Shown: piece by piece, positions 1 to 64,000 of the stretch
Position numbering within the stretch: position 1 is the first letter of the stretch
Layout of the letters: each line of letters begins with the position of its first letter
NCBI GenBank assembly: GCA_900168235.1
Contig: FUZG01000006.1
Span: forward strand, 124,001-188,000
DNA: 64,000 bases
Source: Lachnospiraceae bacterium
Lineage (GTDB): Bacteria; Bacillota; Clostridia; Lachnospirales; Lachnospiraceae
Direction: 5' to 3'
Position numbers and translations under genes: made by a program
The notes under the pieces: model-generated
Told to the model about the DNA's origin: nothing
Seen by the model: only the letters and a program-made list of their open reading frames with translations
Databases searched by the model: none

Positions 1-185
1 GCGGAAGAACTTCCTTCGGACATGCACATGCTGCATCAGGTCTTGCTGATATGTATGAAGCGTGTAAGCAGATGTGGAATGAGTGCGGCGACCGTCAGGT
101 AAAGAAACTGCCGAAGACAACAATGCTCCGTGGTTACGGCGGTGCACAGAATGTCGCAGCTATCATCATCAGGACTATGGACTAA
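1..185 (+). CDS. Thiolase-superfamily protein, C-terminal end (partial)
   Basis: The frame is open from base 3 to a TAA at 183-185, giving the last 60 residues of a protein that starts outside the window. The fragment contains GHAHAASGLADMYEA, which sits where thiolases carry their C-terminal active-site histidine segment, and ends GYGGAQNVAAIIIRTMD. This resembles the unconventional thiolase or lipid-transfer group rather than classical acetyl-CoA acetyltransferases, and those proteins usually partner with a DUF35 OB-fold protein. That partner is encoded 18 bases downstream, which supports the call. The exact acyl substrate cannot be read from the fragment. An inference from the operon is carbon-carbon bond formation or cleavage on acyl-CoA or acyl-ACP. 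Confidence 0.7.
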   Translation, partial: GRTSFGHAHAASGLADMYEACKQMWNECGDRQVKKLPKTTMLRGYGGAQNVAAIIIRTMD

Positions 186-203
186 CAGGGAGGCGTGATA
201 ACC

Positions 204-626
204 ATGGCAATAAAGTTGGAAAAGATCGTTGAGAAATTTTATTTATCCCTGGAAGAGGGAAAGATCATGGGACGCAAGTGCCCGAAGTGCGGACATGTGG
301 AGTTTCCGCCTGTATATGCATGCAACGAGTGCGGAAACTACGAGACTGAGTGGGTTGAACTGAGCGGAAAGGCAAAGCTTCACTCCATCGTTCTCCCGGC
401 AGCACTTTCTTCAAAGCCTGAGTACAAAAAAATGGGCAAGTTCGCTTACGGCGAAGTGGAGATCGAAGAGGGCACAAGACTCAATGCAGTTGTACGCGGC
501 ATTAGCAAGAAGAACAGAAAAGAGCTTGCTGAGAAGCTTCCGCTTAACATCCACGCATCTATCATCGACCGTGACGGCGGATTTAAGACAGTGATCTTTG
601 ATCTGGATGATGAGTACCTCAACTGA
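204..626 (+). CDS. DUF35 zinc-ribbon OB-fold protein
   Basis: A 140-residue protein with an N-terminal zinc ribbon (CPKC near residue 27, CNEC near residue 42) followed by an OB-fold, the architecture of DUF35 proteins. Characterised relatives, known best from archaea, bind thiolases or HMG-CoA synthases and pass acyl-CoA intermediates between active sites. It follows the thiolase end directly, so the two probably form one complex. I chose ATG 204 because the ribosome site AGGGAGG (187-193) lies about 10 bases before it; an in-frame GTG at 195 would be too close. Its stop codon overlaps the first helix of the structured element at 624-665. Confidence 0.85.
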   Translation: MAIKLEKIVEKFYLSLEEGKIMGRKCPKCGHVEFPPVYACNECGNYETEWVELSGKAKLHSIVLPAALSSKPEYKKMGKFAYGEVEIEEGTRLNAVVRGISKKNRKELAEKLPLNIHASIIDRDGGFKTVIFDLDDEYLN

Positions 627-665
627 TGTCAGGGTCAAAAACCGAAGATACGGTTCGTGACATCA
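624..665 (+). repeat. Short form of the GGGTCAAAA structured element (copy S1)
   Basis: Arms TGATGTCA (624-631) and TGACATCA (658-665) can pair and enclose GGGTCAAAA, a small ACCG/CGGT hairpin (641-654) and TTCG. The outer helix plus GGGTCAAAA and TTCG match the ends of the two 157-nt copies at 21062-21218 and 55109-55265, but the interior is missing. The sequence after it, ACATCATTAAA, and the ACAGA-AGGAGAAA leader before the ACP start also resemble the leader of the small gene at 21310. It lies between DUF35 and the ACP gene, so it could act on intercistronic expression. It overlaps the DUF35 stop codon. Confidence 0.6.
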
Positions 666-717
666 TTAAATGATTGATATACATAAATTTGAACATAGAC
701 AGACAGGAGAAAAAACA

Positions 718-957
718 ATGGAAAGACAGGAAATCGTAGAGCAGGTATTAAACATGGTAGCAATGTCCTATAAGAAGGACGTAGCAGAGCTTTCAGAGGC
801 AACTTCTTTTAAGACAGACCTTAACGGTGCATCCGTACAGATGGTAGCACTTGTTTCTGAGATCGAGAACGAGCTGGATGTAGCTCTTATGCTTTCTGAT
901 GCAAGCGGATGTGAGACTATCGCAGATCTTATCAACCTCATTGAAGAAGAGATGTGA
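718..957 (+). CDS. Acyl carrier protein-like
   Basis: A 79-residue acidic, helical protein with the acyl carrier fold. The usual phosphopantetheine site GADSL is replaced by NGASVQM, which keeps the serine that accepts 4'-phosphopantetheine but changes the DSL signature. ATG 718 follows AGGAGA with good spacing; an upstream in-frame ATG at 670 has no ribosome site. This is not the normal fatty-acid ACP locus: it sits between a thiolase/DUF35 pair and butyrate-forming enzymes, so it may be a dedicated carrier for acyl chains in this operon. Whether it is recognised by the normal phosphopantetheinyl transferase is unknown. Confidence 0.8.
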   Translation: MERQEIVEQVLNMVAMSYKKDVAELSEATSFKTDLNGASVQMVALVSEIENELDVALMLSDASGCETIADLINLIEEEM

Positions 958-966
958 GAGGCAGAC

Positions 967-1971
967 ATGAGTGTAATTGACAAGATTTTTGAAAAAGCAA
1001 AGCTTGATCCTCAGAGAGTAGCTTTTCCGGAAGCACTCAATGAGAAAATGATGCAGGCAGCTTATGAGGCAGGCTCTGAAGGTTATATCAAGCCGATCCT
1101 CGTAGGTGATGAGGCTGAGATCAGAGCAGCTATCGCAGAGCGCGGCTACAACGAAGAAGTATTCAGCATAGTTGATATCAATAATGAAGAATACAAGGCT
1201 ATGCTCGTTGAGAAATATACATCACTACCTGAAACAAGACTTAAGGAAAAGGCTCTCAGACGCCGTATGGAAGATAGGCTGCAGTTTGCAATGGTAATGC
1301 AGGCGTCAGGTGAAGCTGATGTAACTTTTGCAGGTATCGACTACACCACAGGTGATGTACTCCTTGCGGGTCAGATGATCATCGGACTGAAGCCCGGCAT
1401 CGCAACTATTTCAAGTATCGGTCTCTGCGACATCCCGGGATATGAGGGAAGCGAAGGCTCACTCCTTGCAGTAGGCGACAGCGCAGTGTGCACTAACCCT
1501 AATGCGGAGCAGCTGGCAAGCATCGCCATTTCCGCATGCGATACAGTAAAGTCACTTCTTGACTGGGAGCCGAGATGCGCATGTGTAAGCTATTCAACTC
1601 TCGGAAGCGGTCAGGGTGAACTTATCGACAAAGTAACAGAAGCAGTAAAGATCGCAAATGAACTCCGGCCGGATCTCGCGATCGACGGTGAATTCCAGCT
1701 GGATGCAGCTATCAATCCTGAAGTTGCAAAGAAAAAGGTTGGTCGTGAGAGTAAGGTTGCAGGACAGGCAAACGTAGTTATCTGGCCTGATCTCAATGTT
1801 GGAAATGTAGCGGTAAAGCTTATCCAGCAGTTTGGTCATGCAAATGCTTACGGTCCTATGCTTCAGGGCTTTAATAAGGTCGTTTGCGACTGTTCCAGAA
1901 GCGCTCCGGTTTCAGAGATCAAGGGAAATATCGTGATCAGTGCAGTAAGAGCCGCAGGAGAAAAAAGATGA
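967..1971 (+). CDS. ptb: Phosphate butyryltransferase / phosphate acyltransferase family
   Basis: 334 residues, the size of the PTA/PTB family. It would convert butyryl-CoA (or a related acyl-CoA) and phosphate to the acyl phosphate in the cytoplasm. Family segments are visible: an N-terminal PILVGDEAEIRAA nucleotide-like fold, DVTFAGIDYTTGDVLLAGQM, and a C-terminal PDLNVGNVAVKLIQQFG followed by GPMLQG, typical of this family. It starts 9 bases after the ACP gene and its TGA overlaps the ATG of the kinase gene (ATGA), indicating translational coupling. The overlap with a butyrate kinase-like gene supports PTB over PTA, but substrate range (acetyl, butyryl, branched acyl) is inferred, not seen. 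Confidence 0.85.
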   Translation: MSVIDKIFEKAKLDPQRVAFPEALNEKMMQAAYEAGSEGYIKPILVGDEAEIRAAIAERGYNEEVFSIVDINNEEYKAMLVEKYTSLPETRLKEKALRRRMEDRLQFAMVMQASGEADVTFAGIDYTTGDVLLAGQMIIGLKPGIATISSIGLCDIPGYEGSEGSLLAVGDSAVCTNPNAEQLASIAISACDTVKSLLDWEPRCACVSYSTLGSGQGELIDKVTEAVKIANELRPDLAIDGEFQLDAAINPEVAKKKVGRESKVAGQANVVIWPDLNVGNVAVKLIQQFGHANAYGPMLQGFNKVVCDCSRSAPVSEIKGNIVISAVRAAGEKR

Positions 1972-3080
1972 AAGAGTATAAGGTTTTAACAATTAATCCG
2001 GGCTCAACTTCTACCAAGATCGCTCTGTTTAAGGGTGAAGAATGTCTCTTTTCAAAAAATGTGGCTCATGACGCTGAGGAGCTTGCAAAGTTTGAAAAGA
2101 TAAGCGACCAGCTCCCATACAGAAGAAACATGATATTTGAGCTTTTAAAGGAAGCAAATGTAGAGCTTGATGATGTGGATGTCTTCGTAGGAAGAGGCGG
2201 CGGTCTCATGGCTGTAGAGGGCGGAACTTATGAGGTTGATGACCTGATCCTTGAGCATGCAAGAACTATGGCGAATGGAGTGATCCATCCGGCATCTCTC
2301 GGTCCTCAGCTTGCAGAGGAATTTCGTGCTGAATTCGGCGGAAGGGCAATGGTGGTAAATCCGCCTGATGTCGATGAAATGCAGGATGTTGCCAGAATGA
2401 CAGGTATAAAAGGTGTTTACCGCACAATGCATCTTCATTCACTGAACTTAAAAGAAACTGCCATCCGTCACAGCAAGAACGTTCTTCATAAGAAATACGA
2501 GGATTCTAACTACATCGTATGCCACATCGGAGGTGGAATTTCTGTTTCTGCTCACCGAAAAGGCAGGATGGTAGATGGTTTTGATATCGTAGGCGGTGAA
2601 GGTCCTATGGCACCGACACGCTGCGGAAGCATCTCTGTATCAGCGCTTCTTTCCTACATGGAAAAGAATAATTTAAGCGTGAAGGATGTAAAGCCTCTAA
2701 TGACAAAGTCAGGAGGATATGTGAGCCACACAGGTATCTCGGATGCGGTAGCGTTGAAGAAGCGCGCGGCTGAGGGAGATAAGTGCGCCGAGATGGTCTG
2801 GAAGTCAATGATCTACCAGATCGAGAAATGTATCGGGGCAATGGCTGCTGTTCTTCACGGTGAAGTTGACGGAATCCTTCTCGGCGGCGGAATTGTTTAT
2901 AATCAGGATCTCGTGGATTATATAAAAGAGGCATGTTCCTTTATCGCGCCTGTATCCGCATACCCCGGAGAGTTCGAGATGGAGGCAATGGCAGCGGGTG
3001 CGATCCGTATCCTTAACGGTGAAGAGGAATTAAAGAAGTACACCGGTAAGCCCAGCTTTGAGAAATTCGATTGGGAATAA
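1968..3080 (+). CDS. buk: Butyrate kinase
   Basis: 370 residues with the acetokinase-family signature NPGSTSTKIALF near the N terminus, HIGGGISVSAHRKGRMVD in the middle and GILLGGGI near the C terminus. It transfers phosphate from the acyl phosphate made by the upstream enzyme to ADP, yielding ATP and butyrate or a related short-chain acid. The true start is ATG 1968, overlapping the ptb stop; a longer frame from 1884 lies inside ptb and lacks a ribosome site. Ptb-Buk is the ATP-yielding end of butyrate fermentation in several clostridia. The neighbouring ACP and thiolase genes hint at a more specialised acyl pathway. Confidence 0.9.
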   Translation: MKEYKVLTINPGSTSTKIALFKGEECLFSKNVAHDAEELAKFEKISDQLPYRRNMIFELLKEANVELDDVDVFVGRGGGLMAVEGGTYEVDDLILEHARTMANGVIHPASLGPQLAEEFRAEFGGRAMVVNPPDVDEMQDVARMTGIKGVYRTMHLHSLNLKETAIRHSKNVLHKKYEDSNYIVCHIGGGISVSAHRKGRMVDGFDIVGGEGPMAPTRCGSISVSALLSYMEKNNLSVKDVKPLMTKSGGYVSHTGISDAVALKKRAAEGDKCAEMVWKSMIYQIEKCIGAMAAVLHGEVDGILLGGGIVYNQDLVDYIKEACSFIAPVSAYPGEFEMEAMAAGAIRILNGEEELKKYTGKPSFEKFDWE

Positions 3081-3083
3081 ATA

Positions 3084-3590
3084 ATGACAGAACAGACCAT
3101 TAATAAATTAACCCTTGCACTGGGAATAGCACTGCTCCCGCCGATATGGGCAGTGCTTGCCCCTTACGCAGGAATAACAACAGGCGCAGTCGCACTTATC
3201 TGTGCAGGATTATATGTGACTAACGGAAATAAAAAGAGTGATGCCCTGAAGATCACCTTAGGTTTTCTTTGTGGTGATATCTGGGCAGTCATTGCCATTT
3301 TCCTTATGGAAAAAATGACATTTGATCCGCGCGCCGAACTCTATGGAACACTTTTTGTAATGGGCGGTATCGCCGTTCTCATTGGAGAAACTGTTCCGAA
3401 GTTTATCTTTACACCTGCGTGGCTTTGCGGCTGGGCTATAGGACTCACAATTATGGGGCCTATGGCAATAGCAGAGATCGGTTCGCTCCCTATCCAGATA
3501 GGGGCAGCAATGATCGCCGGAGTAGTGTATGTGGGAATAGGGGTAGACGCATTCCAAAAAACCTTGATAAAAGCCATTTTGAAAAAATAA
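3084..3590 (+). CDS. DUF1097 (YcdZ-like) inner-membrane protein
   Basis: 168 residues, strongly hydrophobic, with about five membrane segments and charged linkers such as NGNKKSD. The pattern (GIALLPPIWAVLAPY, FLCGDIWAVIA, FTPAWLCGWAIGLTIMGP, AAMIAGVVYVGIGVDA) fits DUF1097 proteins such as E. coli YcdZ, whose function is not firmly established. It starts 3 bases after the buk stop and is the last gene of the operon, followed by a terminator. Export or uptake of a small metabolite related to the operon is possible but is only inference. Confidence 0.7.
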   Translation: MTEQTINKLTLALGIALLPPIWAVLAPYAGITTGAVALICAGLYVTNGNKKSDALKITLGFLCGDIWAVIAIFLMEKMTFDPRAELYGTLFVMGGIAVLIGETVPKFIFTPAWLCGWAIGLTIMGPMAIAEIGSLPIQIGAAMIAGVVYVGIGVDAFQKTLIKAILKK

Positions 3591-3604
3591 TAACGCTACT
3601 AAAA

Positions 3605-3648
3605 AAACGGATTCGGATTGAGTAAAAATCACCGAATCTGTTTTTTTA
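3605..3648 (+). terminator. Rho-independent terminator after the ptb-buk operon
   Basis: ACGGATTCGG and CCGAATCTG pair across a short loop (one G-U pair) and are followed by seven T residues. It ends the thiolase-DUF35-ACP-ptb-buk-DUF1097 transcript. Confidence 0.8.
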
Positions 3649-3703
3649 GATTCATATAAAAATGACTATTGTGCGATTGTATTTTTATATGTACAATTTT
3701 TTG

Positions 3704-3715
3704 TATAGGCCTATA
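3704..3715. promoter_or_regulatory. Palindrome TATAGGCCTATA before the xylanase gene
   Basis: A perfect 12-bp palindrome flanked by T and A runs, which extends the symmetry to about 24 bp with one mismatch. It ends 27 bases before the xylanase start and just upstream of its ribosome site. It could be an operator for a sugar-responsive regulator or a small hairpin in the leader. No regulator gene is adjacent. Confidence 0.4.
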
Positions 3716-3741
3716 AAAAATTACTCAGAATGGAGACACGA

Positions 3742-5517
3742 ATGAAACTTAATACTGTTAAGAAATTTATGCGCAAGTGTATTGCCGTAGCTCTTTCTGT
3801 GGCAACTCTTTCAGCAATGAATGTGGTTCCTGCAGGTGCTGCTGAAAACACACTTCTCAATACCTATGGCGCGACTTACGGCTATTCAGGAACATGTATC
3901 AATCTGTACCAGCTCAGAGATTCCAACACACTTTCAATTATCAAGAAGAACTACAACAGTATCACTCTTGAAAATGAAATGAAACCCGATGCTCTGCTTG
4001 GAAGCTCCGCAAGGCTCATCAGTGTGAAGGACGCAAAGAACAGAGGATATTACATTCCGGATAATTATAAAGAGAGCTATGTACCACAGATTAACTTTAA
4101 TACAGTTGATGAAGTTCTGAAGATCTGCTATCAGAACGGATTAAAGATGAGAGCACATACTCTGGTATGGCATTCTCAGACACCGAGCTGGTTTTTCAGA
4201 AATAACTATTCAGGCAACAGCGGTTTTGTAAATGCTTCCACAATGGATGCCCGTATGGAGATGTACATCAAGACTGTGATGAACCATGTTTATACAGGCA
4301 ATTACGGAAGTGTCGTTTATGCATGGGATATCGCAAATGAGTATCTTCACGCTCAGAACTCAGGATGGGAAGCTGTTTACGGCAAGTGCGGAACATCACC
4401 TGCTTTTCTGAAGAAGGCATATACATACGCTAACGATACACTCAGATATTTCAAGCTTGATAAGTCAGTTAAGCTTTTCTACAACGACTACAATACTTAC
4501 ATGGAAGTCAATGATGTGATCAAGCTCATTAACTACATCAATTCCGATAAAAAGGTTTGTGACGGTGTAGGTATGCAGTCACACCTTGGAACAAATTATC
4601 CGTCACCTGACTACTATATCAGCGCTATGAAGTCCTTCCTCAATGCAGGATTTGAGGTGCAGGTAACTGAGATCGATATCACAAATAAGGGTGATACAGA
4701 CCTGGCAAATTACGCTTATACCTTATTTAAGAAGATCAATGAGCTGAAGAAGAACGGCGGAAAGATCACCGGAGTAACATGGTGGGGTCTTTCTGATCAG
4801 GTTACATGGATCAACAACGCAGCACCGCTTCTTTTCTCAACACCTACAAAGCCGAAGAATGCTTACTACAGAGTTCTCGCAGCTTATACCGAGACATTTG
4901 GACAGCCCGGTAATAATGGCGGAAACAACAGCGGCAGCGGAAATAACAGCGGAAGTGCTGTTATCGAAAATGGCTGGTACTACATCAAGAATACCAACTC
5001 ACAGAAGTATCTCACTGTTGAGAACAACACTGTAACAAGCTATGCAAATGTCTGCATCAGCAAGGGAACAGGCGTTGACGGACAGAAGTGGTATGTGACA
5101 AACACAAATGACGGCTACATCACTCTTACAAGCAAGCTCGGCAACTTCATGCTGGACGTTGCAAACGGAGAGAACACAGACGGAGCTAACGTAGGTGTTT
5201 ACACAGGCTACTCAGGAGATGCACAGAAGTTTACCGTGAGCCGCACAAACAGCAACGGTATCTACACAGTAAGCACAAAGGTTTCCGGCGGAAGCAAGTC
5301 ACTTGATGTTTACGGTGCAAGAAAGGCAGACGGCACTACAGTTATCCAGTGGTCAAACAATGGAGCTGCAAATCAGCAGTGGCAGTTTGAGAAGGTAAAT
5401 AACTCAAAGGCATCAGCGATCAAACAGTCAAAGATCGCTGTAGTTGATGAGGCTGCAGAGGAATCAGTTTCCGAAAATATTGAAGAACTTATGAATTTTG
5501 ATCCGGAAGAGGAATGA
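3742..5517 (+). CDS. Secreted GH10 endo-beta-1,4-xylanase with ricin-type CBM
   Basis: 591 residues. An N-terminal signal peptide (basic MKLNTVKKFMRK, hydrophobic core, AGAAEN cleavage region) is followed by a GH10 barrel. The acid/base glutamate is in WDIANEYL (about residue 200) and the nucleophile in VTEIDI (about residue 310); WHSQTPSWFF and WWGLSDQVTW are family motifs. A Gly/Asn/Ser linker then leads to a ricin-type (CBM13-like) domain with QKWYV- and QQWQFEK-type repeats. The enzyme would cut xylan outside the cell. The acidic C-terminal tail (EELMNFDPEEE) is unusual and has no sorting motif. Start ATG 3742 follows GGAG with normal spacing; the in-frame ATG at 3730 overlaps that site. 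Confidence 0.93.
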   Translation: MKLNTVKKFMRKCIAVALSVATLSAMNVVPAGAAENTLLNTYGATYGYSGTCINLYQLRDSNTLSIIKKNYNSITLENEMKPDALLGSSARLISVKDAKNRGYYIPDNYKESYVPQINFNTVDEVLKICYQNGLKMRAHTLVWHSQTPSWFFRNNYSGNSGFVNASTMDARMEMYIKTVMNHVYTGNYGSVVYAWDIANEYLHAQNSGWEAVYGKCGTSPAFLKKAYTYANDTLRYFKLDKSVKLFYNDYNTYMEVNDVIKLINYINSDKKVCDGVGMQSHLGTNYPSPDYYISAMKSFLNAGFEVQVTEIDITNKGDTDLANYAYTLFKKINELKKNGGKITGVTWWGLSDQVTWINNAAPLLFSTPTKPKNAYYRVLAAYTETFGQPGNNGGNNSGSGNNSGSAVIENGWYYIKNTNSQKYLTVENNTVTSYANVCISKGTGVDGQKWYVTNTNDGYITLTSKLGNFMLDVANGENTDGANVGVYTGYSGDAQKFTVSRTNSNGIYTVSTKVSGGSKSLDVYGARKADGTTVIQWSNNGAANQQWQFEKVNNSKASAIKQSKIAVVDEAAEESVSENIEELMNFDPEEE

Positions 5518-5549
5518 TCAGGGATTAGAGATTCATAGGGATAAGTAAA

Positions 5550-5588
5550 GCAGGGCAGACTCCATTTAGGTGGGGCTGCTCTGTTTTT
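5550..5588 (+). terminator. Terminator after the xylanase gene
   Basis: CAGGGCAG and CTGCTCTG pair (one G-U pair) around a 17-base loop and are followed by TTTTTTG and more T residues. Confidence 0.75.
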
Positions 5589-5620
5589 TGTGTTTTTAAC
5601 TGTTATATACTGTGATTTGA

Positions 5621-5646
5621 ATGCAAAAATTTGATCATTTTTGCAT
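5621..5646. promoter_or_regulatory. Inverted repeat upstream of an acetyltransferase gene
   Basis: ATGCAAAAAT and ATTTTTGCAT form perfect 10-bp arms around TTGATC. It lies 75 bases before the GNAT start at 5722. The AT-rich arms suit an operator better than a terminator, but no regulator is apparent. Confidence 0.4.
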
Positions 5647-5721
5647 ACCTCTCCTTGACAGGGCATGTGGTTGTGGGAGAAGATAACACATGGAACCATA
5701 GGATTTATCAGGGAGTACATA

Positions 5722-6174
5722 ATGATCAGGAAAGCAAAAAATAGTGATGTCTGCAGGATTGCAGAGATCCTGGTTTTTGATAAACGGATGAAATACCGTC
5801 CGATATTTCAGGATGATGCATTTTCCTTTGGAAATCTTCAGGTACAGCCTGTAATGGAAGAATACTCGGCACCGGAAATACTGGATAATATCTGGGTTTA
5901 TGAAGACGAAGAACTGGGTATAGTAAAGGGACTCATACATGTAAGCGGCAGGCAGATAGTGTCCTTGTATGTTGATTATTTCTTTCAGGGACAGGGTATA
6001 GGATCAAAGCTTATAGATTTTGCAAAGAAGGAATTTGATGTAAATTTCCTGTGGACCATCAAAAAAAATACAGATGCGATCCGTTTTTACAAAGCACATG
6101 ATTTTCAAGTGACTGGTACAAGAAAATACGAAGAAGGCACGACGGTTTATCTTGTGATGTTGAAGCGGGAGTGA
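5722..6174 (+). CDS. GNAT-family N-acetyltransferase
   Basis: 150 residues with the GNAT core: beta strand VSLYVDYFFQGQGIGSKLI carries the acetyl-CoA binding motif (Q/R-x-x-G-x-G/A), and the C-terminal FYKAHDFQVTGTRKYEEGT is the usual motif B region. It transfers an acetyl group from acetyl-CoA to an amine; the substrate is unknown. Start ATG 5722 has GGGAG six bases upstream. It is monocistronic, followed by a terminator. Confidence 0.85.
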   Translation: MIRKAKNSDVCRIAEILVFDKRMKYRPIFQDDAFSFGNLQVQPVMEEYSAPEILDNIWVYEDEELGIVKGLIHVSGRQIVSLYVDYFFQGQGIGSKLIDFAKKEFDVNFLWTIKKNTDAIRFYKAHDFQVTGTRKYEEGTTVYLVMLKRE

Positions 6175-6202
6175 GGTAAAACAGTGTAAATATGAATTTA
6201 TG

Positions 6203-6230
6203 AAAGGACCTGAGTGATCGGGTCCTTTTT
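6203..6230 (+). terminator. Terminator after the GNAT gene
   Basis: AAAGGACC pairs with GGTCCTTT around a 10-base loop and is followed by T residues. Confidence 0.8.
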
Positions 6231-6306
6231 GTGACAGCGTATGTATCGATGTACATAAAAGTGTTAGAATAATTTCAGGAATGATATTTTACAGAGGAGA
6301 GTATTC

Positions 6307-7296
6307 ATGACGGACATATTTGGCACGCTGGGACCTGCCTGCGCTGATGAGAAAATTTTGTCTAAAATGTTTGCAGAGGGGATGACAGGAATCAGGATAA
6401 ATCTGTCACATGTGATGCTGGAGGACTGTGCGGAAGATATCCAACGGATACAGCGGGCGGCGCTGGATAATGGCGTGTCCCCTAAGATCCTGATCGACAT
6501 GAGAGGTCCGGAGATACGGATCGGAAACTTAAAGGAACCGATGGTGCTCAGGGAAGGCGACAGGATAACAGTCGGATGTGAAGGTATACCGGTTACAGAA
6601 ACGGCGGTCAAAGAGCTTGAATGTAACGATGAAATTCTCCTGGATGATGGAAAGATTCTTGCAGTAGTTCAGGCTGTTCAGAACGGAAGTGCATTACTTT
6701 TAGTTAAGCGGGGCGGAACACTTCAGAGCAGGAAGAGCTTTTACATAGTCGGAAAAGAACCGGATACACCTGCTGTTACGGATGAAGATCTGGAAAATAT
6801 CCGTATCGCATCGGAGTACGGAGTGACAGGAGTCATGCAGCCCTTTGTCAGGAGTGTGTCTGATCTGGAAACTCTTCGGGGGGCGCTAAATGAGAATGGC
6901 GGACGTGACATAAAGATTTACGCAAAGATCGAGAATATGACAGGCGTGAACCATTTAACGGGATTTTTTGATGCTGCGGATGAGATAGTGATAGCAAGGG
7001 GTGATCTCGGAAATGCAATGCCATTATGGGAGCTTCCGAAGGTTCAGAAACAGATCTCGGAGAAGTGCAATGAACACGGAATCCCGTTTATGGTGGTGAC
7101 TCAGATGCTTGCCTCGATGGAACACAGCAAGGTGCCCACAAGAGCAGAAGTAAGTGATATTTATAATGCAGTTCTTGACGGAGCATCTTCGGTGATGGTC
7201 ACAGGAGAAACGGCAGTGGGAGAAAATCCCGTGGAAGTGATTCGATATCTTAGCAGAACGGCAGCGCAGGTGAATAGAAATGTCTTTAAGAGATGA
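6307..7296 (+). CDS. Pyruvate kinase-like protein lacking the C-terminal domain
   Basis: 329 residues against about 470 for ordinary pyruvate kinase. The barrel and B domain are present: IFGTLGPACAD, GIRINLSH, DMRGPEIRIGN, YAKIENMTGV with the catalytic lysine, and VVTQMLASM followed by PTRAEVSD and VMVTGETAVG. The frame ends right after this, so the allosteric C domain is absent. It overlaps the glycerate 2-kinase gene by 17 bases. Together they suggest glycerate catabolism: glycerate to 2-phosphoglycerate, then via enolase to phosphoenolpyruvate and pyruvate, similar in logic to tartrate or glycerate operons with paired kinase genes. It is unlikely to be the housekeeping enzyme. Confidence 0.8.
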   Translation: MTDIFGTLGPACADEKILSKMFAEGMTGIRINLSHVMLEDCAEDIQRIQRAALDNGVSPKILIDMRGPEIRIGNLKEPMVLREGDRITVGCEGIPVTETAVKELECNDEILLDDGKILAVVQAVQNGSALLLVKRGGTLQSRKSFYIVGKEPDTPAVTDEDLENIRIASEYGVTGVMQPFVRSVSDLETLRGALNENGGRDIKIYAKIENMTGVNHLTGFFDAADEIVIARGDLGNAMPLWELPKVQKQISEKCNEHGIPFMVVTQMLASMEHSKVPTRAEVSDIYNAVLDGASSVMVTGETAVGENPVEVIRYLSRTAAQVNRNVFKR

Positions 7297-8521
7297 TGCG
7301 GATAAGATAATTGAAAGATCTATAAAGGCTGTCCTGCCGGATGAGGCTGTGAGAAAGGCTTTGTCCGGCAGAAATTTTGGTGAGGGCAGATTAATCCTTG
7401 TATCTATAGGAAAAGCCGGATGGCAGATGGCGAGGACTGCATCAGATATGCTTGGTAGCAGGATATCTGACGGAATTGTTATTACAAAATATGGTCATGC
7501 TTTAGCACCCATATCAGGATTAAAGATAGTAGAAGCAGGTCACCCGGTTCCTGATGAAAATTCATTTAGCGGAACGGAAGATGCGATAAAGATGGTGTCA
7601 GAGCTTACGGAGAATGATACGGTACTTTTTCTGATCTCAGGAGGGGGCTCGGCACTATTTGAGAAGCCTGCTGTTTCGCCGGAGGAGTTGAAGAGCATTA
7701 CACAGGAACTGCTGGCATCAGGGGCAGACATCACTGAGATCAATACCATTAGAAAACGGATATCACTTGTAAAGGGCGGTAAGTTTGCAGAGATATGCGC
7801 TCCGGCGCATGTTTTCAGTATTGTTTTAAGTGATATAGTCGGTGATCCCCTTGATATGATCGCATCAGGTCCCGCATATCCTGATTCATCAACCAGTGAA
7901 GATGCGCTGAGGATAGTGGAAAAATACGGGATCACATTGTCAGAACGGGCAAGAGAACTGCTTATGACAGAGACACCGAAGGAATTGTCAAATACAGAGA
8001 CAGTTATAACGGGAAGTGTGCGTGAGCTTTGCGCTGCTGCGGCAGCGGCATGTAAGGAGCTTGGCTATAAGCCTCAGATACTGACGGACTGCTTATGCTG
8101 TGAAGCATCTGATGCGGGATCATTTCTCGCTTCAATAGCTGTGACTTATCAGGATACGAAGGAGTCGGTCGCATTTATAGCAGGCGGTGAGACTGTAGTT
8201 CACCTAAAAGGAAAGGGCAAAGGGGGCAGAAATCAGGAACTTGCACTTTCTGCTGCATGGGCACTGAAAGGTCTCCGGGATACCTGTGTGTTCAGTGTTG
8301 GAAGTGACGGAACGGATGGACCGACTGATGCAGCCGGAGGATATGTCGATCAGGACACTATCGGAAATGGCGGGGAACATCAGCTTACGAATAAAGAAGC
8401 AGAGCAGTATCTTTTGGATAATGATGCTTACCACGCATTACAGTGCACAAACGGTCTCATCATGACAGGTGCGACAGGTACAAATGTTAATGATGTGGCT
8501 GTGGTACTGATAAGAAGGTAA
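7280..8521 (+). CDS. Glycerate 2-kinase (MOFRL family)
   Basis: 413 residues with an N-terminal DUF4147 domain (LILVSIGKAGWQMA, FLISGGGSALFEKP, VLSDIVGDPLDMIASGP) and a C-terminal MOFRL domain (GKGKGGRNQELAL, SVGSDGTDGPTDAAGGYVD). These are the standard motifs of class II glycerate kinases, which phosphorylate D-glycerate to 2-phosphoglycerate with ATP. The start ATG 7280 is inside the preceding pyruvate kinase-like gene, so the two are translated together. It is the last gene of the pair; a regulator begins 33 bases later. Confidence 0.88.
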   Translation: MSLRDDADKIIERSIKAVLPDEAVRKALSGRNFGEGRLILVSIGKAGWQMARTASDMLGSRISDGIVITKYGHALAPISGLKIVEAGHPVPDENSFSGTEDAIKMVSELTENDTVLFLISGGGSALFEKPAVSPEELKSITQELLASGADITEINTIRKRISLVKGGKFAEICAPAHVFSIVLSDIVGDPLDMIASGPAYPDSSTSEDALRIVEKYGITLSERARELLMTETPKELSNTETVITGSVRELCAAAAAACKELGYKPQILTDCLCCEASDAGSFLASIAVTYQDTKESVAFIAGGETVVHLKGKGKGGRNQELALSAAWALKGLRDTCVFSVGSDGTDGPTDAAGGYVDQDTIGNGGEHQLTNKEAEQYLLDNDAYHALQCTNGLIMTGATGTNVNDVAVVLIRR

Positions 8522-8554
8522 TTCATTTTTTGGAAAAACAGGGGGGATTTTACA

Positions 8555-9274
8555 ATGCTTCGCATAGCAATTTGTGATGATGATAAATCGGATAGAGAGC
8601 GGATACATGGATATGTTACTGAATATCTTGACGGGAAGGACATTCAGGCAGAGGTCAGAGTATTTGATCATCCGGATACACTGATCCGGGAGTGTGAGAG
8701 CTTTAGACCACAGGTTTATCTTTTAGATATAGTCATGCCAATGGTTACAGGAATACAGGCAGCAAGGGAACTTCGGTGGAATCAGCCGGATGCGCAGATT
8801 ATCTTTGCAACCTCTGAGAGTTCATATGCATTGGAATCTTTTGACGTAAATCCGATCAATTATATCCTGAAGCCTGTAAATAAAGAAAAACTGTTTTCAA
8901 CGCTGGATCTTGCTTTATCCCACGTGCAGATGGATGACAGGAAATCTGTGACAGTCAAGGTTAAGGGCGGTCTGTGCACTTTTCGGCTTGATGAAATAAT
9001 GTACATTGATTATCGGAATCACGTGGTCACATACCACATGTCAAACGGAGAAACTGAGTCAACGCCGACCCTCAGAATAGGTTTTTCTGAATATATGGAA
9101 AAAAATCATTCGGACCAGGAATTTGTGAGATGTCATGAATCCATAAGCGTAAATCTCGAAGCTATTGATAAGCTTACAAAGACAGATATAACTCTGCGGA
9201 ATAATGAAGTGGTTCCGGTTTCAAAAAGCAGATATGCTGAAGTCGCAGACAGTTATATGAATTACAGGTTTTAA
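8555..9274 (+). CDS. LytTR-family response regulator
   Basis: 239 residues. The N-terminal receiver has the acidic pocket CDDDKSD, the phospho-accepting Asp58 in YLLDIVMP and the conserved Lys in YILKPVNK. The C-terminal half is a LytTR DNA-binding domain (IMYIDYRNHVVTYHM, FVRCHESISVNLEAIDKL, VVPVSKSRYAEV), the fold of AgrA-type regulators. The gene is followed 24 bases later by its sensor kinase. The start follows GGGGGG by about 9 bases. Its targets are not visible; no peptide pheromone gene is obvious beside it. Confidence 0.92.
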   Translation: MLRIAICDDDKSDRERIHGYVTEYLDGKDIQAEVRVFDHPDTLIRECESFRPQVYLLDIVMPMVTGIQAARELRWNQPDAQIIFATSESSYALESFDVNPINYILKPVNKEKLFSTLDLALSHVQMDDRKSVTVKVKGGLCTFRLDEIMYIDYRNHVVTYHMSNGETESTPTLRIGFSEYMEKNHSDQEFVRCHESISVNLEAIDKLTKTDITLRNNEVVPVSKSRYAEVADSYMNYRF

Positions 9275-9298
9275 AAATAAGTCTTCGGGGGAGATGGT

Positions 9299-10921
9299 AT
9301 GCGGATATTTCTTCTTTTATTGCTGATTGTCAGCGTAGTGGGACTTTTTATTGAGCTCTGGATCGTGTTCAATAATACCAGAAACCTGCTTCATAAAAAC
9401 CTGCTTCTTAGCTGTCTGGCAATCCTGGTCAACACTGTGGGGTACATGCTGGAGTTGTTATCGACTACAAAAGAGCAGTGTATAACAGCCATCCAGTTTT
9501 CTTACTTCGGCAGAGTGTGGATCGCTTTTTTGCTTTTTAAGTTCACTGTAGAACTGTGTCACATCAAACTTCCTTTTTTAATAAGAAAAATACTTCCGGT
9601 TATCCATGTGGCTGTGTACGGAGCTATCCTTACAATTCCACGTAATGAGCTCTATTACAAGGATATTGAGTATGTGACGGATGGACTGTTTCCTGTGCTG
9701 AGACATGGTGATGGTCCTTTTCATCATGTGCTGATCCAGCTCCAGATGGTCTATATCGTCTGCGTTTTTTACTGGCTCATAAGGGATATGATCAGGAAAA
9801 AAAATCCGTCGGCACGGAAGAGAGCGTTAATAGTATTCTTGGGAATCGCGGTCGAGAGCATTTTGTATGTGATCCAGATTTCAAAAATTCTTGATGTTAC
9901 AAGATATTTTGACCTTACAATTTTTGGTTACGTTGTTCTGACATTTTTTATGTATATAGCGATACTTCGCTGCAATCTGCTCGGTATCATCGATATGAAC
10001 AGGGAGTTTATGATCGATAAGGTGACGGAAGCGGTTATCGGTGTCAATGAGCTTGGGAAGGTTGAGTATTACAACGATATGGCACTGAGCCTTTTCCCGG
10101 CGCTTGTCACTGCGCCTGAAAGTGTGGCGGAAAAGATAAGCTCTGCGATTTCAAATGGTGAAACGATAACTGTCAGAGACCGGATATATATGCCCGATGA
10201 AAACGAGGTGACGGATGGCTCTGATACGCTGGGAAAACTCTATACCATGGTGGACTCCACGGAGCTTAAGCAGAATGAGTATAAGCTCAAGGCGGATGCC
10301 GAGATTCTTGAGATGGCTGCCAAAAGTATGAAAGAGCGGCTGGTGTCTGCTGAGGAATTAATGAAGCAGGACAGAGCCATGAGGCATGACAGGAGACATT
10401 TTGAGGCGCTGGTCATGACGCTTTTGGAAGAGGGAAAAGTGGATGAAGCAAAAAAATGTATATCGGAGCGTCTTGAACAGGAACCGCATATGTCTGTCAG
10501 ATATTGCGAGAATACAACTGTTAATGCAGCGATCACCCACTATGTATCGCTTGCGGAAAAGAGCGGGATTAAAACGACCGTGCACGCTAATATTCCCTTT
10601 GAACCGGGAGTTGATGATATGCAGCTCGCCATTGCGATAAGTAACCTGCTGGAAAATTCAGTCCACGCATGTGAGGAAGTTCCGGAGGAAGATCGTTTTA
10701 TCAATCTTACCGCAAAGTATAAGAGGCAGCTTCTTATCGAGATATCCAACTCATGTAAGTCAAAGGTTTCACTGGATAATGAAGGACATCCGTTCACAAC
10801 GGAAAAAGACCATGGAATAGGAACAAGAAGTGTACTTGCTTTCGTGAATCAGACAGGAAGCGAGATCAGGTATATTGCCGAGGATAATATTTTTAAGGTG
10901 CGGATGATGATCGGAGCATGA
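9299..10921 (+). CDS. Membrane sensor histidine kinase, 7TM plus GHKL ATPase
   Basis: 540 residues. The first ~230 residues contain about seven membrane helices resembling the HisKA_7TM sensor domain. A short PAS-like segment follows (DKVTEAVIGVNELGKVEYYNDM), then a coiled linker and the phospho-accepting histidine region AMRHDRRHFEAL. The C-terminal GHKL ATPase shows the N box ISNLLENSVHACEE and a G box KDHGIGTRSV. This is the AgrC-like class that pairs with LytTR regulators. The kinase probably senses a membrane-soluble or peptide ligand and phosphorylates Asp58 of the upstream regulator. A terminator follows. Confidence 0.9.
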   Translation: MRIFLLLLLIVSVVGLFIELWIVFNNTRNLLHKNLLLSCLAILVNTVGYMLELLSTTKEQCITAIQFSYFGRVWIAFLLFKFTVELCHIKLPFLIRKILPVIHVAVYGAILTIPRNELYYKDIEYVTDGLFPVLRHGDGPFHHVLIQLQMVYIVCVFYWLIRDMIRKKNPSARKRALIVFLGIAVESILYVIQISKILDVTRYFDLTIFGYVVLTFFMYIAILRCNLLGIIDMNREFMIDKVTEAVIGVNELGKVEYYNDMALSLFPALVTAPESVAEKISSAISNGETITVRDRIYMPDENEVTDGSDTLGKLYTMVDSTELKQNEYKLKADAEILEMAAKSMKERLVSAEELMKQDRAMRHDRRHFEALVMTLLEEGKVDEAKKCISERLEQEPHMSVRYCENTTVNAAITHYVSLAEKSGIKTTVHANIPFEPGVDDMQLAIAISNLLENSVHACEEVPEEDRFINLTAKYKRQLLIEISNSCKSKVSLDNEGHPFTTEKDHGIGTRSVLAFVNQTGSEIRYIAEDNIFKVRMMIGA

Positions 10922-10943
10922 TCATGACAATTTAAAATAGTGT

Positions 10944-10988
10944 AAAGCAGGCTAAATGCGGTGTACGCGGAGGTCTGCTTTTGCTTTT
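10944..10988 (+). terminator. Terminator after the two-component system
   Basis: AAAGCAG pairs with CTGCTTT around a 24-base loop; T-rich sequence (TTTTGCTTTTTT) follows. Confidence 0.65.
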
Positions 10989-11042
10989 TTGTTAGATTGA
11001 TTACATAAATAAAGCATCTTACGGAAACAGGAGGTATTAGGG

Positions 11043-11255
11043 TTGATCATGGATAAAAAGTCGAATGAGTATGATATCCCTAAACGAGAAGGAAGCGTAT
11101 GGCCTGATGACATATGCCCTGCGTATACACCACGGAAGGACGCAATACCTTCGATAAAAGGATGCTGGTACTGTAAATATGCGGATTTTCATCTGGAAGA
11201 AGAACGTGTGCTGGAGGTAGGAATCTGTAAGTGGCCTAAGAAAATGATCGATTAG
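11043..11255 (+). CDS. Small Cys-containing protein of unknown function
   Basis: 70 residues, acidic and basic patches, with CWYCKYADF and GICKWPKK, plus an earlier DICPAY; four cysteines could bind a metal. AGGAGG at 11029-11034 lies 8 bases before a TTG (11043) and 14 before an ATG (11049); the TTG has better spacing, so either start is possible. I do not recognise the family. It heads a small group with a truncated DUF3795 gene, which is also Cys-rich when intact, and a GNAT gene. Confidence 0.6.
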   Translation: MIMDKKSNEYDIPKREGSVWPDDICPAYTPRKDAIPSIKGCWYCKYADFHLEEERVLEVGICKWPKKMID

Positions 11256-11282
11256 ACTGCAAAAAGAGAGGTAAGAGAAGGT

Positions 11283-11429
11283 ATGAAACAGGTTATTGCA
11301 TATTGCGGACTGGACTGTGAAAAATGTGAGGCGCGCATTGCAACAGTCAATAATGATAATGATCTGCGTGTGAAGGTCGGCGCGATCATCGCCAATAATG
11401 AAGAAGCACGAAAGAATCTGGGAATGTAA
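11283..11429 (+). pseudogene. Truncated DUF3795 gene
   Basis: 48 codons from ATG 11283, preceded by a plausible AGAGAGG site. The N terminus MKQVIAYCGLDCEKCEAR matches the start of DUF3795 proteins, which normally run to 100 or more residues with additional Cys clusters. Here a TAA follows LGM and no Cys-rich continuation appears in any frame downstream, so the 3' portion is lost. The product, if made, would keep only the first cysteines. Confidence 0.65.
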
Positions 11430-11478
11430 AAATATTTGAAACTGCGGTGGTTTGCAAAATTTTCGACATGGAGGGGTT

Positions 11479-12225
11479 ATGGAGTACATACGGGTCACAA
11501 AAGATAATCTTGAAAAAGAGCACATCTGCTGTGCTATATCCAATAATAAAGATGCACAGGTCGCTTCAAAAAAGGAGTGGCTCTCAGACAGGTTTGATGA
11601 GGGACTGGTATTCCTAAAAAGTGCGGAACGGGGGAAGTGTTTTATCGAGTATATTCCTGCGGAGAATGCATGGAATCCTATAGATGCTCCGGGATATATG
11701 TACATTGACTGTCTGTGGGTGTCCGGATCTTTTAAGGGTCATGGATATTCGAGTGATCTTCTTTCTGAGTGTATCAGAGACAGTAAGGAAAAGGGTAAAA
11801 AGGGGCTTTGCATATTGGCTGCGGCGAAAAAGAAACCGTTTCTTGCAGATCCGAAATTCTTAAAATATAAAGGCTTTGAAGTATGCGATGAAGCTGATAA
11901 CGGCATACAGCTATGGTATCTTCCTTTTGAAAAGGGAGCGGATAAGCCTAAATTTATGGAATGTGCAAAGCATCCGCATATAGATGAGCAGGGATATGTT
12001 CTTTATTATACGAGCCAGTGTCCGTTTAATGCGAAGTATGTGCCTGTTGTGGAAGAAACTGCGGAGAAAAACGGGATAGCATTTAAGGCGGTAAAGATCG
12101 AGAACAGAGAAGATGCGCGTAAGGCACCGACTCCGGTCACAACTTATGCACTTTTTCGTGATGGGGAGTATATCACGAATGAGCAGATGAATGATAAGAA
12201 GTTTTTGAAGCTGGTGAACGGGTGA
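11479..12225 (+). CDS. GNAT acetyltransferase with C-terminal YoaP-like domain
   Basis: 248 residues. The first ~150 form a GNAT domain (YIDCLWVSGSFKGHGYSSDLL acetyl-CoA region split here as a long beta-alpha element). The last ~90 residues (GYVLYYTSQCPFNAKYVP to TTYALFRDGEYITNEQM) resemble the YoaP domain found fused to GNATs, which includes a thioredoxin-like CPFN segment. ATG 11479 follows GGAGGGG; an upstream TTG at 11452 lacks a site. Substrate unknown. It probably shares a transcript with the two small genes upstream. Confidence 0.8.
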   Translation: MEYIRVTKDNLEKEHICCAISNNKDAQVASKKEWLSDRFDEGLVFLKSAERGKCFIEYIPAENAWNPIDAPGYMYIDCLWVSGSFKGHGYSSDLLSECIRDSKEKGKKGLCILAAAKKKPFLADPKFLKYKGFEVCDEADNGIQLWYLPFEKGADKPKFMECAKHPHIDEQGYVLYYTSQCPFNAKYVPVVEETAEKNGIAFKAVKIENREDARKAPTPVTTYALFRDGEYITNEQMNDKKFLKLVNG

Positions 12226-12289
12226 CTCTACTTTACGCAGGTTGCTGCATGGGTGCTGATGTAATATGTTTGACGCAGGAGGTGATGAG

Positions 12290-12922
12290 ATGAATCAGTA
12301 CATTACAGGAACAGCCATTAAGGAACTGCGTGAACAGAGAAAGATGACTCAGCTCCAGCTTGCTGAGATTTTAGGTGTAAGTGACAAGACTGTTTCAAAG
12401 TGGGAAACGGCGAAGGGGTATCCGGACATCACACTTTTGGAACCGATAGCGGATGCTTTTGGAGTATCGGTGCCGGAGCTGATCTCAGGGCATCAGATAA
12501 AAAATGCAAATGTATCCGCAAATATGATTCGTTCAAAGTTTTATGTATGTCCGGTCTGCGGAAATGTGATACACAGCATGGGCGAAGCAGTGATACACTG
12601 CCATGGAGTGGGACTGCTCCCTGCGGAAGCGGAACAGACGGATGAAAATCACATGATCTTTATAGAGCGGATTGAGGATGAGTATTATGTCAGAATAGAT
12701 CATGAAATGACCAAGAAGCATTATATTTCCTTTATTGCAGCGGTATCTTCAGATCGATGCCAGATGGTAAAGCTTTATCCGGAGGGTGAGGCGGAGGCAA
12801 GGTTTAAGATCAGCGGTGTACGAAAGATTTATTTTTATTGTAACCGGGACGGTCTGTTTGCACAGGAGAGGAACAGATTAATGTTGAGATGCCGGAAATC
12901 AAAGAGTCTGCAAAGCTTGTAA
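12290..12922 (+). CDS. XRE regulator fused to a desulfoferrodoxin-like domain
   Basis: 210 residues. Residues 1-70 are an XRE helix-turn-helix (KELREQRKMTQLQLAEILG, VSDKTVSKWETAKGYPDI). From about residue 85 the protein resembles desulfoferrodoxin: CPVCGNVIHSMGEA, then a superoxide-reductase-like core with IERIEDEYYVRIDHEMTKKH and the end motif FYCNRDGLF. In the enzyme the iron is held by four His and one Cys; here HEMTKKH keeps the His-x5-His pair and the Cys is kept, but the usual His of YCNLHG is Asp. It may be a redox- or metal-sensing regulator rather than an enzyme. Start ATG 12290 follows AGGAGGTGATG; ATG 12266 does not. The last 16 residues may be frame-shifted. Confidence 0.8.
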   Translation: MNQYITGTAIKELREQRKMTQLQLAEILGVSDKTVSKWETAKGYPDITLLEPIADAFGVSVPELISGHQIKNANVSANMIRSKFYVCPVCGNVIHSMGEAVIHCHGVGLLPAEAEQTDENHMIFIERIEDEYYVRIDHEMTKKHYISFIAAVSSDRCQMVKLYPEGEAEARFKISGVRKIYFYCNRDGLFAQERNRLMLRCRKSKSLQSL

Positions 12923-13005
12923 AAATGATAACAGGCGAAGATGTGGAGAAATACGATAAACTTTTGAGCCTCGCAGTGACAGGGGGAGATATTAGCTGGA
13001 TATAA
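12889..13005 (+). other. Short open frame overlapping the end of the XRE gene
   Basis: A second frame runs through the end of the regulator gene and beyond it (MPEIKESAKLVKMI, then ITGEDVEKYDKLLSLAVTG, ending SWI). Its protein-like, acidic-helical composition contrasts with the odd basic tail of the regulator (LRCRKSKSLQSL), so it is either an overlapping small gene or the remains of a neighbouring gene that was joined here. I do not recognise it. Confidence 0.3.
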
Positions 13006-13065
13006 TCGGTGATATGGATCAAGGCAGAGAAGGTATTTGATAAGTTCTGCTGCATATCAAAAAAT

Positions 13066-13108
13066 AAAAGCGAGCGAACATCATATTCATCAGATGTTCG
13101 CTCGCTTT
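13066..13108 (-). terminator. Strong hairpin, terminator of the flagellin gene
   Basis: AAGCGAGCGAACATC and GATGTTCGCTCGCTT form a perfect 15-bp stem around CATATTCATCA-type loop. Read on the minus strand it is followed by TTTTATTTTTT, so it best terminates the flagellin transcript; on the plus strand it could also stop the XRE transcript. Confidence 0.8.
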
Positions 13109-13179
13109 GTTGTACGTGATATGGAAATTCACTTGGTAAGGTGTTGGCTGGTTTGAAATTTTTCAGTCAAGATCAGTGG

Positions 13180-14517
13180 TTATTGCAACAGTGATAAAGT
13201 ACCCTCTGAAAGCTGGTTAGCCTGCGAAAGCATGGACTGCCCTGCCTGCTGTAATACTTTTCCTTTTGAGTAATTGACCATTTCAGATGCCATATTAGTA
13301 TCTCTTATCAATGATTCAGAAGCCTGTGTATTCTCCGAAATGTTGTCGTTGTTTTTAAGAGCGTGTTCCAAGCGGTTTTGCAAAGCTCCAAATTGAGAAC
13401 GTGTTTCGGAAACCATATCAATGGCTCTTCTGATACGATCTATTGAATTCTCAGCTCTTTCTTGAGATAAGGTATTGACAAAAAACATGCCTAACGAATC
13501 GTTACATAGTGAATGCCATGAAAGGGTTAAACCCTGTCCTTCTTTTGCACCGGTTTGAATCCATATTTTTTCCCACTTTGGATTGACTATTTCGGTCCCG
13601 ATTTCGCCGTTAAGAGGAGACGCCTTTTGTGTTGTACGCCGATCATATATAATTAAGGTACTTCCAGTAGGATCGTCTGGATCAAGTTCATAATTTGAAT
13701 TATGTTTATTGGGGCGTGAGCCTGTTGGATATACTGAGCCTGTTGCATATTGTTCATCATTCAGTTGTGTTCCTGTAGCAGTTATGATTCGTTCGATTAG
13801 TTGTTGTGCATTCGTACAGCCTTGGGTTCCGACGGTATAGGTATAATTAAGATCTTTGGATATTTTGCTATGAGTTGTTCTATTTGAGTCAAATGTAATC
13901 ATATAACGTCTTTTACAGGTACAACATGTTGACCAAATTTGTCTGTTATCCAGTATGCTGATATTATCGAAATTTACATTGGCGAAATTAATTTTTACAG
14001 CTGCTTGATATTTACTGCCGCTTGGGTTGGTATATGTATTTGCCATATATCCTGCATCATATGAAGCCTGGTCAAAGGTGACGCCATCAGAATTAAATAG
14101 TTTTAATTCGTTAAATGTAGCTGTTTCAAAAATACGATGCATTTCACCTTTAAGTTGTAATACTTCAGCGTGTATATGTTCTCGATCCGAATCGCTGAGA
14201 GTTCCGTTTGTTGCTTTTATCGCTAATTCATTCATCCGCTGAAGCATATCATGAACTTCATTAAGATACCCGTCTCCGGTCTGTACCAGACTTATGCCAT
14301 CCTGAATATTACTCGAACCCTGAGTTAATCCGCGGATAGATTTTCTCATTACTTCAGAAATTGAAAGACATGCTGCATCATCAGCAGAACGATTAACTTT
14401 ATAACCGGAAGAAAGTTTCTCCGTACTTTTCGATAAATTAGTATCAGTTATCCCAAGCTGACGATTAGAAAACATACTCAGCATATTATGGTTAATAACA
14501 TTTGTGCTATTGCTCAT
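13180..14517 (-). CDS. Flagellin with Cys-rich variable domain
   Basis: 445 residues. The conserved D0/D1 N terminus (NMLSMFSNRQLGITD, LSSGYKVNRSADDAACLSIS, GSSNIQDGISLVQTGDGYL) and C terminus (RAENSIDRIRRAIDMVSE, SLIRDTNMASEMVNYSKG, QAGQSMLSQANQLSEGTL) bracket a variable centre of about 200 residues. The protein has six cysteines, including a CCTC cluster in the centre and one in the usually invariant ADDAAGL segment; flagellins rarely contain Cys. The ribosome site GGGGGAGG is upstream of ATG 14517. It would be exported by the flagellar type III system and form the filament. It stands alone, not in a flagellar operon, so it may be one of several paralogues. Confidence 0.88.
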   Translation of the reverse strand: MSNSTNVINHNMLSMFSNRQLGITDTNLSKSTEKLSSGYKVNRSADDAACLSISEVMRKSIRGLTQGSSNIQDGISLVQTGDGYLNEVHDMLQRMNELAIKATNGTLSDSDREHIHAEVLQLKGEMHRIFETATFNELKLFNSDGVTFDQASYDAGYMANTYTNPSGSKYQAAVKINFANVNFDNISILDNRQIWSTCCTCKRRYMITFDSNRTTHSKISKDLNYTYTVGTQGCTNAQQLIERIITATGTQLNDEQYATGSVYPTGSRPNKHNSNYELDPDDPTGSTLIIYDRRTTQKASPLNGEIGTEIVNPKWEKIWIQTGAKEGQGLTLSWHSLCNDSLGMFFVNTLSQERAENSIDRIRRAIDMVSETRSQFGALQNRLEHALKNNDNISENTQASESLIRDTNMASEMVNYSKGKVLQQAGQSMLSQANQLSEGTLSLLQ

Positions 14518-14636
14518 CTATATCCTCCCCCTTAAGTGATACGTAAAGCTTTTAGGAAATGTTACTTTTGCAAGAGTAGTATTAAATTTAATAGATATGT
14601 GATGCATAGAAATTTTGGATTGTTCATACGAAGAAT

Positions 14637-14662
14637 ATATCGAACGTGTTATGTAGGATTTA
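14637..14662 (-). promoter_or_regulatory. Possible sigma-28 promoter for flagellin
   Basis: On the minus strand TAAA is followed 14 bases later by TTCGATAT, close to the motility sigma factor consensus (TAAA, 15 bases, GCCGATAA). It would give a leader of about 110 bases. The match is partial. Confidence 0.35.
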
Positions 14663-14726
14663 AAGCATTTTTTTGTAAGAATATCATTCTAAATAGTATT
14701 TGATCCGATAAAATAATCAGGACGGG

Positions 14727-14764
14727 CTGTATTTCAACGGAATGAAGTTGGAATACAGCTTTTT
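14727..14764 (+). terminator. Hairpin with T tail upstream of the 14806 gene
   Basis: CTGTATTTCAAC pairs with GTTGGAATACAG (one G-U pair) around GGAATGAA and is followed by CTTTTT. It is only 40 bases before a start codon, so it is either the end of an unseen transcript or a leader attenuator of the next gene. Confidence 0.55.
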
Positions 14765-14805
14765 AAATGTTCGCAGTTCGTTGGCTGACTGCGGAAAGGA
14801 GTGCT

Positions 14806-15255
14806 ATGGTTATAACGGATCATGACCTGTTAACAGCATATGATGAAATAAAGAAAGTAAGGCAGGAAAAAGGTGCAGAGCAAAGCAGGACTTTTTCTGA
14901 CATACTGAAAAAGAAGAGTGTAAACTGCCCGTATGGAGAACTCGCAGAGGACGGGAAGATCGTGTATAACGGAGTTACTTTCATGTGTGACCCGCTTACA
15001 AATTCCATCACACTGGGTGATGTGACAAGTGATCCGAAGAAGGTACTGAATATCAAGCTTCCAAGCGGCGGTAATCTGAAAGTAAATGTAAATAATCTGG
15101 ATGAGCTTGCAAAAGCCGTAGGAATGTTCTCGCCGGAAGATTTGAATGCGATACTTCGGGCGATAGCAGAGTATAATCAATGTAAGAGAAAGATGGAAGA
15201 AATCGAAGAGGAGAAACATGAATTGATTTCATCGATAGGCAGCAAGAAGACATAA
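14806..15255 (+). CDS. Conserved-looking hypothetical protein next to flagellin
   Basis: 149 residues, soluble, no signal peptide. The middle (DGKIVYNGVTFMCDPLTNSI, LPSGGNLKVNVNNLDELAKA) looks like a small beta domain and the C terminus (AILRAIAEYNQCKRKMEEI) is a charged helix that could form a coiled coil. ATG 14806 follows AAGGAG; the longer frame from 14767 has no site. It is divergent from the flagellin gene, and similar proteins occur near flagellin genes in related bacteria as far as I recall, so a flagellar accessory role is a weak inference. Confidence 0.6.
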   Translation: MVITDHDLLTAYDEIKKVRQEKGAEQSRTFSDILKKKSVNCPYGELAEDGKIVYNGVTFMCDPLTNSITLGDVTSDPKKVLNIKLPSGGNLKVNVNNLDELAKAVGMFSPEDLNAILRAIAEYNQCKRKMEEIEEEKHELISSIGSKKT

Positions 15256-15278
15256 AGTAAGATTTATTCGGAGTAGAA

Positions 15279-15584
15279 ATGTCGATTTTAAATCGAAAGA
15301 TCATATATTTTATAACGGTAGTTGAAGAAGGATCATTTTCGGCAGCGGCAAAAAGATTATTTATGTCGCAGGCAAATCTTTCAAAGTAGATAAATGCGCT
15401 GGAAACAGAGCTCATTCCGTGTGACAACGTAGTGCCGTCCTTTGGTCAGAGAAAAAATACAGCAGTTGTTGATGAACTGAAGAATATCATTCCCGATACA
15501 CGTATCATTGGGGATTGCTCAAATGTTGGCGGAACGCTGTGGCAGTCTGTCCGCTCAGGATTTGAGATGGCTTTTGAAATCTGA
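15279..15584 (+). pseudogene. LysR N terminus joined to an oxidoreductase C terminus
   Basis: ATG 15279 opens a LysR-type helix-turn-helix (IIYFITVVEEGSFSAAAKRL, FMSQANLSK) that is cut by an in-frame TAG at 15387-15389 where LysR proteins have Gln (SKQINALE). The same frame continues with ALETELIP and then, from about 15420, matches the C-terminal end of NAD(P)/FAD oxidoreductases of the enoate-reductase type (KNIIPDTRIIGDCSNVGGT, SVRSGFEMAFEI). So a deletion joined the start of a regulator gene to the end of its likely former neighbour, and a nonsense mutation followed. A terminator comes right after. Confidence 0.75.
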
Positions 15585-15597
15585 GATTAAATAATAG

Positions 15598-15643
15598 TCC
15601 GCAGACCTGCGTATGATTTATGGCGGGTCTGTGGATTTTTTTG
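15598..15643 (+). terminator. Terminator after the LysR/oxidoreductase remnant
   Basis: TCCGCAGACCTGC pairs with GCGGGTCTGTGGA (two G-U pairs) and is followed by TTTTTTT. It probably belonged to the lost oxidoreductase gene. Confidence 0.75.
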
Positions 15644-15747
15644 TAAATAAGAAGTATTATGGATGTTATTGTATTTTGATCTATTGTATATCGAAAGGGA
15701 TTAGTTGGTTCATAGAAAAATCAAATCAATATTCAGGACTTTAAATC

Positions 15748-16950
15748 ATGAGAAAAATCAGAAGAAAAAATCCAATAATATTCATCCTGACTATAGCGCT
15801 CACGGTTATGGTCACGATGCCAATAAATGCTGAGGAAGAAGACTATCGTGCGTATGCACATGGAATCAGTTATGTACAAAATCCTGTCACAGAAAAGAGT
15901 TATCTTGTATGGTCGGACGCCTATAAAAAAGGAATCAGGTCCGATGGAACCTGGACGCATGATGTCTTTATGGCAAAACTGAACCTCAAAAAACCCAAAA
16001 TCCGCAGCAGTAAACGACTGATAAAAGCAGATGAAGCGCAGGAACCGGCAAGTGCTTCATGCACGGATGACGGGAATATGATCGTGACCTTTGAAGACGG
16101 GAATGATGCAGGTGACAACGAGCTTTACCAGCGATTTGCTGTCTACAATAAAAAGATGAGACCCATCGTAAAATATCCGGCAGATATAGCAGCAGGCGGT
16201 CATTCAGGTCATGCGGCAAGTACAGCAGATCATCACATTGTATTCTGGTGCGAGGGATGGATCGATGAAGGCGGTGTTGACGGACTTGGAACAGGCGATG
16301 ATGTTTATGTGACTTCAATGGATTCAGACGGAGAGAATATGAAAACCATTGATGTTTGTAAGTCCGTTTCTACAAGGGATTGGTGGCCTCTTGCGGCTGC
16401 ATCGCATGATAAGGCTATGCTTGTCTGGCAAAGATATGTTGAGGGGCAAAAATATGCACATCTTTGTTTCTCAATTTATGATCCTGCAGGTGCACGGCTT
16501 GAAACAGTGTCAAATAATGAAACCGCAGTCGAGCTTAAGGATATGAAGCTGAAATACTACAGCTATAATGTCGTTTATCTTGATAAGCTCAGATTGTTTG
16601 CTGTAAATCTCACGACTGCTGATGACAAAGGTGTCTTACTGCTTATTGATCAGAGCGGTAAGATCGTAAAAAAGATAGAAAACTGTGCTGCGTTTGTACG
16701 GGAAGCATCGCCTGCCGTAAAGACAGATGGATCAGTGGTTACACTTTTCTATCCGGTCAACAAGAAAAGTATCCAGTCATTTTCAATCTCTTCGGATCTC
16801 AAGGTTGAGACCGCCTTAAAGGATGTGGATTACGAATGGACTGACTGTGGGACAGCCGGATTTATCGATGAAAAGGAACGTGCAGTCTTTGCGTCGCTTG
16901 ATACTGCACATTTCAAAAAAGGCAGACGCACGATAAAACTTATCTATTAA
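15748..16950 (+). CDS. Secreted protein of unknown function
   Basis: 400 residues with a signal peptide (MRKIRRKNPIIFILTIAL, hydrophobic core, cleavage near PINAEEE). The mature part contains recurring strand-turn segments (SYLVWSDAYKKGIRSDG, NMIVTFEDGNDAGDNELYQ, HIVFWCEGWIDEGGVDGLG, AMLVWQRYVEGQKYAHL), suggesting a beta-propeller, perhaps binding carbohydrate or acting as a surface protein. I do not recognise the family. No sorting signal is present, so it is probably released or loosely held. The asparaginase gene starts 37 bases downstream and may be cotranscribed. Confidence 0.75.
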   Translation: MRKIRRKNPIIFILTIALTVMVTMPINAEEEDYRAYAHGISYVQNPVTEKSYLVWSDAYKKGIRSDGTWTHDVFMAKLNLKKPKIRSSKRLIKADEAQEPASASCTDDGNMIVTFEDGNDAGDNELYQRFAVYNKKMRPIVKYPADIAAGGHSGHAASTADHHIVFWCEGWIDEGGVDGLGTGDDVYVTSMDSDGENMKTIDVCKSVSTRDWWPLAAASHDKAMLVWQRYVEGQKYAHLCFSIYDPAGARLETVSNNETAVELKDMKLKYYSYNVVYLDKLRLFAVNLTTADDKGVLLLIDQSGKIVKKIENCAAFVREASPAVKTDGSVVTLFYPVNKKSIQSFSISSDLKVETALKDVDYEWTDCGTAGFIDEKERAVFASLDTAHFKKGRRTIKLIY

Positions 16951-16987
16951 GTTTTGCGTGAATAATAAAAGCTATAGGAAGTACCAG

Positions 16988-17983
16988 ATGAAAAAGAAAA
17001 TACTTATTATAAATACAGGCGGAACTCTTTCATCAGTTATGAAGGAAAACGGTCTTGCACCGGGACTTTCAACGCATGATATGCAGAAGGAGCTTCACAT
17101 CGTATCAGGTGAAACAGTTCTTGAAATAGAGGATTTCTGTGCCCTTGACAGCGCAAATATCTTTCCCGAGGACTGGAGTGCTCTTGCACTTCATATCTCG
17201 GAGCTCAGGAATGATTATGACGGAATTGTCGTCATCCATGGAACAGATACAATGGCGTACACTTCATCCATGCTGTCATTTATGCTTCAGAATATAAATA
17301 TTCCTGTGGTCCTCACAGGTTCACAGCTTTCTATCACAAATCCTGTTGCAGATGCGATGGAGAACTGCAGATGTGCGATCCACATGGCAGCAAGCGGTAT
17401 GCCGGGAGTATTTGTCGCATTTAACCGTAAGGTCATGCTCGGATGCAGGGCTTCAAAGGTCCGTTCACTCAGCTTCGACGCGTTTGAAAGTATAAATTAC
17501 CCTTATGTCGCAAAGATCAGCTCGCTTGGAATGAGTATAGAAAAGGCTGTGATTCCTGAGAGAAAAGGCGTTTTCCAGCTCGCAAATAACTATTCCACAA
17601 AGGTATGTATGCTGAAAATGTTTCCGGGTATTCATAGGAGCCTCCTGGAATCGATCGCAGAGCAGGGATACAAAGGAATCTATCTGGAAGCGTATGGCAT
17701 TGGAGGAGTACCGTTCCTAAAGCATGATTTTATCAGTACTCTTGAAAAACTGATTTCCAACGGAATGACGGTTCTTGTAGGAACCCAGTGCAGATATGAG
17801 GGCTCGAAAATGGATATTTACGAGACAGGAAGAAGAACTCTGGAAGTCGGTGCACTTCAGGCTCATGATATGACAAGTGAAGCAGCCTTGACAAAGCTCA
17901 TGTGGATCCTTGGAATGACAGACAATGCAGGAGAGATCAGGGACTATTTCTCGATCAATATGTCAGGAGAGGTTAGTGTCTGA
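16988..17983 (+). CDS. ansA: L-asparaginase (type I-like, cytoplasmic)
   Basis: 331 residues with both active-site signatures of the asparaginase family: IINTGGTLSS near the N terminus and VVIHGTDTMAYTSSM near residue 80. Substrate: L-asparagine to aspartate and ammonia. No signal peptide, so it acts in the cytoplasm. ATG 16988 follows AGGAAG; the longer GTG frame from 16958 lacks a site. Additional family segments are VVLTGSQLSITNPVADA and YGIGGVPFL. It is followed by a terminator. Confidence 0.88.
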   Translation: MKKKILIINTGGTLSSVMKENGLAPGLSTHDMQKELHIVSGETVLEIEDFCALDSANIFPEDWSALALHISELRNDYDGIVVIHGTDTMAYTSSMLSFMLQNINIPVVLTGSQLSITNPVADAMENCRCAIHMAASGMPGVFVAFNRKVMLGCRASKVRSLSFDAFESINYPYVAKISSLGMSIEKAVIPERKGVFQLANNYSTKVCMLKMFPGIHRSLLESIAEQGYKGIYLEAYGIGGVPFLKHDFISTLEKLISNGMTVLVGTQCRYEGSKMDIYETGRRTLEVGALQAHDMTSEAALTKLMWILGMTDNAGEIRDYFSINMSGEVSV

Positions 17984-18009
17984 CCCGAAAACTAAAAATG
18001 ACATTGATG

Positions 18010-18041
18010 AACAGAAGCACTTTATCGAGTGCTTCTGTTTT
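18010..18041 (+). terminator. Terminator after asparaginase
   Basis: ACAGAAGCACT and AGTGCTTCTGT form a perfect 11-bp stem followed by TTTTG. Confidence 0.85.
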
Positions 18042-18128
18042 GTTATAATATAATTCTGTCTTTTTTGAAGCAGGATAATAAATCCGGGCTTAAACCGGAT
18101 AATGAAATAAGTATGGAGTTTTAAGAAT

Positions 18129-19484
18129 ATGAAGACAAAGTTGACGATTGGAGAGCTTATCACTATAACAAGTATGCTCTTCGGACTTTTTTTCGGTGCA
18201 GGTAATCTTATATTTCCGGCATATCTGGGACAGATGGCAGGCAGAAATATCGTGCCTGCACTTGTAGGTTTTTTGGTCACAGCAGTAGGTATGCCTCTTC
18301 TTGCCGTGATCTCTTTAGGTCTTACAGGCAGTAACGGTCTTCTGGATCTCAGCAAAAAGGTTGGACATAAATTTGCGTATATTTTTACAGTTGCTCTGTA
18401 TCTCGCGATCGGTCCGTTCTTTGCCGCGCCCAGATGCCTTACCGTACCATTTGAAATAGGTATCCGTCCGCTTTTACCTGAAAATGTTGACCAGCGTATC
18501 GCACTGCTCATATTTACAGGTTTTGTGTATGTGCTTATGCTGTGGTTTTCGCTCAGACCCGGAAAGATTCTGGTCTGGATCGGAAAGGTGCTGAATCCGG
18601 TATTTATCACTGTTTTAGGTATTCTTCTCGCAATAGCCCTGCTGCAGCCTGAGGGAAACATAGCATCATTTGCGGCGCAGGAAATTTACGGTTCTACAGC
18701 TACCCTTCAGGGAATACTCGACGGATATAATACGATGGATACGCTTGCGGGACTTGCTTTTGGAATAATCGTTGTTGATGTTGTCAGAAACCAGGGAATC
18801 ACAGATCCGGATCATATTGCGGCAAACACTGTTAAGGCAGGTGTTTTTAGCTGCGGTTTTATGGGGATCATTTATTTTCTGGTGGCGCTTGTAGGTGCGG
18901 AAAGCAGAGCGTATGCTCCGTTAAGCGACAACGGCGGTGCTATCCTTGCGGATATTTCAGCTCATTATTTCCCCGGATTCGGTACAATTCTGCTTGCGGT
19001 CATCGTATTTTTCGCATGCCTGAAAACTGCGGTTGGCCTGATGACAAGCTGTTCCACAACTTTTTCAGAAATGTTTCCGGGGAAGCTCTCATATAATAAG
19101 TGGGCAGTTCTTTTCAGTACAGTAACATTCCTGATTTCAAATGTGGGTCTTACTTCCATTATCAAGATTTCTGTACCTGTTCTGATGATGCTTTATCCTA
19201 TTGCCATCACACTGACACTGTTATCCGTATTCGGAAAGCTGTTCAACAGAAATCATACGATCATCGTGTCAGTTATGACGATGTCTGTTATCAGTTCATT
19301 TTTTGATCTGTTAAAAGCACTTCCGGCAGAATGGACAGCAGCAGTTGGCATGGACAGAGTGATCAATGTCTGTGACAAGTATCTGCCTCTTTTCTCATAT
19401 GGTTTCGGCTGGATCGTGCCGACTATCCTGGGATTCTTTATAGGTGCCGGAATATTGGCTGTGCGTAAGGTCACGAAGCATTGA
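18129..19484 (+). CDS. brnQ: Branched-chain amino acid carrier (BrnQ family)
   Basis: 451 residues with about twelve membrane helices. The N-terminal LFFGAGNLIFPAYLGQMAG and IGPFFAAPRC segments are typical of LIVCS-family carriers that take up leucine, isoleucine and valine with sodium or protons. GGAG precedes ATG 18129. It ends immediately before the convergent Crp/Fnr-type gene with no gap. Branched-chain amino acid uptake could feed branched acyl-CoA made into acids by ptb-buk, but there is no direct link in the sequence. Confidence 0.9.
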   Translation: MKTKLTIGELITITSMLFGLFFGAGNLIFPAYLGQMAGRNIVPALVGFLVTAVGMPLLAVISLGLTGSNGLLDLSKKVGHKFAYIFTVALYLAIGPFFAAPRCLTVPFEIGIRPLLPENVDQRIALLIFTGFVYVLMLWFSLRPGKILVWIGKVLNPVFITVLGILLAIALLQPEGNIASFAAQEIYGSTATLQGILDGYNTMDTLAGLAFGIIVVDVVRNQGITDPDHIAANTVKAGVFSCGFMGIIYFLVALVGAESRAYAPLSDNGGAILADISAHYFPGFGTILLAVIVFFACLKTAVGLMTSCSTTFSEMFPGKLSYNKWAVLFSTVTFLISNVGLTSIIKISVPVLMMLYPIAITLTLLSVFGKLFNRNHTIIVSVMTMSVISSFFDLLKALPAEWTAAVGMDRVINVCDKYLPLFSYGFGWIVPTILGFFIGAGILAVRKVTKH

Positions 19485-20147
19485 TCATGAAGGTGAGAGC
19501 AGCTTAAAATGACATTTTTTTGTCTGGATCAATCCATCCTTCTGCATTTTGCCAAGCTCCTTTGAAAGAGCACTTCTTTCAAGATTTAGATAATCAGCGA
19601 GCTGCTGACGGTCAAAAGGAATGTCAAATTCGGTACTGTCATTTTGAAGGGCAATCGTGTTCAGATAAGACATTACTCTTTCACGGATCGTTTTAGGAGA
19701 GGTATGAAAGCTCCTGCCTGAAAGATTTAGATTTTTCATAGAAGAAATTAACAGAAGATTTCGTAGAAATTTATAATCCCGGGAATCCTGGCTCTTAGAT
19801 GAGTTCAGGATTCCTTTTGTTTTAAGCATAAGGATAGAACAGTCATCATTAGCCATGACGTCGACCAGCATAGGCACATCTTTAAGAACGGCATAGGCTT
19901 CTGCGAAAATGCCGCCCTTTTCTATGTGACTGAGTATAGTCCTGTTTCCCCATACATCATCGCTTAAGATAGTCACGCTTCCGGATAATACGATGCCTAT
20001 AACACCGGGCTTTGAGCCTGCGTGGAGAATTATATCGTTCTTTTTATAGCTCTTTTTCCGGGCATCCAGTGATTGCAGTAAAGAAGATATCTCTTTTTCG
20101 TTCATTTCCTTGAAAAGAGGCATTTTTTCCAGAAGTGAAGTATCCAT
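19485..20147 (-). CDS. Crp/Fnr-family regulator
   Basis: 220 residues. An N-terminal cyclic-nucleotide-binding-like barrel (KNDIILHAGSKPGVIGIVLS, GNRTILSHIEKGGIFAEAY) is followed by a winged helix with DRQQLADYLNLERSALSKEL as recognition region. There is no N-terminal Cys cluster, so it is not a true Fnr iron-sulfur sensor; it may sense heme, NO or another ligand as clostridial members do. It is divergent from the 4Fe-4S protein gene, with a palindrome between them at 20173-20190 that is its probable operator. Confidence 0.88.
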   Translation of the reverse strand: MDTSLLEKMPLFKEMNEKEISSLLQSLDARKKSYKKNDIILHAGSKPGVIGIVLSGSVTILSDDVWGNRTILSHIEKGGIFAEAYAVLKDVPMLVDVMANDDCSILMLKTKGILNSSKSQDSRDYKFLRNLLLISSMKNLNLSGRSFHTSPKTIRERVMSYLNTIALQNDSTEFDIPFDRQQLADYLNLERSALSKELGKMQKDGLIQTKKCHFKLLSPS

Positions 20148-20172
20148 TCAAAAATCTCCATAATTTTTTAAA

Positions 20173-20190
20173 ATGTGGTCATGACAACAT
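20173..20190. promoter_or_regulatory. Crp/Fnr-type operator palindrome
   Basis: ATGTGGTCATGACAACAT is an 18-bp inverted repeat with one mismatched pair, centred on GTCATGAC. It lies 57 bases before the ferredoxin-type gene start and 25 bases upstream of the regulator start, a position that could control both divergent genes. Confidence 0.65.
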
Positions 20191-20247
20191 ATTTATATAA
20201 CAGATCATATTAAACTGACAACGTAAATTTAAGGAGGTCAGAGAAAT

Positions 20248-20973
20248 ATGGTACGTAAGATAATAAAGATAGATGAGGTTAAATGTAATGGCTGCGGGCT
20301 TTGCGCGACTGCCTGTCATGAGGGTGCGATAGAAATGGTTGATGGAAAGGCAAAGCTTGTACGAGAAAATTTCTGCGATGGTTTCGGCGACTGTCTTCCG
20401 GCATGTCCGACCGGTGCGATCACTTTTGAGGAGAGGGAAGCACCGGAATATGATGAGGCAGCAGTTAAAGCGTCAAAGGAAATGAAAGCGCGGCAGTTCA
20501 TCCCCCATGGAGGCGGATGCCCCGGTTCAAGATTTATGAAGTTTGAGAAGGCTGAGGATACAACGGGGAGCATGAACTCTTCAATGCCGGACAGATTCAG
20601 GTCTCATCCGTCAAGACTGGAGCAGTGGCCATGTCAGATAAAGCTCCTTCCCACAACTGGAGATTTTTACAATGGAGCAAAGCTTTTGATAGCAGCAGAC
20701 TGCACGGCCTATGCTTATGCAAACATGCATGAGGATTTCATGAAGGGCAGGATCACGATGATAGGCTGTCCCAAGCTTGATGAAGGTGATTATACAGATA
20801 AGCTGACAGAAATCATCAAAAATAATGACATAAAGAGTGTAACGATAGTAAGGATGGAAGTACCGTGCTGCGGAGGACTTCAGAGGGCTGCTGAAAATGC
20901 AATAAAGGGCAGCGGAAAGTTCCTTCCATGGCACGTTGTGACAATCTCTAGAAATGGTGAAATAATAGAATAA
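20248..20973 (+). CDS. 4Fe-4S ferredoxin-type protein
   Basis: 241 residues. Two iron-sulfur motifs lie in the first 65 residues: CNGCGLCATACHEGAI and CDGFGDCLPACPTGAI. The rest contains more cysteines, including ADCTAYAYANMHEDF, MIGCPKLDEGDY and VPCCGGLQRA, and no other known domain that I can name. Proteins of this kind occur beside Crp/Fnr regulators and hybrid-cluster proteins in clostridia, where a redox or nitrosative-stress role is proposed. Here no hybrid-cluster gene is adjacent. AAGGAGG precedes ATG 20248. A terminator follows. Confidence 0.85.
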   Translation: MVRKIIKIDEVKCNGCGLCATACHEGAIEMVDGKAKLVRENFCDGFGDCLPACPTGAITFEEREAPEYDEAAVKASKEMKARQFIPHGGGCPGSRFMKFEKAEDTTGSMNSSMPDRFRSHPSRLEQWPCQIKLLPTTGDFYNGAKLLIAADCTAYAYANMHEDFMKGRITMIGCPKLDEGDYTDKLTEIIKNNDIKSVTIVRMEVPCCGGLQRAAENAIKGSGKFLPWHVVTISRNGEIIE

Positions 20974-20983
20974 GGAACGGTTG

Positions 20984-21031
20984 AAACCACAATTCCATGG
21001 CAATGTGATTGCTTAGAATTGTGGTTTTTTT
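20984..21031 (+). terminator. Terminator of the dispersed CCACAATTC family, copy 1
   Basis: AACCACAATTC and GAATTGTGGTT pair perfectly and are followed by TTTTTT. Similar hairpins occur at 23350, 28094 and 37007, so this terminator type is repeated in the window. Confidence 0.8.
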
Positions 21032-21061
21032 ACTGTACAGATTATTGTACGTTAATTAAAA

Positions 21062-21218
21062 TGATATCAGGGTCAAAAGGTACAAATCCGATTGTGCTTG
21101 CACAAAAAGGATTTGGAACTTGGGACCCGTAAAACACGAGCATGTAGCGTTATTACGCGGAATGCGAGTGTTTTTGAAGCGCGTAAGCAGTATAGCAGCG
21201 AAGCGATTCGTGATATCA
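21062..21218 (+). repeat. 157-nt structured element, long form (copy S2)
   Basis: Arms TGATATCA at both ends can close a multi-helix structure. Inside, GGGTC (21070) can pair with GACCC (21124); between them AAATCC/GGATTT encloses TTGTG-CTTG-CACAA. A second branch pairs AAACAC-GA-GCAT with ATGC-GA-GTGTTT around GCGTTATTACGC. The minus-strand copy at 55109-55265 has exactly the same length and the same order of helices. It lies 92 bases upstream of the small membrane protein gene at 21310 in the same direction. Probably a cis-acting RNA or a mobile structured repeat. Confidence 0.75.
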
Positions 21219-21249
21219 GTAAGGGTCAAAATTAACTTTTGACCCTTAC
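21219..21249 (+). other. Perfect hairpin built on GGGTCAAAA
   Basis: GTAAGGGTCAAAA and TTTTGACCCTTAC form a perfect 13-bp stem around TTAAC directly after element S2. It repeats the GGGTCAAAA core of the element in inverted form. There is no T tail, so it is not an ordinary terminator; it may be an alternative pairing partner for the core. Confidence 0.65.
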
Positions 21250-21309
21250 ATCATTAAAATATGAGCATAGGAAGAAAAGTGTGACTAAGAGACAGATAGG
21301 AGAAACAAA

Positions 21310-21417
21310 ATGCTTGGATTTGTTATTTGGGCTCTGGTTGGAGTGATGATCGAAACGATCGGGCTCATGGCGGTTTATTCCATATTCATCGTAAAGAAGT
21401 ATAGTGCTGATAAATAA
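21310..21417 (+). CDS. Small single-span membrane protein
   Basis: 35 residues: MLGFVIWALVGVMIETIGLM continues into AVYSIFIVKKYSADK, one hydrophobic helix with a basic end. AGGAG at 21296-21300 is well placed. No family recognised. Its leader carries the 157-nt element and the perfect hairpin, an unusually long regulated leader for such a short gene, which makes the small protein worth noting. Confidence 0.6.
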   Translation: MLGFVIWALVGVMIETIGLMAVYSIFIVKKYSADK

Positions 21418-21531
21418 TAAATTATAATCCGTTGGTCGTGTTTTTTAGGAGAGAGCGCGGGAGCCCGAAGCTGTTACAGGAGCTGAAGGCTGGTGCGATG
21501 TATGTAAGGGTTGGGAAGAGAGTTAGGAATA

Positions 21532-22008
21532 ATGGATTATAAACTACGAAGAATCACGCCGGAAGATAATACTGCTGTTGCAGCGATTGTCCGGGATAAT
21601 CTGAAGAAGTTCGGACTTGATATACCTGGAACAGTTTATTTTGATGAAGGTCTGGATCGCCTTAGTGATCTTTATGATCGTGATGACTGCCGGTACTATG
21701 TTGCAGAAACCGATGGAAAGGTCATAGGCGGAATAGGATTTGCTCCGTTTGCTCCTATGGAGGATACTGCGGAGCTCCAGAAATTGTATCTGACTGATGC
21801 TGCGAAGGGAAATGGCATCGGATATGAGCTTGTGAACTTCGTAGAATCCAAGATGAGAGATGCTGGTTTCAGGCAGTCATATTTGGAGACGCACAATAAT
21901 CTCCGGGCTGCAATTCATATATATGAGAATAGTGGATATCATGAGATAGAGCGACCGAAAGAAGTTGTGCATAGTACGATGGATAGATTTTTTTTGAAAG
22001 AACTTTGA
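21532..22008 (+). CDS. GNAT-family N-acetyltransferase
   Basis: 158 residues with the GNAT acetyl-CoA motif LQKLYLTDAAKGNGIGYELV and a C-terminal YLETHNNLRAAIHIYENSGY. This resembles the putative acetyltransferases that modify small amines or amino acids. ATG 21532 follows AGGAA. It is followed 60 bases later by another GNAT gene of different sequence, so the pair may be cotranscribed. Substrate unknown. The 110 bases before it hold no clear gene. Confidence 0.85.
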   Translation: MDYKLRRITPEDNTAVAAIVRDNLKKFGLDIPGTVYFDEGLDRLSDLYDRDDCRYYVAETDGKVIGGIGFAPFAPMEDTAELQKLYLTDAAKGNGIGYELVNFVESKMRDAGFRQSYLETHNNLRAAIHIYENSGYHEIERPKEVVHSTMDRFFLKEL

Positions 22009-22068
22009 TGTGGATAGGTTGATGAAGAAAGTGATAATCGGGAACAGTTTTTGGGGAGGGGCTTTGAT

Positions 22069-22539
22069 ATGGAGATAAAATATAAAAGGCTCACAGAAGC
22101 GGAGCTTGAAACTTTTATTGACATGAGAATCAACCAGTTAACGGAAGAGTATGAGTCTGCCGGAAAAGAAACGCCGCAGAATGTGGAGTTAAAATCGGCG
22201 CTGTTTGATTATTACCATAGGCATATGGCGGATGGTACATTTGTATCCTGGCTCGCAATGGATGGTGATACCATAGTCGGAACAAGCGGGATGTCATTTG
22301 TGGAAAAACCGCCATATTTTACTTGCCCTTCAGGAAAACTGGGTCTTCTTTCAAGTATGTTTACTGATCCTGGGTACCGCCGTATGGGAATTGCCAGGGA
22401 ACTTCTTGATCGTGTTGTAGGTGAAGCGAGAAATTATGGCTGCGGCTCGGTTCATATCACTGCCTCAGACATGGGAGTTAAGCTGTATACAGCGTATGGC
22501 TTCAAACATAACGGAAACTTTATGATGTATAACTTGTAA
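22069..22539 (+). CDS. GNAT-family N-acetyltransferase
   Basis: 156 residues with the GNAT motif LLSSMFTDPGYRRMGIAREL and the C-terminal VHITASDMGVKLYTAYGF. ATG 22069 follows GGGGAGGGG; the TTG at 22051 is within that site. Similar proteins are annotated only as acetyltransferases; the substrate is not known. It converges with the tyrosine phosphatase gene, and a long hairpin separates them. Confidence 0.85.
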   Translation: MEIKYKRLTEAELETFIDMRINQLTEEYESAGKETPQNVELKSALFDYYHRHMADGTFVSWLAMDGDTIVGTSGMSFVEKPPYFTCPSGKLGLLSSMFTDPGYRRMGIARELLDRVVGEARNYGCGSVHITASDMGVKLYTAYGFKHNGNFMMYNL

Positions 22540-22550
22540 AGGCATAGATA

Positions 22551-22664
22551 AACAAGTTACGCTAGGCTCGAAACTACCTCGCTAAGTGCTCCGAAAACCA
22601 AAAACCTCTATCTCGTGTGATCGATGAGATAGAGGTTTTGTCGAGCTTAGCGTAACTCGTTGTT
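22551..22664. terminator. Long nested bidirectional hairpin
   Basis: Outer arms AACAAGTTACGCTA and TAGCGTAACTCGTTGTT pair with one bulge, and inside them AACCTCTATCTCGT (22602) pairs with the complementary GATAGAGGTT segment followed by TTTTG. The structure sits between convergent genes and should stop transcription from both sides. Confidence 0.75.
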
Positions 22665-22676
22665 AGTCTGAGAGCT

Positions 22677-23144
22677 TTATCCGATTTTGCTGTCGTCGAT
22701 GAGCTGCTGAAGAAGACCTTCACAGCCTTCTTTCACGTCTCGCCAGGTTGCTTCAAAGTCGCGGGTATACCATGGATCTGAGACTTCACCGGGTCTATCG
22801 GTGTAGTCCATGAGAAGGTGAATTTTATTCATGGTGTCGTCACCAAGGATGCGGCGCATATACCACATATTTTCACTGTCCATGCCAATGATCAGATCCC
22901 AACGGGCATAATCTCCGCGCTTGATCTGACGTGCATGATGACCTTCGCAGCTGATTCCGTGCTCTGCAAGTTTTTTTCTTGCAGGAGGATATACCGGATT
23001 ACCTAATTCCTCTGTGCTGGTAGCCGCAGACTCGATCTCAAACTGATCTGCAAACCCTCTTTTCTCAACCAGATCCTTCATCACAAACTCAGCCATTGGG
23101 CTTCTGCAAATGTTGCCATGGCAGACGAAAAGTATTTTTATCAT
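22677..23144 (-). CDS. Low-molecular-weight protein-tyrosine phosphatase
   Basis: 155 residues, full length. The active-site loop VCHGNICRSPMAEFV is at residues 7-21, with catalytic Cys and Arg, and the general acid is in VSDPWYTRDF. It dephosphorylates tyrosine residues in the cytoplasm; in Gram-positive bacteria it often opposes a tyrosine kinase of polysaccharide synthesis, but no kinase is nearby. The leader (minus strand) has a CCCCGAAA/TTTCGGGG hairpin just before its AAGGAG site. Copies of this leader plus the first codons, cut at or just after the CHG codons, occur at 28.3 and 38.7 kb, so the gene appears to be an integration target. Confidence 0.92.
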   Translation of the reverse strand: MIKILFVCHGNICRSPMAEFVMKDLVEKRGFADQFEIESAATSTEELGNPVYPPARKKLAEHGISCEGHHARQIKRGDYARWDLIIGMDSENMWYMRRILGDDTMNKIHLLMDYTDRPGEVSDPWYTRDFEATWRDVKEGCEGLLQQLIDDSKIG

Positions 23145-23312
23145 AGTTATGGTTTACTCCTTTATACCCCGAAAAGCCCGTGTTTACGCAGCGTTTCGGG
23201 GATTCTTATTTTCGGTCAGAAATGCCAAAACTATGTAAATTATATCAAAATGAGGCAAGTTATTACCAGCGGTTAGTAGTAAAGTGGGCGGAGAATAGGG
23301 GGTTACTACTAA
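23145..23312 (-). repeat. Phosphatase leader repeat, copy A1 (intact gene)
   Basis: The leader of the phosphatase gene contains a CCCCGAAA/TTTCGGGG hairpin (23167-23201) and, at its upstream end, inverted decamers TTAGTAGTAA (23273) and TTACTACTAA (23303) separated by 20 bases. The whole segment recurs with moderate divergence at 28306-28480 and 38687-38860. The decamers resemble recombinase or regulator binding arms. Confidence 0.75.
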
Positions 23313-23349
23313 GGGAAGAAGGCCATGGTTAAGTGAATATAAGAGTGAG

Positions 23350-23390
23350 ACCACATTTTAATGGCAATGGATTGCCGGAATTGTGGTTTT
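23350..23390 (+). terminator. Terminator-like repeat of the CCACAATTC family, copy 2
   Basis: ACCACA and TGTGGT arms enclose GGCAAT/ATTGCC and are followed by TTTT. It is a weaker member of the family at 20984, 28094 and 37007. Confidence 0.55.
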
Positions 23391-23527
23391 AAATTTGATA
23401 AAGTGCAAAAAATTGATGAAATCGTTTTATAAAAAAACTAAAATAAAAACAAGGAAAATGACATGGTAGTGGTTCAGGGAATTAGTAATTGAAAATGGAC
23501 TATCACCAGAAAAAATGGGAGAGAAGC

Positions 23528-25015
23528 ATGTTAAATCAGTATATTTGGGGATTGTACAAGAAATCCGAGGGAAGTAAAGTAATTGATGTTTTTCATGAGG
23601 GATTGTATGACAGGTTTTCGGATGAATATATCGATATGATCCATAATCTGTATGGATTTTATTGTGCGAATCCTGAATATGTTGACGTAGTAAGAAATGA
23701 TCTTCGGGAATTAAAACAGAATATAAGATACAATAGTTCCTATGAACAGACTGAAAAGGAAATAGATTTATATATTGATGGCGAAGATATAAATAAGTGT
23801 TTTGAATCTTTTTACGACGAAGTATTTCAACTGAACGAGCAGAGTACTTTTCAAGCGTTTATAAATTCTATGGAATACAGTACCACTTTGCTGTCGATTT
23901 ACTATCCTGGGTTGTTTATACCTTACTATTTCATGTGTAATTATAATGTTATAACAAAGATAGCAGAAGCATTTGATATTGATCTTCCAGAAATACCGCC
24001 AAAAGCAAATCACAAAGCAAGGATGTGGCACTATGTCGAATTATGCAAGTCACTCAATGCTTTTAGAAAAGAAAACAACCTTTCGCTTTCTGAATTATGC
24101 GCATTTCTTTATGATTTTGCTCCTCAATATATCGGTGGAAAGAAAAGCTATATAGTTGATGACCTTCCGGAGCCAAGAAGTGCGTTTTTTATTGGTGGAG
24201 GAGGAAAAAACGAGGATAGCGTGGCAGAAGAAGATGCAGATTCTATTACAAGGTGGCAATGTAATCCTGATACACGTGTTGGAGACATGATAGTTATGTA
24301 TCTTCGGACACCGATTAGCGCAATATCATCTATCTGGAGAGCTAGATCAGTAGGATTTATAGATCCGTTCTTTTGGTACTATAGGTGTACTTATATCGGG
24401 AATCCTGTAAAAGTAAAGCGAATACCGATAGATAAAATAAAGAAAGATAGGGTCTTAAAGAAGATGCCTATAGTAAAAAAGAATATGCAGGGAATAAATG
24501 GCGTTGAGCTCAAACCCTCTGATTATAATTACATTGTAGAAAAAACCAAAGCAGATGTTCTTAAACTTGAAAACAGTTTTGAAGTGGATTCCGAGGAATT
24601 TCCAAATGAAAAGGCAGTTGAGGATAAGTTGATAAAGCCACTTATCAAGAAGCTTGGTTATGAAGAGAGCGAGTATAAACAGCAGCTTTATATTGAAATA
24701 GGTAATCATAACTATGCATTGATTCCGGATTTTGTCTTATCACCTGCAACTTCAAAGGGGCATTATTCTGGATATGCCATAATTGAGGCAAAGCGAAGCA
24801 TTACATCAGAAAAACAGATGGAAGAAACAAAAACGCAGGCTCGAAGTTATGCAAAAATTCTGGGAGCTAAGTATTCTTCAATCGCATCGCAGGAGGGAAT
24901 CTGGGTTACATCATCTAGAGACGACTACACTAAAGATGTTTTTTCTGCTTCATGGGAAGAATTGAAAAATGAAGATACATTATTTGAGCTGCGAAAACGC
25001 ATCGGAAATGAGTGA
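23528..25015 (+). CDS. Modification-dependent nuclease: EVE-like plus PD-(D/E)xK domain
   Basis: 495 residues from ATG 23528, which has GGGAGAG just upstream; an in-frame ATG 23495 and TTG 23489 exist without a good site. The N-terminal half is helical and unassigned. The middle (RWQCNPDTRVGDMIVMYLRT, SSIWRARSVGFID) looks like an EVE/PUA-fold domain, which in other proteins reads modified cytosines. The C-terminal ~150 residues resemble the nuclease domain of type I R subunits: EKAVEDKLIKPLIKKLGY, PDFVLSP, AIIEAKRSI carry the D and E-x-K catalytic residues. I infer a type IV-like restriction enzyme that cuts modified foreign DNA. It shares bases 23885-23930 with a scar at 35.04 kb. Confidence 0.75.
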   Translation: MLNQYIWGLYKKSEGSKVIDVFHEGLYDRFSDEYIDMIHNLYGFYCANPEYVDVVRNDLRELKQNIRYNSSYEQTEKEIDLYIDGEDINKCFESFYDEVFQLNEQSTFQAFINSMEYSTTLLSIYYPGLFIPYYFMCNYNVITKIAEAFDIDLPEIPPKANHKARMWHYVELCKSLNAFRKENNLSLSELCAFLYDFAPQYIGGKKSYIVDDLPEPRSAFFIGGGGKNEDSVAEEDADSITRWQCNPDTRVGDMIVMYLRTPISAISSIWRARSVGFIDPFFWYYRCTYIGNPVKVKRIPIDKIKKDRVLKKMPIVKKNMQGINGVELKPSDYNYIVEKTKADVLKLENSFEVDSEEFPNEKAVEDKLIKPLIKKLGYEESEYKQQLYIEIGNHNYALIPDFVLSPATSKGHYSGYAIIEAKRSITSEKQMEETKTQARSYAKILGAKYSSIASQEGIWVTSSRDDYTKDVFSASWEELKNEDTLFELRKRIGNE

Positions 25016-25076
25016 TTTTATCGCTGAAAAGATGATCTATATGGAAGGATAATAGGTGTTTGAAAGATGTCTGCAA

Positions 25077-25272
25077 TAAGCGACAAGGCAAAAATAAAAA
25101 GAATTAGAATTATGTAAAATCTAATCTAAAAAGAATTCCTTTGGATGTACATAAGGAATATCGTGAATACATAAAAGGCGTTGCGCAGTCTTGCGGTATG
25201 TCGCTTAATGGCTTTATTAAGGCAGCTATTGAGGAGAAGATAGAGCGTTTATCTTCAACGGACACTGAGTAA
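25077..25272 (+). pseudogene. Frameshifted ribbon-helix-helix (Arc-like) antitoxin gene
   Basis: ATG 25077 encodes MSAISDKAKIKRI, then the frame breaks near 25113 and continues one frame over as NYVKSNLKRIPLDVHKEYRE, followed by SCGMSLNGFIKAAIEEKIERL to the TAA at 25270-25272. The two parts together make one Arc-type ribbon-helix-helix protein of about 65 residues, the kind found as antitoxins or small regulators. A single-base loss explains the break. No complete toxin partner is beside it. Confidence 0.75.
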
Positions 25273-25324
25273 TTACTTTAAGGTTAGAACGGCATGCTGA
25301 CGAAATATAAAAAGGACGAGAATT

Positions 25325-26308
25325 ATGGGAAAAGAAGAAAAGCGAATCTGGGGTATTCATACGCAGAATGACAATTTGTTTTTGAGAAATAATGTGATTG
25401 CTATTGGCTGGAACGCTATGGGAGATCTAAACCAGATTGAAGCAAATCGCGACGCATTTAAGGAGAAGTATGCCTTAACGTATCCAGATTCAAAAAAAGG
25501 CAGCATAGCAACTGGAGCAGGTATGCTTTATCGTTTTTGCTATGAAGCTCAAGTAGGGGATTATGTTGTTTTTCCTTCTAAAATCAATCGTGAAGTGAAT
25601 CTTGGAGTTATAGAAAGCGAGTATGTTTTCGATTCAACTCAGCCGGATTATGCGCAGACCAGAAAGGTAAAGTGGCTGAAACATCTGCCTAGGACTGTGT
25701 TTACCCAAGGTGCACTTTATGAGATAGGTTCTGCTATGTCTTTTTTCTCCGTAAAGAACTATGCGGATGAATTTATGGCAGCGCTTGATAAAGACTTTAG
25801 GAAAAATATATCATCTGAGCCTGATGATAGTGTAGCCGCAACAGCAGATGATATTATTGAGAGTACAAAGGATTTTATATTAAAAGAGTTGAGTCGTCAG
25901 CTTAAGGGTTACGATTTAGAGGGCTTTGTGGCTGATCTTCTCGGGGCGATGGGATATAGAACTACTATATCACCACAGGGAGGAGACAGCGGGATAGATA
26001 TTACTGCATATAAAGATGAGTTACCTCCTCGTATCTTGGTTCAGGTAAAAAGTCAGGACGGAGATATCAAGGAAACAACGATTCAGTCGCTGAAAGGTGC
26101 TATGCGTGAAGGAGATTATGGTCTTTTCGTTACGCTTTCAAATTACACGAAGAATGCTCGTAAATATCTTAATAGTACGCCCATTATCCGGGGAATAAAT
26201 GGAACGGAACTTGTAGATTTGATTTTGAAATATTACGAAGACTTGAGTGAGAAATACAGGAAAATGATTCCGCTCAAGAGAGTATATATTCCGGTTCCGA
26301 AGGAATGA
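25325..26308 (+). CDS. Mrr-like restriction endonuclease with EVE-like N terminus
   Basis: 327 residues. The N-terminal ~150 (RIWGIHTQNDNLFLRNNVIA, YEAQVGDYVVFPSKINREVN, LGVIESEYVF) fit an EVE/PUA-like reader fold. The C-terminal ~140 are an Mrr catalytic domain: LKGYDLEGFVADLLGAMGY, GGDSGIDITAY and ILVQVKSQDG hold the D and Q-x-K active-site residues. Such proteins cut DNA carrying modified bases (type IV restriction). It starts 52 bases after the frameshifted antitoxin gene. With the nuclease at 23528 and McrB at 44191, it is one of three modification-sensing nuclease systems in the island. Confidence 0.87.
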   Translation: MGKEEKRIWGIHTQNDNLFLRNNVIAIGWNAMGDLNQIEANRDAFKEKYALTYPDSKKGSIATGAGMLYRFCYEAQVGDYVVFPSKINREVNLGVIESEYVFDSTQPDYAQTRKVKWLKHLPRTVFTQGALYEIGSAMSFFSVKNYADEFMAALDKDFRKNISSEPDDSVAATADDIIESTKDFILKELSRQLKGYDLEGFVADLLGAMGYRTTISPQGGDSGIDITAYKDELPPRILVQVKSQDGDIKETTIQSLKGAMREGDYGLFVTLSNYTKNARKYLNSTPIIRGINGTELVDLILKYYEDLSEKYRKMIPLKRVYIPVPKE

Positions 26309-26356
26309 ATATATTAGAGAAAATATGAGAGGATTGTTATTTTCTGGGGTGTAGTG

Positions 26357-26629
26357 ATGCCTGAAAGATGGGGGCAAATATTTAAAAAAGAAAAACGGTA
26401 TGCTTATTCAATAGAGATGTATATGCTTTCATATTTACATAAGAATCATTGGAATCATATTTTTCAATACGATATGTTTCTTAAAGATATTAAGCTGCCT
26501 GCAAATAAACTCAATTTGAACAATATACAACGAGACTATTTGGCTCGTTTGGTTGAAACGGCAGTTAAAGCCGCTGTTTGTGATGAATCATCTCTGGGAG
26601 ATCAATACCGCAGGATTGCTAAAGGGTGA
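26357..26629 (+). CDS. Small hypothetical protein downstream of mrr-like gene
   Basis: 90 residues from ATG 26357 (a GTG precedes it in frame). It is basic and helical, starting MPERWGQIFKKEKRYAYSIE, with an even spread of aromatic residues and no signal or membrane segment. I do not recognise it. It lies 49 bases after the Mrr-like gene on the same strand and may belong to the same unit, perhaps as a specificity or immunity factor, but nothing in the sequence proves this. Confidence 0.5.
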   Translation: MPERWGQIFKKEKRYAYSIEMYMLSYLHKNHWNHIFQYDMFLKDIKLPANKLNLNNIQRDYLARLVETAVKAAVCDESSLGDQYRRIAKG

Positions 26630-26766
26630 GGAATTTACAATGAAAAAATGTAATATCTAAGATCTCTTTTACGTGAAAAATCCAATAGTTTTTTCGTTAG
26701 CAGACGGTCTTGTTATCTGCGTAGAAGTTTAGATTTGTGTTTTTAATATGAAAAACGTCAGATTTT

Positions 26767-26803
26767 ACCTCTTACCAGGGCTACTTGGTAGGAGGTATTT
26801 TTA
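26767..26803 (+). terminator. Terminator before the Xis-Int remnant
   Basis: ACCTCTTACC pairs with GGTAGGAGGT (one mismatch) around AGGGCTACTT and is followed by ATTTTTA. The rest of 26630-26901 shows no gene. Confidence 0.65.
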
Positions 26804-26901
26804 TGCGAGTGAATCCGATTATATACTTGCATATCAGTGCCTTTTAAGGGATTAATATGGATTAAATTTAGCTTTTTTAGGCAAAAGAAAGGGAGAGACA
26901 T

Positions 26902-27425
26902 ATGGTTATGGAAAAGGAAAATGTTAAAACAGGACTTGCTTCAGGAGAGAAATATCTGCTCACAATAAGGGAAGCATCAAGTTATTTTAACATTGGTACA
27001 AAGAAGCTCAGAAGAATAGAAGATCGGGTTCCGTCTAAAGTGGATAGAGTGATAGATGGATACAGCGGTTTTCTGTTTTATGATGAGAAGGATATGCCGC
27101 TGGTGGCAATGCACTGGCAGCACCGGTTCAATCATATGGTGAATAGATACAATGATATTTTTAAGGTGCAGCTTCCGAACATAACGCCGCATGTATGCCG
27201 GCACACTTATTGTTCTAACCAAGCCAAAGCGGGATAAATCCGAAGACCCTTCAGTATCTGATGGGGCATTCGGACATAAGCGTCACGATGAATGTTTACA
27301 CGCATGTAAACTTTGACGACGCTGAGGAGGAACTCCAGAAAATGGAAAAACTTCGTAAGGCTCAGGAAGAAATCGAGAAGGGGAAAGAGAAGCCGGTTTC
27401 GCAGAAGATGTTCAAGATAATATGA
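26902..27425 (+). pseudogene. Xis-Int fusion remnant of a Tn916-type element
   Basis: The first ~35 residues (EKYLLTIREASSYFNIGTKK, LRRIED) match Tn916-type excisionase. The frame then jumps into the C-terminal catalytic part of the matching tyrosine integrase: SGFLFYDEKDMPLVAMHWQH, NITPHVCRHTYCSNQAKAG. A frameshift at about 27230 gives a stop; one frame over the integrase continues with NPKTLQYLMGHSDISVTMNV and YTHVNFDDAEEEL, ending at 27423-27425. The RH-R-Y catalytic residues HVCRHT, GHSD and NVYTH are all present but split. So the middle (Xis end, Int start) is deleted, and this integrase is dead. Confidence 0.85.
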
Positions 27426-27440
27426 TATAGACAAGAAACA

Positions 27441-27471
27441 AAGCGCTCCGGCATATGTTGCGGGGGCGCTT
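27441..27471 (+). terminator. Hairpin after the integrase remnant
   Basis: AAGCGC pairs with GCGCTT with inner TCCGGC/GCGGGG pairing. No T run follows, so termination is weak; it may be a leftover of the element. Confidence 0.4.
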
Positions 27472-27514
27472 GTGAATTTGCTTATGGGAGACGAACTCAT
27501 ATTTTTATTATTTC

Positions 27515-27542
27515 TTGCATTATTCGTACAGACTGTTATAAT
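27515..27542 (+). promoter_or_regulatory. Promoter for a probable antisense antitoxin RNA
   Basis: TTGCAT and a perfect TATAAT are separated by 16 bases. Transcription would start near 27549 and run toward the 3' end of the toxin gene on the other strand. Confidence 0.6.
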
Positions 27543-27548
27543 CAAGAT

Positions 27549-27635
27549 AAAGAAAGAGCGGCAACCCCGCTTAGTAAATCATTTGGTTTTTAAGAATAAC
27601 CGCCTAGTTTACCAGACCGGGGCGGTTATTTCTTT
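27549..27635 (+). ncRNA. Probable antisense RNA of a type I toxin-antitoxin module
   Basis: From the promoter at 27515 an RNA of about 85 nt would end at AACCGCC/GGCGGTT (27599-27627) followed by ATTTCTTT. The same hairpin read on the minus strand ends the toxin mRNA, so the two RNAs overlap tail to tail by about 35 bases and could pair. This is the layout of type I systems such as TxpA/RatA. The boundaries are inferred from promoter and terminator sequence only. Confidence 0.55.
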
Positions 27636-27739
27636 ATCTTTGAGATCAATTCGATGATTAATCTTACAACTTCGATAACTAGCGTAATAAGCGCAATTAT
27701 CATTATTCCAAATGTGAATAACGTATCGTAAGTTACCAT
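27626..27739 (-). CDS. Holin-like type I toxin peptide
   Basis: 37 residues on the minus strand: MVTYDTLFTFGIMIIALITL then VIEVVRLIIELISKIKK. One hydrophobic span with a lysine-rich tail matches the putative holin-like toxin (Hol_Tox) family found with antisense antitoxin RNAs in Firmicutes. GGAGG (27749-27753 on the complement) is 9 bases upstream. Overproduced peptides of this type damage the membrane; the convergent RNA at 27549 would hold expression down. It lies directly after the integrase remnant, a typical place for an element-stabilising module. Confidence 0.75.
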   Translation of the reverse strand: MVTYDTLFTFGIMIIALITLVIEVVRLIIELISKIKK

Positions 27740-27910
27740 CGGCATCACCTCCTCGCCTACGCGAGGTTACCGCTCCACAGAAGATTGTATATTGTTTGGA
27801 ACAATTTTTCAAATACTTCTTAATTTCATTGATTGGCGATAATGGTTTTGGAACCTCTGATTTCTGTTGGTAAACAAAGGTATCGAGAAAATGAGGAGGG
27901 ACAGTGTATT

Positions 27911-28090
27911 ATGTGTGAAATCATAGAAAAGTTAAAAGATGAAACCCGTGTTGAGACAAGAGTGGAAACTCTTAATGCTTTGACTATAAAATTATTAAAC
28001 GAAAACCGCCCGGATGACCTTCGCCGTGCCGCGACAGTTTTTTCTTGTCAAGAGCAACTCTTAAATGAAATGTTTCCTGAAAAGCCATAA
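27911..28090 (+). CDS. Small hypothetical protein
   Basis: 59 residues from ATG 27911 with GAGGAGGGA upstream; the longer frame from 27833 lacks a site. The sequence (ETRVETRVETLNALTIKLL, NENRPDDLRRAATVFSCQEQ) resembles the C-terminal helical tail of Rpn/PD-(D/E)xK transposase-like proteins common in Lachnospiraceae, without their nuclease part. It may be a stand-alone small protein or a remnant. A terminator of the CCACAATTC family follows at once. Confidence 0.5.
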   Translation: MCEIIEKLKDETRVETRVETLNALTIKLLNENRPDDLRRAATVFSCQEQLLNEMFPEKP

Positions 28091-28093
28091 TAT

Positions 28094-28171
28094 AAAACCA
28101 CAATTCCGGTAGCAAATGCCGTGATATTGTGGTTTTATTTATCATATTCACTTATGCATCGACTTCACGTC
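28094..28171 (+). repeat. CCACAATTC terminator repeat with conserved tail, copy 3
   Basis: AAACCACAAT and ATTGTGGTTT pair around an inner GGTAGCAAATGCC loop with TTTATTT after it. The next ~35 bases (TTCACTTATGCATCGACTTC then ACGTCTG) match those after copy 4 at 37041-37083. The repeated unit is therefore about 78 bp, longer than a simple terminator. Confidence 0.65.
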
Positions 28172-28269
28172 TGTTAGTAGTACGATCAGTAGTAAAGCCA
28201 TCTCAGATGCCGTCAATAATCCCATTATGCCCGCATTATATGCGATTTATACTATCACCCCAATCGAGT

Positions 28270-28480
28270 GCCGTGGCAGACGAAAAGCACTTTAATTGGT
28301 GTCATAATATACTCCTTTATACCCCGAAAAGCCCGTGTTTACGCAGCGTTTCGGGGATTCTTATTATCGGTCTGAAATGACAAAATTATGTAGATTATAT
28401 CAAAATATGGCAAGTTATTACCAGCGGTTAGTAGTAAAAATAGTAGTAAATGTGGCGGAGAATAGGGGGGTTACTACTAA
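28270..28480 (-). repeat. Phosphatase 5'-end and leader repeat, copy A2
   Basis: On the minus strand ATG at 28305 begins MTPIKVLFVCHG, the start of a low-molecular-weight tyrosine phosphatase, but similarity stops after the CHG codons. Upstream (28306-28480) the leader hairpin CCCCGAAA/TTTCGGGG and the inverted TTAGTAGTAA (28428) and TTACTACTAA (28471) decamers repeat those before the intact gene. This looks like an attachment-site remnant rather than a decayed full gene, because the break coincides with that of copy A3. Confidence 0.75.
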
Positions 28481-28483
28481 TGA

Positions 28484-28574
28484 TTTTCTGCAATTCTCCA
28501 ATAAAGGAAATGTACCCGGAATTGACACGCCTGTTGATCTGGATATCCAGATCCTGAGAAGGGAAAATAATTAA
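28484..28574 (+). pseudogene. C-terminal gene fragment
   Basis: An open frame without a start encodes FLQFSNKGNVPGIDTPVDL then DIQILRRENN and a stop. It reads as the end of a protein whose beginning was lost at the repeat boundary. I do not recognise the family. Confidence 0.3.
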
Positions 28575-28580
28575 CCTAAC

Positions 28581-28623
28581 TGACAATCATTATCAATAAA
28601 GTGCTTATTGATAATGATTGTCA
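28581..28623. promoter_or_regulatory. Perfect 19-bp inverted repeat containing Fur-like boxes
   Basis: TGACAATCATTATCAATAA and its exact reverse complement flank AGTGC. Each arm contains a TGATAATGATTGTCA-like Fur box (consensus built from GATAATGATAATCATTATC). Ferric-uptake-type repression of the giant FMN-binding gene, whose start is 141 bases downstream, is likely. The repeat could also form a hairpin in RNA. Confidence 0.75.
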
Positions 28624-28763
28624 TGTGAGCGATTGCTAACAAAATCCTGTGTATGATAATCTGTACAAGGCTGTTTTGGAAATTTTTTTACATGATAGTT
28701 AGTAGACACAAAGCTATATATTTCTAACGGTTAAAAAGTGTAAATACACAAGGGAGAGAAGCA

Positions 28764-31700
28764 ATGCGAAAGAGAGTCAGAGAATTATCACTGGTGCTTT
28801 CACTCAGTATCTCAATGCTTGCGTCGGCGGTATGTCCGGCAGTGCCTGTTTTTGCAGACGAAATACAGGCTGACGAGATCGTGGGGATCAGTGAAAACGG
28901 TGAATTGCCGGTTGAGGTAAAAACGGCAGCGACGGCTTATAAAGACGGCGAATACACTGGTACAGGTAGGGGCAAAATAGGTGATATCACTGTAAAAGTC
29001 ACCATTAAAAATGGAAAGATCGATTCGATCGATGTGGTTTCACAGAATGAGACACCATCATTTTGGAAAAAAGCCCTTGAGCTTTTTGATATGATCGTAA
29101 GTCATCAGTCAACGGAAGTTGATAATATTTCCGGAGCAACAAAGAGCTCAGAGGGTATAAAAACAGCAGTAAATGATGCTTTAAGTAAAGCTGCTGTAAC
29201 AATCTTTGAGTCCGGTAATGGTACAAAGAAATCTCCATACGTGATCAAAAATCCGGAACAGCTTGCTGCATTTGCAGAATCTGTTGACAACGGAAATCCC
29301 TATACAGGTGAATTCATTGACCTCGGTGCTGATATTGATCTGTCAGGTATAGAAGACTGGAATCCGATCGGTACAGAAGCGCAGACAACGAAGTCTGTTG
29401 ATACTATATTTAATGGAACATTTAACGGTGAGAATCATCGTATCACCGGATTAACAATTAAGGAAAATGTAACAACGGCAAAGAGCCTGGGACTTTTCTC
29501 AACCCTTAACGGCTCTGCGGTTGTTGAAAATATCGTATTTGATGATGTAAAGATTGATCTTACTGCTTCAAATAAGGTATTTACAGGAACAGTTGCGGGA
29601 GATACCGTTGCCGGTTCACCGGTTGTTGATAACATTTCCGCAGAAGGAAGCATTAATATCTCCGCCAATACTGTAAAGATGACCATGAATGGCGGTATCC
29701 TCGGTCGTGCCATGAGGGGTGCCTCTGTTTTAAACTGTTTCACAAGTCTTGAGCAGAAGAATGAAGATGCAGGAGAATATGTGAATTCCTATGTCGCAGG
29801 AATTGTTGCAATGGGTAGTCTGAATAATACACTTGTGAATTGCGGAACTTCAGGAAGCATTACAAATAATACTCCTGCCAGCACAGGCCTAACAGGCGGA
29901 ATTACCGGCATGTATGCAGGAAAGATGTGGAATGTGTATTCTGACAGCAGCATAAAGGTGGTAAATTCTACCGGAACAGCAGGATTTACAGGTGCCATTG
30001 CGGGTCAGCTTACAACTTCCGGAATGTCAGGTGATAATTATCCGTCAGAGGGTGAACTCAGAGGCTTTGCTTACTATGCATCTGATGCAGACCTTTCTGT
30101 TTCTAAGACAGCTTCGGATGATAAAAAGACTGATATGATTCCGTCTGGAACCGGAAATACTTATGACAAGGCTTTTGAGGCAACTGCACTTAGTCTTTCT
30201 GAGATGAACGGAGAATCATTTGCGTCCAGGCTGAACGGAAACATCGCTGATGTCAGAAAGCTCATGAATGCATATAAAGTGAGCGGTCGAAGCCTCAATA
30301 AATGGATCGTATCAGGGGACAAGATTGTTTTAGGCACAGAGAGTGCAGAGAAAAACGCTGATACATTAGATTTCTTCGAGTCCGGCTCAGGAACAGCAGA
30401 AGATCCCTACATCATCGGAAACAGCACACAGTTAAGAGCTTTTGCTGAATCACTTAGTGATACTGTGGATTACAGCGGAAAAGTAATCGCGCTTAAAAGT
30501 GACATAGACATTTCTGATGCTGAATGGAGCCCGATTGGAGGCAGTGATTATTTATTTAACGGAACCTTTGACGGTAAAGGCTATTCCATAAACGGAATGA
30601 CTGCCGGAACCAAGGACAATCCCTATGACTCCGACAAGATGCCTTATTATGGTTTTTTCGGAATCCTTGATAAAAATGCAGTCGTAAAGAATCTGTCTCT
30701 GAAAAACATCTATATCAACGCAAAGTCTTCTAAGAGCGTTCTTATTGGCGGTGTTGCAGGCTACATGCAGGGTGTGTCTGAAAACAATGTCTATAAAGGT
30801 GCAAAGATCGATAACGTAGATGTTGAAGGTGAGATAACACTTGTAACAGAATCGGGAAATAACTACGCTGCAGGTATTGCAGGCATGCAGTATAAGGGGT
30901 CGATCATCAACTGTACGGTAGATTGTGATATCAGCGGAACTGTAAAGGACAGCTCACTTGCTGAGGCAGGCGGTCTTGTTGCACTTTGTAACCGCGGCCT
31001 TGTTGCAAATTCTTCCTTCTATGGAAAGGTATACGGAAGCGGAAGCAGAATACTTAGAGAAGGTGCAGACGAAGCGGATGAGGGAATGGCGATCGTAAGT
31101 CCCCTTATCGCCTGCAACGCAGGATCTCTCGTGAACTGCTATGCATCAGCAGATATTACTGCAAATGAATACAGCAAGTATACAGGCATGGTTTCCGGAT
31201 GGGTTACAGGTATCGGAAAAGCATACAGATGCTGGTATGATGCTGACAAAAATATGACCGTAAACGGAGCTGCAGTTTCTCCTGTTTCAGCGGTTGGCAC
31301 AATTATTTCAAAGGGTGTGAGCGATGAAACCTTTGAAAGCTATGCAGGCGGCCTGTCCTTTGAACTCGCGGCAGTATCCGGTGACGACGTGAAAAAGGCT
31401 TCTGACGGGCTCAATAAGTCCTTCAGTACATTGCCTGTAAAGATTGAGGATTACGGTGTTGAGAGTAACAGTCTTTATAAATGGTCATGGCATGAGGACA
31501 CAGCTAAGAATCTTGCAGACGGCGAAGCAGCAGAAGTGACCTATGTAAAGCCTGATGTAGAGAACCGTTCAGAGGAAGTTACAGAGGAACTAATGGACGG
31601 CACCTGGTACGGAAGAAGCAAGGACAAGAGCACTGTTGTAAAGATCACAACCAAATCCGGAAAGGTGACAGATACAGTTGTTGTTTCCGGTTCTGATTCC

Positions 31701-33614
31701 GGAGACAGCTTCGATGAAGCCCTTGAAGTTGCAAAGAACAGAGCTGTTTACGGTGATTTCACAGATTATGCTCAGGCTGATACTTCCGTATTTGACGGAG
31801 GAAACGGTACAGAAGAGTCTCCATATCTCGTAAGCTCTGAGAGCCAGCTTCGTTATATCGCAGAAGCAATTAATGAGGATGTGACATGGAATGGAGTCTG
31901 GTTCCGCCAGACTGCTGATATCAATATGAGTCAGGAGGAATTCCTTCCCATTGGATATGCTCTTCAGCAGTACAATACAAAAAATGGTTCAATAAAGACT
32001 GCAGCAGTTCGTGCGTTTGAAGGAAATTATGACGGTGCAGGCTTCACGGTCAGCGGTCTTAGAATCGGTAATGGTAAAAAATATGGACATATCTTTACAA
32101 ATGGTATGTTCGGTCTCACACAGGGCGATTATCAGGACAGATTCCTTCATGAGGATCTTCGAAAGGTTACTATTAAAAACGTTCATCTGAAGGATGTGGT
32201 CGTTACAACATCAAATGAGTATGATACAACAGCCGCTGCCCTTATCGGACAGGGACAGAACGGAACCTTTATTGAAAACTGTTCCGTGGAAAACTCAGAG
32301 ATCAAGGCATCCTGTGATGAGAGAAGCGCAAGAGTCGGCGGTCTCGCAGGAAGCATGGTTTACGGACTTATAAGAGATTCCTGGACAGATGCATCTGTAA
32401 GCGCTGTTGTGAAGAAGAACTTCTCAGCTTATGTTGGCGGATTCATCGGTATCACAAACCGCGCAACCATCATTAACTGCTATACACTTGGTGATGTTAC
32501 TGCAGAAGCCAGGGACTACAACAAGACTACAGTGGGCGGTTTCATCGGACTTGATGCATCTACAGTCGTTAACTGTTATACAAAGGGAAATGTAGTAAGC
32601 CGCAGCACTACAGGAGATATCGGTGCCTTTGCAGGAAGAACTGCCGGAATTGCTACCAATAAGTACGATTACTATGATTCTAATTCGGTAGTTACAGTTG
32701 CCGGAAAGAACATCGAAGGCATCTACACCGGAGCAGATCCCTATTCTCTTATCAAGGATAATGATACTGTTGGCGGTAAGGATACATCAGAAGACTCATT
32801 TGTTTCCGTGATGAATGGAAATATTGACAACATGGCATCTGTTCTTGATGAAATCCGTGCAGAATATGCAAACGAAAACGACCAGACAAGATATGACAGG
32901 ATGTACATCTACTACACGGGTGACGGATCTGATCTGCATAGATGGGCTCTTATAAATGGCACAACAGTTTTCACAGAGAACAATGGAAACGTAGAGCCGC
33001 AGCCCGTTAATCCGGATACACCCGTAACTCCTGTTACACCTGCAAAGGAAGCATATACGGAAGTTACTTTCCCTGCATCAGACGGTTCAACAGTGACACT
33101 AAGCAAAAATAATGCTGACGGCACTTATCGTGATGCAGAGGGTGATATTGCGGTCGTTCTTACGGGAACCCAGGTAGGAACACCTGATAAAAAGGGTACG
33201 GCTGCAGTTGATGAGGCTGATACAGTAACTTATACCTACAATGGAAAGAAGTATAAGCCGGGCTTCAAGTCTTATGTGGTTGTTGACGGAAAAGCTTATA
33301 TTTTTAAGAGAGACTATACGGTGTCTGTAAAGAACGGTCAGCATGCCGGAAAAATGACTGTGACTATCAAGTTTAAGAAGAACGCTGATGTTTATAAGTC
33401 TGGTGTTAAAAAGATTGTAGTAACAGATCGCGTGGCTCCGAAGACTGTATCTGATTCCAATGTGAGCTTCAAGCTTAATAAAAAGGGCACACATGTAACC
33501 AGAGTTAGAGACACTGAGTTAAAGAAGAGTATAGGAAAGAAGAATTACACAGTGGATTACACTGGAAAGATGATCACATTTAAGGGTGATTACGCAGGTA
33601 CGATTAAGTTTTGA
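28764..33614 (+). CDS. Giant secreted FMN-binding surface protein with GLUG-like repeats
   Basis: 1616 residues. A signal peptide (MRKRVRELSLVLSLSISMLA to PVFADE) is followed by an FMN_bind domain: GEYTGTGRGKIGDITVKVTI and the flavinylation motif DNISGATKSS, with Thr126 the likely site attached by an ApbE transferase. Long stretches of repeats follow (NGTFNGENHRITGLTI, FNGTFDGKGYSINGMT, GNYDGAGFTVSGLRI and similar), forming a probable beta-helix as in GLUG proteins. A second FMN_bind-like half at about residue 930 (MDGTWYGRSKDKSTVVKITT) lacks the SGAT motif. The end is a Pro/Thr linker and Lys-rich beta domains, without LPXTG. With the Fur box it may serve iron-related extracellular electron transfer. 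AGGGAGAG precedes ATG 28764. Confidence 0.85.
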   Translation: MRKRVRELSLVLSLSISMLASAVCPAVPVFADEIQADEIVGISENGELPVEVKTAATAYKDGEYTGTGRGKIGDITVKVTIKNGKIDSIDVVSQNETPSFWKKALELFDMIVSHQSTEVDNISGATKSSEGIKTAVNDALSKAAVTIFESGNGTKKSPYVIKNPEQLAAFAESVDNGNPYTGEFIDLGADIDLSGIEDWNPIGTEAQTTKSVDTIFNGTFNGENHRITGLTIKENVTTAKSLGLFSTLNGSAVVENIVFDDVKIDLTASNKVFTGTVAGDTVAGSPVVDNISAEGSINISANTVKMTMNGGILGRAMRGASVLNCFTSLEQKNEDAGEYVNSYVAGIVAMGSLNNTLVNCGTSGSITNNTPASTGLTGGITGMYAGKMWNVYSDSSIKVVNSTGTAGFTGAIAGQLTTSGMSGDNYPSEGELRGFAYYASDADLSVSKTASDDKKTDMIPSGTGNTYDKAFEATALSLSEMNGESFASRLNGNIADVRKLMNAYKVSGRSLNKWIVSGDKIVLGTESAEKNADTLDFFESGSGTAEDPYIIGNSTQLRAFAESLSDTVDYSGKVIALKSDIDISDAEWSPIGGSDYLFNGTFDGKGYSINGMTAGTKDNPYDSDKMPYYGFFGILDKNAVVKNLSLKNIYINAKSSKSVLIGGVAGYMQGVSENNVYKGAKIDNVDVEGEITLVTESGNNYAAGIAGMQYKGSIINCTVDCDISGTVKDSSLAEAGGLVALCNRGLVANSSFYGKVYGSGSRILREGADEADEGMAIVSPLIACNAGSLVNCYASADITANEYSKYTGMVSGWVTGIGKAYRCWYDADKNMTVNGAAVSPVSAVGTIISKGVSDETFESYAGGLSFELAAVSGDDVKKASDGLNKSFSTLPVKIEDYGVESNSLYKWSWHEDTAKNLADGEAAEVTYVKPDVENRSEEVTEELMDGTWYGRSKDKSTVVKITTKSGKVTDTVVVSGSDSGDSFDEALEVAKNRAVYGDFTDYAQADTSVFDGGNGTEESPYLVSSESQLRYIAEAINEDVTWNGVWFRQTADINMSQEEFLPIGYALQQYNTKNGSIKTAAVRAFEGNYDGAGFTVSGLRIGNGKKYGHIFTNGMFGLTQGDYQDRFLHEDLRKVTIKNVHLKDVVVTTSNEYDTTAAALIGQGQNGTFIENCSVENSEIKASCDERSARVGGLAGSMVYGLIRDSWTDASVSAVVKKNFSAYVGGFIGITNRATIINCYTLGDVTAEARDYNKTTVGGFIGLDASTVVNCYTKGNVVSRSTTGDIGAFAGRTAGIATNKYDYYDSNSVVTVAGKNIEGIYTGADPYSLIKDNDTVGGKDTSEDSFVSVMNGNIDNMASVLDEIRAEYANENDQTRYDRMYIYYTGDGSDLHRWALINGTTVFTENNGNVEPQPVNPDTPVTPVTPAKEAYTEVTFPASDGSTVTLSKNNADGTYRDAEGDIAVVLTGTQVGTPDKKGTAAVDEADTVTYTYNGKKYKPGFKSYVVVDGKAYIFKRDYTVSVKNGQHAGKMTVTIKFKKNADVYKSGVKKIVVTDRVAPKTVSDSNVSFKLNKKGTHVTRVRDTELKKSIGKKNYTVDYTGKMITFKGDYAGTIKF

Positions 33615-33756
33615 TAATTGATTTCAGCTAATGACAGCGCAAATTTCAATGGATGTTTATGGTATGATCACTGTACTTTACTGACACAGCTGGTACAAAA
33701 AAATGTATAATGACAAGATGTTGACTTAAAATAGGAGAGTAAATAAGAGAAAAGAG

Positions 33757-34923
33757 TCAGCGCTTTGCCACTCCGATTTTTAGCCGTTCCATGCCCTCCT
33801 TAAGAAGGGACTCCGGACATGCGAGGTTCACTCTAATAAAGCAGTCGCCGTTGCCGCCGAAGGCTTTTCCGGAATTTACCATGAGACGTGCTTCATTCTC
33901 CAGATAAGCTGAAAAGTCCTCTCCCTGACTCACAACTTCAGAACAGTCAACCCACATAAGGTAAGTTGAATCCGACGGAACGACCTTTAATACAGGCATA
34001 TTTTTCCTGATATAATCTTCGGCAATTCGCCTATTGTTCCATATGTGCATTCTAAGCTGATCCAGCCAGTCAGCGCCTTCTTCAGTAAATGCAGCTGTCA
34101 CGGCTTCCATTGAAAAACAGTTTCCTTCAACGATGCTGTCTGTGCTTAGTCCATGAGTAACAATACGGCGAAGCTCCTGATCAGGTATAAAGAGAGCGGC
34201 TGTCTGGATTCCGGCAGCGTTAAAAGCCTTCGTTGGAGAGATAAATGTTACCGATATTTTTTTATTTAACTCTGACACAGATGCAAAAGGCACATATTCT
34301 TTTCCGCGCGCGGTAATATCGCAATGTATTTCATCCGAGAGAACCGTTACTTTGTATTTGGCGCAAAGGTCCCCTATCCTTCCAAGTGTGTCCGTATCCC
34401 AAATATTTCCTGAAGGGTTCTGGGGATTACAAAGGATCATGAGTTTTGTATTAGGGTCACTGAGCTTTTCCTCGAGATCGGTCCAATTAATGGAATAGGA
34501 TGCTGTCTCCCTGTTATAAATCAGATTGTTCTCAAGAACCTTTCTCTGATTGCTTTTAATAATCCTGAAAAAAGCAGGGTATACCGGTGACTGGACAATA
34601 ACATTATCCCCTTCATCCGAGAGCCGTCTGATAGCAGAGCTCATAGCAGGAATAACTCCTGTAGTAAAGCGCAGCCATTCCCTTTTTATTTCAAAAGAAT
34701 GGCGCGTCTTCCACCAATAGATATATGCATCAAACCAGGCGTCACCATATATGGTATATCCGTAAATTCCGTGTGCCGCCCGCTGCCGGATTGCTTCCTG
34801 AATCCCCGGAAAGGTCTCAATATCCATATCAGCCACCCACATAGGCAGCATACCCTTGGCCTTTTCCCATTTCAGGCTGTCAGTTCCTGTTCTGTCTATT
34901 ACTTTATTGAAATCATATTTCAT
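33757..34923 (-). CDS. MalY/PatB-type PLP-dependent C-S lyase or aminotransferase
   Basis: 388 residues, fold-type I PLP enzyme. Visible motifs: MLPMWVADMDIETFPGIQEA near the N terminus, LCNPQNPSGNIW, VLSDEIHCDI, and the PLP lysine in FISPTKAFNAAGIQ. The MPMWVADMDF-type start and SDEIHCD are characteristic of cystathionine beta-lyase/MalY/PatB proteins, which cleave cystathionine or cysteine conjugates to pyruvate, ammonia and a thiol. It stands alone on the minus strand between accessory genes and faces away from the upstream scar at 35.04 kb. Confidence 0.88.
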   Translation of the reverse strand: MKYDFNKVIDRTGTDSLKWEKAKGMLPMWVADMDIETFPGIQEAIRQRAAHGIYGYTIYGDAWFDAYIYWWKTRHSFEIKREWLRFTTGVIPAMSSAIRRLSDEGDNVIVQSPVYPAFFRIIKSNQRKVLENNLIYNRETASYSINWTDLEEKLSDPNTKLMILCNPQNPSGNIWDTDTLGRIGDLCAKYKVTVLSDEIHCDITARGKEYVPFASVSELNKKISVTFISPTKAFNAAGIQTAALFIPDQELRRIVTHGLSTDSIVEGNCFSMEAVTAAFTEEGADWLDQLRMHIWNNRRIAEDYIRKNMPVLKVVPSDSTYLMWVDCSEVVSQGEDFSAYLENEARLMVNSGKAFGGNGDCFIRVNLACPESLLKEGMERLKIGVAKR

Positions 34924-35034
34924 ATCCGAAATCCTTTCCCCCAGGTTATGTCCTTTTCTTTATTTTACATGTTTATACGGCTGTTTCATCAATTTTTTGC
35001 GTATTTACGGAATTGTAGCTGCTTGCATTACTTC

Positions 35035-35096
35035 TTTGCTGTCGATTTACTATCCAGGGTTGTTTATACCTTAGTAGTAAAAATAGTAGTGGCATA
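35035..35096. repeat. Scar joining an EVE-nuclease gene fragment to the TAGTAGTAA motif
   Basis: The run TTGCTGTCGATTTACTATCC plus GGGTTGTTTATACCTTA, with one mismatch, matches bases 23889-23926 inside the nuclease gene at 23528 (encoding LLSIYYPGLFIP). It then switches to TAGTAGTAAAAATAGTAGT, the motif found in leader repeats A2 and A3. This is a fossil junction of the two sequences. The remainder of 34924-35161 holds a GGACGGG/CCCGTCC arm pair at 35111-35155 and no gene. Confidence 0.65.
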
Positions 35097-35161
35097 AATT
35101 GACCCATTTGTGGACGGGAGTGTAGGACCAAAAATGGACCACAAACCCCGTCCATAATAAG

Positions 35162-35368
35162 TTAAAAATAAAAGACATCCTCAAATTTTTTTTCGAGGGC
35201 AATGCATAGGATAAGTGCAAGTTTGGCGGTAGGATTGAACTGTCCGGTTTCTATTGAACTTATAGTGTTACGTGACACACCAACCATTTCTGCCAACTGC
35301 GCTTGTGATAATCCTTTTTCGGTTCTAATTTCTTTTAAGTTGTTTCTGAGATGCAATTTATCATTCAT
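35162..35368 (-). CDS. Small XRE-family repressor
   Basis: 68 residues: LRNNLKEIRTEKGLSQAQLA, EMVGVSRNTISSIETGQFNP, then LALILCIALEKKFEDVF. This is the YgzD/Xre single-domain type that commonly sits downstream of a small membrane protein gene, here the DUF6442-like gene 5 bases upstream. The repeated CAAGTnnACTTG sites ahead of the pair are its probable operators. Confidence 0.9.
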   Translation of the reverse strand: MNDKLHLRNNLKEIRTEKGLSQAQLAEMVGVSRNTISSIETGQFNPTAKLALILCIALEKKFEDVFYF

Positions 35369-35373
35369 TGCAC

Positions 35374-35694
35374 TTACCCCCTGAGACGAATTATATAAAG
35401 CGCGAGGAAGACTACGGCCAGTATAATCTGAAAAATGCCAAAAATTAGTTCATGTTTCTTCTTAAGTAAGAAATATTTGGTCAACAGCATTGTTCCTGTC
35501 ATGGACAAATAAACTGTCCAGGTGCTGAAATTAACGTGTTCTGAGAAAACGGATTCAATAATAATGATAGCTGCACATACCAGCCCCCCGACGGCACAAG
35601 CCTTTTGGCCTGCTTTAGCAAGCGCATGACGTTCCATTTCATCGTGGTTTTGGTTTTCTTCTCTGCTTTTCTCTAATATTTCATCTCTGTTCAT
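35374..35694 (-). CDS. DUF6442-like membrane protein
   Basis: 106 residues from ATG 35694. A charged N terminus (MNRDEILEKSREENQNHDEM) precedes three membrane helices (AVGGLVCAAIIIIE, YLSMTGTMLLTKYF, IFQIILAVVFLALYIIRL). This matches the DUF6442 type that is paired with a small XRE gene in Firmicutes. The ribosome site GGAGG is 13 bases upstream, a long spacing; the frame could start further upstream at 35790 but lacks a better site. Function unknown. Confidence 0.75.
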   Translation of the reverse strand: MNRDEILEKSREENQNHDEMERHALAKAGQKACAVGGLVCAAIIIIESVFSEHVNFSTWTVYLSMTGTMLLTKYFLLKKKHELIFGIFQIILAVVFLALYIIRLRG

Positions 35695-35725
35695 AATATT
35701 TTTATTACCTCCGTTTTTAGCTGTG

Positions 35726-35802
35726 CCAAGTAAACTTGTCATAGCTGAATTATATGTCTGCCAAGTATACTTGTCAATATAATATGCCAAGTTTTGTTTG
35801 CA
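35726..35802. promoter_or_regulatory. Three GCCAAGT operator-like repeats
   Basis: GCCAAGTAAACTTGTCA (35725), GCCAAGTATACTTGTCA (35760) and a degenerate GCCAAGTTTTGTTTGCAA (35786) are spaced 35 and 26 bases apart upstream of the DUF6442/XRE pair. The first two hold the palindromes CAAGTAAACTTG and CAAGTATACTTG. They are likely binding sites for the XRE protein. Confidence 0.65.
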
Positions 35803-35903
35803 AACATAATATACCGTAATTTTTTTACGTTAAAGACAGTAGTGTTGAAGAAAGATTTTATCCGATATAAATGATGATACTGCAGGGAAAGGAAGGGAAG
35901 AAA

Positions 35904-36254
35904 ATGAGAATCAGGAACAGGAGAGTGGTATCTTTTGTGCTTGCGGCTTCCATGGTATTTACTATGAGTACAGCCACATTTGCAGAAGGAGTACAGTCGG
36001 ACATCACAGAAAAGATAGCAGAGGGAGCTGATATCGTCGCAGTTGATACAGGGGAAGAAACTGTCGGTGCTGAAAATAGTAATGAGCCGGCAGCTATAAA
36101 TGCTTATGAGCCTATAGATGGCGGGAAGCACTATTATGACAAAATAACGAAAGAACAGTATGCCCAGGTTTCGGATAACTGGGGTATTAACAGTGATCCG
36201 GCTACATGGTCAACTGCTACTAAAATTGTGGGTGTGAATACGGAGTATTATTAG
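35904..36254 (+). CDS. Short secreted protein, probably the truncated start of a larger one
   Basis: 116 residues from ATG 35904 (GGAAGGGAAG upstream). A signal peptide (MRIRNRRVVSFVLAASMVF to ATFAEG) is followed by an acidic segment and YEPIDGGKHYYDKITKEQYA. The frame stops in what looks like a folded domain (VGVNTEYY), so it may be a cut gene. No family recognised. Confidence 0.5.
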   Translation: MRIRNRRVVSFVLAASMVFTMSTATFAEGVQSDITEKIAEGADIVAVDTGEETVGAENSNEPAAINAYEPIDGGKHYYDKITKEQYAQVSDNWGINSDPATWSTATKIVGVNTEYY

Positions 36255-36357
36255 ATAACGTCTAAAATTGAAGTGCTGAATAATTAGTAGACAAATAATG
36301 CAGCAAAGGGCTATAATTAAGGTATAAAATATTATTTTTTAGATTGGAGGAATGAAT

Positions 36358-36618
36358 ATGCCCAATATTATGCCTATATCAGATCTGCGTAATTATACAT
36401 CAGTTACCAATGCAGTAAGCTATGGCAATAGAGTTTATCTGACAAAAAATGGTCATGGTGAAATAACAATGATAGATATGCGTGAGCTTGATGATATTGA
36501 AAAAGAGCTTGCTTTGTATAAATTTAAGTATGAAATGGCTTTAGCTGAACATTCAATCAAAACAGAAGGTGCCATAAGTGAAGATGATCTGGCTAAGGAG
36601 CTGGGGGTTGATCTTTGA
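36358..36618 (+). CDS. Phd/YefM-type antitoxin
   Basis: 86 residues. The N terminus NIMPISDLRNYTSVTNAVSY then GNRVYLTKNGHGEITMID is the Phd/YefM DNA-binding fold; the C-terminal half is an acidic helix that would wrap the toxin. ATG 36358 has GGAGG seven bases upstream; ATG 36352 is too close to it. Its stop overlaps the toxin start. The pair is expected to autorepress. Confidence 0.9.
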   Translation: MPNIMPISDLRNYTSVTNAVSYGNRVYLTKNGHGEITMIDMRELDDIEKELALYKFKYEMALAEHSIKTEGAISEDDLAKELGVDL

Positions 36619-36962
36619 AGAAAATAGTTTACTCTAAAGTTCTCAGTTCCAAGTTAAAAAAACTAAAGCAGAATCTAATTGACAAATTCGGTGAAAAAAC
36701 CTCTGTTGAAACACTGACAAAGATTATGAGGGATTTGCATCTGTTGGCTGAAAATAGTGAGTTAGGGGTTAGCATCTCAGAATTATATACTATTGACACA
36801 GAATACTACTATCTGTTCTCAAGCCATAATTATTTTATTTATAGGATTGAGGCTGATTCAGTTGTGATTGTTAATATGTTTAATGAAAAGGAAGATTTCA
36901 TGTTGAAACTTTTTGGTGTTTCAGGTAGGACTCAGGCATCTATAGATTACTGGGGCGAGTGA
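36615..36962 (+). CDS. RelE/ParE-family toxin
   Basis: 115 residues. Typical RelE/ParE features: KKIVYSKVLSSKLKKLKQNL, ELGVSISELYTIDTEYYYLF and FIYRIEADSVVIVNMFNEKEDF. The start is TTG 36615 overlapping the antitoxin stop (TTGA), a coupled arrangement. RelE members cleave mRNA in the ribosome and ParE members poison gyrase; the sequence does not decide which. The C terminus (GVSGRTQASIDYWGE) matches the toxins found in Lachnospiraceae. Confidence 0.85.
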   Translation: MKKIVYSKVLSSKLKKLKQNLIDKFGEKTSVETLTKIMRDLHLLAENSELGVSISELYTIDTEYYYLFSSHNYFIYRIEADSVVIVNMFNEKEDFMLKLFGVSGRTQASIDYWGE

Positions 36963-37006
36963 AATTCGGTGCGAGATTAAAAATATAAAAACGCGTCAGA
37001 ACCATA

Positions 37007-37083
37007 AAAACCACAATTCTGGCAAAATGCCATGGGATTGTGGTTTTATCTATAATTTTCACTTACGTATCGACTTCACGTCT
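37007..37083 (+). repeat. CCACAATTC terminator repeat with conserved tail, copy 4
   Basis: AAACCACAAT pairs with ATTGTGGTTT; the loop has GGCAAAATGCC. The tail TTCACTTACGTATCGACTTC then ACGTCTG matches copy 3. It terminates the toxin-antitoxin transcript. The rest of 37084-37367 is AT-rich with one 14-bp palindrome (CCTCAAATTTGAGG, 37236) and no gene. Confidence 0.65.
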
Positions 37084-37367
37084 GAAATCGATGAACTCCG
37101 GATGCTTATATGATAGTATTTACTCGAAATAAAGGATGACATCGCTGTTGCTAAGAAATCAAAGGTTATTTATCTATAAAAAAAATACATTAAAATATGA
37201 CAAAATATAGCTACATTAGCTCTATATTTCCTCGTCTCCTCAAATTTGAGGGGCAGAAGAGTTCCATTTCTTCAAAATCATTTTCTGCGTTTAGTACCAT
37301 TTATTCAAAACTTCTATAAAAAAGTCCCTGCATTACGTAGAGTTCTCTCATCTTTCATCAGGTACAT

Positions 37368-38438
37368 TTAGTATTTATCGCCCAATTCAGCCTCTATTTC
37401 CTCAATCGTCGGCAGAGAGCTCTTAAAGTCTTCAGGCAGAAAACTACTTATACTGTACTCTGATATTCCCATCGGCTGACTGCTTGCTTCCAAAGCATAT
37501 TGCGCCTTAACATTGTCTTTTGATTTACAAACGATTAATCCGAGAGTAGGCGCGTCCAGATCTGTTTTTAGTTGATGGTTTACGGCTACCATATATGTGC
37601 CTAGTTGCCCCATATCCCTCGAATTAAATTCCTCGATTTTTACTTCTACAACTACATAGCAATGCAGTTTCAGGTTATAGAAGAGCATATCCACAAAATT
37701 TTCAGTTTCACCTATCTCCAGGCGCACTTCACGACCCACGAAAGCAAATCCATTGCCAAGCTCCAATAAGAATTTCTCGATATTGTCCATTAGAGCATCT
37801 TTCAGTTCTTTTTCGTCGTATTTTTCTCTTATGGTTAAGAAATCGAAATTATATGGGTCTCTTGTAATTGCCTGGGCAAGATCACTTTCTATAGCCGGCA
37901 ATGTCTGAGAGAAATTTGTTATTGCTTTTCCCTGACGCTCAAACAAATCTGTATCAAGAAAATTTAGCAATACCGCTCTGGACCAATTATTTTCCAGCGT
38001 TTTCGTGACATAGAATAAAGCTCTATTCTTGTCGCCCTTACACTTATCAATTATTGTTCTGTTATGTCCCCACGGAATGCTGAAAATGCCCATTTTATGG
38101 TAGTCCACAAGTTGTGGACTTGTTTTTTTTTCTGAGTCCACAAGCTGTGGACTTACATATAATTCATAAAAATACTGCATGTATTTTAAATTTGTCACCG
38201 AAAATGATTTCACATCCGGAAATTCTGAAACAAGGTCATTGCTCAATTTTTGATATAAAGAACTACCTTCATTTCCTTTTTCTTTTAAACTATAAATCTC
38301 TCCGCCGAGCCAGAAATAAAACTCAAGCATTTCTTCATTTACTTTTGTTGCAGCCTTTATCTGACTCTGTTTGAATCTACGCCCAATTCTTTGAATAAGG
38401 TCTTTGTACTCTTTATTGGCAATTATCAAATTACCCAT
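37368..38438 (-). CDS. DUF1016 (YhcG-like) PD-(D/E)xK nuclease
   Basis: 356 residues. N-terminal DUF1016_N (YKDLIQRIGRRFKQSQIKAA, EMLEFYFWLGGEIYS), a middle linker (IPWGHNRTIIDKCKG) and a C-terminal nuclease with ENFVDMLFYN and VVVEVKIEEFNSRDMGQL, the D and E-x-K residues of the restriction-like fold. The proteins are linked to defence islands and to type I restriction loci, where a nuclease or repair role is proposed. Its ATG abuts the TAG of a truncated gene on the same strand (38439-38441). A duplicated QLVDSEKKTSPQLVD insert near residue 100 is a small internal repeat. Confidence 0.88.
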   Translation of the reverse strand: MGNLIIANKEYKDLIQRIGRRFKQSQIKAATKVNEEMLEFYFWLGGEIYSLKEKGNEGSSLYQKLSNDLVSEFPDVKSFSVTNLKYMQYFYELYVSPQLVDSEKKTSPQLVDYHKMGIFSIPWGHNRTIIDKCKGDKNRALFYVTKTLENNWSRAVLLNFLDTDLFERQGKAITNFSQTLPAIESDLAQAITRDPYNFDFLTIREKYDEKELKDALMDNIEKFLLELGNGFAFVGREVRLEIGETENFVDMLFYNLKLHCYVVVEVKIEEFNSRDMGQLGTYMVAVNHQLKTDLDAPTLGLIVCKSKDNVKAQYALEASSQPMGISEYSISSFLPEDFKSSLPTIEEIEAELGDKY

Positions 38439-38626
38439 CTATTTTTCCCTTCCATTAGTTTCTTTATTGAAAAGCCCACATAATTGGTCATACTGCTTTG
38501 CGTCGATGACGATTAAACCATCCACGGTGCCTATTTTTATACGATTCGAATCATCGGGTAGTTCACCTTCAAAAGGTGTAAACGGGGTGTAAATCAGATA
38601 CTTCCCTGCCTGTGAATGGCTTATTT
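38439..38626 (-). pseudogene. C-terminal fragment of an unknown gene
   Basis: An open frame on the minus strand, AGKYLIYTPFTPFEGELPDD then SNRIKIGTVDGLIVIDAKQY and DQLCGLFNKETNGREK, ends at the TAG directly before the DUF1016 ATG. There is a stop just upstream of the fragment and no start, so the front is missing. It was likely the upstream partner of the nuclease gene in its original operon. Confidence 0.5.
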
Positions 38627-38647
38627 ACGCCATTTCTTTAGGTTGTT

Positions 38648-38860
38648 TCAAATCTTGCCGTGGCACACGAAAAGCAGACGTATCATTGGTATTATTTACT
38701 CCTTTTTGCTCCGAAAAAACCACTGCTACGCAGGGGTTCGGGAATAGTTATTATGGTCTAAAACGACAAAATCATGTAGATTATACCAAACTGAGGCAAG
38801 TTATTACTACCGGGTAGTAGTAAAAATAGTAGTTAAATTGGCGGGGGATTGGGGGCATGT
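38648..38860 (-). repeat. Phosphatase 5'-end and leader repeat, copy A3
   Basis: On the minus strand ATG 38686 begins MIRLLFVCHGKI followed by TGA. Similarity to the phosphatase again ends at CHG. Upstream lies the leader hairpin in changed form (TCCGAA/TTCGGGA, with an extra inner CTGC/GCAG stem) and the motif TTATTACTACCGGGTAGTAG plus TAAAAATAGTAGT. It is more diverged from the intact gene than copy A2. Confidence 0.7.
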
Positions 38861-38980
38861 CCACCAACAAGCAAATAGCCGTTGTAGGTACGAAGGCACT
38901 GCTTACCGCTTTGGTAAAAGCTTGTATTTGAGCAGTGAAAAACGAATTAATGGTAAAACAAAAAGTACGACTCACACAAA

Positions 38981-39073
38981 TGGTTATAAAAAACCAAGAA
39001 AATGGTTATTGACAACCAATTAATATAACAGTATATTTTAATCATCAAGCAACGAGATGGTTATGCATAACCA
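38981..39073. promoter_or_regulatory. Three TGGTT-n6-AACCA palindromes before the methylase gene
   Basis: 16-bp sites at 38981 (TGGTTATAAAAAACCA), 39003 (TGGTTATTGACAACCA) and 39058 (TGGTTATGCATAACCA, perfectly symmetric). The starts are 22 and 55 bases apart, multiples of 11, so all sites would be on the same face of the helix. The last one ends one base before the methylase ribosome site. A dimeric regulator controlling the restriction-modification genes is likely. Confidence 0.7.
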
Positions 39074-39086
39074 AGGAGAAAAGAAA

Positions 39087-40808
39087 ATGTTAGATAGATA
39101 TGGAATTGGAAAGGTTGATGCAGAGGTTATACGCGAGATTAGCTTGAAGATTTCAAACCTTACGAGAGGAATGATACCAGCGGATCCACAACAGAGTTTT
39201 GCATTTGTGTATCTTGCATATGTAGCATTAACAAATGAAATCGACAATAATGATGACCTGCTTTTTTTCATTGAGGATGAGCTTTCAGAAGAGAGAGCTA
39301 TTTTTGTAAGGAAAATTGCCGGAGAGAATATCGATATTGCAATTCAGCTTTCAAAAGTTTTTTCAGAAAAAGATTTGCTTTCGTATTTACTGGTGTATCC
39401 AAGGGCGGGTGCAGGTAGAATTAGTGTAGAGTACGGAACGCCTGAGTCAATTTCAAAACTGGCTCTAAGGCTTTTAGAAATTAAAGAGCATGAAAGAGTT
39501 GCTGACTTTGGCAGCGGATATGGAGATTTTATTACCTTGGCTGCTGAAGATCATGAGAAGAATTCTTTCTATGGAATAGAAATTAATACGTATTCTCATG
39601 AAATTTCAAAAATTAGAGCGGAACTTTTTGCAGGAAATACAGAACTTGAGCTCGGAGATATGTTTGCGATTTCTGCGGATAGAAAATTTGAAAAGATTTT
39701 TTCCAACTATCCATTTGGGATGAGGCTGGCTCATCTTCAGACAGGAACAGATTATATTGATGATCTTCATAAGAGAATGCCTGAGATTAAAAGGGCTACT
39801 TCGTCAGACTGGATTTTTAATTCGTTGATTTTTGATCACTTGACAGAGTCGGGTAAGGCAGTAGCAATTATGACAAATGGTAGTACTTGGAATAGTATCG
39901 ACCAAAAGATACGTGAGTCCTTTATTAAAGGCGGATATATTGAAACGGTTATAGCTCTTCCAGAAAAACTTTTTGAGTTCACCAATATTCCGACAACAAT
40001 GATTGTCCTTAGTAGAGGAAATAAGAAAGTACGATTAGTTGATGCAACAGCTTTATGTGAGCAGGGTAGAAGACAGAATATAATTACTGATGAAAACATC
40101 GAGCGTATCATAAGCTTGATAAATGAAGATAGCGATGAAACCATTACTGTTGATCTGAAGACTCTTCAAAAAAATGAGTTTGTACTCAATCCTTCAAGAT
40201 ATCTTGGGAAAACAGTTGAAATTGAGGATGGTGTGGAATTTGGCAGTTTGATGAAGCGTATCACCAGAGGTGCGCCTCTTAAGGCAAGTGAGCTGGATGA
40301 AATGGTTTCAGAAGAACCTACAGATACTAAGTATCTGATGTTGGCGAATATTCAAAACGGGATAATTTCCGAGGATTTACCTTATCTTAAAGAACTTAAT
40401 CCTAAATTTGATAAGTACTGCATTGGAAATAGAAATCTTTTGCTTTCTAAGAATGGTGCACCTTTTAAGGTTGCAGTTGCGGAAGTTGAAGACGGGAGAA
40501 AGATTTTAGGAAATGGTAATTTATTCATCATTGAGTTGGATGAGGAAAAGGTTAATCCATACTTCATCAAGGCTTTTTTTGATAGTGAGGTAGGAGAGAC
40601 GGTTCTTAAATCGATTGTTGTTGGAGCATCTATTCCGAACATCTCTGCAGTGTCTCTTAAGAAACTCATCGTTCCATTGCCATCAATGGAAAAGCAGAAT
40701 GAAATTGCTGATTTATATCGGGCTAAACAGGATGAAATAAAAATGATGCAACAGAAGATACAGAAGGCACAGAATGATTTGAGAGGCATCTTTGGGAAGG
40801 TGAAGTGA
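39087..40808 (+). CDS. N6-adenine methylase fused to a type I target-recognition domain
   Basis: 573 residues from ATG 39087 (AAGGAG upstream). The methylase part shows the AdoMet motif VADFGSGYGDFI and the catalytic motif in FSNYPFGMRL, where NPPF/NPPY is NYPF. From about residue 390 to the end the protein looks like half an S subunit: a target-recognition domain (KYLMLANIQNGIISEDLPYL, NRNLLLSKNGAPFKVAVAEV) and a conserved helix (LPSMEKQNEIADLYRAKQDE). So methylation and specificity are in one chain. It would need a second recognition half, maybe as a dimer. It precedes hsdR by 200 bases. Confidence 0.82.
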   Translation: MLDRYGIGKVDAEVIREISLKISNLTRGMIPADPQQSFAFVYLAYVALTNEIDNNDDLLFFIEDELSEERAIFVRKIAGENIDIAIQLSKVFSEKDLLSYLLVYPRAGAGRISVEYGTPESISKLALRLLEIKEHERVADFGSGYGDFITLAAEDHEKNSFYGIEINTYSHEISKIRAELFAGNTELELGDMFAISADRKFEKIFSNYPFGMRLAHLQTGTDYIDDLHKRMPEIKRATSSDWIFNSLIFDHLTESGKAVAIMTNGSTWNSIDQKIRESFIKGGYIETVIALPEKLFEFTNIPTTMIVLSRGNKKVRLVDATALCEQGRRQNIITDENIERIISLINEDSDETITVDLKTLQKNEFVLNPSRYLGKTVEIEDGVEFGSLMKRITRGAPLKASELDEMVSEEPTDTKYLMLANIQNGIISEDLPYLKELNPKFDKYCIGNRNLLLSKNGAPFKVAVAEVEDGRKILGNGNLFIIELDEEKVNPYFIKAFFDSEVGETVLKSIVVGASIPNISAVSLKKLIVPLPSMEKQNEIADLYRAKQDEIKMMQQKIQKAQNDLRGIFGKVK

Positions 40809-41007
40809 TGTGTTGTCTATTGAAGTGTTAGAGAGGAATTAAGATATTTTTAGTCGATAAAAAGTATATATATGATATAATGGTAGCAAGTGTTATTTAA
40901 TGAAGGCTGAATATAATCGCGTTCGATGAGTGAGTCCATATTTTTGGACAACATATAGAATAGTATAAATATAGACGACATTACCTTTTGCATGTGGAGG
41001 TGTCGAT

Positions 41008-42852
41008 ATGGCAATAATTCATAATGAAAATTCCAGAGTGAAGATTCCTGCGTTAGTGCATTTTACACGACTTGGATATATGTATAGGTCGTTAAAAGAT
41101 ACTGAGGGACAATATGATGAAGATACCAATATTTTTATTGGCTCTTTTCGTGATGGAATCAATAAAGTGAATGGAACAAAATTAACAGATCGGGATGTAA
41201 AAGATATCATTGCCGATCTAAAGAATACGTTGAATCAGGATGATTTGGGACAGGGGTTCTATAAATATCTCAAAAAAGGGTATAAGGGGCTTAAATTAAT
41301 AGATTTTAATACTGTCGCTGGTGATAACAATGTTTATGAAGTTGTTACGGAGTTCACATGCAAAAATGGAAGCGAAGAATTCAGACCTGATATTACAGTT
41401 TTGATAAATGGAATGCCACTAGTATTCATAGAGGTGAAAAAGCCTAACAATAAAAATGGTATTCAGGCAGAGTACGATCGCATAAATAAAAGGTTTGCAA
41501 ATAAAAAGTTCAGACGATTTGCGAATATAACTCAGTTCATGATCTTTTCGAATAATAGTGAATATGATGATATGGAGGTTGTTCCGCTTGAAGGAGCTTT
41601 TTACTCCACAACTGATTATGAGCGATTATTCTTTAGTCATTTCAGGGAAGAAGATGAAATTATATTTGAAAAGATTTCCGAAATAGATGAAGTAGTAGAA
41701 AAGGAAATCTTGGTAGATAATAATTTGGTTTCTATAAAAGGCAGTGGAGAATATGCGGTTAATATTTCTCCAACATCGCCTACAAATAGAATTATTACAT
41801 CTATGCTTTCACATGAAAGATTGATGTTTATCTTGAAGTATGCATTATGCTTTGTAGATAAGGTTGATCCTGATACTGGAATTAGAAGACTTGAAAAACA
41901 TATCATGAGATATCCGCAGCTGTTTGCTACAAAAGCAATTGAAAACAAGCTGACACATGGTGTGAAGCATGGTGTTATTTGGCATACGCAGGGCAGTGGT
42001 AAAACTGAACTTGCATATTACAATACACACTATCTTTCTGACTATTATCAGAAGCAAGGTGTAATAGCCAAGTTCTACTTTATCGTAGACAGATTGGATT
42101 TATTAAGGCAGGCTTCGGATGAGTTTAGATCGAGAGGCCTTGTGGTTGATGAGGTTAAAAATAAGGCTGAACTTGAAAAAATGTTTGAAAAACCTGGTGA
42201 TAAGAATAATACAGGTGAGCTATCTATAACCGTAGTCAATATTCAAAAACTTTCTGCAAATGCAATAGCCAAGCCTTTGGATTATGACCTTAGCATACAG
42301 AGAATATACTTCTTGGATGAGGCGCATAGAAGCTATGACCCGAAAGGTTCCTTCCTGGCAAATTTGATGGCATCTGATAGAGATGCAGTCATGATCGCGC
42401 TTACAGGAACACCGCTTATAAGTAAAGAGTATAAGACAAAAGATGTATTTGGAGATTACATACACAAGTATTACTATAACCGTTCCATTGCTGATAGATA
42501 TACATTACGTCTTATTAGAGAAGGCATTAAAACTGAATACAGAATGAAACTTGTTTCTGCCTTGGAAGAGATTAAAGCAGTAAAAGGTTCTTTGCCAAGG
42601 AAGGAGTTGTATGCGCATGAAGCATATGTTCAACCGTTGGTAAGATATATCACGCAGGACTTTACGAAAAGTAGAAAAATGCTTAACGATGATAGCATTG
42701 GTGGAATGATAGTATGCGATTCATCTGAACAAGCCAGATCTGTGTTTGAAGAGATTAAATCAAAAAACTATAAGGTTGTATTGGCTGATGTGCAGGAGAA
42801 GACAATTCTAACGGAAAACCATATTGTTCAAGTGGTGGTGAGATGCATATAG
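41008..42852 (+). CDS. hsdR: Type I restriction R subunit, 3'-truncated
   Basis: 614 residues; intact R subunits exceed about 950. Present are the nuclease domain (FRPDITVLINGMPLVFIEVK, with D and E-x-K), Walker A in WHTQGSGKTELAYY, the DEAH box in YFLDEAHRSYDP and the LTGTPLI motif. The second motor lobe is only begun (IGGMIVCDSSEQARSVFEEI) before unrelated sequence and a stop, so the translocase lacks its remaining helicase motifs and the C-terminal assembly domain. The gene joins directly to an S-subunit fragment. The enzyme is probably dead. Start ATG 41008 follows GGAGG. Confidence 0.85.
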   Translation: MAIIHNENSRVKIPALVHFTRLGYMYRSLKDTEGQYDEDTNIFIGSFRDGINKVNGTKLTDRDVKDIIADLKNTLNQDDLGQGFYKYLKKGYKGLKLIDFNTVAGDNNVYEVVTEFTCKNGSEEFRPDITVLINGMPLVFIEVKKPNNKNGIQAEYDRINKRFANKKFRRFANITQFMIFSNNSEYDDMEVVPLEGAFYSTTDYERLFFSHFREEDEIIFEKISEIDEVVEKEILVDNNLVSIKGSGEYAVNISPTSPTNRIITSMLSHERLMFILKYALCFVDKVDPDTGIRRLEKHIMRYPQLFATKAIENKLTHGVKHGVIWHTQGSGKTELAYYNTHYLSDYYQKQGVIAKFYFIVDRLDLLRQASDEFRSRGLVVDEVKNKAELEKMFEKPGDKNNTGELSITVVNIQKLSANAIAKPLDYDLSIQRIYFLDEAHRSYDPKGSFLANLMASDRDAVMIALTGTPLISKEYKTKDVFGDYIHKYYYNRSIADRYTLRLIREGIKTEYRMKLVSALEEIKAVKGSLPRKELYAHEAYVQPLVRYITQDFTKSRKMLNDDSIGGMIVCDSSEQARSVFEEIKSKNYKVVLADVQEKTILTENHIVQVVVRCI

Positions 42853-43451
42853 TAAAAGGCTATTCCATCCCAAGTGGATGGATTATTGGAAATCTGTACG
42901 AGATTTCTAATTTCACAAATGGTATAACTTGTCAAAAATATCCACCGAATAATGACAATGCCGATTTGAGAGTAATAAAAATACGAGAAATGCATGCGGG
43001 CACGTTCTCAGAGGATTCTGAATTTGTTCACAGCAATGTCCCTTCAAAGATTATTATAAAGGATGGAGATATTCTATTCTCTTGGTCTGCATCCCTGGAA
43101 GTTATGCGTTGGTTTGGTGGCAAAGGCGCATTAAATCAACACATTTTTAAGGTTGATGCAAAACCCCCATATACAAATGAGTTTGTATATCATACGTTAA
43201 GTAATTACATAGTAAAGTTTGTTGCGATGGCAGAAGCAAGAAAAACAACAATGGGACATATCACAACGGATCATATTGAACAAAGCACAATTGTGATTCC
43301 TCCAGCAGAAATAATAAACAAATTCACTAATAACATCATTCCTATTCATAAGAAGATTGCGAAGTTACAAGTGGAAAATAGGCATTTAATCGCGCTACGC
43401 GATGAATTACTTCCTGTTTTAATGAATGGTCAAGTATCAATTTGCGACTAA
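42843..43451 (+). CDS. hsdS: Type I specificity subunit, single recognition domain (fragment)
   Basis: 202 residues, about half a normal S subunit. It opens with PSGWIIGNLYEISNFTNGIT, followed by a target-recognition domain (DGDILFSWSASLEVMRWFGG, NQHIFKVDAK) and the distal conserved region (HITTDHIEQSTIVIPPAEII, NRHLIALRDELLPVLMNGQV). The start overlaps the hsdR end at what looks like a deletion joint. Half-S proteins can function as dimers, so it may still supply specificity to a methylase, but the N-terminal half of a two-domain protein is missing. Confidence 0.8.
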   Translation: MHIVKGYSIPSGWIIGNLYEISNFTNGITCQKYPPNNDNADLRVIKIREMHAGTFSEDSEFVHSNVPSKIIIKDGDILFSWSASLEVMRWFGGKGALNQHIFKVDAKPPYTNEFVYHTLSNYIVKFVAMAEARKTTMGHITTDHIEQSTIVIPPAEIINKFTNNIIPIHKKIAKLQVENRHLIALRDELLPVLMNGQVSICD

Positions 43452-43501
43452 GCTGCTAAATTATCGTTTAGCAATTGCAAGAAAGGAAAAAATTGACTTG
43501 T

Positions 43502-44005
43502 ATGGAAGATAAGATATTGGACTATTTAAAGAATTCAGATGAGCCCAAAAGCGTAGATGACATATTAAAAGAATTGGATATGTCAAAGAGATCAGCTGTA
43601 AGTGCCATAAATGATTTGGTTAAGGATGGAAAGATAGTATCTGTTGGGTCTGCAAAAAGAACATATTTTATTGCAAACAATCAGGGAGTTACAGCTGATG
43701 ATTATGGTAAGTTAAAGACAAAATCATTGGAGATATTAGTTCCTGTGAAAGCTACTAGTGATGAGGCAAAAGAAGAAATACAGACATTGAGAAAAGAAAT
43801 CAAAAACATGTATGCAAATATGATTTCTATTATGGCAGTGTTTGTGGCTATTTTTTCTATTGTTTTTTCAGGCGGGAATTTTTTGTTTCAAAGTGTTAAT
43901 GAAGCTTGGAGTTCGCATACTTTGATAGCTTTGGGGGTTGCAGAGAGTGGTATAATATTTGCCATTTTAATAATGCTTGGGGCTATAAAGATCTTCTTAA
44001 AATAA
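43502..44005 (+). CDS. Winged-helix protein with two C-terminal membrane helices
   Basis: 167 residues. An N-terminal winged helix (KILDYLKNSDEPKSVDDILK, MSKRSAVSAINDLVKDGKIV) is followed by a charged helix (SDEAKEEIQTLRKEIKNMYA) and two membrane spans (ISIMAVFVAIFSIVFSGGNF, LIALGVAESGIIFAILIMLG). AAGGAA is 6 bases before a TTG at 43493 and 14 before ATG 43502, so the start is uncertain. A sensor-like N terminus with a membrane end recalls effector proteins of defence systems, but I cannot name the family. Confidence 0.65.
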   Translation: MEDKILDYLKNSDEPKSVDDILKELDMSKRSAVSAINDLVKDGKIVSVGSAKRTYFIANNQGVTADDYGKLKTKSLEILVPVKATSDEAKEEIQTLRKEIKNMYANMISIMAVFVAIFSIVFSGGNFLFQSVNEAWSSHTLIALGVAESGIIFAILIMLGAIKIFLK

Positions 44006-44194
44006 ATAGAAATCTATGATGCCTGCTTTCTTGTAAAATTCACAAAGTCAACTGCCATCGTGATGCCGGATGAACTTTTATATGAGGGTGCGGAAGTGAT
44101 GATCAGTAAGAAGCATGATCATATTATTCTAGAATCGACGTTACCGGCTAAGCAGATGTGCATAAAAAAAGAACAGAGGGGCGTACAAGAATGA
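44006..44194 (+). pseudogene. Gene fragment before mcrB
   Basis: In the same frame as the preceding gene, after its stop, an open stretch encodes YDACFLVKFTKSTAIVMPDE then LLYEGAEVMISKKHDHIILE and ends at the mcrB start. No start codon with a ribosome site is visible. Probably the end of a lost gene. Confidence 0.35.
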
Positions 44195-46581
44195 TTAATC
44201 ATGAGAAATTAAAGGAGTGTCTTGTAAAGTATAAGTCTATATTTGAGAACAGATGGCCGGATGAACGCTTTAAGTGGGAGGCAGTCAAGTGGTTCCAAGA
44301 GCATTGGGATATCAATGCAGATGATTTCTATGAAATGTTTACTTTGGCAACAGATAAAACAGACGGTCTTCTTGTATCCATGAACAACTTTCCTCGCAGA
44401 ATGATTCAAGAATATGCGAAGCAGGATAAGGAAGCAGTACGTGAAATGTTCATCGACTTGTATGATGAAACAAAGCCGGTAACAGACCGTATTGTCAGAT
44501 TTCAGGTGAGTGCTCAGAACTTGTGTGATAGATTATCACCGGGTAAGCAGCATTACCAGAGACTCATGGCTATTACTGTTTACTTATGGCTCAAATATCC
44601 TTCACGATATGATGTTTTTAAGTATTCCGTTTGCAGGGGAACGAGTCAATACCTTGAAAACACGTTTGCTCCGCAAAAGGGAAATGTTTCTGCAAATATC
44701 AAGGGAAATATGGAACTTATTGATGAGATAAGGGCTGAGGTCGAGAAAGATGAGGAACTTTTAAAAGCATATAAGAGTAAATTGGATGATAAATGTTTTA
44801 ATGATCAGAACTACCGTACGTTGGCGTTTGACATATCATTTTATATTGCGAATTACCTGAAGGATTCCGGCGAGAAAAAGAAAGAATGGTATGCGACGGA
44901 CTATGATCCTGGAATTAGTAAAGAACAGTGGATTGAATTACTTAATAATAATGAAGTTTTTACTGATCAGGCACTGGAAATTGTTGCCAGAATGAGAGAC
45001 TATGGCGGTCAGGCTACATGTTCACAGTTGGCTGCTAAATATGGTGAGACTGCAGGATTCTATAACTTGGGTTCAACTGCTCTTGCGAAACGCATTACAA
45101 AGAAAACAGGTTGCGAGCTGAGATTGAATGATGACGGCACCACAAGTTATTGGTCGTTGCTTTATATTGGTAGATATGCGCATAAGGATGAAGAAGGCGG
45201 ATTTTTATGGAAATTAAGAGACGAGCTTGCTTCAGCACTTGAAGAAGTTGATTTATCAGATGTTGCCTTATTTGCAGAAAACGCTGATGAAAAGCATTAT
45301 TGGTGGTTAAATGCAAATCCCAAAATCTGGAGTTTTTCAGATATCAGTATAGGTGAAGTACAGAGTTATACTCTTTACAATGACAATGGAAATAAACGTA
45401 GGATATTCCAAAACTTTCTTGATGCAAAGCCCGGGGACCTGGTTATTGGATATGAGTCAAATCCAGTGAAGCAGGTTGTTGCTCTTGCCAGAATTGCACA
45501 GGAAAACGATGGAAAAAACCTGTATTTTGAGAAAGTTGAAGGCTTAAGCGTTCCAGTTGACTATGCAACACTTAAGAATATGGCTGAACTTGAAAGAATG
45601 GAGTATTTCCAAAATCCACAAGGCAGTTTATTTAAGCTAACTAAGGGTGAATATGATTTTATCATGGATCTTATCCGCGAAGAGAATCCATTAACTGAAA
45701 GTACAGAACAGTTAGATAAATATACAAGAGAAGACTTTCTTTCAGAAGTTTATATGACCGACAATAGCTATGATACTTTGAAAAGTATTTTGTTGAGGAA
45801 ACAGAATATTATTCTTCAGGGTGCCCCCGGAGTTGGTAAAACATTTGCAGCAAAGAGATTAGCGTATTCTGTGATGGGGGTAAGGGATGAGAGTAGGATT
45901 GAGTTTATCCAGTTCCATCAGAACTACTCTTATGAAGACTTCATCATGGGTTATAAGCCAAACGGAGATGGTTTCGAGCTGCAAAATGGTATCTTTTATA
46001 AGTTTTGCATGAAGGCAGCAAATAACCCGGAAGCGCCATATTTCTTCATTATAGATGAAATCAACAGAGGAAATATGAGCAAGATTTTCGGTGAGCTTTT
46101 GATGCTTATTGAGAAGGATTATAGAGGAACAAAGGCAACTTTGGCGTACAATGGACTCCAGTTCTCTGTGCCTAAGAACCTATATATTATAGGCATGATG
46201 AATACGGCGGACCGAAGCCTTGCGATGATTGATTATGCGCTCAGAAGAAGATTCAGCTTCTTCCCTATGGAGCCTGGATTCGAATCGGACGGATTCAAAA
46301 AATATTTGTCAGAGTTGAATGACGATACACTTTATGCTCTTATAGACGTAGTTATTGCATTGAATACGGCTATTAAGGAGGATCCTTCTCTTGGTGTTGG
46401 ATTCTGTATAGGTCATAGCTATTTTTGCGGACAGAAACCAGGAGTTGAAGAGGATTTGGTTGGATGGATGACGGCTGTTGTTGATTACGATATCGTGCCG
46501 ATGTTGGAGGAGTACTGGTTTGATGAGCCTGACAAAGTGAGACTTTGGAGAAATCGTATGAATGGGGTGTTCAATAGCTGA
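44191..46581 (+). CDS. mcrB: McrB-type AAA+ GTPase with EVE domain
   Basis: 796 residues from ATG 44191. The long N terminus is helical; an EVE-type reader (KHYWWLNANPKIWSFSDISI, FLDAKPGDLVIGYESNP, VKQVVALARIAQ) is at about 375-470. The AAA+ motor carries Walker A GAPGVGKTFAAKRL, Walker B FFIIDEINRGNMSKIFGELL and sensor MMNTADRSLAMIDYALRRRF. It is the motor of a McrBC system, translocating after the EVE domain finds modified bases. The last base overlaps the mcrC start, so the two are coupled. Length is above the 460 residues of E. coli McrB because of the added N-terminal domains. Confidence 0.88.
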   Translation: MINHEKLKECLVKYKSIFENRWPDERFKWEAVKWFQEHWDINADDFYEMFTLATDKTDGLLVSMNNFPRRMIQEYAKQDKEAVREMFIDLYDETKPVTDRIVRFQVSAQNLCDRLSPGKQHYQRLMAITVYLWLKYPSRYDVFKYSVCRGTSQYLENTFAPQKGNVSANIKGNMELIDEIRAEVEKDEELLKAYKSKLDDKCFNDQNYRTLAFDISFYIANYLKDSGEKKKEWYATDYDPGISKEQWIELLNNNEVFTDQALEIVARMRDYGGQATCSQLAAKYGETAGFYNLGSTALAKRITKKTGCELRLNDDGTTSYWSLLYIGRYAHKDEEGGFLWKLRDELASALEEVDLSDVALFAENADEKHYWWLNANPKIWSFSDISIGEVQSYTLYNDNGNKRRIFQNFLDAKPGDLVIGYESNPVKQVVALARIAQENDGKNLYFEKVEGLSVPVDYATLKNMAELERMEYFQNPQGSLFKLTKGEYDFIMDLIREENPLTESTEQLDKYTREDFLSEVYMTDNSYDTLKSILLRKQNIILQGAPGVGKTFAAKRLAYSVMGVRDESRIEFIQFHQNYSYEDFIMGYKPNGDGFELQNGIFYKFCMKAANNPEAPYFFIIDEINRGNMSKIFGELLMLIEKDYRGTKATLAYNGLQFSVPKNLYIIGMMNTADRSLAMIDYALRRRFSFFPMEPGFESDGFKKYLSELNDDTLYALIDVVIALNTAIKEDPSLGVGFCIGHSYFCGQKPGVEEDLVGWMTAVVDYDIVPMLEEYWFDEPDKVRLWRNRMNGVFNS

Positions 46582-47663
46582 TGACTAATGACAAAGGGAT
46601 ACTGATAAAAAATATATATTATATGTTGACATACGCATTTCAGATCCTGCGTCAGTCTAACTATGATGATATAGCTGCGGAGGATTTTGAGAATATCCAT
46701 GATATGTTTGCAGCTATTCTTGGAAAGGGCGTAGCACAGCAGCTTAAGCACGGATTGTATCGGGAATATGTGAATAAATCCGACAATCTAACTACGCTCC
46801 GTGGAAAACTTGATATTTCGGGGACGATTAAGAATAAGTTACAGCGTAAGCAGAGCTTGTTTTGCTTTTATGACGAACTTTCGGAGAATAATCTTCTTAA
46901 CCAGGTGATTAAGACAACAATGTTTTTGTTGATTAAACAGAAAAACGTGAAGCTCGTTAATAAAAGTATTTTGAAGAAGGATTTACTGTTTTTCGATAGT
47001 GTAGATTACATAGAACCGGAGCTTATCAGGTGGAATAGTATTCGATACCAAAGAAATAATCAGAGTTATAGAATGCTCATAAATATTTGCAGGCTTGTAA
47101 TAGATGGACTCCTTATCTCAACTGAAAAAGGAATCATAAAAATGGCGACTTTTTTGGATGATCAGAGAATGAGTCATCTTTATGAGAAGTTCATCCTTGA
47201 ATACTTCAGATACCATCATCCTGAGCTTAGGGCTAATCCTGATCAGGTACAGTGGAACCTCGATGATGATAACGATATGTGGCTTCCAAATATGATTACG
47301 GATATAACGCTTAAATCTAAGGATGGCAGAGTGCTTATTTTGGATGCTAAGTATTATGGTCAGCAGATGCAGTCTAATTTTGATGTTCAGACGTATAGGA
47401 ATGGAAATCTATATCAGATATTCACTTATGTAAAAAATTACGATAAGGATCAGACCGGAAAAGTATCAGGTATGCTTCTATATGCCAAAACCAGTGAGGA
47501 GTTTCAGCCGATTAATAGTTTCTTGATGGGAGGAAACAAGATTGCTGTGGGTTATTTGGATTTAAATTTGCCTTTTAAGGAAATTGCAGGACAACTGGAA
47601 AAGATTGTTCAGGAATTTTTTTGTAAGGAATGTGCGATATCACGTAAAAAAAACGGTTGGTAA
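46581..47663 (+). CDS. mcrC: McrC nuclease subunit
   Basis: 360 residues. The N-terminal part (KNIYYMLTYAFQILRQSNYD, VNKSDNLTTLRGKLDISGTI) matches the McrC family and the C-terminal part has the nuclease motif MITDITLKSKDGRVLILDAK with D and D-x-K. It cuts DNA when brought to it by the McrB motor. The start overlaps the mcrB TGA (TGATG). Together with mcrB it forms a type IV restriction unit. Confidence 0.9.
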   Translation: MTNDKGILIKNIYYMLTYAFQILRQSNYDDIAAEDFENIHDMFAAILGKGVAQQLKHGLYREYVNKSDNLTTLRGKLDISGTIKNKLQRKQSLFCFYDELSENNLLNQVIKTTMFLLIKQKNVKLVNKSILKKDLLFFDSVDYIEPELIRWNSIRYQRNNQSYRMLINICRLVIDGLLISTEKGIIKMATFLDDQRMSHLYEKFILEYFRYHHPELRANPDQVQWNLDDDNDMWLPNMITDITLKSKDGRVLILDAKYYGQQMQSNFDVQTYRNGNLYQIFTYVKNYDKDQTGKVSGMLLYAKTSEEFQPINSFLMGGNKIAVGYLDLNLPFKEIAGQLEKIVQEFFCKECAISRKKNGW

Positions 47664-47697
47664 TATTCATAGGTTCTAAGGAAAAGGGGAAGTTTAT

Positions 47698-48435
47698 ATG
47701 GCTTGGGGGTATGAAGCATCTTTTACTATAGAACATGATGATACATTGAAAAGAAAAATTTGTTGTAAAGACTGCGATCATTATGATGCTACTGATTTAT
47801 CCTGTTCGAAGAGACCGCTATATTTGCCTGAGGACGGCTATAATTCTTGGCGTAATTGCGACTATTTTGAGTTGAACGAAGATGCTCCGCATTATGCTGA
47901 GAAAAAGGCACAGCTTCTAAGATTCAGGAATTCAAGATCAGTAAGGAATTATTCTGGTGCGGTAAGAAATATAGATCGCTCCAAGACAAGTATAAAGCCT
48001 CGGACAAAAAGAACCCTTGAATCACCGGTTGAAAAATTTGCACGAGGTGATGCAATCAAGCATAAAGTGTTTGGCTATGGAGTGGTTCAGGATATAAGGG
48101 ACGGCAAGATAATAATCAGATTCACACCGGGAGACTCTATAAAAAGCGAGTTTGAAAAGACGTTGGATTTGAAGGTGTGTATTAATAATGGCCTCATTAC
48201 GAAGGTTAAAACCATAAAATATGAAGACTTCTGTGCGATGCAATCTGATGAGCATAAAGAAGAACTGCCGAATGAAACGAATTTGTCAGAGCCGAAATTG
48301 TCTGAAACAGATGTACAGCAGACTGGTGAATTACCGGAAGAGGATGCACAGAAGAAATCGCATTCTGTGTTTGGTTATATTGTAAATGGAATCAAAAGAA
48401 TCATTAACCGAATTAAAAGGTCGTTTTTTATATAA
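47698..48435 (+). CDS. Cys-rich protein with a PcrA-like Tudor segment
   Basis: 245 residues. N-terminal cysteines (KICCKDCDHYDATDLSCSKR, NCDYF) could form a zinc site. The middle GDAIKHKVFGYGVVQDIRDG then KIIIRFTPGD resembles the Tudor-like C-terminal segment of PcrA/UvrD helicases that contacts partners such as RNA polymerase. The acidic tail and a basic C terminus (IVNGIKRIINRIKRSFFI) look like an amphipathic or membrane-associated end. It lies between mcrC and the ATPase/nuclease pair, so it may belong to either. Function unknown. Confidence 0.55.
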   Translation: MAWGYEASFTIEHDDTLKRKICCKDCDHYDATDLSCSKRPLYLPEDGYNSWRNCDYFELNEDAPHYAEKKAQLLRFRNSRSVRNYSGAVRNIDRSKTSIKPRTKRTLESPVEKFARGDAIKHKVFGYGVVQDIRDGKIIIRFTPGDSIKSEFEKTLDLKVCINNGLITKVKTIKYEDFCAMQSDEHKEELPNETNLSEPKLSETDVQQTGELPEEDAQKKSHSVFGYIVNGIKRIINRIKRSFFI

Positions 48436-48537
48436 ACTATGATGACGAGATAAAGAGATGAAAATATTGATATATAAGCTTTAAGTTCTTCTTAGAAAGC
48501 AGAGACAAGAAATGCAAAAAATAAGGAGGTAGGCAGC

Positions 48538-49830
48538 GTGCAAAAGCTGACGATTAAAAATTTAGGTCCGATAGTGGATTGTACAGTTGAAATAAGGGAC
48601 TTTATGGTGTTTACAGGTCCTCAGGCATCAGGAAAGAGCACCATTGCAAAGAGTATTTTTTTCTTCAATAACTTAAAAAATATTTTATATACGAATTATT
48701 TTAAGCTTGTTACGGTTAATAAAGTTTTAAAAACAGAGAGTTTAGAGGACTCATTTACTAGAATTTTGCAAAAAGCATTTCGTCAATCATTTGGCTTGGA
48801 ATCGGTGATCAAATCAAGTGGAATGGTAGCTTTTGAATATGATAATTCAAGCAGAATTGAGATCGTTTTTGAGCCGGTAACTGAGGGAATTTCCATTAAG
48901 GCTTTGTTCGACGATACGATAAAAAGACAGTTGAAGACTTTGGAGCAAATGTTTGATACAGATGCTCGTAATGATGCTGAGAAAATAAAGAAGTTTATTA
49001 ATGAAGAAATATTTGCATCTGATATGAATGTTATTTATATTCCGGCAGGCCGTAGTTTGCTGACTATGCTTAGTTCTCAAATAAACTATATTTATGCGGT
49101 GCTGGACGAGCAGCAAAAAAATTCAATCGATTATTGTACGCAGTGTTATTTGGAAGAAGTTTTCAGAATTAAGGAATTCTTTGATTCTAGTCTTGATAGA
49201 TTGATGAGACGCGTAGTTGATGAGGCTGACTATCAAATAAAGCAGTCCGAAGCAGAGGCAGCTATTCAACTGATTAGGAATATTCTTCATGGAGAATACC
49301 GTAATATTAATGGTGAAGAACGATTGTATTATTCGGAAGAGCAGTATGTAAAGATGAATTATGCATCATCCGGACAACAGGAAGCTGTGTGGATCACTAA
49401 TATTTTGCTTTATCACATGTTGGGGCGGTATAATACTTGTTTTATTATTGAGGAACCGGAATCCCATTTGTTCCCGGAAACGCAGAAGCAAATGATAGAG
49501 CTTATTTCACTGATTAAAAATGGAAGAAATAGAGCGATTATAACAACACACAGTCCATATATTTTAGGAAGTGTAAATAATTTGTTATATGCGAATTTTA
49601 TCGCTGGAGATGTAGACGGCCAGAGACTTTCCAAAATCGTTAATGATAAAATTTGGCTTGAGTTTGAAAACATGTCAGCGTATTACATTACGGATGGCAA
49701 ATTGAAAGATATTCGAGATGATGAAATAGAAAATATAAATCATGATGTCATAGATGGTGTTTCGGAGATAATAAATGAAGACTTTGAGTCCATGGTATCT
49801 TTGAAATTTGAATGCAAGGGGGATGCATAA
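48538..49830 (+). CDS. AAA ATPase of a two-gene ATPase/nuclease system
   Basis: 430 residues from GTG 48538 with AAGGAGG upstream. It is an ABC-like (OLD/AAA_15-type) ATPase: Walker A GPQASGKSTIAKS, signature region YASSGQQEAVWI, Walker B FIIEEPESHLFPETQ and the H-loop IITTHSPYILGSVNN. There is no TOPRIM nuclease after the ATPase as in OLD proteins. The stop overlaps the start of the nuclease-like gene by one base (TAATG), so the two products likely work together. Pairs of such an ATPase with a nuclease are a common form of anti-phage defence (Septu, Gabija and others), but this combination is not one I can name. Confidence 0.85.
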   Translation: MQKLTIKNLGPIVDCTVEIRDFMVFTGPQASGKSTIAKSIFFFNNLKNILYTNYFKLVTVNKVLKTESLEDSFTRILQKAFRQSFGLESVIKSSGMVAFEYDNSSRIEIVFEPVTEGISIKALFDDTIKRQLKTLEQMFDTDARNDAEKIKKFINEEIFASDMNVIYIPAGRSLLTMLSSQINYIYAVLDEQQKNSIDYCTQCYLEEVFRIKEFFDSSLDRLMRRVVDEADYQIKQSEAEAAIQLIRNILHGEYRNINGEERLYYSEEQYVKMNYASSGQQEAVWITNILLYHMLGRYNTCFIIEEPESHLFPETQKQMIELISLIKNGRNRAIITTHSPYILGSVNNLLYANFIAGDVDGQRLSKIVNDKIWLEFENMSAYYITDGKLKDIRDDEIENINHDVIDGVSEIINEDFESMVSLKFECKGDA

Positions 49831-50258
49831 TGATATTTGATGGCCATTCTTCAAAATGCAAACCTGATGCAAAAACTATCGTTTCCAAAGACAAGGGTTC
49901 TCCAAGGAAACATATTGCAACAAATCCAAATCAAAAGTTCTCGGTTAGGCAGTTTCAGTTGGATGGAGATATTTTTAAGTATGTACCGTGTTGTGATTAT
50001 CTGCTTCTGAATGACACAAGTCAGGTTGCCTATTATATAGAGCTTAAAGGTAAGGATGTAGGTCATGCAGCAGAGCAGTTACAGGCTGCAGAGAAACTTT
50101 GCCACAATGATCTCGAAGGATATGATGCATTGTATCGCATTGTTGCCAGTGGTATGCCTACTCATAAATCATTCCCTTTGTCATACCGGAAACTCCTAAA
50201 CAAAGTGGGGAACAAATTGAAGAGTAAAACGGGTAGTTTCACAGAGGATTTATATTGA
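49830..50258 (+). CDS. Small PD-(D/E)xK-like nuclease partner
   Basis: 142 residues. The sequence CCDYLLLNDTSQVAYYIELK then GKDVGHAAEQLQAAEK places D56, E71 and K73 in the D-x14-E-x-K pattern of restriction-like nucleases, followed by a helix with Gln as in that fold. The N terminus (SKCKPDAKTIVSKDKGSPRK) is basic. It overlaps the ATPase gene by one base and the next truncated gene by one base. I infer a nuclease effector for the ATPase at 48538. The fold assignment rests on motif spacing, not on a match to a named family. Confidence 0.65.
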   Translation: MIFDGHSSKCKPDAKTIVSKDKGSPRKHIATNPNQKFSVRQFQLDGDIFKYVPCCDYLLLNDTSQVAYYIELKGKDVGHAAEQLQAAEKLCHNDLEGYDALYRIVASGMPTHKSFPLSYRKLLNKVGNKLKSKTGSFTEDLY

Positions 50259-50422
50259 TGAAAAATCAGTATGTTGCTGACATAGGTGATTTTGGAAAAT
50301 ATTCCCTGCTTCGTGCTTTTGCAGAGGCAGGGATTAAAGTAGGCATCAATTGGTATTTGACGGCGGACGATGCTTCAAATGATGCGTATTTTCATGAAAT
50401 AACTAGGAACAAGCTAATATGA
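50258..50422 (+). pseudogene. Truncated start of a conserved hypothetical gene
   Basis: 54 codons: MKNQYVADIGDFGKYSLLRA, then FAEAGIKVGINWYLTADDAS. This matches the N terminus of a conserved family (starting MKNQYFGDINDYRKYGLLR in relatives) whose members are several times longer. The frame breaks after SNDAYFHE into unrelated sequence and a TGA. It overlaps the nuclease gene (TGATG) and the following gene (ATGA), so it used to be the third gene of the operon. Confidence 0.65.
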
Positions 50423-51075
50423 TTAAACGATTCAAAGAAACCAATGGACTTTACATCGAAAAAATAATCGGTCAGGACAGGCTTGCTTACGCGATGTCGG
50501 ACACGGAAGATTTATATGATCTTATAGAATATGCAGAGCGTGGCGGTTATCAGGGTTCTGTTATCAAGTTCTATGATTTTGACAACGGTAATGTGTACAT
50601 GCCTTTTGAAAAGAAAAGGGATGTAATTTATGGTAAGCCGATATATACAGACGGATTTTACTATTTTCTTCAGGCTGATTATGGATTGAAGAAAGTAACG
50701 TTGTATAAATATTTTCCTGAAACTATTCTTGAAGTCGTTACAGAGTTTGGTATGGATGAAGTAAATCTGTACAATCTTTCCATAATAGGAGAAAAGGTTC
50801 ATGTTATCAGTAGTTATGGTGACAAGTTTTGCTGTTATTATCCTGAAAAATTATCATTAACGCTAAGGAATCATGAAGCGGTTGTTTTGATGACAGAGGA
50901 TGAAATTATCTCAGAAGAATGGATTGAAGAAGGTTGGGATGATGAGAATGATTGTGCCACTGACAGCTACAAGCTCTATTACAAGGTGATCATAAGAGAT
51001 TTTGAGGGTAATATTAGCTCAGAAGAAATCGGCTCGATACATCAGGCACCGGATGGAACTTATTGGATATCATAA
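50419..51075 (+). CDS. Hypothetical cytoplasmic protein
   Basis: 218 residues, acidic, mostly beta-strand in appearance (YQGSVIKFYDFDNGNVYMPF, YYFLQADYGLKKVTLYKYFP, KVHVISSYGDKFCCYYPEKL). No signal, membrane segment or catalytic motif. Its ATG overlaps the stop of the truncated gene before it. The composition is like immunity or inhibitor proteins found among toxin genes, but I do not recognise it and the junction may be secondary. Confidence 0.5.
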   Translation: MIKRFKETNGLYIEKIIGQDRLAYAMSDTEDLYDLIEYAERGGYQGSVIKFYDFDNGNVYMPFEKKRDVIYGKPIYTDGFYYFLQADYGLKKVTLYKYFPETILEVVTEFGMDEVNLYNLSIIGEKVHVISSYGDKFCCYYPEKLSLTLRNHEAVVLMTEDEIISEEWIEEGWDDENDCATDSYKLYYKVIIRDFEGNISSEEIGSIHQAPDGTYWIS

Positions 51076-51109
51076 TAGTATTGTAGTTAATCGATAGAAC
51101 GGAGAAAAA

Positions 51110-51559
51110 TTGGATTTTCTAATAAAGCATTTCAATGAGCTCAGCACCAACGAGCTTTATGAGATATTAAAAACACGATTTGAGATTTTTGTTACAGAGC
51201 AGGAGTGCATTTATCAGGATCTCGATGATAAAGATCAGGATGCATACCATGTTTTTTGTTGGAATGATTCCGGCAGAGTTGCAGGATGTCTCCGGGTGTT
51301 CTGGAAAGATCATGATGAGGCAGCGGGAGTAGCTCAGATAGGCAGAGTTGTGACTCTGGAGCATGGTAAAGGTCTGGGTGGAAAGATGCTTCATGAAGGT
51401 GTCAGAGTTGCCTCAGACATACTGAAAGCAAAGAAAATATATCTTGAAGCACAAGAATATGCTATCGGATACTACGCAAAAGAAGGATTTGAGGTAGTAT
51501 CCGATCCGTTTATGGAGGATGGTATTCCGCATGTGAAGATGGAGAGGAAGTTGGATTAG
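51110..51559 (+). CDS. ElaA-like GNAT acetyltransferase
   Basis: 149 residues starting at TTG 51110 with GGAG upstream. Motifs LYEILKTRFEIFVTEQECIY, DLDDKDQDAYHVFC and IGRVVTLEHGKGLGGKMLHE fit the ElaA group of GNAT proteins. The C-terminal GYYAKEGFEVVSDPFMEDGI PHVKM completes it. Intact. Substrate unknown. Confidence 0.85.
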   Translation: MDFLIKHFNELSTNELYEILKTRFEIFVTEQECIYQDLDDKDQDAYHVFCWNDSGRVAGCLRVFWKDHDEAAGVAQIGRVVTLEHGKGLGGKMLHEGVRVASDILKAKKIYLEAQEYAIGYYAKEGFEVVSDPFMEDGIPHVKMERKLD

Positions 51560-51573
51560 TCAGGTGGTTAAAA

Positions 51574-51922
51574 ATGCCGAATGAAAGCGGAACATGGATT
51601 ATGTATTGCGTATCCTGGGACGATCCGGAGTGCCTTCATACCGTGAAAGACGCAAGTGAATATATTGATAGAGTTGGCTTCTTGCCATTATTCAAGAACG
51701 AAATTCCTGGATTTTCTCTTGAAGAGCGCACAGTTCCCGAGTTTTTGTGGTCAGGAGATGTTAAAGTGGATCCCTGGGAGTGGCGCGAGATTATTGCAAG
51801 AGAGGGCAAAATCGCATACGGTAAGTTTTTTGATAAAAAAGCAGGATTACGGGACGTATGATATGAATGATTTTCAGAATGCTATGAAGCATTTGAAAGC
51901 CCTATTAGACACGAGTCATTGA
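51574..51922 (+). pseudogene. Internally deleted AlkZ-related gene
   Basis: The first 90 codons (WIMYCVSWDDPECLHTVKDA, VGFLPLFKNEIPGFSLEERT, WREIIAREGKIAYGKFFDKK) match the N terminus of AlkZ-related proteins, which normally run to about 230 residues. After AGLRDV the frame stops at 51861, and a second frame (MNDFQNAMKHLKALLDTSH) looks like the C-terminal end. The middle is missing, so this is a deletion remnant. Confidence 0.6.
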
Positions 51923-51964
51923 ATCTATCGTGCAGCCTATCGACAAAACGGTTCCTTTTTCAAC

Positions 51965-52090
51965 TTAACAAGGCAATGCAGCAAACGATGCATTGCTAAA
52001 ACTGTATTTGATTCCAACATGATCAGCTATTTTGAAAGGATTGTTACTCAATTTTTTCTTGATATACTGAGCAAGTCTGATAATCTCCAT
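51965..52090 (-). pseudogene. ImmA/IrrE-type gene remnant
   Basis: On the minus strand ATG 52090 begins MEIIRLAQYIKKKLSNNPFK then IADHVGIKYSFSNASFAALP and a stop. The start is typical of ImmA/IrrE metallopeptidases of mobile elements; the catalytic HExxH part is absent. A GCAATGCA/TGCATTGC hairpin (51973-51996) overlaps its end. The remaining 52105-52385 is an AT-rich leader without a gene. Confidence 0.5.
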
Positions 52091-52385
52091 AGCACGTGCA
52101 TCATTTCTTAGACGTGATTATGATATAAAGGGAAAACTAGAAAGCTAATTATTTAAAAAATAGTCCGGAGATGAAAGAACTGTTTTATAAATCTTTCGTA
52201 TAGTGAAAAGTTTTTTTAATTTTGTATTAATTATAGTAAACTTGCATGTTTTTTCTGAGGAATCAGCGTAAAATCCCATTTTGGAAGCGCAAAAATTTGC
52301 GAAAAAAATTAGCATGATCAAAATATAATGATGTCAGCAATACTGCTGTTGTCAAAGAAAACGCGGAAGTATAGAGGGACAATAT

Positions 52386-53972
52386 ATGAAAAAGCAAATT
52401 TGGGTTAAATTACTGGCAGTGGCTATGACCGGTGCATTACTTTCAGGCTGTGGTTTTGACTTTTCCTCAAAAAATGATGATTCTTTTGAAGAGGCGTCAG
52501 AAGCGTCTGATGATGAGGATTCAGAGGAAACTTCAAAGGAATCGGAAGAGGATAAAGATGATCTAAGAGGCGAAGATCTTTACGACGCCTTCATGAAAGG
52601 CGAGGTAAAGGTTGTCTATAATAAGCTTTCTAATGAGGCGGGCGATGCACTTAAGGATTACCTTGAGAATGGCAAGGAATATGATATAAATGAGATCATT
52701 AAATGCGCAGAGGAGGGCGATTATACTTCAAGAACACTTGCCGGAGATCCGAAAGCTTCATTTATTGACTGCGGAGAAGATGGTGTCAAAGAGTTATTGG
52801 TAAAGATGGACTTTGGCGCATCATCATCTCTTTCTATGATCCTAAAGGACATTGATGGAAAGCTCAGAATCTGTTATTCCGGCGAATCCTGGGATAGGAG
52901 CGAACTTAGTATAGGTGATACCGGCATGATCTCTTCATCAGGTTCCGGCGGAGCGACAGTACATGGATATGATGAGTCCTTTGTAAATGCAGATGGAGAG
53001 TATAAGTTCTTTTACTCATGCATGACAGAGGGCGATCCTTATAGTTACTATGCATATACTTCAGATGATGATTATGAGAAGCTCTCATTTGATGATCTTG
53101 AAACACAGTATTTCATGATAAATAGTTATTGCGTTAAGGATGATAATGGTCATTCAACGTATTATTACAACTACGATATGTTGGATGAGGACTACAATCC
53201 CATCACAACCGATTCTGATTTTGCTGCATCTAACCCTTATAGAAAAAAATTTGCTGAGGCAGGTATAACTGTTTATACACGAGATGAGATCGATGATATC
53301 CTAGCTAAGAAGGCAGAGGAGATTGAGTATCCGGGGGGATATAAGTCTGAATCATCAGTTGGTCTGCTTGTATCAAAAGAACATGTAGATAATTCAGGAC
53401 TTAGTGCTGAGGAACAGCTAACAGAAGATCATTGTATATCCGATGAGACCGGAGATGTTACCGAAAAGGTAGACGGTATAAAGGGCTCTTCTTTAGACGG
53501 ACATTTGAACGTGTCCAGAATTTATAATGATGAAAATAAACCGGTCTTTTTATTTAAGCTTGATGGTAAAAATGTTGGCAATTTAGTGATGGATTCCGCC
53601 GATTATAACAACTTCAACTACATCCAGCTTAAAGATACAGACGGCGATGGAATGGAAGAGATTTTGGTAGTCACATATACCTATAGCACAGGACCTGTTG
53701 TTGCGGTTGATTTTTCTGTTCTGAAATGCGTATCTTCTCAGAATGAAGCAGATGGATCTTCATACGGAGTCATTATTGATTATCATCCTTATGTAGATCT
53801 TCCATACGGAAATGGTTACTCATATATCGAGGCTGATGAGGAACTGGCAGGTGGAACGGTTACCTATGTAAGCCTCGAAGATAACGGCGTTCAGGTTGTT
53901 GTAGATAAGGGTACAAAGATCGACGCAGTATACTATCCGGATGAATATGTGCTGACCATGAAGTATTGCTAA
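52386..53972 (+). CDS. Lipoprotein of unknown function
   Basis: 528 residues. The signal MKKQIWVKLLAVAMTGALLS ends in the lipobox LSGC, so the mature protein is lipid-anchored at Cys22. A very acidic Ser/Glu/Asp linker (residues 30-60) precedes a large domain with many Asp/Gly turns (ASFIDCGEDGVKELLVKMDF, LKDTDGDGMEEILVVTYTYS) that resemble VCBS/FG-GAP-like or calcium-binding segments. Family not recognised. GAGGG precedes ATG 52386. A tiny gene follows 17 bases later. Confidence 0.8.
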   Translation: MKKQIWVKLLAVAMTGALLSGCGFDFSSKNDDSFEEASEASDDEDSEETSKESEEDKDDLRGEDLYDAFMKGEVKVVYNKLSNEAGDALKDYLENGKEYDINEIIKCAEEGDYTSRTLAGDPKASFIDCGEDGVKELLVKMDFGASSSLSMILKDIDGKLRICYSGESWDRSELSIGDTGMISSSGSGGATVHGYDESFVNADGEYKFFYSCMTEGDPYSYYAYTSDDDYEKLSFDDLETQYFMINSYCVKDDNGHSTYYYNYDMLDEDYNPITTDSDFAASNPYRKKFAEAGITVYTRDEIDDILAKKAEEIEYPGGYKSESSVGLLVSKEHVDNSGLSAEEQLTEDHCISDETGDVTEKVDGIKGSSLDGHLNVSRIYNDENKPVFLFKLDGKNVGNLVMDSADYNNFNYIQLKDTDGDGMEEILVVTYTYSTGPVVAVDFSVLKCVSSQNEADGSSYGVIIDYHPYVDLPYGNGYSYIEADEELAGGTVTYVSLEDNGVQVVVDKGTKIDAVYYPDEYVLTMKYC

Positions 53973-53989
53973 AAAGATCGGGAGTTATA

Positions 53990-54064
53990 ATGACTAAAAT
54001 AAAGCTAATCGGATTAACTGCAATAATAGTAGTATGTTGCTGCGTTTTCAGTAACTGTTATTAA
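53990..54064 (+). CDS. Possible 24-residue lipoprotein-like peptide
   Basis: MTKIKLIGLTAIIVVCCCVF then SNCY. A basic start, hydrophobic core and four cysteines suggest a small membrane or lipid-modified peptide. GGGAG is 8 bases upstream. It may be a real small gene or the cut start of a second lipoprotein gene. Confidence 0.35.
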   Translation: MTKIKLIGLTAIIVVCCCVFSNCY

Positions 54065-54100
54065 AGTCTTCTGTTTAAAAGTGCTTGGTGTATAAGTGAT

Positions 54101-55024
54101 TTATTCGTAATCAAATTTTCCATCATTCTTCTCTTCCAGGGCTTTGATCGCGTGGAAACAGAATTCGCAGTATGGAACCGGTATATTGTGCTTTGCACCG
54201 AGACGGATCATAGTACCGGCGAACATATCGATCTCTGTGTGACGTTTATTATCAAGGTCCTGAAGAGTAGAGTATCTCGCATCTTTCTGGCATCCACTGT
54301 AAAAGAGACCGCTTCTGTCGGATATGTCTACCCCTTCTGCGTTAGCAATATCCACAACTTCCTGAACGATTTTTTCTTCGATAAAACCAACGTGTTCACT
54401 ATCGTCATAGGCCCCGACACCTACGCTGAGAATCGCCTGAGGGAGATTTCTGCTCATATTCAGAGCAAACTTGAACCATATCTGACGCATGATATCCGGA
54501 ACAGCAGTGACAGCAACAGGACTGTCATTAAAGAGGTCAAGAATATCCCGCATACGAGGACTTACCTCTGTGGTATTTTTTTCTCCAAAGTAAACTCCCT
54601 TGGTTATAGGGCCATCAAAACGGATAGAATTGTCTTTTCGGTTTGAAGCGATTTTTATTATGGAGTAAATGATATTTTTTTCAGGAATCACGGTTGAAAG
54701 TATTTCCTCTGAATCAACTCCGTTCATTGGACAGAGAACAATAGTATTATCTGTTACGAGTGTCTTTACATTGTCAAGTATGTCGCGTAAAGCACCATAC
54801 TTCACCGCTATGATAAGGAGATCTGCGCCACGGGCTTCTTCCGGAGATTTTACCGCGGGATGGTAGAACTTGTCATTAATGCAGAGCCCCTGAGTTCTCA
54901 GTCTGTCTGCACGTTCACCCGATGCAACGAGTGACAGTTCTATATCAGTTTTTTCACTTAATCCCCATATAAAGTATGAACCGACTGCGCCGGCGCCGAG
55001 GAGTGCTACATTTTTTATTGCCAT
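54101..55024 (-). CDS. panE: Ketopantoate reductase family protein
   Basis: 307 residues. The N-terminal Rossmann motif VALLGAGAVGSYFIWGLSE binds NADP(H); VKYGALRDILDNVKTL and PMNGVDSEEILSTVIPE are typical, and the C-terminal domain has the FKFALNMSRNLPQA and DIMRQIWFKF segments of the family. It would reduce 2-dehydropantoate to pantoate for CoA synthesis, although family members of this kind can act on other 2-keto acids. The leader on its own strand carries the 157-nt element S3, 85 bases before the start. Confidence 0.85.
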   Translation of the reverse strand: MAIKNVALLGAGAVGSYFIWGLSEKTDIELSLVASGERADRLRTQGLCINDKFYHPAVKSPEEARGADLLIIAVKYGALRDILDNVKTLVTDNTIVLCPMNGVDSEEILSTVIPEKNIIYSIIKIASNRKDNSIRFDGPITKGVYFGEKNTTEVSPRMRDILDLFNDSPVAVTAVPDIMRQIWFKFALNMSRNLPQAILSVGVGAYDDSEHVGFIEEKIVQEVVDIANAEGVDISDRSGLFYSGCQKDARYSTLQDLDNKRHTEIDMFAGTMIRLGAKHNIPVPYCEFCFHAIKALEEKNDGKFDYE

Positions 55025-55108
55025 CTTGTACTCTCGCTTTCATGAATATTTGATAACGATTCTAACGCATACCGTTAGTGATTACAAACAAAGAAATTTA
55101 TTGTCCGA

Positions 55109-55265
55109 AAAAGACACGAATTGCTTCGCTTCTATGAAGCTCCCGCAATTCTAAAACACTCGCATTTCGCGTGATTACGCTACATGCTCGTGTTTTGCGG
55201 GTCCCAAATAAAAAATCCTTTTTGTGCAAGCACAATCGGATTTTTTACTTTTGACCCTGTCTTTT
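55109..55265 (-). repeat. 157-nt structured element, long form (copy S3)
   Basis: Read on the minus strand this copy has the same length and order of helices as S2 at 21062: AAAAGACA closes with TGTCTTTT (a different pair of arms, so compensating changes), GGGTC pairs with GACCC, AAATCC/GGATTT encloses TTGTGCTTGCACAA, and AAACAC-GA-GCAT pairs with ATGC-GA-GTGTTT. A last stem AATTGC/GCAATT with AGCTTC/GAAGC replaces a less clear one in S2. It is in the leader of the ketopantoate reductase gene. Confidence 0.75.
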
Positions 55266-55278
55266 ATCAAATTGATCA

Positions 55279-55306
55279 TTGTATTAATTTTAGATAACGT
55301 TATAAT
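55279..55306 (+). promoter_or_regulatory. Promoter of the 5-oxoproline operon
   Basis: TTGTAT and a perfect TATAAT spaced by 16 bases. Transcription would start near 55313, giving a leader of about 115 bases to pxpB that contains two hairpins. Confidence 0.6.
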
Positions 55307-55328
55307 GAATTTAATAAATCACAAAGGC

Positions 55329-55401
55329 GTGGTCAGCATTTTTTTTGCTGACCACATTTTCATTTAAAGGCAAAGGCGCTTGATAATATCAGGCGCCTTT
55401 T
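55329..55401 (+). promoter_or_regulatory. Two terminator-like hairpins in the pxp operon leader
   Basis: GTGGTCAGCA/TGCTGACCAC (55329-55355) and GGCGCTTGAT/ATCAGGCGCC (55375-55397) are each followed by T-rich sequence. They lie between the promoter and the first gene, so they must be read through or regulated, which suggests attenuation control. Confidence 0.6.
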
Positions 55402-55428
55402 GCGCGTTTTAAAGAGGTGGTGAGCGAT

Positions 55429-56145
55429 ATGATCAGTACCATAAGCCCGTCGGGTGACAGGGCGATAACAGTTGAATTTGAAAATGAGATAAATGAAGAA
55501 GTAAACGCAGAGGTATATGCGCTACAGGAAAGCCTCGACTATCCGGGAAACGGAATAGTGGAAATGGTACCTACCTTTCGCTCATTATTGATCTTTTATG
55601 ATCCGAATCTCACAGGTTATCACAGACTAACGAAGCTGATAAGGATGAATGATCCCGGAAGGGTGAGCGCAGCGAATGCAAAAAAGAAGGTACTTATAGT
55701 TCCGTGTCTATATGGCGGAGAAAGCGGAGAAGATCTTGCGGGACTTACAAGGGAACTGCAGCTTTCGGAAAGTGAGATCATACGTCTCCACAGTGAAACG
55801 ACCTACAGGATATACATGATGGGTTTTTTACCGGGATTTGTATATCTCGGAGGTTTAAATAAAAAAATATGGGCGCCGAGGCTAAAAACACCGAGGACGC
55901 TGATTCCTGAGGGCTCTGTCGGGATAGGTGGTAATCAGACAGGAGTTTATCCTATCGGATCACCCGGAGGATGGAGACTCATCGGCAGGACGCCGTTAAA
56001 GTTTTACGACCCTAATAGGAAAAACGCGATACTCTGCAAAGCCGGAGAGTATATAAAGTTTCAGCCGGTTAGTGAGAGAGAATATATAAAGATCAGATCT
56101 GATGTGGAGGCCGATACGTGGAAGATAGAATATGCAGAAGGATGA
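55429..56145 (+). CDS. pxpB: 5-oxoprolinase subunit B
   Basis: 238 residues. Motifs MISTISPSGDRAITVEFEN, RLHSETTYRIYMMGFLPGFV, RLKTPRTLIPEGSVGIGGNQ and TGVYPIGSPGGWRLIGRTPL fit the PxpB/KipI family. With PxpC and PxpA it makes the ATP-dependent 5-oxoprolinase that opens 5-oxo-L-proline to glutamate. ATG 55429 has GAGGTGG eight bases upstream; earlier GTG codons at 55417 and 55420 lie inside that site. Its stop overlaps pxpC. Confidence 0.92.
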   Translation: MISTISPSGDRAITVEFENEINEEVNAEVYALQESLDYPGNGIVEMVPTFRSLLIFYDPNLTGYHRLTKLIRMNDPGRVSAANAKKKVLIVPCLYGGESGEDLAGLTRELQLSESEIIRLHSETTYRIYMMGFLPGFVYLGGLNKKIWAPRLKTPRTLIPEGSVGIGGNQTGVYPIGSPGGWRLIGRTPLKFYDPNRKNAILCKAGEYIKFQPVSEREYIKIRSDVEADTWKIEYAEG

Positions 56146-57083
56146 TGATATTAAGAGCAGGCCCGATGCTTACCGTACAGGACAGAGGCCGGACCGGATA
56201 CATGAAATACGGTATCGGTGAAAGCGGTGTCATGGATCACAAGTCATATGCGGAAGCAAACCGGCTTGTCGGAAATAAAGATAATGAAGCAGTGCTGGAA
56301 GCAACACTTATGGGACCCAAGATACAGTTTGAAAGTGATTGTCTCATAGCAGTTACCGGAGCAGATATGGATGCGTCGATCGAGAGTGCTCCGATCGAAC
56401 GTGGAAAAGCCATAAAAGTATATGCCGGACAGACATTGATGATGGGATTTGCAAAAAAAGGATGCAGAGCATATATCGCAGTATCCGGTGGAATCGACGT
56501 ACCGGTAGTGATGGGAAGCCGTTCAACCAATATCAAGTGTCATATCGGAGGCTATGAAGGCCGGGCACTTAAAGATGGTGATAAGCTCCCTCTCGGAAAA
56601 GAAAACTTTGCTGCGGGCGAGGAAGGAAAGCTTTTGGCACAGCATGAAGTCCCTGAAGATTATCCGGAAGAAATACAGGTGCGGGTAATTATGGGACCGC
56701 AGGACAGCAGGTTTACCGGAAACGGGATAGTTTCTTTTCTCACTGAGACATACACTGTTTCGCCTCAAAGTGACAGGATGGGAATAAGACTTGATGGACA
56801 AAAAATTGAAAGTGAGAACGGAACAGACATTATCTCCGACGGAATAGTATTTGGCTCTATACAGATAACATCCGACGGCAATCCGATAGTGCTGATGGCA
56901 GATCACCAGACTACAGGCGGGTACGCAAAGATTGCGACGGTAGTGTATGAGGATCTTCATTTACTGGCACAGGCAAGACCGGGATGCAAGGTGAAATTTA
57001 TCAGGACTGACATAAAGAGTTTTGACAGTTCGAGAGGTCTGTGGAACAGGTTAGCACATCTATTTAGAGGAAAGGGGGCATGA
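56142..57083 (+). CDS. pxpC: 5-oxoprolinase subunit C
   Basis: 313 residues. It carries the biotin-dependent carboxyltransferase-like (PxpC/KipA) features MLTVQDRGRTGYMKYGIGES GVMDH, NKDNEAVLEATLMGPKIQF and DGIVFGSIQITSDGNPIVLM followed by ADHQTTGGYAKIATV. ATG 56142 overlaps the pxpB TGA. It forms a complex with PxpB and PxpA. Confidence 0.92.
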   Translation: MMILRAGPMLTVQDRGRTGYMKYGIGESGVMDHKSYAEANRLVGNKDNEAVLEATLMGPKIQFESDCLIAVTGADMDASIESAPIERGKAIKVYAGQTLMMGFAKKGCRAYIAVSGGIDVPVVMGSRSTNIKCHIGGYEGRALKDGDKLPLGKENFAAGEEGKLLAQHEVPEDYPEEIQVRVIMGPQDSRFTGNGIVSFLTETYTVSPQSDRMGIRLDGQKIESENGTDIISDGIVFGSIQITSDGNPIVLMADHQTTGGYAKIATVVYEDLHLLAQARPGCKVKFIRTDIKSFDSSRGLWNRLAHLFRGKGA

Positions 57084-57922
57084 TCATGGAAGAAAACTAT
57101 CCGGAAGGAAAATGTGCAGCTGATTATGCCGACGAAAAACCGTCTGATGTGCGGGAACTCATCCGAGTGGGGAAGATCACCGGGGAGACATCGGGGATGT
57201 GTGCTGATTACGCACAGGCAAATCTGGTAGTGCTCCCTCAGAAATATGCCTATGATTTTTTACTTTTTGCAATGAGAAATCCTACGGCATGTCCGCTTCT
57301 GGAAGTCACTGATATGGGAAGCCGCAAACTTAATGAAATGGCAGAAAATGCTGATATCGCAACAGATATTCCGCTATACAGGATCTATCGTGACGGAGTA
57401 CTTACGGAAGAGGTCACTGATGTATCGGATTACTGGAGAGATGATCTCGTGAGTTTCCTTATAGGGTGCAGCTTTTCCTTTGAAGGAGAAATGCTGAAGG
57501 CAGACTTGCCGGTGAGACAGATAGAGGAAAAGTGCAATGTACCTATGTACAACACAAACATTAAGTGCCGAGAAGCCGGTATCTTTAAGGGAAATATGGT
57601 AGTGAGCATGAGACCCATGCCAAAGCAGCACGTAATGAAAGCTGCGCTTGTCACAGCAGAGATGCCAAGAGTACACGGTGCTCCGATACATATCGGTGAT
57701 CCCGGCGCGATCGGTATAAATGACATAAATAAGCCGGATTATGGTGATCCGGTAGAAATACGTGAGGGTGAAGTAACGATGTTCTGGCCTTGCGGAGTGA
57801 CACCTCAGGCAGCGGTCATGGCGTCGAAACCGGATTTTTGCATAACACATTCTCCGGGACATATGTTTATCACAGATGTAAAAAATGTAAATCTAAAGTA
57901 CCGGGAGGCGTGGCGGATATGA
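57080..57922 (+). CDS. DUF1445 hydro-lyase-like protein (D-glutamate cyclase N-domain relative)
   Basis: 280 residues. Segments YAQANLVVLPQKYAYDFLLF, CPLLEVTDMGSRKLNEMAE, FLIGCSFSFEGEMLKADLPV, RQIEEKCNVPMYNTNIKCRE and FWPCGVTPQAAVMASKPDFC are those of DUF1445 (YcsI-like). In animals DUF1445 and DUF4392 make one protein, D-glutamate cyclase, that converts D-glutamate to 5-oxo-D-proline. Here a DUF4392-like gene is in the same operon. ATG 57080 overlaps the pxpC stop; ATG 57086 is an alternative start. Confidence 0.85.
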   Translation: MIMEENYPEGKCAADYADEKPSDVRELIRVGKITGETSGMCADYAQANLVVLPQKYAYDFLLFAMRNPTACPLLEVTDMGSRKLNEMAENADIATDIPLYRIYRDGVLTEEVTDVSDYWRDDLVSFLIGCSFSFEGEMLKADLPVRQIEEKCNVPMYNTNIKCREAGIFKGNMVVSMRPMPKQHVMKAALVTAEMPRVHGAPIHIGDPGAIGINDINKPDYGDPVEIREGEVTMFWPCGVTPQAAVMASKPDFCITHSPGHMFITDVKNVNLKYREAWRI

Positions 57923-58695
57923 AGTGTGTTGATCTTAACTGTGACCTGGGTGAATCCTATGGAAACTGGAAGTGTGGAATGGACGAAGCAGTCCTGCCAT
58001 ATATATCATCGGCAAATGTTGCATGTGGATTTCACGCATCGGATCCACTGGTCATGGATACAACGGTAAAAAATGCAGAAAAAAGCGGTGTGTTAGTCGG
58101 AGCTCATCCCGGATTTCCGGATCTCGTTGGGTTCGGCAGAAGAAAGATGGATGTGAAACCGGACGAATTAAAAGCGATGATCATATATCAGGTAGGTGCA
58201 CTGAAAGCTTTTTGTAAGGCAAATGGGACGGAACTGCAGCACGTTAAACCTCACGGTGCCATGTACAACATGGCAGGAAAAGATATGAAGCTCGCGGAAG
58301 CTATAGCAGAAGGGGTGTATGAAGTAGATCCCGAGCTCATATTACTTGGATTATCGGGGAGTTATTTAATAGAGGCAGCTAAGAAGACCGGACTAAAATA
58401 TGCAAGCGAAGTATTTGCAGACAGGGCATATGAGTCAGACGGATCGCTGGTAGCCCGGAGTAAGCCCGGAGCAGTCATCACTGATGAAAGCGAAGCAATA
58501 TCCAGAGTAGTTAAAATGGTGAAAACAGGCAGGGTAGAGTCAATAGACGGGGAAGAAGTAGAAGTGCAGCCTGATTCGATCTGCCTGCACGGTGACGGGG
58601 AAAAAGCCGTGGAATTCAGTAAAAAAATTCATGAAGCACTGGAAGCAGAGGGGATAAAAATAGTTTCCATGAAGGAGGTGATCATGGAACGATGA
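57919..58695 (+). CDS. pxpA: 5-oxoprolinase subunit A (LamB/YcsF family)
   Basis: 258 residues. MKCVDLNCDLGESYGNWKCG, YISSANVACGFHASDPLVM and VGAHPGFPDLVGFGRRKM are the characteristic YcsF/PxpA motifs, with HVKPHGAMYNMAGKD later. It is the catalytic partner of PxpB/PxpC. ATG 57919 overlaps the DUF1445 stop and has GGGAGG upstream; the longer frame from 57790 lies in the gene before. Confidence 0.93.
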   Translation: MKCVDLNCDLGESYGNWKCGMDEAVLPYISSANVACGFHASDPLVMDTTVKNAEKSGVLVGAHPGFPDLVGFGRRKMDVKPDELKAMIIYQVGALKAFCKANGTELQHVKPHGAMYNMAGKDMKLAEAIAEGVYEVDPELILLGLSGSYLIEAAKKTGLKYASEVFADRAYESDGSLVARSKPGAVITDESEAISRVVKMVKTGRVESIDGEEVEVQPDSICLHGDGEKAVEFSKKIHEALEAEGIKIVSMKEVIMER

Positions 58696-59573
58696 AAGTC
58701 ATAGACGAGAGTATTGAGGAAATAGTCTTAAGGTATTCGGAGAGGGGAATGCCGATACTTCAGGATTATTTGCCGAAGGATCTTTGCCACGTAGCAGCGA
58801 GGGAGATCCTAAGCTGGGAAAGGGGCAGAGTAATACTTACTACCGGTTTTTATGTGGCAGGTTTTGCAGAAACCGATGGTCCGGCAGGAACACTGGTATT
58901 GGCAAAAGCACTGGAAAAGCTGGGATTTACACCTGTAATAGTTACTGATTATTATTGTAGGGAAGCTTTCGATAATCAAGGTATAGAAGTGATTTATTTA
59001 AGCCTGGATGCAGATCATGAAGAAGCAGATACGATCCTTGAAGAGCAGAGACCTGTGGGATTGATCTCCATAGAACGCTGCGGACGAAATAAAAACGGTG
59101 TCTATGCAAATATGCGGGGAGTAGATATCAGCGAAAACACAGCACCCTGTGATGAACTTTTCATTAAGGCATATGGAAAGATACCGACCATAGGAGTAGG
59201 AGACGGCGGAAACGAGATCGGGATGGGGAATGTCAGCGATATCATTTCAGAAAAGCTGGAACTCACACCCTGTGAAATAAAAACCGATATATTGGTAATA
59301 GCAAGTGTGTCGAACTGGGGTGCATACGGAATAACGGCAGCACTGCAGGAACTTTCAGATAAAGAGCTGTTTCCCAAAGAAGGGGTTACGGAGGCATATA
59401 TCAGAAAAACGGTCTTACTCGGAAATGTCGATGGAGTAAGCCATGAGCATGTATTCAGCGTAGACGGTTTTGGACTCGATATAGAGAAGGAAATAACTGA
59501 CGCATTAAGAGTAACAGTTCACATGCAAACGGAGCACTCTGCTGCGGAGTTTGCAGCAAATAAATGGGATTAG
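58692..59573 (+). CDS. DUF4392 protein (D-glutamate cyclase C-domain relative)
   Basis: 293 residues. RVILTTGFYVAGFAETDGPA then GTLVLAKALEKLGFTPVIVT, VGLISIERCGRNKNGVYANM and TIGVGDGGNEIGMGNVSDII correspond to DUF4392/GLUCM-like_C, the second half of animal D-glutamate cyclase. Together with the DUF1445 gene it should act on D-glutamate or a related compound, making 5-oxoproline that PxpABC may open. It overlaps pxpA by four bases and is the fifth gene of the overlapping run. Confidence 0.85.
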   Translation: MKVIDESIEEIVLRYSERGMPILQDYLPKDLCHVAAREILSWERGRVILTTGFYVAGFAETDGPAGTLVLAKALEKLGFTPVIVTDYYCREAFDNQGIEVIYLSLDADHEEADTILEEQRPVGLISIERCGRNKNGVYANMRGVDISENTAPCDELFIKAYGKIPTIGVGDGGNEIGMGNVSDIISEKLELTPCEIKTDILVIASVSNWGAYGITAALQELSDKELFPKEGVTEAYIRKTVLLGNVDGVSHEHVFSVDGFGLDIEKEITDALRVTVHMQTEHSAAEFAANKWD

Positions 59574-59577
59574 CCAC

Positions 59578-59704
59578 TGGGTTTTGCCCATCGCCGTAGG
59601 CGATTTGATTGGCAAAACCGGTTACGTGAGTGAGCTGAAAGCGAGTGAACAGTAACGCACTTAGGAGCAAAGGGGCTTCGCGGAAACGCGAGCCTCTTTT
59701 TGTT
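59578..59704 (+). other. Structured intergenic region with terminator
   Basis: GGTTTTGCC pairs with GGCAAAACC (59579-59619) around an inner ATCGCC/GGCGAT hairpin; GTTAC and GTAAC (59620-59655) enclose a GTGAGTGAGC segment; a final AGGGGCTTCGCG/CGCGAGCCTCT hairpin with TTTTTG ends the pxp transcript at about 59704. The last hairpin is a clear terminator; the first two have no assigned role. Confidence 0.6.
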
Positions 59705-59720
59705 TAAGAGAGGAGATATT

Positions 59721-60584
59721 ATGAAAACACTAGGATATTACAACGGAACATACGATGAGCTGGAAAAGATGACAGTACCGTTTAATGATCGTGTCTGCTT
59801 CTTTGGAGATGGTGTTTATGATGCAGGTCCGGCAAGAAACTATAAGCTGTTTGCTATCGATGAGCATATCGACAGATTTTTTAATTCGGCAGCACTCATG
59901 GATATTGAGATCCCAATGTCAAAGCAGGAGCTGAAAGATCTGCTGCAGGATCTGGTAAAGAAGCTCGATACGGGTGATCAGTTTGTATACTGGCAGTGTA
60001 CAAGAGGAACAGCTGTCAGAAATCACGCCTATGAAAAGGCTCCGGGAAATCTTTGGGTAATGCTGAAACCAGGTCCGATCTCTGACGGTCTCACACCTAT
60101 TAAGTGCGTAACAGAAGAAGATAAGAGATTCCTGTACTGCAACTGCAAGACATTGAATCTGCTGCCGTCTGTATTATATGCGCAGAAAGCTCATAAGGCA
60201 GGAGCAGATGAAACTATCCTCTATAGACACGGCGGCAGGGTAACAGAGTGTGCGCACAGTAACTGTCATATCATCAAGGACGGCAAGGTTTACACAGCAC
60301 CGACTGACGATATGATCCTTCCAGGCATCGCGAGAGCTCACCTCGTAAGGATGTGCAAGAAGCTTGGAATCGGTGTAAGTGAAACACCGTACTATATGGA
60401 TGACCTTTGGAATGCAGATGAGATCCTCGTAACTTCCTCATCCAATGTATGCTTAAGAGTTAGTGAGCTCGACGGAAAGCCGGTAGGCGGAAAAGATCCG
60501 GAGACCTTCGAGAGACTTAGAAGTGCCCTGTACAAAGAAATCTGCGACGCAACAGAAGCAGATAAAATCGCTGTGGCAGTGTAA
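59721..60584 (+). CDS. Class IV aminotransferase, D-amino-acid transaminase-like
   Basis: 287 residues from ATG 59721 (AGAGGAG upstream). PLP-enzyme motifs: VCFFGDGVYDAGPARNYKLF, QCTRGTAVRNHAY, CKTLNLLPSVLYAQKAHKAG with the PLP lysine, and GRVTECAHSNCHIIKDG then TAPTDDMILPGIARAHL. This is the D-alanine aminotransferase/branched-chain transaminase fold; length and motifs favour D-amino-acid transaminase, which makes D-glutamate from 2-oxoglutarate and D-alanine. The neighbouring DUF1445/DUF4392/pxp operon handles D-glutamate-type compounds, which fits. Confidence 0.8.
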   Translation: MKTLGYYNGTYDELEKMTVPFNDRVCFFGDGVYDAGPARNYKLFAIDEHIDRFFNSAALMDIEIPMSKQELKDLLQDLVKKLDTGDQFVYWQCTRGTAVRNHAYEKAPGNLWVMLKPGPISDGLTPIKCVTEEDKRFLYCNCKTLNLLPSVLYAQKAHKAGADETILYRHGGRVTECAHSNCHIIKDGKVYTAPTDDMILPGIARAHLVRMCKKLGIGVSETPYYMDDLWNADEILVTSSSNVCLRVSELDGKPVGGKDPETFERLRSALYKEICDATEADKIAVAV

Positions 60585-60595
60585 ATATTTTCAAA

Positions 60596-60657
60596 TTGAC
60601 ATATATAGACCACCGATATAATATATAGATAATCGATATATGTAGATTATCTATATA
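60596..60657 (+). promoter_or_regulatory. PadR promoter and operator
   Basis: TTGACA (60596) with a TAATAT 17 bases on (or TATAAT 15 bases on) is followed by TATATAGATAATC (60622) and its exact complement GATTATCTATATA (60645), a 36-bp palindrome. The palindrome overlaps the start point and ends at the ribosome site, the usual layout of PadR self-repression. Confidence 0.85.
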
Positions 60658-60668
60658 AGGAGGTATAT

Positions 60669-60998
60669 ATGGCAGTTGACAGATCTCTTTTGAGCGGAAG
60701 CATGACGATGCTGATATTGAGACTTTTGTCGGAAAAAGATATGTATGGATACGAGATGATCGATACACTTCGACAGAAGTCTCAAAATGTATTTGAGTTA
60801 AAAGCAGGAACGCTTTATCCCCTGCTGCATGGGTTGGAAGATAAGGGGATGCTCACATCTTATGAGAAAGAATATTCCGGAAAGACCAGAAAATATTATT
60901 CCATTACCAAAAACGGAAAGAAACTTTTGAAACAGAAAAAAGAAGAGTGGAACGAATATTCAGGAGCTGTTTTCAACGTTTTGGCAATGGAGGTCTGA
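60669..60998 (+). CDS. PadR-family transcriptional repressor
   Basis: 109 residues. DMYGYEMIDTLRQKSQNVFE, LKAGTLYPLLHGLEDKGMLT and KTRKYYSITKNGKKLL are the PadR winged-helix motifs. It starts 11 bases after the operator palindrome with AAGGAGG. The decayed membrane-protein gene 4 bases later was its normal operon partner. It probably responds to antibiotics or membrane stress, as such loci commonly do. Confidence 0.92.
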   Translation: MAVDRSLLSGSMTMLILRLLSEKDMYGYEMIDTLRQKSQNVFELKAGTLYPLLHGLEDKGMLTSYEKEYSGKTRKYYSITKNGKKLLKQKKEEWNEYSGAVFNVLAMEV

Positions 60999-61002
60999 GG
61001 GA

Positions 61003-61469
61003 ATGGATGAGTATATAAAGAAGCTTTTGGAACAGGTGAGATTTCAGAAGGCTCATAAGGCAATACAGGATGAGATAAAAGCGCACATTGAAGAGCAGAT
61101 AGAAGCGAATATCGCGGATGGTATGGACAGAGAAACTGCGGAGAAGCAGGCAGTCAGAGATATGGGCGATCCGGTGGAAGCGGGAATTTCTCTGGATGCA
61201 GTACATAGGCCGCAGATGGCATGGGGAATAGTACTGGCAGCGGCTGTATGACAGCACTTGCGATAAATGCTGTATTTAATATTTGTGAAGGATTCGCCAT
61301 ATTACCTTTCTTTTCATCATTTTTACCGTTCATCTCATCAGGTGGAAGCAACCTCATAGTGTCATACGTTTTCCTCGGGATGATAATGAGTATCTATAAA
61401 TATAAAAATATCTATCCCGAACACATAGAAATAAAAAAGAAGCAGATTAATTTCAAAATACAGATATGA
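61003..61469 (+). pseudogene. Internally deleted FtsW/RodA-like gene with permease-prefix domain
   Basis: The first 82 codons (MDEYIKKLLEQVRFQKAHKA, MDRETAEKQAVRDMGDPVEA) are the permease-prefix domain found downstream of PadR genes. The frame stops at 61251; another frame continues FAILPFFSSFLPFISSGGSN then LIVSYVFLGMIMSIYKYKNI, the C-terminal end of FtsW/RodA-like proteins. The membrane core is deleted and the ends are out of frame. Confidence 0.75.
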
Positions 61470-61474
61470 TCACG

Positions 61475-61505
61475 TCCCCGAAACTTCGGTTTCGGGGATC
61501 TTTAT
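61475..61505 (+). terminator. Terminator after the PadR locus
   Basis: CCCCGAAAC pairs with GTTTCGGGG around TTCG and is followed by ATCTTTATAAT. Confidence 0.7.
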
Positions 61506-61614
61506 AATTAAAAGTATACAGATTATGTACAAAATTTTGCTTAAAATAGTGAAATAGGGTATTGTATTTATGAAGTCATAAACAGACAGTGCATCAAAAA
61601 AGGATATACAAAAA

Positions 61615-61837
61615 ATGAATATGATCACCAAAGTAACTACTACGGAACATAGAGAAAAGGCATACTCACTTTTATATCTTGGAGCAAATATTGGCTTGAT
61701 CTTATCACCGATAATAGCAGGGTTTTTATTCAATAGCCATGGCATTCTGTGCGGCAGCGGGCGCTATATTTATCACTATATTAAAGAATAGACATCATAG
61801 CAAAAGCAGATATTCGACAACACTTGATCAGATTTAA
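61615..61837 (+). pseudogene. MFS transporter fragment
   Basis: ATG 61615 opens MITKVTTTEHREKAYSLLYL then GANIGLILSPIIAGFLFNSH, a recognisable stretch of a major facilitator protein. A frameshift then moves the continuation (AMAFCAAAGAIFITILKNRH) to the next frame. Only about 70 residues of a normal 400 remain. Confidence 0.7.
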
Positions 61838-61862
61838 CCTGACATCATAAGAGGAGGCTACC

Positions 61863-62651
61863 ATGGAAACTGTATCAACACTATCGATCATAGGAATGGC
61901 GTTTGCATTTATTATTTCTGTTGGATTACCGATTGGTTTATTAGTTTTTGTATTGAAAAAACTCAAGGCAAATCCGATTTGCTTTTTCATAGGTGCGATC
62001 ACTTTTATTGTTTCAGCGCTTTTACTTGAAAATCTTTTTCATGTAGTTATGCTTCATATATTTGGATTTTCGCTTGCGATGAACTTGCTGATATATGCGA
62101 TCTATTTAGGACTTTCTGCCGGAATTTTCGAAGAAACGGGACGATTAATTGCTATGAAAGTGTTGATGAAAAAGACACTTTCTAAAGAAAATGCAGTGAT
62201 GTATGGAATTGGTCACGGTGGATGTGAGGCGATCATAATTGTTGGACTCACAAGTATCTCAAATATCGTGACATCCATCATGATAAATACAGGATCGATC
62301 GGTGTGCTTTTGGATAAACTTGATCCTACGGTAAAGGACACAACGATCCAGAAACTTTCCTTATTGTGGAGTACGCCGTCATATCAGTTTTATATGGCAG
62401 GCGTAGAAAGGATATCGGCGATCCTGCTGCATATATGCCTGTCATATCTGGTTTATAAAGCTGTTAAAAACCATAAGATCCAGCTTTATGTGGTCGCAAT
62501 CCTGATCCATGCAGCGATCGACGCTGCAACAGTATTACTCGCACATTATGTTCCGATATATGTTTTTGAAATGATCGTGCTTGCAGTAGTCCTGTTTATT
62601 TCATTTGTAATTCGCCAGAAATATGAAGGCGATCAGATGCAGGTGGTATAA
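61863..62651 (+). CDS. YhfC-family glutamic-type intramembrane protease
   Basis: 262 residues, about seven membrane helices. The family motifs are intact: IFEETGRLIAMKVLM with two Glu, GIGHGGCEAIII with the His and Glu, MAGVERISAILLHICL, and ILIHAAIDAATVLLA. The known relatives (CAAX/ABI and YhfC type) cut within or near membranes. GAGGAGG precedes ATG 61863. It stands alone; a repeat block and an ATPase gene follow. Confidence 0.85.
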   Translation: METVSTLSIIGMAFAFIISVGLPIGLLVFVLKKLKANPICFFIGAITFIVSALLLENLFHVVMLHIFGFSLAMNLLIYAIYLGLSAGIFEETGRLIAMKVLMKKTLSKENAVMYGIGHGGCEAIIIVGLTSISNIVTSIMINTGSIGVLLDKLDPTVKDTTIQKLSLLWSTPSYQFYMAGVERISAILLHICLSYLVYKAVKNHKIQLYVVAILIHAAIDAATVLLAHYVPIYVFEMIVLAVVLFISFVIRQKYEGDQMQVV

Positions 62652-62672
62652 AGAGGTTACTTTCTTTTCGTT

Positions 62673-62791
62673 TATTGAGAATTTCTCTAATTCATTTCTG
62701 AATTTTAACCTGTATTGAGAATTTTTTTGATGTCTTTCTGAATTCTGATTCGTATTGAGAATTTTTACTCGTAATGGTAAAATTCTCAATA
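62673..62791. repeat. Direct repeats with a 40-bp period, plus an inverted copy
   Basis: TATTGAGAATTT recurs at 62673, 62713 and 62753 (exactly 40 bases apart), with TTTCTGAATT about 20 bases after the first two. At 62779 AAAATTCTCAATA is the inverted copy and can pair with the last repeat around a 14-base loop. The block ends 27 bases before the ATPase start. Confidence 0.7.
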
Positions 62792-62817
62792 CAGATAAAT
62801 CCATATGGAGAAAGACT

Positions 62818-64000
62818 ATGATAAAAAGAGAAAAGTATATCGCTAAAATACGAAGTTTTTACAATAACGATTTAATAAAGATTATTACAGGTGTTAGAAG
62901 ATGCGGAAAGTCAGAGATTTTAAAACAGATACGGGAAGAAATATCTGAGAAAAATGACAACATTATTTTTCTCAATTTTGAAGACCGAATGGTTACTGAG
63001 AGTATACAAAAATGGCAGGATATAGTCACCTACGTGGAAAAGAATAGGAAAAACGGCTTCTGCTATGTCTTTTTAGATGAAGTACAGGAGATAGACGAGT
63101 GGCAGTTGGCTTGTAAAACACTACGGTTAAGAGATTGTTCTGTCTTTATAACCGGATCCAACTCAAAGCTGCTTTCCAAAGAATTTACAAAGGAATTATC
63201 CGGAAGATATGTTGATTTCAGAATCCGCCCTTTCGTATACAAAGAGATCCTGGAATATGCCAAGGAGTTAGGAAGAGACGTGCCAATTTCTGACTATCTT
63301 ATATGGGGAGGGTTCCCAAAACGATTGGAATTTCAAGGCGAAGAAGAATTACGCATATATCTCAATGATCTTGATAAAACTATTGTTGAAAACGACATCA
63401 TAAATAGATACAAGATAAAAAAATCAAATGAATTCAGAAAAGTAGCCAGCTATACGCTTATTTCAAATTCGCGTATATATTCTGCAAAATCCATTGCTGA
63501 TTACATGAAGGGGAATAATACTCAGTGTACAAGTAACACTGTACAGAAATGGATCTATTATCTGAGTGAAGCATATATCATCGATCAGGCAGATAGATAT
63601 TCAAAAAAAGCAAAGAAATTTCTTGAAAGCAGCCATAAACTTTATAATTGCGACGTGGCATTAAACACTATCAGATGCTTAAATAACCGTTACGATATAA
63701 CCCATAATCTTGAAAATGTAATCTATAACGAGCTAATTTATATGGGATACAAAATCAGTGTCTATGACAATAACGGCAGAGAAATAGATTTTCTTGCCGA
63801 AAAGGGAAATTATAGATACTTTATTCAGGTCGCTTACAGCGTAGCCGAAGAAAAAGCATATCAAAGAGAGATGTCGGCCTTTAATGGTTTGAATCAGATT
63901 GATAAGAAGATACTTATTACAAATGATGATATCGATTATTCAACAAGCAATGTAACACACCTAAAATTAAAGGATTTTCTGCTTTTAAATAACCTTGAAG
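62818..64000 (+). CDS. AAA ATPase with DUF4143-like C-terminal domain (partial)
   Basis: The frame runs from ATG 62818 (GGAG upstream) to the end of the window, at least 394 residues. IIITGVRRCGKSEIL-type Walker A (residues 20-32), Walker B FVFLDEVQEIDEW-type (YVFLDEVQEIDEWQ) and TGSNSKLLSKEF sensor 1 show an AAA_14 ATPase; the C-terminal part has DNNGREIDFLAEKGNYRYFI and QVAYSV, the DUF4143 nuclease-like domain with D-x-L and Q-x-A replacing the usual K. Such proteins are common, poorly understood and often repeated in Lachnospiraceae. The stop lies outside the window. Confidence 0.85.
   Translation, partial: MIKREKYIAKIRSFYNNDLIKIITGVRRCGKSEILKQIREEISEKNDNIIFLNFEDRMVTESIQKWQDIVTYVEKNRKNGFCYVFLDEVQEIDEWQLACKTLRLRDCSVFITGSNSKLLSKEFTKELSGRYVDFRIRPFVYKEILEYAKELGRDVPISDYLIWGGFPKRLEFQGEEELRIYLNDLDKTIVENDIINRYKIKKSNEFRKVASYTLISNSRIYSAKSIADYMKGNNTQCTSNTVQKWIYYLSEAYIIDQADRYSKKAKKFLESSHKLYNCDVALNTIRCLNNRYDITHNLENVIYNELIYMGYKISVYDNNGREIDFLAEKGNYRYFIQVAYSVAEEKAYQREMSAFNGLNQIDKKILITNDDIDYSTSNVTHLKLKDFLLLNNLE

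Follow-up and report, generated by a model that had tools for sequence, protein, structure and literature searches.

RF01699 RNA as the probable body of a mobile miniature transposon in Lachnospiraceae, with copies that may be kept as mRNA elements

The RNA family RF01699 (Clostridiales-1 RNA) is best read as the body of a non-autonomous transposon (MITE) whose transcript folds and some of whose copies have been kept as intercistronic mRNA elements, a joint reading with a probability of roughly 0.7. The element is mobile: it has terminal inverted repeats (TIRs), target duplications and empty sites, and it occurs in nested, tandem and deletion forms. Both the RNA family and the general kind of element, a MITE with a structured transcript, are already known. 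As far as the literature searched shows, the new points are that RF01699 forms the body of a MITE, that it has a likely mobiliser, and that it has a retained class linked to stop codons.

The window (the whole stretch analysed, 64,000 nucleotides) contains two 157-nt copies, at 21062-21218 on the forward strand and at 55109-55265 on the reverse strand, and a 42-nt short deletion form (TGATGTCAGGGTCAAAA...GGTTCGTGACATCA) at 624-665 on the forward strand. A preliminary description, made from the letters alone, reported these copies and the pairing of their outer arms, and the sequences are as it described. It did not recognise the family. However, cmscan places RF01699 exactly on both long copies (110.6 bits for 21062-21218 and 128.5 bits for 55109-55265), each end to end over model positions 1-166 and above the gathering threshold of 48 bits. 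The description had named a match to an Rfam family among the outcomes that would speak against its proposal. The 42-nt short form was not reported as RF01699 by cmscan. Single-strand RNA folding returns the helices described earlier, with z-scores of -6.8 for the 21062 copy and -9.7 for the 55109 copy, and none of 200 shuffles folded as well. Both copies fold into three helical arms on a closing helix, and the internal loops are GA-rich. RF01699 was published as a likely structured RNA whose function was unknown, annotated 'cis-reg n, switch n' (Weinberg et al., 2010; PMC2864571). The window element has the same sequence family, ends and secondary structure; the published RNA was not linked to a transposon, whereas here it is a MITE body. 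Text searches of the literature returned nothing further on RF01699 and no paper tying it to a transposon.

Downstream of many RF01699 copies lies a further stretch of 33-34 nt, at the end of which the first 17 nt of the element recur in inverted form. The whole unit, GATGTCAGGGTCAAAAG...CTTTTGACCCTTACATC, is mostly 190 bp long and is bounded by 17-bp TIRs (GATGTMAGGGTCAAAAG). In the window, the 157-nt body at 21062 stands as first delimited, but the real unit is larger, spanning 190 bp at 21063-21252 on the forward strand. It comprises the RF01699 body and a 34-nt 3' extension (21219-21252), a hairpin GTAAGGGTCAAAATTAACTTTTGACCCTTAC-ATC that bears the right TIR. The left TIR GATATCAGGGTCAAAAG lies at 21063-21079 and the right TIR CTTTTGACCCTTACATC at 21236-21252, and the unit is flanked by an 8-bp target-site duplication, ATTAAAAT, at 21055-21062 and 21253-21260 (8/8 match). 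The copy at 55109-55265 belongs to the retained class: its arms are AAAAGACA/TGTCTTTT, and it lacks the right TIR and a target duplication.

The same features recur beyond the window. The window's own genome (G000) has 34 occurrences of the TIR motif and one of the reversed pattern; in genome G014 the counts are 148 and none. Perfect 7-8 bp target duplications flank 27 of 47 non-redundant TIR-to-TIR units from four genomes, where shuffled flanks predict 0.87, and the target sites are AT-rich. When RF01699 hits were divided into those with and without a TIR partner, by class thresholds set after looking at the data, duplications of at least 6 bp accompanied 33 of 54 hits with a partner and none of 59 without (sample of 113). 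The TIR sequence varies by species, for example GATTAAAGCGCCAAAAG in G028 and G006, while 7-bp duplications persist. For three insertions, flank searches turned up an empty site in sister species, with a single target copy and flanks 92-100% identical: the 190-bp units L001 (empty in G031 and G014) and L008 (empty in G014) and the 37-bp unit L088 (empty in G014 and G031). In L001 the final base of the two target copies is not the same (TTAAAAT/TTAAAAA), and the junction does not align perfectly at base level in G014. Among twenty-five 190-mers from unrelated sites the median identity is 0.995, which indicates recent movement. The unit thus shows the marks of a MITE, namely TIRs (47 units), target duplications and empty sites, and no transposase of its own but ends in common with an autonomous element, L412.

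Several other forms were observed. Some minimal units are little more than two TIRs (L072 and L088, 37 bp; L148, 36 bp; L108, 46 bp), and some of these have perfect duplications, so the RNA body is unnecessary for movement. At one insertion site, G000 has the 190-bp unit L008, G031 has a 112-bp unit (L162) whose inner hairpin is foreign, and G014 has no insertion. Head-to-tail tandem copies occur at G000:C5:139785-140098, C15:25237-25562 and C9:117400-117662. A second MITE-like structured repeat, with ends GTTACTGTTCA...GAACAGTAAC and no match in Rfam, is nested in four RF01699 units (L135, L159, L074 and L087), in L159 with an 8-bp duplication CAATCCGT, and is also present in the window's own genome (L020/L023, G000:C5:161249-161615). 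Viral contigs gave only two TIR-pattern matches (L125 and L126).

A scan of the named genomes for a TIR pair around an open reading frame found one such element, L412, a 1714-bp sequence that reaches the end of its contig in the Lachnospiraceae MAG ABMPRH_263_2. It carries GATGTAAGGGTCAAAAG at both ends, the same 17-nt ends as the MITE. Its single transposase frame (522 aa from the listed start, 508 aa as used in searches) contains DUF772, DDE_Tnp_1_6 and DDE_Tnp_1. Against the IS1182 model NCBIfam NF033551 it scores 132 bits (E 3e-38), below the cut-off of 270, and it is therefore called IS1182-like rather than a member of IS1182. Three decayed genes for related transposases (in G003, G026 and G028) adjoin GATTGAAACGCCAAAAG or GATTCGAACGCCAAAAG near one end, and these variants resemble the MITE ends of that species group. 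The common ends thus make an IS1182-like transposase very probably the mobiliser of the RF01699 MITE; a complete transposase with matching ends was not found in G000. Other candidates were rejected. The IS256 transposase domain PF00872 is absent from G014, which has the most copies, and its hits in G000 lack the TIR. Convergent TIR pairs around open reading frames in G000:C12 and G014:C4 enclose ordinary genes and not insertion sequences. G014 encodes a transposase that shares 50% identity with the L412 enzyme and has other ends, GAGTCGCCCGACAAATG; this gene (L477, G014:C15:91692-93194) directly adjoins an RF01699 unit with the flank ATATAAT.

The plain alternative to the joint reading is a MITE without RNA function, in which the inverted-repeat architecture would serve solely for DNA-end recognition, the body would be a relic, and the pairing in old copies would be inherited or maintained by hairpin-templated correction. 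Its mobility is clear, a second MITE is nested in it, and units of 36-37 bp with little beyond the TIRs carry duplications without the RNA body. Much of the evidence that makes this alternative unlikely comes from the roughly half of RF01699 copies that lack TIR ends and duplications. Their outer arms depart wholly from the TIR, being of any sequence (AAAAGACA, ATAAACT, GGAAAGTC, CGAGAAAA, TAAAGCC and others), yet they pair. Their 26 distinct non-TGAT arm pairs average 7.46 of 8 paired positions against 4.18 after shuffling, and for a set of 57 distinct arm pairs the value is 7.25 of 8 against 4.75 (maximum of 2000 shuffles, 5.33).

The interior of the element behaves in the same way. RNAalifold under-called helices on the MAFFT alignment because of misalignment, and the structure of one copy (L033) was therefore mapped onto the alignment columns of 52 diverse copies. 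With this mapping, 0.85 of helix cells are paired, compared with 0.65 after shuffling and at most 0.46 when slid, and most helix pairs occur as two or more Watson-Crick types. The covariation in homologues that the preliminary description proposed as a check is thus present. GA-rich internal loops are conserved between the covarying helices, which also speaks against a relic body. The arms contain 13 G.U and no A.C pairs; well-aligned helices contain 32 G.U and 12 A.C under an alignment filter chosen afterwards, and all helices without that filter contain 47 and 38, a difference that is not significant (p 0.39). A strand-symmetric constraint on DNA would equalise the two, so the G.U excess, with its filter set afterwards, points to selection on the sense RNA. 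Hairpin-templated correction would also pair the arms, but it would not favour G.U over A.C. Selection at the RNA level on the folded sense-strand transcript is accordingly well supported by the sequence comparisons.

The position of the copies without a TIR partner also argues against the plain MITE. In the same post hoc classes, and with a simple ORF caller whose length threshold was likewise set after looking, 27 of 39 copies without a partner have a co-directional upstream stop codon within -12 to +5 nt of their first base, as do 5 of 24 copies with one (Fisher p 0.00025). Counted with the same caller, the genes around non-TGAT copies without a partner are mostly in sense (22:8 upstream, 22:5 downstream), so these old copies do not show the orientation-blind scatter that the preliminary description had named as contrary to its proposal. 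Copies with a TIR partner show 24:22 for upstream genes and 30:13 for downstream genes (p 0.014). This downstream bias weakens the contrast between the classes, and unbiased insertion followed by biased retention is not a clean description. In the window, the 624-665 short form fits the pattern of the copies without a partner: the upstream frame 195-626 terminates at the first TGA of this form. In two sister species, the corresponding spacer contains remnants that differ.

The spacer between etfB and etfA shows what can happen at a single site. A full copy follows the EtfB stop codon in G000, G009, G014 and G031, in tandem in G000 and G031. G067 has a strongly diverged full copy in which the shape is kept and most helices are rewritten, G028 and G006 have a deletion form with the arms and one helix, and G062 has a remnant. 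In several more genomes, G004 and G016 among them, the spacer is 15-25 nt long and lacks the element. The G009 and G014 copies differ by compensating changes on both sides of three pairs and by the loss of two pairs. By sequence, one copy appears to have been inherited, compensated and shortened in situ; the G067 copy may be an independent re-insertion at the site.

A second alternative, that RF01699 is an independent regulatory or riboswitch-like family and that the TIR form reflects secondary capture by an IS1182-like element, is very unlikely. Copies without TIRs are sequence-diverse and widespread (54 of 173 genera in the order), their covariation is strong, and downstream genes are mostly in sense. 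However, the function of those genes is inconsistent, and the consistent downstream function that marks a gene-specific cis-regulator is not seen. The neighbours, whose functions were judged informally from the start sequences of genes, are unrelated across copies and include etfA and pheT-like, rpmG-like and pth-like genes. The published annotation of Weinberg et al. (2010; PMC2864571) likewise speaks against a switch, as do the very high copy number (24 in G000 and 38 in G014, the most among the genomes compared) and the deletion forms in the etfB-etfA spacers of G028 and G006, which are kept as readily as full copies.

These counts also bear on the regulatory proposal in the preliminary description, which had listed three copies. 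It placed each 50-95 nt upstream of a co-directional start codon, which is right for those three (about 92 nt for the 21062 copy, 85 nt for the 55109 copy and 53 nt for the 624 form), but a fixed orientation and spacing fails across all copies. It had also pointed to a possible link with pantothenate and phosphopantetheine in two of the three neighbours, an ACP gene and a ketopantoate reductase gene; the 55109-55265 copy lies 85 nt upstream of a ketopantoate-reductase-like frame (54101-55024, reverse strand). The link is a coincidence: the 24 copies in the same genome, and those in 111 of 392 genomes of the order, lie beside unrelated genes, which rules out a pantothenate/phosphopantetheine regulon. 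Matches occur in 34 of 61 genomes of relatives, including most of the same genus. The description's alternatives were a cis-regulatory RNA or a structured mobile repeat; mobility is borne out by the inverted ends, target duplications and empty sites, and the fold is indeed kept by compensating changes, while the unfamiliar family and the pantothenate link fall away.

A single-stranded DNA hairpin element of the REP or IS200-IS605 type, whose fold would act as DNA in transposition, would suit the folded ends and tandem copies, but it is largely refuted by the empty sites, by 7-8 bp duplications and clean TIRs that point to a DDE transposase, and by an end-matched transposase with DDE_Tnp_1 and DUF772 rather than a Y1 transposase, and it is hardly credible.

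The joint reading places RF01699 near several known repeat systems. ERIC/IRU of enterobacteria is a co-transcribed MITE of about 130 bp, and in Yersinia it destabilises the upstream message in an orientation-dependent manner linked to ribosomes near the upstream stop codon and to RNase E (PMC2229807). The RF01699 unit resembles ERIC as a MITE with a proposed stop-codon- and ribosome-linked effect on mRNA, a likeness of description in which RF01699 was tested for position and orientation. By the review PMC2229807 and general background, ERIC differs from RF01699 in its 5'-TA-3' termini, its short TIR and an RNA that forms a single long stem-loop, where RF01699 has three arms on a closing helix. 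The bcr1-bcr18 repeats of Bacillus cereus are intergenic, resemble MITEs and are frequently present in transcripts, within UTRs and operon spacers; bcr3 correlates with longer mRNA half-life (PMC3446304). They differ from RF01699 in sequence and host group, and their MITE-like and conserved-RNA families are separate, whereas RF01699 unites both. For RUP of Streptococcus pneumoniae, the mobiliser was deduced, as here, from TIRs in common with an insertion sequence, IS630-Spn1; RUP is of the IS630 type with TA targets, whereas the RF01699 MITE is IS1182-like with 7-8 bp AT-rich duplications (PMC2229807 for RUP).

In the mechanism proposed here, RF01699 is the transcribed body of MITEs in Lachnospiraceae and related families. 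An IS1182-like transposase acting in trans would recognise the common 17-bp TIRs. Transposition is of the DDE type, cut-and-paste or copying, and duplicates 7-8 bp of AT-rich sequence at the target. Many older copies have lost the TIR partner and kept the fold; they are mostly in sense, and the stop codon of the gene upstream overlaps their 5' closing arm. A ribosome terminating at that stop codon would cover or compete with the closing helix, and upstream translation would then govern how the messages on both sides are processed or how stable they are, as proposed for ERIC in Yersinia. That retained copies act as mRNA elements is a tentative view, held at somewhat below even odds from their position and fold. 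The broader proposal, that a mobile RNA was co-opted time and again at the stop codons of operons to serve, across much of the order, as a switch of mRNA processing or stability coupled to translation termination, is doubtful.

A MITE body with a named type of mobiliser accounts for the copy number and the tandem and short forms of RF01699. At the etfB-etfA spacer, related rumen species present a single site in its full, diverged, short, remnant and empty states, and the retained copies make it testable whether the RNA fold of a mobile element, beyond its DNA ends, is selected after insertion. If the broader proposal is true, the insertion and fixation of one mobile RNA would have rewired many operons.
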